Source of the DNA: a virus
DNA: 24,293 nt
Direction: 5' to 3' (one strand)
Virus record (IMG/VR): IMGVR_UViG_3300042385_001582
Location: 1 to 24,293 of that record
The notes below the pieces were generated by a model. The model had not been told where the DNA came from and did no database searches. It saw only the letters and a list, made by a program, of their open reading frames with translations. A program made the translations under genes and the position numbers. Shown in pieces: positions 1 to 24,293 of the stretch. Numbering within the stretch: the stretch's first letter is position 1; each line of letters starts with the position of its first letter.

Positions 1-3000
1 ACTAATGGCAGATAGAGGCAGTATTAAGCTATTTACGACATCTGTATCAAATAGATCCAATGTATCAGGTATATCTACGTACTTAAATATTCTCTTATTA
101 GTCACCACATAAAAGTTAAGTCTATCATCAATAAAGCCTGTAGTGATATCTTCTACACTACCAAGGCTAGACTTACTTGGATCTGTTAAACGGTTAAGAG
201 CAACGCCACTGGTGAGGTATTTATAGACATTACTATTTGTAATAAAATATAAGAACACCCCTGTAGGATCTATTACCATTTTCTTTATAACGGTATCTGA
301 TTTAATATTTTGGCTTGCTTCTACGTGGGTTAAATTATTAGGTAATTCAAAGGAGTTAACTAGTTTACTGTTACTGTCAATTTCAAATACTTTGTATGGG
401 CTATCAAAATAATAGTTACTGGGTGTAGGTAGACTATTAGAAAGATTAGAGTTAAAGCTGTTATTACCCAATGCTTGTACTTTAAAGCTACTATACTTTG
501 CTCCAGAGGCAGCAAGATAGGTTACAGTTGGAACTGCCCCGTATGCGGCACTTAGCATTACTGCGCTAGTCAATAAAGAATAACTTTGACCACCAGAAAG
601 TAACCCGTATAGTGCAAATGCAGAAAGTACGTTAGTAGTATTGTCCTTTAATCTTAGACCATCATGTGCAAAAGTAATATTGTACACTGTAACATTACCG
701 CTTACAACTCCAGCCATGTTTAACGAAGTAAGCACCGGAGGAACTGGAGCAAATGTCTTACCAAGTATAAACACGTTTTCGTTAGCTCTGTTAATCTCAA
801 TACGCTCTGCGCTATATGCGCTAAGAGCATCAACATATAAAGTATTGGCCCAACTTAGCGCAGTGTTATATACCTTAACACAACTATTAAGACTATCGCA
901 TACATATACAAGGTCGTTATAGGCTTTAATTTCAGTAGGAACATTAAACCCGGTATTAAATGTACGAGTGCCAGATACTCCACCTACTTGACTAATAGCA
1001 AGCAATTTAGAATTAATTATACTATTATCACTTCCTTGTGGAGCTGGTAAAACAGAGACTCCAGCTCTATACACTGTATCTGTATCTAATATATAAAGCT
1101 GATTATTGAGTACATCAATTGCGCTAATACAATTAAAATTAGGTATATTGTCCCCGAGACTGGTCGCACTTAACACAACTGTATGACGCCAATCGTTTGT
1201 ACGTATTTGTATATGGTCCGGTATGTTGCCTGACGACCCGTACGCAATGTAGTTGTAGTAATCCGGTGCTGTTTTACTGGTGAATCGATAAGATTTAAAG
1301 TCCTTGATACTACCATCAGCTACACCTGTTGCACTTATAGACTGATAAGAGTTGTCCCAATTTAAACCATCAATATCGGTCTTCCAAGCAAAAGCAGAGG
1401 TGTTAGAGGTATCTATACTAGATGCATCGTGACATAATTGAGCAGTCCATTCAATTAAAGAAAGTTCATTATTAAGTTTAAGAACTTGAGATATGTTTTT
1501 AAGATAATTAAAATTATCGGTTAACTTACTAAAAGAACTATTAATAACATCACTCACTACCCACTCGTTTGAACCAATAGATACGTCACTTAAGCTGTAT
1601 GGTAAAGTGGGGGTTTGCGTAACTGGATCAAAGTAACTATCTATACTGTACGTAGGTAAAGTATCTTTAATATATAATCTATTTAAAAGAGTGCGGGCAA
1701 CAACTGAATATATGCCTGAAGTGTTCACGTTTACACTGTAATACGTGCTGCCAGGAGCCGCCGAAAGGTATGTGTAAAGTAAGAAATTCTCGCCATTACC
1801 ATTTGCAACATATGTAGCAGATAATGCACCATTTGCTGACCAACGAATATCGTAAGCTGTCACATCTTTACTAATTGGATATATACTTTCTATCCATACT
1901 GGGGTATTGGTTAACGCTACTACCCAAGGGGTGTAAACTGACAACTGTCTAGGTATCGGAGTCGGGGTGACTGTCGGGGTTGGTGTTATTGTCGGGGTGA
2001 CAGTCGGAGTCGAAGTAGGGGTGACCGTAGGAGTCGGAGTCGGTGTTGCCGTAGCGCCAGGTGGCGAAGTAGGGGTAGGAGTCGGGGTGGGTGTAAAAGT
2101 TGGTGTTACTGTCGGAGTAGGAGTAACCGTAGGGGCCGGGGTAGCTGTAGGCGTCGGGGTCGGAGTAGGGGTAGCGGTGTTTTGTGCAAACATCGCCATC
2201 ATTTGCACATTACTATTAATTAGTACGCTTGTATTCTGACTATATATGTCTGCTATCGCTGCACTTCCTGATACTATTCTCCAGTATGAGAATATGTAAC
2301 CATTTACTGGTACTGCATCTATTGTATAGTTACCAGGAGATACATTATAAATTGGATTACCGCTATAGTTACCGTTGAAGCCGGTCTGTAAACCACCAGT
2401 ACTGTTTAGCGCTTGTACAGTATAAATTGGCGGAGTCGGAGTAGGAGTAACCGTAGGGGCCGGGGTCGATGTTGGCGTCGGAGTCGGAGTAGGGGTAGGC
2501 GCTGGTGTTACTGATACGTTCCAATATATGTACCCAGACTGCGCTCCATTTGCATCATTAGCCCAGGCTCTAAATTGAACTGTGTAAGTGTAGTTAACAT
2601 TCTGGTTGAATGCATTTAAAACGTTACAATACTGACCCACCATTGGCCAGCTACCCGTATCCCGTGGTAGAGATGCAAAAGCCTGATAGCCAGCGTTATT
2701 AATATTAACATCTATATGTACTTCTTCTAGTCTGCCCCAAGCCTCTGTATCAGGGTCAGCGCCCAAAGCATACACTATATAATTCGCCCCAGTGCCGTTA
2801 ACAACAGTGGCCGGCGGGAACCCGGCGTAAGGCTCAAACGACACTGCGGGAACAGCGTTAATGTTTATTGTCTGTACCCCAGTATAAACTTTTTGACCGT
2901 AATTATCTTCGGCCCATGCTCGCCATTGCACTTTTGTATTACTACCAATACTAGTGCTTACTTTAGGGTTACCACCATTAGTATGGTTTGTTCCTAGAGA

Positions 3001-3495
3001 GCCTGAGTCTGCAGCTTGTTGAACCCAGCTCGAACCGTTATAGTACTCTATTACAACTGCAACTAAAGTAGACATGTCACCAGTAGCTGCATTAGCTGCA
3101 ACAGTATATGCAACTCCTGTATTTACAGTGGCTACAGGTATTTGAAGTACTACAGCTGGGGCATCTGGATCTTGCGCAGTAACTGTTATAGTGACATCCC
3201 CAGTAGAGTCCTGGTATCCGTTGTAATATATATTATACTCGATAGTGCCACTAGCAGTAAAAATAGTACTGGTAAAATTTGAAGTAGTTTCAGTATTCTG
3301 CGGATTGGAATTAGTATTAAAGTAGTTGGTTAACTCAGTTACAACGCTAAGGGCATTATCTTTAGATTGAGTAGTTAACGAGGAATTATTAATCGCGTTA
3401 ATTACATCGTTAAAAATAGGATCGAAGAAAAACCATTCGTTACTACTAAAATTGTATTGAATCTGACTATTGGCTGTTGTATTAAGAGATGCCAT
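1..3495 (-). CDS. Giant modular virion protein, probable tail fibre/adhesin (partial, C-terminus beyond window)
   Basis: An open frame runs from ATG at 3495 to the left edge without a stop, giving 1165 residues; the C-terminus is missing. Visible order: an N-terminal region with a NEWFFFD motif near residue 20; two Ig-like beta domains (about 95-325), the second containing [10 protein letters not shown]; a Pro/Thr linker (about 328-355); an InlB-B-like repeat domain (about 356-437, with GYIFSYW); a longer Pro/Thr linker (about 438-515); another beta-rich stretch; a second NEW motif (NEWVVSD, about 640) followed by helix; then beta-rich repeats with [13 protein letters not shown]-type strands that suggest a propeller. 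It begins 9 nt after the stop of the 1148-residue gene, so it is co-transcribed. There is no enzyme motif. Its place downstream of baseplate genes and its domain mix suggest a host-contact structure; the exact role is inference. The family was not recognised as a whole. Confidence 0.85.
1951..2180 (-). repeat. Pro/Thr linker repeat, block in the partial giant protein (long)
   Basis: Hexameric nucleotide periodicity (plus-strand GGAGTC/GGGGTA-type units) encodes alternating Thr-Pro with Ala, Val, Ser or Ile in place of one residue. It lies between the InlB-B-like domain and the following beta-rich domain. The coding strand is C-rich here, unlike the AT-rich DNA around it. Confidence 0.9.
2429..2511 (-). 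repeat. Pro/Thr linker repeat, block in the partial giant protein (short)
   Basis: About 27 residues of Thr-Pro dipeptides between the second Ig-like domain and the InlB-B-like domain of the same protein. The composition matches the other Pro/Thr blocks in this window. Confidence 0.88.
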
Positions 3496-3504
3496 TGGTT
3501 ATAT

Positions 3505-6500
3505 TTACTCCCAGATAATAGAACGCAATTTAGTATAAGCAGGAGCAACACTAGTAACTGCGTTTCTTATATTATTTTCTACAATAGAGCGTACAGCAGG
3601 ATCTACTATAGCTGAATTCTTTACTTTTACGTTAAAGAAAGAGGACTTAGAGCCAGGCATTCTATGTAAGAAGAATCTTTCGATTTCTTCTATATATCCT
3701 CGAGTGGGGGCATTCATAGTCCATGAAAGATCGGTAAATTGATTGTATTCGTAATTTTTAGAAATAGCGCGGACGTCTGAATTATTTAACGCTGTATTGT
3801 AAAAACGGATATCAGCTATTTTACCATTATAAGTATACACCCCTGGGGTTTGTATCCAATCGTTTAAGGTACCGGTTTTAAAGTTACTGGTACCTATAGA
3901 AATTTGTGGGTTATTCTTGTAGTTGTAAATACGGTAAGAAATAGCAGAGAACGGAGTGTGGAACGTGGTTTGATTGACTAAATCTCCATCGACATACATT
4001 CTTGCATCATCAACTTCATTATAGGTTAAAGCGAAATGGTGCCAACCTACTGAAAGACCGGATACACTGTAATTTAAAGTATAATATATAGGGACTGGAG
4101 AACTTAGTGTAGAATCTTTTACAACTAGTTTACCCTTAATGCCGGGTAAACTTGTACTTGGCTTTATAAACATTCTTTGATAGTTGAAGCCAGTACAATC
4201 TCCTCCAGGTAATAAACCGGCTACGTAAAGCTTCTTTACTACATTACCGTTAGAGTCAACTTTATAGATATATTGAGTCTTACCATCAAGTATTAAGGTG
4301 TAATAAACTACACTACCATCACTAGTCTCTTGAGCTATAAAATTAATATTACGAATACTATATGGAGTTACAACGGTGTCTCCAGTATTAATTTGTTTAC
4401 TCCAAAGTATTTTGCCGTTAGTATCAATTTTAGCTAGATAGTTAGTGTTATATGTTATCCAGATATAATCGTCTTGATCGCAATTAATACTTTCAGGTTT
4501 ATTAACATTCAATATAGGCACATTATCTTTTGCTATTACCCATGTAGTTGCTGAAGCTGCTGCTGCTTGTGTGCCGTTACCAGAAAGAGAAAATACCGTG
4601 TTTTGACTAGTTACACAAGCTCCAGTACCTATCCACTGTTCGTATCCACTTACTGCTGAAACGTAAGAGGTGGGTATGTTAGTAGAGTAGTAATAAGGAT
4701 TACCAGAAAGATCTAATACGAAATTATTATAAGAGTTGTTTGTGTTAGTAGAAATTAAACTACCGGTAGTAGTAAACTTAGTTAAAGTTACTGAAGTATT
4801 TGAACTATGCGATTTAACTATAATATATTGCGTACCAGAAAGAGCTTTAACTAAATTTACATCAGTGATCTTACAGTTTGTAAAATTAGAGTACCCTGAT
4901 AAAGGTAGTTTAGTTGTTAGTAGATCATCCGGGTCAAATACAGTAAGGTAACGAGCGGCAGAATTATCTACTACATAATAACTTTCGTCATAGGAACCTT
5001 TAGTTACAAAACTCGGTGTAGCATATGCACTTATAGGATTCGTCCCAACACTTGCAAATGTTGTATAATTTTCGTAATTTAATAAAGTAAGATCAGCATT
5101 GTAAGTGTTTACAGTACCAGCACTTAAAGAAGAGTTCCAAGCCCCTACTGTAAAGAAAGGAGTTAAAATAGGAGTATTAATAAATATACCTATACCACCG
5201 CCGAAGTAATTACCGAGTATTTGATCTCCTTTTAAGTTACTCCAGTCCTCATTATAAGCAAAGAAAGATAAAGTGTTGCCTTTATTATTACTAAAGTCCT
5301 GGTCGTTAGTATCTATATAACCGTACGTGTCGTTAATAATATAATACGGAGTCTTTACTGTATTATCAATTGCAGAATTACTATTAGTGAAGGAACTAAT
5401 CTTGCCAGCAGTTAGTGTGTCTACTTTATTAATTAAATTTGGGCCCCATTCATCTATATGATACAATAAACCAGAAAGACTGTCTACTACACTCTCGTTA
5501 TCGTTTTCACCGATTCTATGGTAATAGTATAGTACACCAGGCTCAAATGTTAATGTGGAAGGAGCATCCCAAATTACATTAGGATAATTGTTTGTACTAT
5601 TTGTTAGTAAAGCTGAAAGAGCAGTTATTGTGTTTAAATTGATACCGATCGTATTAACATGGCGTGGATCATAATAACGATCAACCCATACTGGCTTTGC
5701 TGCAGTGTTTAAACCTCCAGTTGAAGTAGTACCAGCAGATAACCAAGAGCAAAGATACATACCGTTTTGTGGGTTAGTACTACTATTACCCCAATTTGTA
5801 TAATTTTTGTAGTTAGCGACCTTTTTAAAGATCTTATCGGAACGATACGGGGTAATATCAGCCCATGCCCCGTAATCTATTAAATTAGATGTACTTAACG
5901 AAATAGTATTAGTATTGTTAGGGTAATGAAAATAAGTACTACCATCTTTAAAGAAGTTAATCTTAGTAGTAGAAGCGTTATAACCTAAATGAATTTTTTC
6001 ATGTCCATCAGTCTCGTTTAAGCCTGTATATATTTTAGTATAAGAACGTAGAGCGCTATTAAGTACTGCAGTTTGATCGTGTTGTGGAGAGTAATAATTC
6101 TTTAATACTGCTACATTAGCGCTAAGACTTTGAGTGTCAGCTGAAAGAGTCTTAAATGCAGCGGTAATTAGATAATTGTATTCTAAACTACCCGAGCTAT
6201 TATTAATTTCTAAAGAGTTATCTAATTTGTTATACTTAACTAAATCTGATTGCCCGAGTTTTTGTAAATCATAATTAAAGTTTTCGTTATTAAATCTAGT
6301 AGCTTTAAAAATATTAGTTGATGGTACAGTAAGATTATTAGCAGATGAAGCAGATAGACCAACAAAAGCTAAACTACTGTTTAGCCACTTACCCGACATA
6401 GCTGGGTTTAACGTAAGAAGGGATAAAGAAGAACTACTTAAGATATAGTAATACGTATAGTAATTGGTATTAATACCGACTGTGCTTCCACCTGAAACCG

Positions 6501-6951
6501 AACTGGTGTTACTATTACTGATTAAATACAGATCAGTAGAGCTACCATCGGTATTTTCAATAGTATAATATATTTGTACTTTGCTTGCAGATGCTGGAAA
6601 GTAAAAATTAAAAACTGTAGCTGAATTTAAATTAGATGTAGTTGAAATACTACTACCTGTATTAACTGGGTTAGTTACGTAAAGATAGTTCCCGACGTTA
6701 TTTTGTATCAAAGAGCCGTATACATATTCATTTGGGTTTGGTATATAAACTGGATCAAAACAGTCTTGAAACTTAACACTATCCGTCAATACTACTAATT
6801 GATCTCTATTAAGAGTGACATCTTTGGCGCTCGCTAGTATAGTGCTGTTGCTAAAGTCTAAGTGGTCAAAGGTATATACCACACCATTACTCATGGATAT
6901 ACTATTATCATATCCGTAATTTAGAGTAATTGGCGCAGCGCTGAGTATCAT
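3505..6951 (-). CDS. LamG-like domain virion protein, 1148 aa
   Basis: A large Asn/Ser/Thr/Tyr-rich beta protein without signal peptide or membrane segment. Residues about 965-1065 form a LamG/concanavalin-type jelly roll: GWHHFALTYN, then ARMYVDGDLVNQTTF, then GKIADIRFYNTALN, the usual strand pattern of this carbohydrate- or ligand-binding fold. Before it (about 700-930), strands such as YLAKIDTNGKILWSKQ and IYKVDSNGNVVKKLYV resemble NHL/PQQ-type propeller repeats. The last 60 residues are helical and charged (EEIERFFLHRMPGSK, VDPAVRSIVENNIRNAV), perhaps an attachment end. The ATG at 6951 follows the preceding stop by 26 nt, and the next gene starts 9 nt after its stop. Likely a tail-fibre or baseplate-peripheral receptor-binding protein; this rests on the LamG-like domain and the context. 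Confidence 0.88.
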   Translation of the reverse strand: MILSAAPITLNYGYDNSISMSNGVVYTFDHLDFSNSTILASAKDVTLNRDQLVVLTDSVKFQDCFDPVYIPNPNEYVYGSLIQNNVGNYLYVTNPVNTGSSISTTSNLNSATVFNFYFPASASKVQIYYTIENTDGSSTDLYLISNSNTSSVSGGSTVGINTNYYTYYYILSSSSLSLLTLNPAMSGKWLNSSLAFVGLSASSANNLTVPSTNIFKATRFNNENFNYDLQKLGQSDLVKYNKLDNSLEINNSSGSLEYNYLITAAFKTLSADTQSLSANVAVLKNYYSPQHDQTAVLNSALRSYTKIYTGLNETDGHEKIHLGYNASTTKINFFKDGSTYFHYPNNTNTISLSTSNLIDYGAWADITPYRSDKIFKKVANYKNYTNWGNSSTNPQNGMYLCSWLSAGTTSTGGLNTAAKPVWVDRYYDPRHVNTIGINLNTITALSALLTNSTNNYPNVIWDAPSTLTFEPGVLYYYHRIGENDNESVVDSLSGLLYHIDEWGPNLINKVDTLTAGKISSFTNSNSAIDNTVKTPYYIINDTYGYIDTNDQDFSNNKGNTLSFFAYNEDWSNLKGDQILGNYFGGGIGIFINTPILTPFFTVGAWNSSLSAGTVNTYNADLTLLNYENYTTFASVGTNPISAYATPSFVTKGSYDESYYVVDNSAARYLTVFDPDDLLTTKLPLSGYSNFTNCKITDVNLVKALSGTQYIIVKSHSSNTSVTLTKFTTTGSLISTNTNNSYNNFVLDLSGNPYYYSTNIPTSYVSAVSGYEQWIGTGACVTSQNTVFSLSGNGTQAAAASATTWVIAKDNVPILNVNKPESINCDQDDYIWITYNTNYLAKIDTNGKILWSKQINTGDTVVTPYSIRNINFIAQETSDGSVVYYTLILDGKTQYIYKVDSNGNVVKKLYVAGLLPGGDCTGFNYQRMFIKPSTSLPGIKGKLVVKDSTLSSPVPIYYTLNYSVSGLSVGWHHFALTYNEVDDARMYVDGDLVNQTTFHTPFSAISYRIYNYKNNPQISIGTSNFKTGTLNDWIQTPGVYTYNGKIADIRFYNTALNNSDVRAISKNYEYNQFTDLSWTMNAPTRGYIEEIERFFLHRMPGSKSSFFNVKVKNSAIVDPAVRSIVENNIRNAVTSVAPAYTKLRSIIWE

Positions 6952-6977
6952 ATATTATACTTAGTAACGTATTTGTA

Positions 6978-7181
6978 TTATGGTAGAACAGTAATAGTAT
7001 GTTCACTAGTTACTTGTATGTAAGATTGAGTCTTATCTGTAGGTATAACCCATAGCTCCCCAGCTCCAAGTGTACGGGCACCGGATATAGAGATACTAGT
7101 ATCCCCTAAAACTAAGTGAACCTTACCTACGTGAGGCTTAGTGGCAACTAAGCTATTTCTTATATCATTGAATGTTAGCAT
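6978..7181 (-). CDS. Small conserved-looking virion operon protein, 67 aa
   Basis: A 67-residue frame between two large structural genes, starting 12 nt after the stop of the 717-residue gene and ending 26 nt before the next start. The sequence begins MLTFNDIRNSLVATKPHVGK and continues with beta strands (VHLVLGDTSISISG, ELWVIPTDKTQSYIQVT). No signal peptide, transmembrane segment or known motif. Its position and tight spacing support a real gene; a small accessory or chaperone-like tail component is possible. Function not recognised. Confidence 0.72.
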   Translation of the reverse strand: MLTFNDIRNSLVATKPHVGKVHLVLGDTSISISGARTLGAGELWVIPTDKTQSYIQVTSEHTITVLP

Positions 7182-7193
7182 AAATTTTATTAA

Positions 7194-9347
7194 TTAACAC
7201 GAGCCTAGATTCGTTAAGTTTACTCCGTATATTACAACTACTGTACCTAATTTAGCGCAGAATTGTATTGGTGGTGGTTCTCCAGAAGTACCATCTACGG
7301 TCTCGACATATTCTCCTGCATTATTATCGCAATCAGTATAGTAAGTTTCAATTATATAGTAAGCAGGCGCATTATCGGTATTCCAATCAAGTTGATATGA
7401 TATGCAAGGTAATGGGGTTTCAGTCGGGGTCGGGGTAGGGGTTACAGTAGGCTCCGGGGTCGGAGTAGCAGTCGGGTCCGGGGTCGGGGTAGGGGTTACA
7501 GTAGGCTCCGGGGTCGGAGTAGCAGTCGGGTCCGGGGTCGGGGTAGGGGTTGGAGTAGGAGTGCTTGTCGGGGGCGGGGTAGGGTCTACAGGAGAACCGC
7601 AAGCACCTAAGTCCATTAAGTTTACGCCATAGTCTACCGTTACTGTACCTAGTTTTGCACAGAATACTATTGCAGCAGGTTCACCGGTGGTACTATTGAT
7701 CGTATAATGGAAGTTCTGACCGTTACTGTCGCAATCGGTATAATGAGCGCCGATTTCATAAAACGGCGCTGCATCTGCATTCCAATCGAGTTGGTACGTC
7801 TTACAAGGTAATGGAGTTACAGTCGGGGTTGGAGTAGGTGTTTCAGTCGGGTTTGGAGTAGGGGTTACAGTCGGGGTAGATGTTGGAGTTGATGTTGGGG
7901 TTGGAGTAGGAGTGCCTGTCGGTGGCGGGGTCGGAGTGCTTGTCGGGGTCGGGGTCGGTGTTGGTGTTGAATCCTGTTCGAATATACCAGTTATTGCACA
8001 GTTATCGTACACGTACATAGTGGTATTTGGATTTGTTAAGAATGTAATAATCGGGTTGCCAGAATTAATATACCAGTTTGTAAAGTGGTATCCGGAATCA
8101 GCTACAGCAGCAATCGCATATGTGCCCGCTACTCTATATATAGGATTACCACTACCATCTCCATCTACGCTTACGGAATAACCGCCGGCGCTATTAGAAG
8201 CTTGTATAGAGTATAATACCGGGGTAGATGTAGGCGTCGGTGTCGGTGTAGAGGTCGGAGTCGGAGTGATTGTAGGTGTTGCTGTCGGGGTCGGAGTGAT
8301 TGTAGGTGTTGCTGTCGGGGTAGAGGTCGGAGTCGGAGTGATTGTAGGTGTTGCTGTCGGGGTCGGAGTGATTGTAGGTGTTGCTGTCGGGGTAGAGGTC
8401 GGGGTCGGAGTGATTGTAGGTGTTACCGTCGGAGTCGGAGTAATTGTAGGTGTTACCGTCGGAGTAGGGGTTAATGTAGGCGTAACTGTTGGCGTTGACG
8501 TCGGGGTAGAGGTCGGGGTAGGGGTTATAGTTGGAGTAGGCGTCGGAGTCGGCGTTGCTGTAGGAATTAAAGTCGGGGTAGCTGTAGGTGTTGGTGTCGG
8601 GGTAAGAGTAGGGGTAGAAGTCGGGGTCGGTGTTATTGTCGGGGTCGGGGACGAGGTCGGAGTAGGAGTCGGGGTTAGAGTTGGTGTGGGTGTTGGAGTT
8701 AGAGTAGGGGTAACTGTTGGGGTCGGGCTAGGAGTCGGTGTAACTGTTGGGGTCGGGGTTGGGGTCGGGATGTTTGGTTGGTCCGGCTTGAGAACAGCTG
8801 CTGAAGCTAGATCAACTGTATTGAATAATAAAATTTGACCGGGACTGCTTTTACCCTCTGCGACAATAATCTGGTCGTTGTTAGTGCCCCATGCTCTACT
8901 CTTAATTAAATGTACTGCTTGAAAAATATAACCAGTACTTTCTACAAAAGGATTCTTAGTTAACCAAGGACTTTCAGTATACACTGTAATATCATACGTT
9001 ACTATTTGTAAGCTTGGTATAAGAGTTGCAGATACACTAACTATGTTAATAGTTTCTCCAAAAGGAGCATTATAAAACGTATAATAAAAATTACTTCTAC
9101 TATCAATATGATCAGGGTGTAGTAAAGCTTCTGATAAAGAACAGTACGTATACTTTCTATTATAACTTGTAGGTACTACGTTACCAGAAAGACCAGAAGA
9201 CGCGACTGTGTAGGTTATGTCCCCGATTACATTTGGACCAAAGCTAATAGCACTTGGCTGAAACACAAGCGTAAATGGAGCTACTCCAACGACGTTGGTA
9301 CTGGCTCCTTGCGCGCTAGCTGGAAATGTAAAGGTTGAAATAGACAT
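7194..9347 (-). CDS. Pro/Thr-repeat adhesin-like protein with duplicated Cys domains, 717 aa
   Basis: Order of parts: an N-terminal beta-rich domain (1-190); a 185-residue Pro/Thr repeat (about 191-376); an InlB-B-like domain (about 377-457, with GYHFTNWYI); a second Pro/Thr linker (about 459-511); Cys domain copy 1 (about 513-586); a third Pro/Thr linker (587-645); and Cys domain copy 2 to the C-terminus. Both Cys domains share [19 protein letters not shown] and YGVNL motifs. The start codon overlaps the stop of the 497-residue gene (TAATG), so translation is probably coupled. No catalytic motif is present. The layout of rigid rod linkers with small terminal domains suggests an extended fibre or decoration that presents binding domains. 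Not recognised as a named protein. Confidence 0.88.
7410..7590 (-). repeat. Pro/Thr linker with perfect 54-nt tandem duplication
   Basis: The linker joins the two Cys domains of the 717-residue protein. Bases 7426-7479 and 7480-7533 are identical 54-nt copies (18 residues each, containing [15 protein letters not shown]), and a third copy starts at 7534 and then diverges. Perfect identity with no synonymous change indicates recent duplication or gene conversion. Confidence 0.92.
7810..7972 (-). repeat. Pro/Thr linker, middle block of the 717-residue protein
   Basis: About 53 residues of Thr-Pro repeat with occasional Gly, Asn and Glu, between the InlB-B-like domain and Cys domain copy 1. It belongs to the same hexameric repeat family as the other blocks. 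Confidence 0.88.
8218..8775 (-). repeat. Long Pro/Thr linker with 72-nt higher-order repeat
   Basis: About 185 residues of almost pure Thr-Pro repeat. A 72-nt higher-order unit (30 + 42 nt) occurs at 8281-8352 and again at 8353-8424 with a single base difference; a partial unit precedes it and diverged units follow. The open frame is kept because all units are multiples of three. Confidence 0.92.
8749..8769 (+). other. Predicted G-quadruplex motif in Pro/Thr repeat
   Basis: The plus (template) strand has four G-runs separated by 2-base loops: GGGG at 8749-8752, 8755-8758 and 8761-8764, then GGG at 8767-8769. This fits the standard G3+N1-7 quadruplex pattern. Similar four-run motifs lie at 7474-7495 and 7528-7549. 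They follow from C-rich Pro/Thr codons, and whether they fold in vivo is unknown. Confidence 0.55.
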
Positions 9348-10840
9348 TAAGCGTTTACTTTATAGTTAATAAGATTTACTTGTTGATTCCAGGCTGAAAA
9401 CGTAATAAAAGTAGTTAAATAAAGCTTAGTGTCTTCATTATAGCAAAACACTGGAGCTTCCATATAACTTACAGCAGAAAGTGGATACACATACTCAGTA
9501 AGATCAGATTCACTTGTGGGGTATATTCTTACCCGTTCTTGAGGATTGTTAAGATCTAATCTGTATAATACTGGTACGATAAAGCTTGAAAGACCGCTAG
9601 TGCTAATACTAGAAGTGCTAGTGCCACTTAAAGTGGTAGAGAGTAGAGTGCATACAGTAATGTATTTTTCATTGCCACTATACCAGTTACCACCGTAATA
9701 GGTTATAGCTGTCGGTCCTGGTATACCGTAGTTTGCATTTAACGTTTGAGTAGAAAGAGCAGCACTACTAGTTGTACCAATGTTTAGAGGTAAGTAGTTT
9801 TGTAAAGACTTTTCAATAGTGTATTGATTGTAGTTAAATGTAATTTTTTCGTACAATACTGTATCGGTTAACTGTATAATCAAAGTATCAAAAAATACTT
9901 CAAAGTTAATTATAGTATTATTAATTAACTGATTATAAATTGAACTATAGTTAATGTAGTCTTTATAAATTAAGTTTAATGCAGAAGGTCCTACGTTAGT
10001 AGTACCATCAACTGTCTTGACCCATAATAGACCAGTGGCGGTCATAGAGTCATATAAAGAACGAGATTGAGAGGGGTAAGTGTCTTTGTATAAAGAATAT
10101 TGATTACCGAATACGTCTGTGTTCCAGGTATATAGCTCTTTACCCGGGGTCCATACTGAGTTCTGTATTCTAGAAGCTAGATCGAAATACTTCTCCGGAG
10201 TTAACTTCGTTGCACTATTAGACTCCGTCCAAGTTTGTTTTTTAGCACCGTGCCAGAATTCAAAATCGTCGCGGGCATTTACAACACCATTACTATCTGA
10301 CTTTCTAGATTCATATACTGATTGGTAAGGTAAAAACTTCTGAAATGTATCTGTATTAATAACATTACCATCGAAATACTCAGATACATTAACAGCTTTG
10401 ATCCAGTCTATGTTAATGAGGTGATCTATTACGTTCCCTTGGTCCTTTTGGGTTAATCCGCGGCCTTTATTGAATCTCGATGGTTCAATGAAGTGATAAA
10501 CCTCTCCGTTTTTAATTTGAGTGCTATCAAACGTGTAAGTTATATTTTTAGCTAGATATATGGAAGCACCTAAATTACTTGGTACGAAATATCCGCCTAA
10601 CTCTCCTCTTGTTTTTAAATTACTACTTTCTTCAGAAATACCTGCAACCGTAGGATAATATCTATTAGATAGGTTACCGTATGGCGCTAAAGCAATTACA
10701 CTAGCGGATACAATGCCACTGTTGGTACCAGATACAATATACTCATTATTTGCTAAATACTTTTGAGATAAAGTATTTAGATAAGAGTCTATTTGAGCCT
10801 GGGTTGTGAAACTATCTACAACTGTGTTGCTGGTGGACAT
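9347..10840 (-). CDS. Virion structural protein, 497 aa, unrecognised
   Basis: A 497-residue protein without signal peptide, membrane segment or repeats, rich in Tyr, Asn, Ser and Thr like its neighbours. It begins [20 protein letters not shown] (probably helical) and has a middle section with [15 protein letters not shown] and a beta-rich C-terminal half ([28 protein letters not shown]). The gap to the upstream collagen-like gene is 49 nt, the longest in the left operon; its stop overlaps the next start. By position it is a tail or baseplate-associated protein; no family was recognised. Confidence 0.83.
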
Positions 10841-10849
10841 TACTATTAT

Positions 10850-10857
10850 TATTTATC
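10850..10857 (-). promoter_or_regulatory. Candidate T4-type late promoter octamer (GATAAATA)
   Basis: In the 49-nt gap before the 497-residue gene the minus strand reads GATAAATA, one base off the T4 late consensus TATAAATA. It ends 9 bases before the ATG, so a transcript from it would have almost no leader. A sigma70-like reading (TTGATG, 16 nt, TAATAG) in the same gap is an equally weak alternative. Confidence 0.3.
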
Positions 10858-10889
10858 ACCAGAACATCAACTGCCAACACTTTAAACTA

Positions 10890-12236
10890 TTAAAGTAACA
10901 ACCAACTTGTTCCATTACTATATACTGCTCTTACTACTGCGCCTGACCCTGTGGGGGTAGTACCTAAACTTGTACCAGCAGCTTGATTTGCATCTGTAAC
11001 AAATGCTATACTATATGCGTATGCGTTTGCAGCAGGTAAACTACTAACAATGTAACTTGCAAATATTGTTGGTGCAAATGCAGTTACTAAGAACCCTCTC
11101 ATTATCTCTACGTTTGCAGTAGTAGAGCTGGTAGCAATCATTACTGGTTTTGAAACGCTGCCCGCAGTAGTAGGCTCAACCGATACTGCTGAACCTGATA
11201 CGGTATCAGATAGGTAATAAAATTGACTATCAACAAGCCCGGTAAGACCGGTAATTGGACCAGAGTATATTATAGTAAAACCAGAACCGGTAGCTGATTG
11301 TACTATACCGATTACTTCAGCGTTTGCAGCATTATCAGCTTGAGCTAAAGCATACCCCCCTGAGGTCTTTCTGATTACATCCCCTACTGTAAATGAATTA
11401 CTATAAGTTATGTTTTCCTTAGCTCCGGCTCCACTATAGCCAGATATGCCAGAGTCTCCTGAATAACCAGATGTACCACTATAACCAGATGTTCCAATAC
11501 CACTATAACCAGAAATACCAGAATAGCCTGAAATACCACTGTAACCGGAGTAACCTGAAATACCAGAGTAACCGCTAATACCGGAATAACCGCTTATACC
11601 AGAGTAACCAGAAGTGCCGCTATAGCCTGATACTCCGCTACCACTGAAACCAGATATACCGCTAAACCCGGAGTAACCACTATTACCAGACCAACCTGAA
11701 ATACCCGAATCTCCTGAAAAACCGGAAATGCCACTAAATCCTGATATACCACTATAACCAGATATACCGCTATAGCCTGAATAACCAGAAATACCAGAGT
11801 AACCACTTGTACCTGAGTATCCTGACGTTCCACTATAACCTGAAAACCCGCTTGTACCGGAATACCCTGAAATACCAGAGTAACCGCTAATACCAGAATA
11901 ACCACTTGTACCCATACCGGAGTAACCTGAAATACCAGAATAGCCTGAAGTGCTTACGCCTGAGTAACCACTATAACCAGAAGCTGCTGATGGACCTGCT
12001 GGGCCTGAGTAACCGGAGGTACCGTTTATACCAGACCAACCTGAGTAACCTGATCTACCTGATACCCCCGAGCCGGAATAACCAGAGGGGCCACTATAGC
12101 CACTTGGGCCTGAATAACCTGAAGAACCAGAGTTACCGCTATAACCTGAAGCATTACCACTATAGCCAGATGATCCTGAATACCCGCTCGAGCTCGGGTC
12201 AGCTAACATATTAGAGTTTACTTTTACAAGGGCCAT
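10890..12236 (-). CDS. Collagen-like tail fibre protein (Gly-X-Ser triplets), 448 aa
   Basis: After about 15 residues, positions about 16-270 are Gly-X-Ser triplets dominated by GYS alternating with GIS, GTS or GFS, with a few breaks (GNASG, GMGTSG, GIGTSG). Glycine every third residue is the collagen signature, but proline is rare and Tyr/Ile/Phe fill the X position. Residues about 273-385 form a globular module (FTVGDVIRKTSGGYALAQ, then FYYLSDTVSG, EPTTAGSVSKPVMIA) of a type common in phage tail-fibre proteins next to collagen-like stretches. A last domain (386-448) ends with an SLPAANAYAYSIAFVTDANQ segment. It starts 3 nt after the stop of the 330-residue gene. Probable trimeric fibre with a receptor-binding or trimerising head; the trimer is inferred from collagen-like families. 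Confidence 0.93.
   Translation of the reverse strand: MALVKVNSNMLADPSSSGYSGSSGYSGNASGYSGNSGSSGYSGPSGYSGPSGYSGSGVSGRSGYSGWSGINGTSGYSGPAGPSAASGYSGYSGVSTSGYSGISGYSGMGTSGYSGISGYSGISGYSGTSGFSGYSGTSGYSGTSGYSGISGYSGYSGISGYSGISGFSGISGFSGDSGISGWSGNSGYSGFSGISGFSGSGVSGYSGTSGYSGISGYSGISGYSGISGYSGYSGISGYSGISGYSGIGTSGYSGTSGYSGDSGISGYSGAGAKENITYSNSFTVGDVIRKTSGGYALAQADNAANAEVIGIVQSATGSGFTIIYSGPITGLTGLVDSQFYYLSDTVSGSAVSVEPTTAGSVSKPVMIATSSTTANVEIMRGFLVTAFAPTIFASYIVSSLPAANAYAYSIAFVTDANQAAGTSLGTTPTGSGAVVRAVYSNGTSWLLL
11425..12190 (-). repeat. Collagen-like (Gly-X-Ser)n coding repeat
   Basis: A 9-nt-based repeat encoding Gly-X-Ser triplets, mostly as GYSGIS/GYSGTS six-residue units. Gly, Tyr and Ser codons vary from unit to unit, so nucleotide copies are imperfect although the protein repeat is regular. 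This contrasts with the exact copies in the Pro/Thr blocks. Confidence 0.9.
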
Positions 12237-12239
12237 ATA

Positions 12240-13232
12240 TTAGTAGCGTTTAACTATTACTATTATACTGTTTACAGGTGGAGGCTCACTAAATAAAATA
12301 TTTTGATTGGTAGTACTTATTGTATAGCTACTATCCGGGGTTTGTACTACCCCCTCAACACTGACCTGGTAGTCACTAGCAGTAGACGAGGTAATATTAC
12401 TCAACGTAAAAGTGGTAGTTGAGCCGTCTCCTACAAAAGTAAAGTATGTTGGTGAAGTAGTTGCCATTGAAGTTGAGTTTGTAATAGCTACTGCTTCTAT
12501 TACACTAGCAATTAAGTACTCTTCAGGAATACTATATGCGCTAGCGGAATAAAGAGCTTCAGGAATACCTGGAGTAACAGTAGTATAATTACTTATCGAG
12601 ACAGATGGGTCTCTATCAAAGTAATTGTTAGTATCGTATATTTCTTCAATTTGTATATTAAAGTTACTCGATATAGTATTTAAATACGGTAAAGAAGTTA
12701 ATATATCTGGATTTGTTACAATAAAGCTTGTAATAACACCGTCTGGGGTTATTTTACGGGTAAAAGCGGTTAAAATATAATTATAGAATAACCGCTCTAA
12801 AGAAGTGCTGGTGCCTGTTAAGTTGTTCTTTAGTTTACTATAATATATGCTATTACGCTTATTAGCTAAATAAACGGTTACGTCTTTTAAGCGACGTGCA
12901 TAACCAACAATGACTGATTGTAAACTAGTACTGTCATCAATATCTACATTTTCAAATAGCTCTTTTTCGGCTTGAGTACGAGCAGTAATACCTAGAGTCT
13001 TTAAAAATGTTTTATAGTATTTAACTACATAGTCTATCGACACAACATTAGATACCGCTCTTTTAGTATACCAGCCTTTCAAATAAGCATTATATTGACC
13101 GAATAGATCCCCAGGGGGAATATTTGAATTACGAACTTTCCAGTCTTGAAAATTATACGGCGCATTAATATCCTGGGTACCGCTTAGACTAACGGTACTG
13201 GTTAATGTTTCAATTGTGTTGAATACTGCCAT
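12240..13232 (-). CDS. Tail/baseplate structural protein with C-terminal fibre-type beta module, 330 aa
   Basis: Residues about 1-160 are mainly helical (DLFGQYNAYLKGWYTKRAV, ARRLKDVTVYLANKRNS) and probably form an attachment domain. The C-terminal 65 residues read FVGDGSTTTFTLSN, DYQVSVEGVVQTPDSSYTI and SEPPPVNSIIVIVKRY, a small beta module seen in many phage fibre and baseplate proteins. At 330 residues it is close to T4 gp8 (334) and lies two genes after gp6, but I see no sequence resemblance that would justify calling it gp8. It starts 4 nt after the upstream stop, and the collagen-like gene follows after 3 nt. It could be the adaptor that docks the collagen-like fibre. Confidence 0.85.
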   Translation of the reverse strand: MAVFNTIETLTSTVSLSGTQDINAPYNFQDWKVRNSNIPPGDLFGQYNAYLKGWYTKRAVSNVVSIDYVVKYYKTFLKTLGITARTQAEKELFENVDIDDSTSLQSVIVGYARRLKDVTVYLANKRNSIYYSKLKNNLTGTSTSLERLFYNYILTAFTRKITPDGVITSFIVTNPDILTSLPYLNTISSNFNIQIEEIYDTNNYFDRDPSVSISNYTTVTPGIPEALYSASAYSIPEEYLIASVIEAVAITNSTSMATTSPTYFTFVGDGSTTTFTLSNITSSTASDYQVSVEGVVQTPDSSYTISTTNQNILFSEPPPVNSIIVIVKRY

Positions 13233-13236
13233 ATTT

Positions 13237-16200
13237 TTATTTAATTAATCCTAAGCCTTTATGTATATAGTAGTTAAAGATAGTTTCTAGAGTACCTTCA
13301 TCTCTAACCCATTCATTATGCCCTGAACCGCTTTCAGATAGAGTGGTATACGGGTCATCCCAGTTAACCAGGCCTTCAACCTGTTGGTTATCAACTACGT
13401 CGTTATATACAAAAAATCTATAATTGTTTATAACTGGAGTTGTTAACCCCCAACCGAAAAACGCACTCAATGGATAAACTGTAAGTGGGAATGTTAATGC
13501 ACTTGCTGGAGCGAAGTAATTTTGTAATCCCCGAGCAGATATAGAACTGTATGACGTAATTACAGGTACTTCTAGTAGCTCGTAGTTTTGAGTGTTAAAT
13601 ATATCATTAGCTACTATTTTTTGACCAGCAGAGACTATTGTGTTACTGACGTTATACGCTGAAAGCTCATTACCTAAATTAATATGTCCTTTAGTAGCGT
13701 CAAAGTTACGATTAAATAAAGAACGTGCACCCCACACGGTGCTTTGCTGAGTTGAATACAGGTCAACCACTCTACTTAATGTTGGTGGTATGTCGTAATC
13801 AAAGTTATCGAGTTCAATGCCTAAAGATTGTGCTAAAGAATAAAATTGAGAGACATTAGCTTTAGAAAGGTCAGCTGTGTTAGGTACAAAGTTAGCTATT
13901 TTTTCAAATACTACCCCACCAAAAGTATCTTCAGATGTTGCGCTCACTCCAGCTACTGCTGGTAGGTAAGTATCGAAAAATACTTCATTTTGATTAATAG
14001 TAGACTGTAAAGCATACTTCTTTAATTGCGTACCATAATCAAAGCCTTGACCGAATTTACGTGCAAAATATGTAGATTCAAAATTTACTACATTAAATGA
14101 ATCACTTGAACCACTAATAGGTTTACTAACAAGTATAGCTGGTTGAGTTCCTATTGTAATAGGATTAAACCCGTTTGAAGGGTTAGCAGATAAGTCTTGT
14201 ATTATAGTTACATTCCCGTTAGATAGCGAAGATAAAGCTAACATACCAACCGAATAAGGGGTGAATGTACCTATATAATAACCGCCGGTGTCTCTACCTA
14301 GGGAGTCAGTACGATGTATAGTGTATACCAAAGAATTACCCGATGTCGGGTTATTACTTGTATTAAATACCGCACTAACAGGATTGACTACATTACTAGA
14401 TAAAGTTACCGTGTAACTGTTAGCACCACTTACTGGGTAGTTTAATAAAGTTTTATCTGATAAAAACGCAGCGGTACCGCTTCTAATTGCGCTATTGACT
14501 GTAGGTACAAAGCGACTTTCAACCCCTGGCCAATAAGTTTCGTACAAAGGTACTTTTCCGTTTAAAGTAAACCCTAAATGATCTGCTGATAAACTCTGAA
14601 CGTAATAGTAAGAAGAAAGACTAACTAAAGTATTAGAATAAGACGGTATATTAATATAATCATAGTCTTGGGTATTAGGTATATTAGATGTGTTTAAGTT
14701 AACCCAGATTGTAGTTGGAGTAGCAGATACCATACCAGTACTACTATTATACGCCATTGAAGGTATGTCATCTATATAATAGAATTCAAAGCTACCTGAT
14801 AGGCCTACTACTACCCCTGTACTCGAAAGCGTCCCAGAGGAAAGAATTCTAATTTCCGTACTACTAATAGGGGTAAACTCGTTTATAATAGCACCATCAT
14901 CTAACGGGCTAGCTGAAACTGTAGTGAATCTCCAACGAGGTCTTAAATTTGCAAGTTGACTTGGAGGTACTTCAGTCCAAGGTTGAGATAAAGAGTTTTG
15001 CGAGTAAAAAGTAAATTTAATGCTTTCGTTATCTCTTATATTAGTAGTATAATAATTTACAGTGAGCGGTACTGGTCCAGCTGAGGCTGTTCCAGACTTA
15101 CTTGATTGATAACCATAAAAACAAGTACCTGAAGTAGGTGTACTACCGCTTAAGTCAGACCACCTACTATAATTCCAAGATAAATTGTCAGCTAGATAAT
15201 TTGTAGCAGAAAGAGTAGATAAAAAGTTTACCGCAGTGACAGTGGTAGAAAATGTACGAAGATACGCAGGAACCGTGTTAGCTGATAGCGAATTATAAAG
15301 CGCTAGCTTTATTTCGTATACTCCTGGCCAGTTATAAATGTGAGAAGGAGAGTACTCCTTACTATATGTACCGTCGCCGAACCACCACACAATATCATAT
15401 ATAGATGTTATTAACGCTTCAGTAGCGCCGGGTATTGCAACAAGAGAGCATGTAAAGGGGGTAGCAAAAACAAATCCAGAAATACCCGCATTTAAAACTG
15501 AATTATTAACTGAAAACCCGAACACATCCTTTGGGGCAACCCAAGACGGAGGAATCGTCGGGGTTGGCGTCGGGGTCACGGTAGGTGTTGGAGTAATTGT
15601 AGGGGTAGGGGTAGGACCTACCGGGGTTTCAGTTGGAGTTGGAGATGGAGTTGCTGTAGGCGCTACTGTTGGAGTCGGAGTAGGTGTTGCTGTGGGTGCG
15701 CCTGGAGTTGGAGTCGGGGTAGGGGTGTGAGTCGGCGCTGGCGTTGGAGTTGGAGACGGAGTAGGTGTTGCTGTAGGAGCAAGTGTTACCGTAGGGGTAG
15801 GAGTCGGGGTAGAAGTTGCGGCCGGGGTAGCTGTGGGGGTCGGGGTCGGAGTAGCAGTCGGTACTAGAGTCGGCGTCGGGGTCGGGGTCGGGGTAGCAGT
15901 CGGATTTGGAGTTGCGGTAGGTGTTGGAGTCGGGGTCGGAGTCGGCGCTATTACAGTTAATGAGAGGGTACTACCGATTTGATTATCAAGACCTACAATA
16001 TTAGAGCCTGTTACTTTAATTGTATATACCCCAGGGGTTAACGTACTAATAGGTAAAATAATACTCCACCCGCTATTAACCGGGCAAGGGAGAACTCCGC
16101 CGTTAGAGTAAGCATTGTAAACATCATTTCTAGTACCACTTAAAGTGGCGCTATGCGAAGATGAAGTGCCGATCGAAGTAATAATTTCAACTGTAACTGC

Positions 16201-16644
16201 AGTAGCATTTACGTACCCAGCACCATACGGTACTAAAGCCCAGCCATTTGAATTAAAAGTAGACGTACCTTGCGCAACACTTACAGATGGAGTGCTAACC
16301 GCAGTGTCATACGAACCGAAAGGGGTGCCTTGGACAGGGACAGGGGTTGGGGTAGGAGTCGGAGTCGGAGTCGGGGTAGCAGTCGGATTTGGAGTTGCAG
16401 TAGGGGTCGGCGTCGGGGTCGCCGGTATAGTAACCTGACTCAAACTACAACCACAAGAGTTAATTATATCACATTCCGGCTGATACGGAAAGCCATACTC
16501 GTCACTATAATCATCAATGCTGTATTGAGTACCACCACAAGAAACGTTCTCTATATGTAAATTTCCGGTGCAATCATACCATTGTACATCGGTAAACCCG
16601 CAACTACAATCTAGTCTCCAAATTGTATTATTATAGCATGCCAT
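13237..16644 (-). CDS. Large baseplate-proximal structural protein with PKD-like domain and Pro/Thr linkers, 1135 aa
   Basis: The protein starts with a Cys-rich domain (1-70; [22 protein letters not shown]) related to the Cys domains of the 717-residue protein. A Pro/Thr linker (72-102), an Ig-like beta domain (about 105-230; [14 protein letters not shown]) and a longer Pro/Thr linker (231-364) follow. Next is a PKD-like domain (about 375-470) with WWFGDGTYS and [11 protein letters not shown], then about 660 residues of phage-specific sequence. The C-terminal part contains [20 protein letters not shown] and ends after a NEWVRDEG motif. Its place after gp6 corresponds to T4 gene 7 (1032 aa), and the C-terminal part may hold that role; I cannot show homology. 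The Cys/PKD/linker part looks like an N-terminal addition projecting from the baseplate. Confidence 0.87.
15553..15950 (-). repeat. Pro/Thr linker, long block of the 1135-residue protein
   Basis: About 133 residues of Thr-Pro repeat interrupted by Ala-, Val-, Gly- and His-containing units, between the Ig-like and PKD-like domains. It is more degenerate at nucleotide level than the blocks in the 717-residue gene. Confidence 0.88.
16338..16428 (-). repeat. Pro/Thr linker, short block of the 1135-residue protein
   Basis: About 30 residues of Thr-Pro repeat between the N-terminal Cys domain and the Ig-like domain. The unit [13 protein letters not shown] also appears in the longer block downstream in the same protein. 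Confidence 0.88.
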
Positions 16645-16645
16645 C

Positions 16646-16885
16646 TTATTGAGTATTAATTAATTGCGCGCTTAAAGACGTGTAGTATAAAATTTTTCTT
16701 TGTGCCATTAAAGGTTTTATTTCCTCACTAGTAGCATCTTTATTTTTATAACCAGGAGGTAAACTATACTTTTCATAACTTATATTCTTAATAATAACAC
16801 TAGTGTTATCTGAAAAGTAAACAGTTACAATCCGGTCAGTCGGGTTGTCTATAATTTTTCTTACTTGTTCGACTGAGTAGGGCAT
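16646..16885 (-). CDS. Small protein between gp6-like and 1135-residue genes, 79 aa
   Basis: A 79-residue frame packed between gp6 (gap 2 nt) and the next large gene (gap 1 nt). It begins [18 protein letters not shown], followed by two beta strands ([16 protein letters not shown]), then a basic, Pro-containing segment and a C-terminal helix. No signal peptide, membrane segment or known motif. The tight fit in the baseplate operon supports expression; a small wedge component or assembly factor is possible. Not recognised. Confidence 0.75.
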
Positions 16886-16887
16886 AA

Positions 16888-18714
16888 TTAAAAGTTTATA
16901 ATAGAGGTGTTTCTAGTAACTTCTAGCTCAACGACCACTCTTGTCATTAGCTCTTCTATATCGTTTAAATAAACTGTTTCAAAAGGCTTAACGGTAAAAT
17001 TCTTTGTAGTTGATATTATATCGTTTTGCGGGTAAGATGGATTAAATACAATTAGAGATAAACCGTTAGTAGATTGATCTTGATTAGTTGTAGTAATTTG
17101 CTTTACCCCGTCTAAAGCTAAAATACTACCGGTAATATCTGTAAGATTAACGGTAAAGCCTAAGGTAATGTTAATAGGACTAAAGTAAGACTTAAATATA
17201 CTCTGTATTTGATCTTTAATGACGCTTGGCGGTATTTTTGAATCTCTTTGAAGAGTAACAACAAGTCTAGAGTTTGTAATGTCAGCCGGGTCTACTGAAT
17301 CTTTACCGAGACCGATAGTAACTGCTTTATAAACTGGGTCCATTACTATAACTTCTGATGTTAATGTCTTTTTATCATTAACAGAGGAAACAATTAACTG
17401 CTTTTGAGATGGAGTTAAATAGTTTACGTAATTGTTGGTAATAAGCTTTGTAGCTTTAGGTAGAACGTAAACATATACATTATTAAAGTTACAAGCATCA
17501 GCAAAAGCCATTTGATTATAAAGTACTCTATAGTCTTGACCAGGATTAGTTAACCCGATATCATATAGGTATTTTAAGTGACCATTTACATACTCATTAT
17601 TGTTAAGTACTTTAACGTCGTTAATAATATTAGCAAAAGAGTTTTTAATAAACGCTTGGTAGTCAGAAGCAGTAACTACTCTAAATTGAGATCTAAATGT
17701 AGCTGGAGCGTTTGCCCGGATACTTTCAACACTTTCAGCTTCGGTGTATGCAGTGGAAATGTTACTGTTATTAAAATTTAAATTTAACACGTTAGTATCA
17801 TTTAAAATAGTTAAATCTGGACTTATAACGTCTTGTTTAATTAAATTAAACTGAGCAGTAGTGTATATAGTGGCTGATTGACCAGCAAGAGCGTTAGCTT
17901 GTACTTCTCCGTTAATGCCAGAAGATTGAAGATAATATACTGCTACTATGTCATCAGCTACAAGCTGTTGACCGTTAATGTTATCACCAAATTTAATTTC
18001 GTAATTTTTATTACTATTTAAACGTATTTCAAATTTAGTAGCGGTAGCGTTTTCTAAATATAACGACTCCACTCTGCTCCATTTTGCCCATTTTTCTGTA
18101 GTTGTACTTTTTACGTAGACATCAACGTTAAAGTGATCAATAGCAACGTCTGTACCAGGTATTAAGTATACAATTTCATTAGCTTCCCCGCGCGCTACAT
18201 ATAAGGGATACTCTATATAGGTACCTTGATAAAGTAGGTATTGATCTCCTACAGTAGATAAAGTTTCAGAACCAGACATTGTTTTAGTAAACGTAATATC
18301 GGTGTTGAACGATAAGGTAGTATTGTTTGAACGTACAAAAGTGTAACGTGGTATGGTATACGTACCAACCCCTAGAGCATTATTAGCTGAAACACTAAAT
18401 GATAAAGTCGAGGTTTGATTACCAATAGGGGAATAACTAATGAGTTTTACAATTCTGTTAATGTTTTCGTAAATTTGAGAATCACTAAACATAGACTCTG
18501 TAGAAGTTTGATTCAAGTAATACATTAGCGTATGAAATGAGTACGCAATAATATTATTAATAGCTGTTATATTAGAGCCTTCGTAATTTTGATCAGTAAA
18601 TAAGTTAGTCTCGTTTAAACGGGTTTTAATAAATTCTCTTAAAGAGAGAGCATCAAACGCTACATATTCGTTTTTACTGACATTGAGAGATGTTTGATCT
18701 GTAGTAGTATTCAT
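16888..18714 (-). CDS. gp6: Baseplate wedge subunit, T4 gp6-like (baseplate J family)
   Basis: A 608-residue protein (T4 gp6 is 660). gp6 dimers form the inner ring of the baseplate and join neighbouring wedges. Supporting features: an N-terminal helical region (FDALSLREFIKTRLNETNLF, then NIIAYSFHTLMYYLNQTSTE); a central beta domain with KFGDNINGQQL; and the characteristic segment at about 333-356 (ANAPATFRSQFRVVTASDYQ), shared by gp6 and the phage Mu/P2 gpJ family, where a new domain starts after a Tyr/Phe-rich helix. It begins 1 nt after the gp25 stop, the pairing expected for wedge genes. No Shine-Dalgarno is visible, so translation is perhaps coupled to gp25. The assignment relies on motif and neighbour agreement. 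Confidence 0.9.
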   Translation of the reverse strand: MNTTTDQTSLNVSKNEYVAFDALSLREFIKTRLNETNLFTDQNYEGSNITAINNIIAYSFHTLMYYLNQTSTESMFSDSQIYENINRIVKLISYSPIGNQTSTLSFSVSANNALGVGTYTIPRYTFVRSNNTTLSFNTDITFTKTMSGSETLSTVGDQYLLYQGTYIEYPLYVARGEANEIVYLIPGTDVAIDHFNVDVYVKSTTTEKWAKWSRVESLYLENATATKFEIRLNSNKNYEIKFGDNINGQQLVADDIVAVYYLQSSGINGEVQANALAGQSATIYTTAQFNLIKQDVISPDLTILNDTNVLNLNFNNSNISTAYTEAESVESIRANAPATFRSQFRVVTASDYQAFIKNSFANIINDVKVLNNNEYVNGHLKYLYDIGLTNPGQDYRVLYNQMAFADACNFNNVYVYVLPKATKLITNNYVNYLTPSQKQLIVSSVNDKKTLTSEVIVMDPVYKAVTIGLGKDSVDPADITNSRLVVTLQRDSKIPPSVIKDQIQSIFKSYFSPINITLGFTVNLTDITGSILALDGVKQITTTNQDQSTNGLSLIVFNPSYPQNDIISTTKNFTVKPFETVYLNDIEELMTRVVVELEVTRNTSIINF

Positions 18715-18715
18715 A

Positions 18716-19156
18716 TTATAGTAAGCTATATCCCTCTTTGTTCAACATTCCAGGTATAGTTATAGTTTTATTTAATTGTGGTATAACTATACTTAATGTA
18801 ATAGTATACAATTGCTCGTCAATGTCGACATTAACATGTATATTAGTAACCGTTACTCTAGGCTCATATGTAGAGATGCCTTTTAGTATAGTTTCCCCTA
18901 TTCTTTGGGCATTAATGTCGCTAGCAGGTTCAAACACGTACTGTAAGAGATTTAAGCCATAAATCGGATTTAATAAATTCTGACCAGGTAAAGTATTAAA
19001 TAGGTTCAGCAACGAGTTCTTAACCGCTGCTTCGTCATAATCTACAGGTATATCTCTTTGTACTGGATTTGGAAAGTCAAGATGCAGATCAGAGTACAAC
19101 TTTTTAGTGTTGGTAATATCTACTCTCTGTAGATTGTTGAAAGTTACGCTTGCCAT
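18716..19156 (-). CDS. gp25: Baseplate wedge subunit, T4 gp25-like
   Basis: A 146-residue protein of the gp25/GpW-gp25 family (T4 gp25 is 132). gp25 is a core wedge component that contacts gp6 and gp53 and helps start sheath assembly. Features seen: VQRDIPVDYDEAAVKNSLLN leading into helices, the NPIYGLNLLQYVFEP segment, and the family's invariant EPR-V motif at residues 98-101 followed by an amphipathic strand pair (IHVNVDIDEQLYTITLSIVI). The gene opens the left virion operon, is divergent from the 360-residue gene across 52 bases, and is followed after 1 nt by gp6. Older descriptions mention lysozyme resemblance; no muramidase active site is evident here. Confidence 0.93.
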   Translation of the reverse strand: MASVTFNNLQRVDITNTKKLYSDLHLDFPNPVQRDIPVDYDEAAVKNSLLNLFNTLPGQNLLNPIYGLNLLQYVFEPASDINAQRIGETILKGISTYEPRVTVTNIHVNVDIDEQLYTITLSIVIPQLNKTITIPGMLNKEGYSLL

Positions 19157-19208
19157 ACTAATTACTTAGGATTAGGCTGTAAAAGCCATAAGTAATAATA
19201 TATCTTTT
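19157..19208. promoter_or_regulatory. Divergent intergenic region (gp25 / 360-residue gene)
   Basis: A 52-base A/T-rich gap between two outward-facing genes, so promoters for both directions should lie here or in the gene starts. It holds a short GGCT-GTAAA-AGCC inverted repeat and A/T-rich leaders (TAATAATATAT before the plus-strand ATG). I see no convincing T4 late octamer or sigma70 pair and no Shine-Dalgarno in either direction. Confidence 0.4.
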
Positions 19209-20291
19209 ATGAAGAACAGTAAATTTATACCTCTGTACGAAACAATATACGATCGCTATAAGCAAGGCTCAGGATTTCTTCAGGGCGATGTAGTTAAGTT
19301 AAAGAAGGACTACAAATCTGCTGATAGTTACAAAGCTTTACCAGAAATGATAAAGCAACGCTTAGAAGATGCCGAAAAATCAGGTTATAACCTACGTATC
19401 GGTAGATTACACACCCCAAATAATAGTGCCGGTTCTCTAGGCATTAACACAAGTATGCCAGCTACCCATCTTGATCTTTTCCAAGAGCCTTCTCCGGGTT
19501 CCTATGGTAACTTGGTTACTATTCCTATTGACTTAGTTGAATACATAGATACCGGCGTAAACCTACCAGAAGTGTCGTCTAAAAATAAACGTCCAAATAA
19601 AGATTATATTAAGCCAGGTAAATGGAAAGCTAATAAAGACGAACCAGAGACTAAAGAGCAAAATCACTTAGGCCATGAACAAAACTGGATTAAAAAAGGA
19701 GATTACGAATTAGCTACTAAAAACAAAAAACCTTCTGTAGGTGGTAATAGTTATGACGATGAAAAGCCTTCAAAATTTAAGCCTCTTAAAGGTACTAAAA
19801 AATTAACTAAAGAGTCGGTAGGCCTAGAAGGACTCTATATTCAAATGCTCACTGAAGATGTAACTAACGATGTAGATCCACAAGGCTATTCAGTACCAGA
19901 AAAAACTTCAATGATTGAAGAGCGTATGGTTAAACCAGAGTGTTGGAATAAAGAGTCTAGTTGCGTTATGCCAGAATGTATGAATGAAGACGGCTCTGTT
20001 AAAGACGAATGCTGGGCTCCAAACTCTAGCGGCTCAATCCCTGCGGCTCCTGTAGTTCGTGATCCAGAAACAATGGAACAAACTTCTGCCGAGAGCAAAA
20101 CTAAATTAACCGATGAAGCATATGTAAAAAGAACTATGATGCTTGATGATTTTATGCAAGAATTTGAAAGCGACGTGGAGAGCTTAAAAAAAGACTATAT
20201 GAACCATCGCGACCAAAAAGAAGAAGAAGCTCTCTTAAATGCTATCGAATTAATAGCATCCGCTTACGATATTAATATAGTCGATCTTTAA
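19209..20291 (+). CDS. Unrecognised 360-aa phage protein with four-Cys motif
   Basis: A hydrophilic, Lys/Glu/Asp-rich protein without signal peptide or membrane segment. Residues 1-110 look folded: LYETIYDRYKQGSGFLQGDV, then SGYNLRIGRLH and NLVTIPIDLVEYIDTGVNLP. Residues 115-215 are low-complexity and basic/acidic, probably disordered. A cluster of four cysteines, C235-X6-C242-X4-C247-X10-C258, could bind a metal ion. A C-terminal helix (about 300-355, DDFMQEFESDVESLKKDYMN) closes the protein. It is one of two plus-strand genes here; its 3' end overlaps gp44 by 4 nt, and a strong terminator for its transcript lies 80 nt further on. A head-assembly or scaffold-type role is possible from composition, but this is weak inference. 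Function not recognised. Confidence 0.85.
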   Translation: MKNSKFIPLYETIYDRYKQGSGFLQGDVVKLKKDYKSADSYKALPEMIKQRLEDAEKSGYNLRIGRLHTPNNSAGSLGINTSMPATHLDLFQEPSPGSYGNLVTIPIDLVEYIDTGVNLPEVSSKNKRPNKDYIKPGKWKANKDEPETKEQNHLGHEQNWIKKGDYELATKNKKPSVGGNSYDDEKPSKFKPLKGTKKLTKESVGLEGLYIQMLTEDVTNDVDPQGYSVPEKTSMIEERMVKPECWNKESSCVMPECMNEDGSVKDECWAPNSSGSIPAAPVVRDPETMEQTSAESKTKLTDEAYVKRTMMLDDFMQEFESDVESLKKDYMNHRDQKEEEALLNAIELIASAYDINIVDL

Positions 20292-21229
20292 AACTGACTT
20301 AAAGCAATAAGGCAGCTAAAGAAATTGATTTCTTGATCCATAACTAAAGCGCTTCTATATAAAGACTCTGAGACTTGCAGCAATGCAAGTCTTTTTTTGT
20401 CTTCAGTTAAGGAGCTCTTGTAAACAGCATTAAATAGATCTTTAAGTAGTTTAGGGTAATCGTTACCAAATGTTTGCTCGCTTTCAATAACGAACTTACG
20501 TATAGACATTAAGTCGTCTTTAGAAGATAGTTTCTCCAGGATATCTTGTGCGAATCCCTCATTATTAATAGTGGCTTGTAGATTGAGTGTGTTATTAATT
20601 ACACTACGTTGTATGTAGTTAATAATACGTCTTAAATCTGGGTAGTAATAACGGATAACCTCTTTAACTCGGTCTACTTGATCGGCAGCTACTGTAACCT
20701 GCTCCTGCTGTAGGATATAAATTATTCGCTTAGCATATTCCCTAATAGGAGGAGTAAAATCAGTGAAAACTTGACAACGAGATTGAATGGGCTGAATAAT
20801 ACGATGTAAATAGTTACCAGTGAGAATAAAACGGGTATTGCCGGAGTATTCCTCCATAACGTTACGCAACGCTCTTTGACCAGCGTCAGTAAAGTTATCG
20901 AACTCATCCAAAAAGATAACCTTAAGCTTTCCATCCAGACTCTTAGTTTGTGCAAACGTAAGAATGGAGGTACGAACTTCATCAATACCGTTCTTCTCAC
21001 TAGCGTTAATGTACAAGTATTGTGCATCTAAAATCTCATTTATAATAACCTTAGCTAAGGTAGTCTTACCAGTACCTGCATTACCTACTAGCAACATATT
21101 GGGGATCTCTTGCTTACGTCTGCACTCTTCTACAAACGTACGCAGAGTATCAGAGAGAACCATATCGGCCAGTTTAGTGGGCCGATATTTTTCTACCCAA
21201 ATGTTTTGAAGCTGCTCGTTAATTGTCAT
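20288..21229 (-). CDS. gp44: Sliding clamp loader ATPase subunit, T4 gp44-like
   Basis: A 313-residue AAA+ protein (T4 gp44 is 319). With gp62 it loads the gp45 clamp on primer-template DNA for the phage polymerase, using ATP. Motifs: WVEKYRP at 11-17, Walker A GNAGTGKTT at 49-57, Walker B VIFLDEFDN at 104-112, sensor-1 region FILTGNY with Asn139, and the arginine-finger SRC motif at 150-152. The C-terminal helical domain forms the loader collar. Its start overlaps the dut stop (TAATG), so the two are probably translationally coupled. The last codons overlap the convergent 360-residue gene, and its coding DNA at 20371-20398 doubles as a terminator for that gene. No gp62 partner is visible in the window. 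Confidence 0.96.
   Translation of the reverse strand: MTINEQLQNIWVEKYRPTKLADMVLSDTLRTFVEECRRKQEIPNMLLVGNAGTGKTTLAKVIINEILDAQYLYINASEKNGIDEVRTSILTFAQTKSLDGKLKVIFLDEFDNFTDAGQRALRNVMEEYSGNTRFILTGNYLHRIIQPIQSRCQVFTDFTPPIREYAKRIIYILQQEQVTVAADQVDRVKEVIRYYYPDLRRIINYIQRSVINNTLNLQATINNEGFAQDILEKLSSKDDLMSIRKFVIESEQTFGNDYPKLLKDLFNAVYKSSLTEDKKRLALLQVSESLYRSALVMDQEINFFSCLIALSQF
20371..20398 (+). terminator. Strong intrinsic terminator inside the gp44 coding sequence
   Basis: A perfect 9-bp inverted repeat (AGACTTGCA at 20371-20379, TGCAAGTCT at 20384-20392) with a GCAA (GNRA) tetraloop is followed by seven T at 20392-20398. It acts on plus-strand transcripts and lies 80 nt past the stop of the 360-residue gene. 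The same bases encode the DKKRLALLQVSE region of gp44 on the other strand. Confidence 0.9.
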
Positions 21230-21789
21230 TATTCAAGGCGAGCTGGTTTATTATCAACCAGGACTTCGCTAAAGCACTCGAGCTGCTTAAACATATCTTG
21301 ATCAATAGCATCAGACGAACCGAAGCCCTTTTCTCCGCGTTTTGATTCACTCACTACTTCTGTAAACTCAACATTAGCTTGAATAAGCGGATATACAATA
21401 AGTTGAGCGATTTTATCTCCTGCTTTAATTATAACGTCTGTATTACTAAAGTTATAAAGCTTAATACCCATATCGCCCCGGTAAGGGTTATCGATAATAC
21501 CAAAATGAGGGAATACATGCTTTTTGAACCCCATACCCGAACGACCTTCAACTCGGAGCCAGTAACCCGGGGTAATATATGCGAGCTTAAGACCTACTGG
21601 TACAACAGCCCAGGGCTCAGAAATAATACCAGTACCTTCAATTATACCTTTGCCTCTATAAGGAATAGTAACATCCTCTACCGCAGTAACATCCAAACCA
21701 GAGTCTCCAGTATAAGGATCATCGTGGTTGTACTTAGGGAGTACAGCCGAATCATGCGTCATGATAAACTTGAGAGTTACAGGGAACAT
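21229..21789 (-). CDS. dut: dUTPase (deoxyuridine 5'-triphosphate nucleotidohydrolase)
   Basis: Hydrolyses dUTP to dUMP and pyrophosphate, keeping uracil out of phage DNA and feeding dTMP synthesis. All five motifs of the homotrimeric family are present in order: GDSGLDVTA (28-36), GRSGMG (82-87), GIIDNPYRGDMGIKL (97-111, with the catalytic Asp and substrate-binding Tyr expected here), GDKIAQLIVYP (124-134) and RGEKGFGSS (151-159). The 186 residues exceed the usual 140-155, because of extra sequence between motifs 1 and 2 (about 40-60) and a 27-residue tail after motif 5. It follows the 51-residue gene by 9 nt and overlaps gp44 by one base, giving a small replication/nucleotide operon. GAGAGG precedes the ATG by 13 bases, too far for a typical ribosome binding site. 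Confidence 0.98.
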   Translation of the reverse strand: MFPVTLKFIMTHDSAVLPKYNHDDPYTGDSGLDVTAVEDVTIPYRGKGIIEGTGIISEPWAVVPVGLKLAYITPGYWLRVEGRSGMGFKKHVFPHFGIIDNPYRGDMGIKLYNFSNTDVIIKAGDKIAQLIVYPLIQANVEFTEVVSESKRGEKGFGSSDAIDQDMFKQLECFSEVLVDNKPARLE

Positions 21790-21798
21790 AGTGATATA

Positions 21799-21954
21799 TT
21801 AACCTCTCAGTAAAGTTTCTCCACCGAAATTATTATTATTCTCATTAACACCAATAGCTTTGTTAGATTGAAGCCAAGCAATAAGTTGATGAACTTTATC
21901 AGCTGCAATAATGAATGTTCCGTGGCCTTGTACAGTTACAATTACTTCTTTCAT
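21799..21954 (-). CDS. Small 51-aa protein upstream of dut
   Basis: ATG at 21952-21954, TAA at 21799-21801. The product starts MKEVIVTVQGHGTFIIAADK, continues VHQLIAWLQSNKAIG and ends in an Asn-rich tail and GGETLLRG. It looks like a compact beta-beta-helix protein. It lies 9 nt before dut and shares a divergent gap with the gp16-like gene. Without it a 223-base hole would remain in otherwise gapless DNA, which supports it. I recognise no function. Confidence 0.6.
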   Translation of the reverse strand: MKEVIVTVQGHGTFIIAADKVHQLIAWLQSNKAIGVNENNNNFGGETLLRG

Positions 21955-22012
21955 AGTAGCTCTATAATATATTCATTACTTGATAACTCAACTGTTCCCA
22001 TAAATATTCTTA
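21955..22012. promoter_or_regulatory. Divergent intergenic region with candidate promoters
   Basis: A 58-base A/T-rich gap between the leftward 51-aa/dut/gp44 genes and the rightward gp16-like gene. Rightward it holds CATAAATA (21999-22006), one base off the T4 late octamer TATAAATA, ending only 6 bases before the ATG. Leftward there is a sigma70-like pair on the minus strand (TTGAGT, 16 nt, TATTAT) ending about 9 bases before the ATG of the 51-aa gene. Either would give a nearly leaderless transcript. Confidence 0.38.
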
Positions 22013-22630
22013 ATGAATCCTCCGCTACCGGATAGTAAACCGGCTGATAACCAGCAAATCATTGATCAGATTGATACTTTTATAGCTGGTTTGAATCCGC
22101 CCCCTGGAACAACAGTAGCTACCTCGGTGGTTACTAAGACTGTGGGGCAACCTAAGCCAGATGAAATTAAAGTAGAACCACCCAAAACGGATGAAGATAT
22201 GAAGCTTTTTGTTTTAAAGCATAGTGCTGAGTTAGTCGAAAATAGTGTTAAGAGTATAATGGAATTACAAAAGTTAACAGTAGCTACCGGAGATCCTGAA
22301 ATGATGGCCGGATTAGCAAGTTTAATTGCCGCTAGTACTGGGGCAATCGAGACGGTTAATAAGTTACATATTCAAAACAAAAAGTTTGAAGATGCTAAAG
22401 AGCTTAAAAAGATAGACCTTGAGGGCAAGAAAGAAATACAAAGACTTAAGAATGATGGTTATCTTAACCTACCAGCTGGTAATACTAATATACTAGTAGC
22501 TACCCGAGAAGAGATTATTGCACAATTAACCGGTAAGGCTAAAGCTAAAGCTATAGAAGGTACTATTGAGGTGGTGACTCTTTCAGGAGCTGAGCTCCAA
22601 GTTGCGCCTTATGTTGTACCGACGATTTAA
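22013..22630 (+). CDS. gp16: Small terminase subunit-like protein (T4 gp16-like)
   Basis: A 205-residue soluble protein. I assign it by resemblance to T4 gp16 (164 aa), the ring-forming regulator of the packaging motor that works with the large terminase gp17. The stretch at about 100-135 (GDPEMMAGLASLIAASTGAI, then ETVNKLHIQNKKF) matches in pattern the gp16 helix pair ending in LKLHKDMKD. The C-terminal NILVATREEIIAQL, followed by an Ala/Lys helix and EGT, parallels the gp16 end (TVFMGSPTELMDEI, then NGTTD). The N-terminus is Pro-rich and probably disordered. It differs from T4 in having a longer charged helix at 130-155 and in standing alone on the plus strand. There is no Shine-Dalgarno. 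Its 3' end overlaps the convergent lipoprotein gene by 68 bases. The assignment is from memory of the family and moderate. Confidence 0.6.
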   Translation: MNPPLPDSKPADNQQIIDQIDTFIAGLNPPPGTTVATSVVTKTVGQPKPDEIKVEPPKTDEDMKLFVLKHSAELVENSVKSIMELQKLTVATGDPEMMAGLASLIAASTGAIETVNKLHIQNKKFEDAKELKKIDLEGKKEIQRLKNDGYLNLPAGNTNILVATREEIIAQLTGKAKAKAIEGTIEVVTLSGAELQVAPYVVPTI

Positions 22631-23534
22631 TAGATTTGCTATGAGAGTTCCAGAGTACTGCTACTACCATTAATCCTATTACAGTACCAATTACCCACAT
22701 TGGCACCATTATAGCTACATAAGCTAAGCCAAAAGCAGAAATACTGACTCCAAGGAAAGTTATACATTTAAGTAAACCAGCGAGTATTAAGAATAGTATA
22801 CCGACCCCTACTAAAGCTTTAACCATATAGCCAAGCATTTCCTGGCGTTGGGCCTCTCTAGCAAGAGCTACTTTGTCAGCAGTCTCTTTAGAAATACGTG
22901 CTATTTCTATTTTTTTATCTGCTTCAAGTCTTTCAATAGTGTCTTTATTAGCTTGCCGAAGCACGTCTTTCTCTTTTTCTTTTTGTAATATTAAGGCTTC
23001 TGCAGCGTCTAAAGCAATTTTTTGTTTTACAGCTAAATCTATGTTTGCTTTATACTTTATATATAACTCATCAATAGTTTTAGTTTTTTCTTGATCTAAC
23101 TCTTCTTTAATTTTCTCTTTTTGCGTTTCAGTGAGAGGGTCTGCTCTCATCATTATTTCTTTAGAACGTAAATGAGCAATAGTAGTATTAATATCTATCT
23201 TTTTTTTCTCTTGGGTAATTTCGTATACCCCGTAGTTTAACTGACTAATAATATTAAAGTTCTCGTTATCTTTTTTAGTTCTATCGTCATACGCTTTTTG
23301 TAAATCTTCTCTAAATTTAGCATAATCTAATTCCATTTTTTTACGAGCCTCTTCTACTTTTTTATCTGCTTCAGACATCTTAGCGACTGACTCGCTTTCT
23401 TTTTGAGCAGCTACCACAGAATTGCCGGTACTACTACCGGTTAAACTCTTCCATTGTTCAGGCCATTTGACATTAGGGAACATTGCACAGCCAGAAACTA
23501 GTAAGCACATTAAAACCAAGTATATGTAACGCAT
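22563..23534 (-). CDS. Lipoprotein with long coiled coil and C-terminal membrane segments; possible unimolecular spanin
   Basis: A 323-residue protein with a lipoprotein signal: MRYIYLVLMCLLVSGC, lipobox LVSGC at 12-16, and Ala (not Asp) after the Cys, which favours the outer membrane in Enterobacteria. Residues about 43-232 are strongly helical, Lys/Glu-rich coiled coil (SEADKKVEEARKKMELDYAK, EADKKIEIARISKET). Three hydrophobic segments follow (about 239-255, 257-276 and 279-295), then a basic tail (296-323) expected in the cytoplasm. A lipid anchor at one end, a periplasm-long coil and a membrane anchor at the other is the layout of unimolecular spanins (phage T1 gp11), which fuse the two membranes in the last lysis step. 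It is much longer than T1 gp11 and has more membrane segments, so the function is inference; a transport or envelope-remodelling lipoprotein is an alternative. Confidence 0.85.
   Translation of the reverse strand: MRYIYLVLMCLLVSGCAMFPNVKWPEQWKSLTGSSTGNSVVAAQKESESVAKMSEADKKVEEARKKMELDYAKFREDLQKAYDDRTKKDNENFNIISQLNYGVYEITQEKKKIDINTTIAHLRSKEIMMRADPLTETQKEKIKEELDQEKTKTIDELYIKYKANIDLAVKQKIALDAAEALILQKEKEKDVLRQANKDTIERLEADKKIEIARISKETADKVALAREAQRQEMLGYMVKALVGVGILFLILAGLLKCITFLGVSISAFGLAYVAIMVPMWVIGTVIGLMVVAVLWNSHSKSIKSSVQHKAQLGAQLLKESPPQ
22889..22916 (+). terminator. Weak candidate intrinsic terminator inside the lipoprotein gene
   Basis: An 8-bp inverted repeat (TAGAAATA at 22889-22896, TATTTCTA at 22902-22909) with a 5-base loop is followed by seven T at 22910-22916. 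It would act on plus-strand transcripts about 260 nt past the gp16-like stop. The stem has only one G-C pair, so stability is doubtful. Confidence 0.35.
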
Positions 23535-23559
23535 ACATATACTTACGTGTAGCTAGCCT

Positions 23560-24293
23560 TTACAATTTGAAGTCGCTAAATGAGCCTTCGTTAAGAACGT
23601 TATCCACACCCTTTACATAGGATGAGATTTCAGTCTCTTGCGGAGCTACTTGTACTTTCTTGCTATCGTAAAAACTATCTAGCCATCCACCCAGCGGGTT
23701 AGTTTTTGTATCGTATAGCTTCTTAAGGCCTAACGAGTTAAGGCGGTTATTAGCAAGGTACTCTACGTATTGCTTGAGAGAATCAGGGGTAAGACCTACT
23801 AGACTGCCTTTACTAAAGAGGTAATCTACCCACTCTTTTTCAGCCTCTACTGCAGCACGGTAAAACTCATAGATCTTCTCTTCACTCTTCTTATAAGTGG
23901 ATTGAAATCCCTCATCAGGATTATCTCTGAGGTATTTGATAACGTTTTGAGTAATAGCTACGTGAAGGTTTTCGTCACGAGAGATCAAGTTAATGATCTT
24001 AGCATTTCCTTCCATCTTACCTCTATAACCGAAATAGAACGAACAAGCAAACGATACATAGAAGGTAAGCCCTTCCATAATCTGAGTAGCAATAAGAGCT
24101 TCTAAGATTTGTTCTTTAGGGTCTTTAGTATTACCCATTAAAGCATCGTATTTGCTAGTTAAGAAGTTAGCACGCTTTACAATCTCTTTATCTTCGAGAA
24201 TCGAATCAAAGAATTTTGTAGCGTCTGGGTAAACGTTCTGAAGAATGTAGGTATACGAGTTACTATGGATAGTCTCAAAGAAAGACCATACAT
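23560..24293 (-). CDS. nrdB: Ribonucleotide reductase class Ia small subunit NrdB (partial, N-terminus beyond window)
   Basis: The frame enters from the right edge and gives the last 243 residues. NrdB carries the di-iron tyrosyl-radical cofactor that drives reduction of ribonucleotides by NrdA. Visible in the fragment: the ETIHSNSY segment with iron ligands Glu6 and His9 and radical Tyr13 (E115, H118 and Y122 in E. coli); Glu73 in MEGLTFYVSF (E204); and Glu107/His110 in SRDENLHVAI (E238/H241). Spacing between the last ligands equals that of E. coli; the Glu6-Glu73 interval is about 22 residues shorter. The C-terminus ISSYVKG...SFSDFKL matches the conserved tail that docks into NrdA. The Met at 24138 is internal, not a start. 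nrdA is not in view and may lie to the right. The lipoprotein gene starts 25 nt after the stop. Confidence 0.97.
   Translation of the reverse strand, partial: VWSFFETIHSNSYTYILQNVYPDATKFFDSILEDKEIVKRANFLTSKYDALMGNTKDPKEQILEALIATQIMEGLTFYVSFACSFYFGYRGKMEGNAKIINLISRDENLHVAITQNVIKYLRDNPDEGFQSTYKKSEEKIYEFYRAAVEAEKEWVDYLFSKGSLVGLTPDSLKQYVEYLANNRLNSLGLKKLYDTKTNPLGGWLDSFYDSKKVQVAPQETEISSYVKGVDNVLNEGSFSDFKL

Follow-up and report, generated by a model that had tools for sequence, protein, structure and literature searches.

Where does transcription end when two genes converge so closely that their stop codons overlap? This question is raised by a 24,293-base virus record (IMG/VR IMGVR_UViG_3300042385_001582), which was analyzed at its full length and is called the window below. 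In it, a gene for a protein of 360 residues (p360) converges with a gp44-like clamp loader gene, and the 4-nt overlap of their stops described in an earlier sequence-only reading was found at 20288–20291. The window derives from a group of uncultured phages that are probably tailed. A megablast search of cultured phages with positions 18500–22500 returned no match, and hence no near DNA relative, and the search of bacterial genomes gave only 4 matches, with identities of 24–25%. The gp44 protein matches PHROG 168 (clamp loader; E 2.9e-72) and also Pfam AAA, and shares 35–38% identity with its counterparts in the listed cultured phages. No family was found for p360 in Pfam or PHROGs; its neighbours are gp25 and a baseplate wedge protein, which its position and a match to PHROG 219 mark as gp6-like.

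Past the p360 stop, in antisense within the 3' part of gp44, the plus strand holds a hairpin followed by a run of T (Table 1). Judged from its sequence features and their conservation, we read this element as the intrinsic terminator of plus-strand p360, with a probability of roughly 0.85. The arms of the stem are AGACTTGCA (20371–20379) and TGCAAGTCT (20384–20392), only 4 of the 9 to 10 pairs are G-C, and with the G-U pair that G20370 is able to form with T20393 the predicted free energy on the plus strand is −13.9 kcal/mol (20368–20393). The site thus has the stem-loop and the U-rich run on the transcribed strand that characterize intrinsic (Rho-independent) terminators, and it lies 3' of a gene on the same strand, at a distance (79 nt) outside the reach of a terminating ribosome. 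The previous description of a perfect 9-bp stem, a GCAA tetraloop and seven T was correct, except that the first T doubles as the final base of the stem, leaving six T free. The hairpin is indeed inside gp44 and near its C-terminus, though not right at it, residues 280–287 of 313 lying 26–33 residues before the end. RNA polymerase would stop at the hairpin and T run, and the benefit would be a defined 3' end of the p360 mRNA and less read-through antisense to gp44 and the dUTPase gene. That the hairpin limits antisense transcription of gp44, as also suggested before, is plausible.

Table 1. Features of the p360/gp44 region, in coordinates of the window.
Feature	Position	Strand	Description
gp25/p360 divergent region	19157..19208		52 bp; one outward-facing TAAGTAAT per gene, at 19161-19168 (-) and 19189-19196 (+)
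p360	19209..20291	+	convergent gene, 360 residues; its transcript is thought to be the terminated one
gp44-like clamp loader subunit	20288..21229	-	313 residues; codons 280-287 hold the putative terminator in antisense
Spacer from p360 stop to hairpin	20292..20370	+	79 nt, within the gp44 coding sequence
Stem-loop of the putative terminator	20371..20392	+	9-bp stem, GCAA tetraloop 20380-20383, optional tenth G-U pair 20370/20393
T run	20392..20398	+	seven T, the first one paired; antisense to the Lys278-Lys279-Arg280 codons

A scan of both strands between 10000 and 24293 identified 16 terminator-like sites, as compared to 8.3 ± 2.8 in shuffled sequences, and the hairpin in gp44 has the most pairs of all. 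When the gp44 codons were shuffled such that the protein and the codon counts were kept, a comparable antisense site, defined as any antisense hairpin of at least 8 perfect pairs with a T run, arose in 2 of 5000 trials, and a chance origin is therefore unlikely.

To assess conservation, gp44 relatives were searched with peptide patterns located outside the hairpin, and the best 80 of 89 loci were taken (79–100% identity). The hairpin is present in all 77 of these loci that reach the site, and its arms are perfect in 74 of them, corresponding to 52 of 55 distinct genes. Two of the exceptions (L043 and L055) show one G-U pair on the plus strand, while the third (L070) combines one G-U pair with one mismatch beside the loop. 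A retrieval based on p360 yielded 77 loci, 9 of which fall short of the site; the arms are perfect in 65 of the remaining 68, and the three imperfect hairpins are on the same three contigs as before, the two retrievals sharing most of their contigs. A terminator-like site was detected on the plus strand at this position in all 55 distinct genes of this clade, compared with none in antisense in the middle of gp44 and 5 on the gp44 strand of the same region.

We then determined whether the bases or the encoded residues are conserved. A codon alignment was made of the 55 distinct genes of at least 600 nt (from 78 including the window), and a tree was built from the same genes with codons 277–288 left out, kinship being handled only by parsimony counts on this tree. 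Synonymous diversity averages 0.385 over 205 conserved degenerate columns. In the stem, it is 0 at Arg280, Leu281, Gln285 and Val286, 0.036 at Ala282 and 0.141 at Leu284, whereas Leu283 in the loop (0.395) and Ser287 (0.453) resemble the rest of the gene. The six stem codons underwent 5 changes on the tree, 4 of them at Leu284, while amino-acid-matched columns gave 50.6 ± 9.3 and none of 100,000 matched draws fell below 17. At the free positions, 8 codon changes (Leu283) and 6 (Ser287) were counted. Only 9 of the 205 columns are without change on the tree, and five of these are Lys278, Arg280, Leu281, Gln285 and Val286. The expectation that a double constraint would depress synonymous variation at this site was thus strongly borne out.

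Since the peptide RLALLQV is invariant across the 77 loci, the protein together with codon bias might be held responsible for this pattern. However, the codons held are uncommon ones: Val286 is GTC in 55 of 55 genes, while GTC makes up 8.5% of the Val codons elsewhere in these genes, and AGA (55 of 55) and CTG (51 of 55) account for only 17.2% of the Arg and 11.5% of the Leu codons elsewhere. As the low number of changes at the stem codons relative to columns matched for the amino acid also contradicts it, an explanation by protein and codon bias alone is practically untenable. The loop and the T run follow the same pattern. The loop is of the GNRA type on the plus strand in 53 of the 55 genes (GCAA in 40, GTAA in 13), and Leu283 is encoded by TTR in 98%, the highest value among 25 conserved Leu columns. 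Lys278 is AAA in all 55 genes; for Lys279, 43 genes use AAA and 12 use AAG, a codon that shortens the T run and turns the tenth pair from U-G into C-G. Conservation therefore tracks the stem, the loop and the T run, not the protein.

The codon phase offers a reason why these bases are frozen. The octapeptide RLALLQVS (residues 280–287) can be encoded in 248,832 synonymous ways, of which 48 give a perfect 9-bp stem, all of them with one and the same pair of arms. Each wobble base of the stem is opposite a base that the protein fixes, so that a perfect stem can be maintained only by staying unchanged; only the loop and the flank are free to drift. With a single arm pair available for this peptide, freezing rather than compensating change is the expected signature. 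Consequently, looking for compensating synonymous changes in close relatives, which had been proposed as a check of the hairpin, is uninformative here, as such changes cannot keep the stem perfect.

The inverted repeat folds on the gp44 strand as well (−12.2 kcal/mol), and the hairpin could accordingly act in the gp44 mRNA as a stability, processing or ribosome-pausing element, with the T run being incidental. This is very unlikely in view of the features that distinguish the two strands. Both the invariant AAA of Lys278, which holds the T run, and the GNRA loop concern the plus strand. The tenth pair exists on the plus strand only (U-G) in the 43 genes with AAA at Lys279, and on both strands in the 12 with AAG. 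Moreover, the change of Leu284 from G to A in L043, L055 and L070 leaves a G-U pair on the plus strand but a C-A opposition on the minus strand. L070 also holds one change that is tolerated only on the gp44 strand, and on either side these are few independent events.

A palindrome may also be a site in the DNA itself, bound by a protein or used in replication, packaging, recombination or homing. The repeat is palindromic in DNA, genes were inserted adjacent to it in L053 and L070, and each of the 6 larger records examined contains it once when up to 2 mismatches are allowed, a count that rules out a repeated element. A duplex site, however, would need neither a flanking T run nor a GNRA loop, and the 16 stem bases were encountered outside gp44 in 6 of 80 stretches (80 of 87), with other loops and in other contexts, which by estimate is about what chance could produce in a collection of this size. 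We regard a DNA site as highly improbable and retain termination of the p360 transcript as the best explanation.

The position of the hairpin relative to the p360 stop agrees with this function. The spacer was measured in 73 of the 77 clade loci (convergent ORF of at least 100 aa) and is 51–119 nt long in 71 of them, 239 nt in L063 and 248 nt in L010, with a minimum of 51 nt over all 73. In the account of the E. coli terminator tR2 given in PMC4824070, termination is repressed near the stop codon and maximal beyond about 27–30 nt. Given this distance effect and the overlapping stops, an efficient terminator of p360 would fall inside gp44. In L010 and L063, the embedded hairpin is still kept, with 162 and 153 nt, respectively, between the stops of p360 and gp44.

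The hairpin also stays where another plus-strand gene is located between p360 and gp44, namely in L053 and L070; it is weakest in L070, at −9.1 kcal/mol (median, −12.8 kcal/mol), where the gene order is unchanged. The inserted genes are on the p360 strand (L053, 4928–5503; L070, 625–1314), and the protein encoded in L053, from its letters, presumably resembles a GIY-YIG homing endonuclease. In the p360 family, the N-terminal part is conserved and the C-terminal part (19860–20291 in the window) varies strongly between relatives, all of which keep the hairpin where their sequence reaches it. The 3' end of p360 beside gp44 looks like an exchange site.

Upstream of p360, the motif TAAGTA[AT] was found in the region shared with the divergent gp25. 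All 33 distinct sequences of this region have a copy that faces gp25. A copy facing p360 is present in 31 of them, and the two that lack it (L237 and L240) have a longer divergent region. In the window, 4 of its 11 occurrences begin 11–20 nt upstream of a predicted start, including those upstream of 6951 and 23534 (minus strand), while the 8-mer TAAGTAAT itself is not over-represented in the window (3 occurrences vs 3.9 expected). The motif may resemble T4 late promoters and is a candidate late promoter of this phage. From this motif, p360 would be transcribed late, and it is probably a late gene.

A late p360 transcript that ends at the hairpin would overlap gp44, an arrangement that calls to mind oop RNA of phage lambda. 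Its terminator tO sits in the C-terminal part of cII (PMC5869508), so that the hairpin ending one phage transcript is placed in antisense near the 3' end of the coding sequence of a convergent gene, as is proposed here. The transcripts differ, however: oop, according to the same paper, is small, has a promoter of its own, represses cII and overlaps it by 52 bases, whereas a p360 transcript terminated in the window would be a protein-coding mRNA and overlap gp44 by about 110 nt. The element also does not end a short non-coding RNA of the tO/oop type, as a conserved ORF of 360 residues precedes it. By analogy, the terminator might serve to set an antisense tail of ∼110 nt on the late p360 mRNA, which would pair with the end of the gp44 mRNA and switch gp44 off late as oop does with cII, the codon phase guarding the end of the tail; we consider such a role doubtful.

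In order to trace the element beyond the clade, more distant relatives were collected. A profile of p205, the plus-strand member of a second convergent pair in the window, retrieved 16 remote loci (L364–L379), 15 of them with a gp44 at 43–49% identity to that of the window and one (L370) without gp44. In 10 of the 15, gp44 has a p360 relative as its neighbour on the opposite strand, and in 6 gp25 follows on the far side of this relative; the p360 match of L364 is found in another place. With a profile of these gp44 proteins, the best 80 of 553 loci, 40–50% identical to the gp44 of the window, were obtained, and 79 were scored (L438 was omitted, as its gp44 runs off the contig). Among the loci retrieved, none has a gp44 with an identity between 50% and 79%. 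The convergent layout is widespread among them. Convergent ORFs, called mechanically (at least 50 aa), end between −112 and +35 of the gp44 stop in 75 of the 79 loci, and the longest one overlaps this stop in 67. The p360 profile matches 49 of the 80 loci, in 48 on the opposite strand, and in 44 the matching ORF ends beside the gp44 stop.

A terminator-like hairpin on the p360 strand was detected in only 6 of the 79 remote loci, against all 55 distinct clade genes under the same rules (at least 7 pairs, −8 kcal/mol and 5 of 8 T, by which interrupted stems or Rho sites would be missed). Embedded sites are not enriched in these 79 loci, with 6 in antisense as compared to 11 in the gp44-strand control and 3 in the middle of gp44. 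L455 and L459 have their hairpin in the space that separates the two stops. L439, L451 and L453 have A+T-rich terminator-like sites inside gp44. L458 and, in the earlier remote set, L377 possess hairpins of a different sequence within gp44, about 74 and about 72 nt beyond the convergent stop, respectively; given the lack of enrichment over the controls, we do not claim convergent evolution of embedded hairpins. In L424, L425 and L427, hairpins of the opposite sense followed by T-rich sequence occur within the convergent ORF at about +76 past the gp44 stop, looking like end points of the gp44 transcript.

The convergent layout is thus older than the embedded terminator, which is probably a gain in this clade; its loss elsewhere is possible instead. 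As most remote relatives share the layout without a recognizable intrinsic terminator, such a terminator is dispensable in general. The proposal that the overlapping stops left no room for a separate terminator accordingly gives only part of the reason, since stops overlap in most remote loci and yet few have a terminator. The stem was never lost within the clade, whereas at 40–50% gp44 identity, loss of the stem with the gene order kept, which the sequence-only reading had named as evidence against its view, does occur and makes the feature clade-specific.

Embedded terminators are also not a general rule for convergent genes, as remote gp44 relatives mostly do without one. In the second convergent pair, the 3' ends of p205 (plus strand) and p323 (minus strand) share 68 nt (22563–22630), and even by looser criteria sites were found in only 9 of 36 distinct regions, scattered and at differing positions. 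A plus-strand hairpin at 22889–22909, which the scan rules for this pair exclude, was set aside as weak and A+T-rich (−4.8 kcal/mol). Likewise, a second inverted repeat, located in the 5' part of gp44 (21163–21187, codons 15–23), was considered as a plus-strand backup terminator and dropped, as its T run is not kept. It folds in most of the 47 members of the clade whose sequence extends over it, with some paired changes, and is possibly an mRNA element. Elsewhere in the window, an ORF for the ribonucleotide reductase small chain (23560–24138, 192 aa) matches only positions 140–281 of the 281 of the Pfam profile and may be split or shortened. The large ORFs at 7194–9347, 10890–12236 and 13237–16644 contain long Thr-Pro or Gly-Tyr-Ser repeats and perhaps encode tail or fibre proteins.

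Comparable layouts are known from bacteria. As described in PMC7154746, transcripts of convergent bacterial genes can overlap at their 3' ends, as the convergent genes would here; the site in the window differs in lying wholly in coding sequence with a T run on one side. In Rickettsia, most of the convergent transcripts examined show no termination at a specific site, according to PMC3027695, and such pairs may resemble the remote relatives described above. Cultured T4-like phages possess a homologous clamp loader subunit gp44, but in three annotated T4-like records the genes that come after gp44 run in its own direction, and these phages lack the KKRLALLQV peptide. We found no account of this embedded element in a search of open-licence papers, although one may well exist. 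Arrangements of this kind are known; here, sequence conservation documents one unusually well, and termination is predicted.

Taken together, the same stretch of DNA here encodes a protein in one direction and, most likely, a transcription stop in the opposite one, and the stem has a single solution once the protein is given. This case shows why covariation tests can fail for elements located within genes, and terminators of this type in uncultured phages can be located through the freezing of particular synonymous bases. The layout shared with remote relatives that mostly have no terminator makes the gain of the signal open to testing. If the late-promoter reading is true, p360 would be a late gene whose polymerase heads towards the replication genes.
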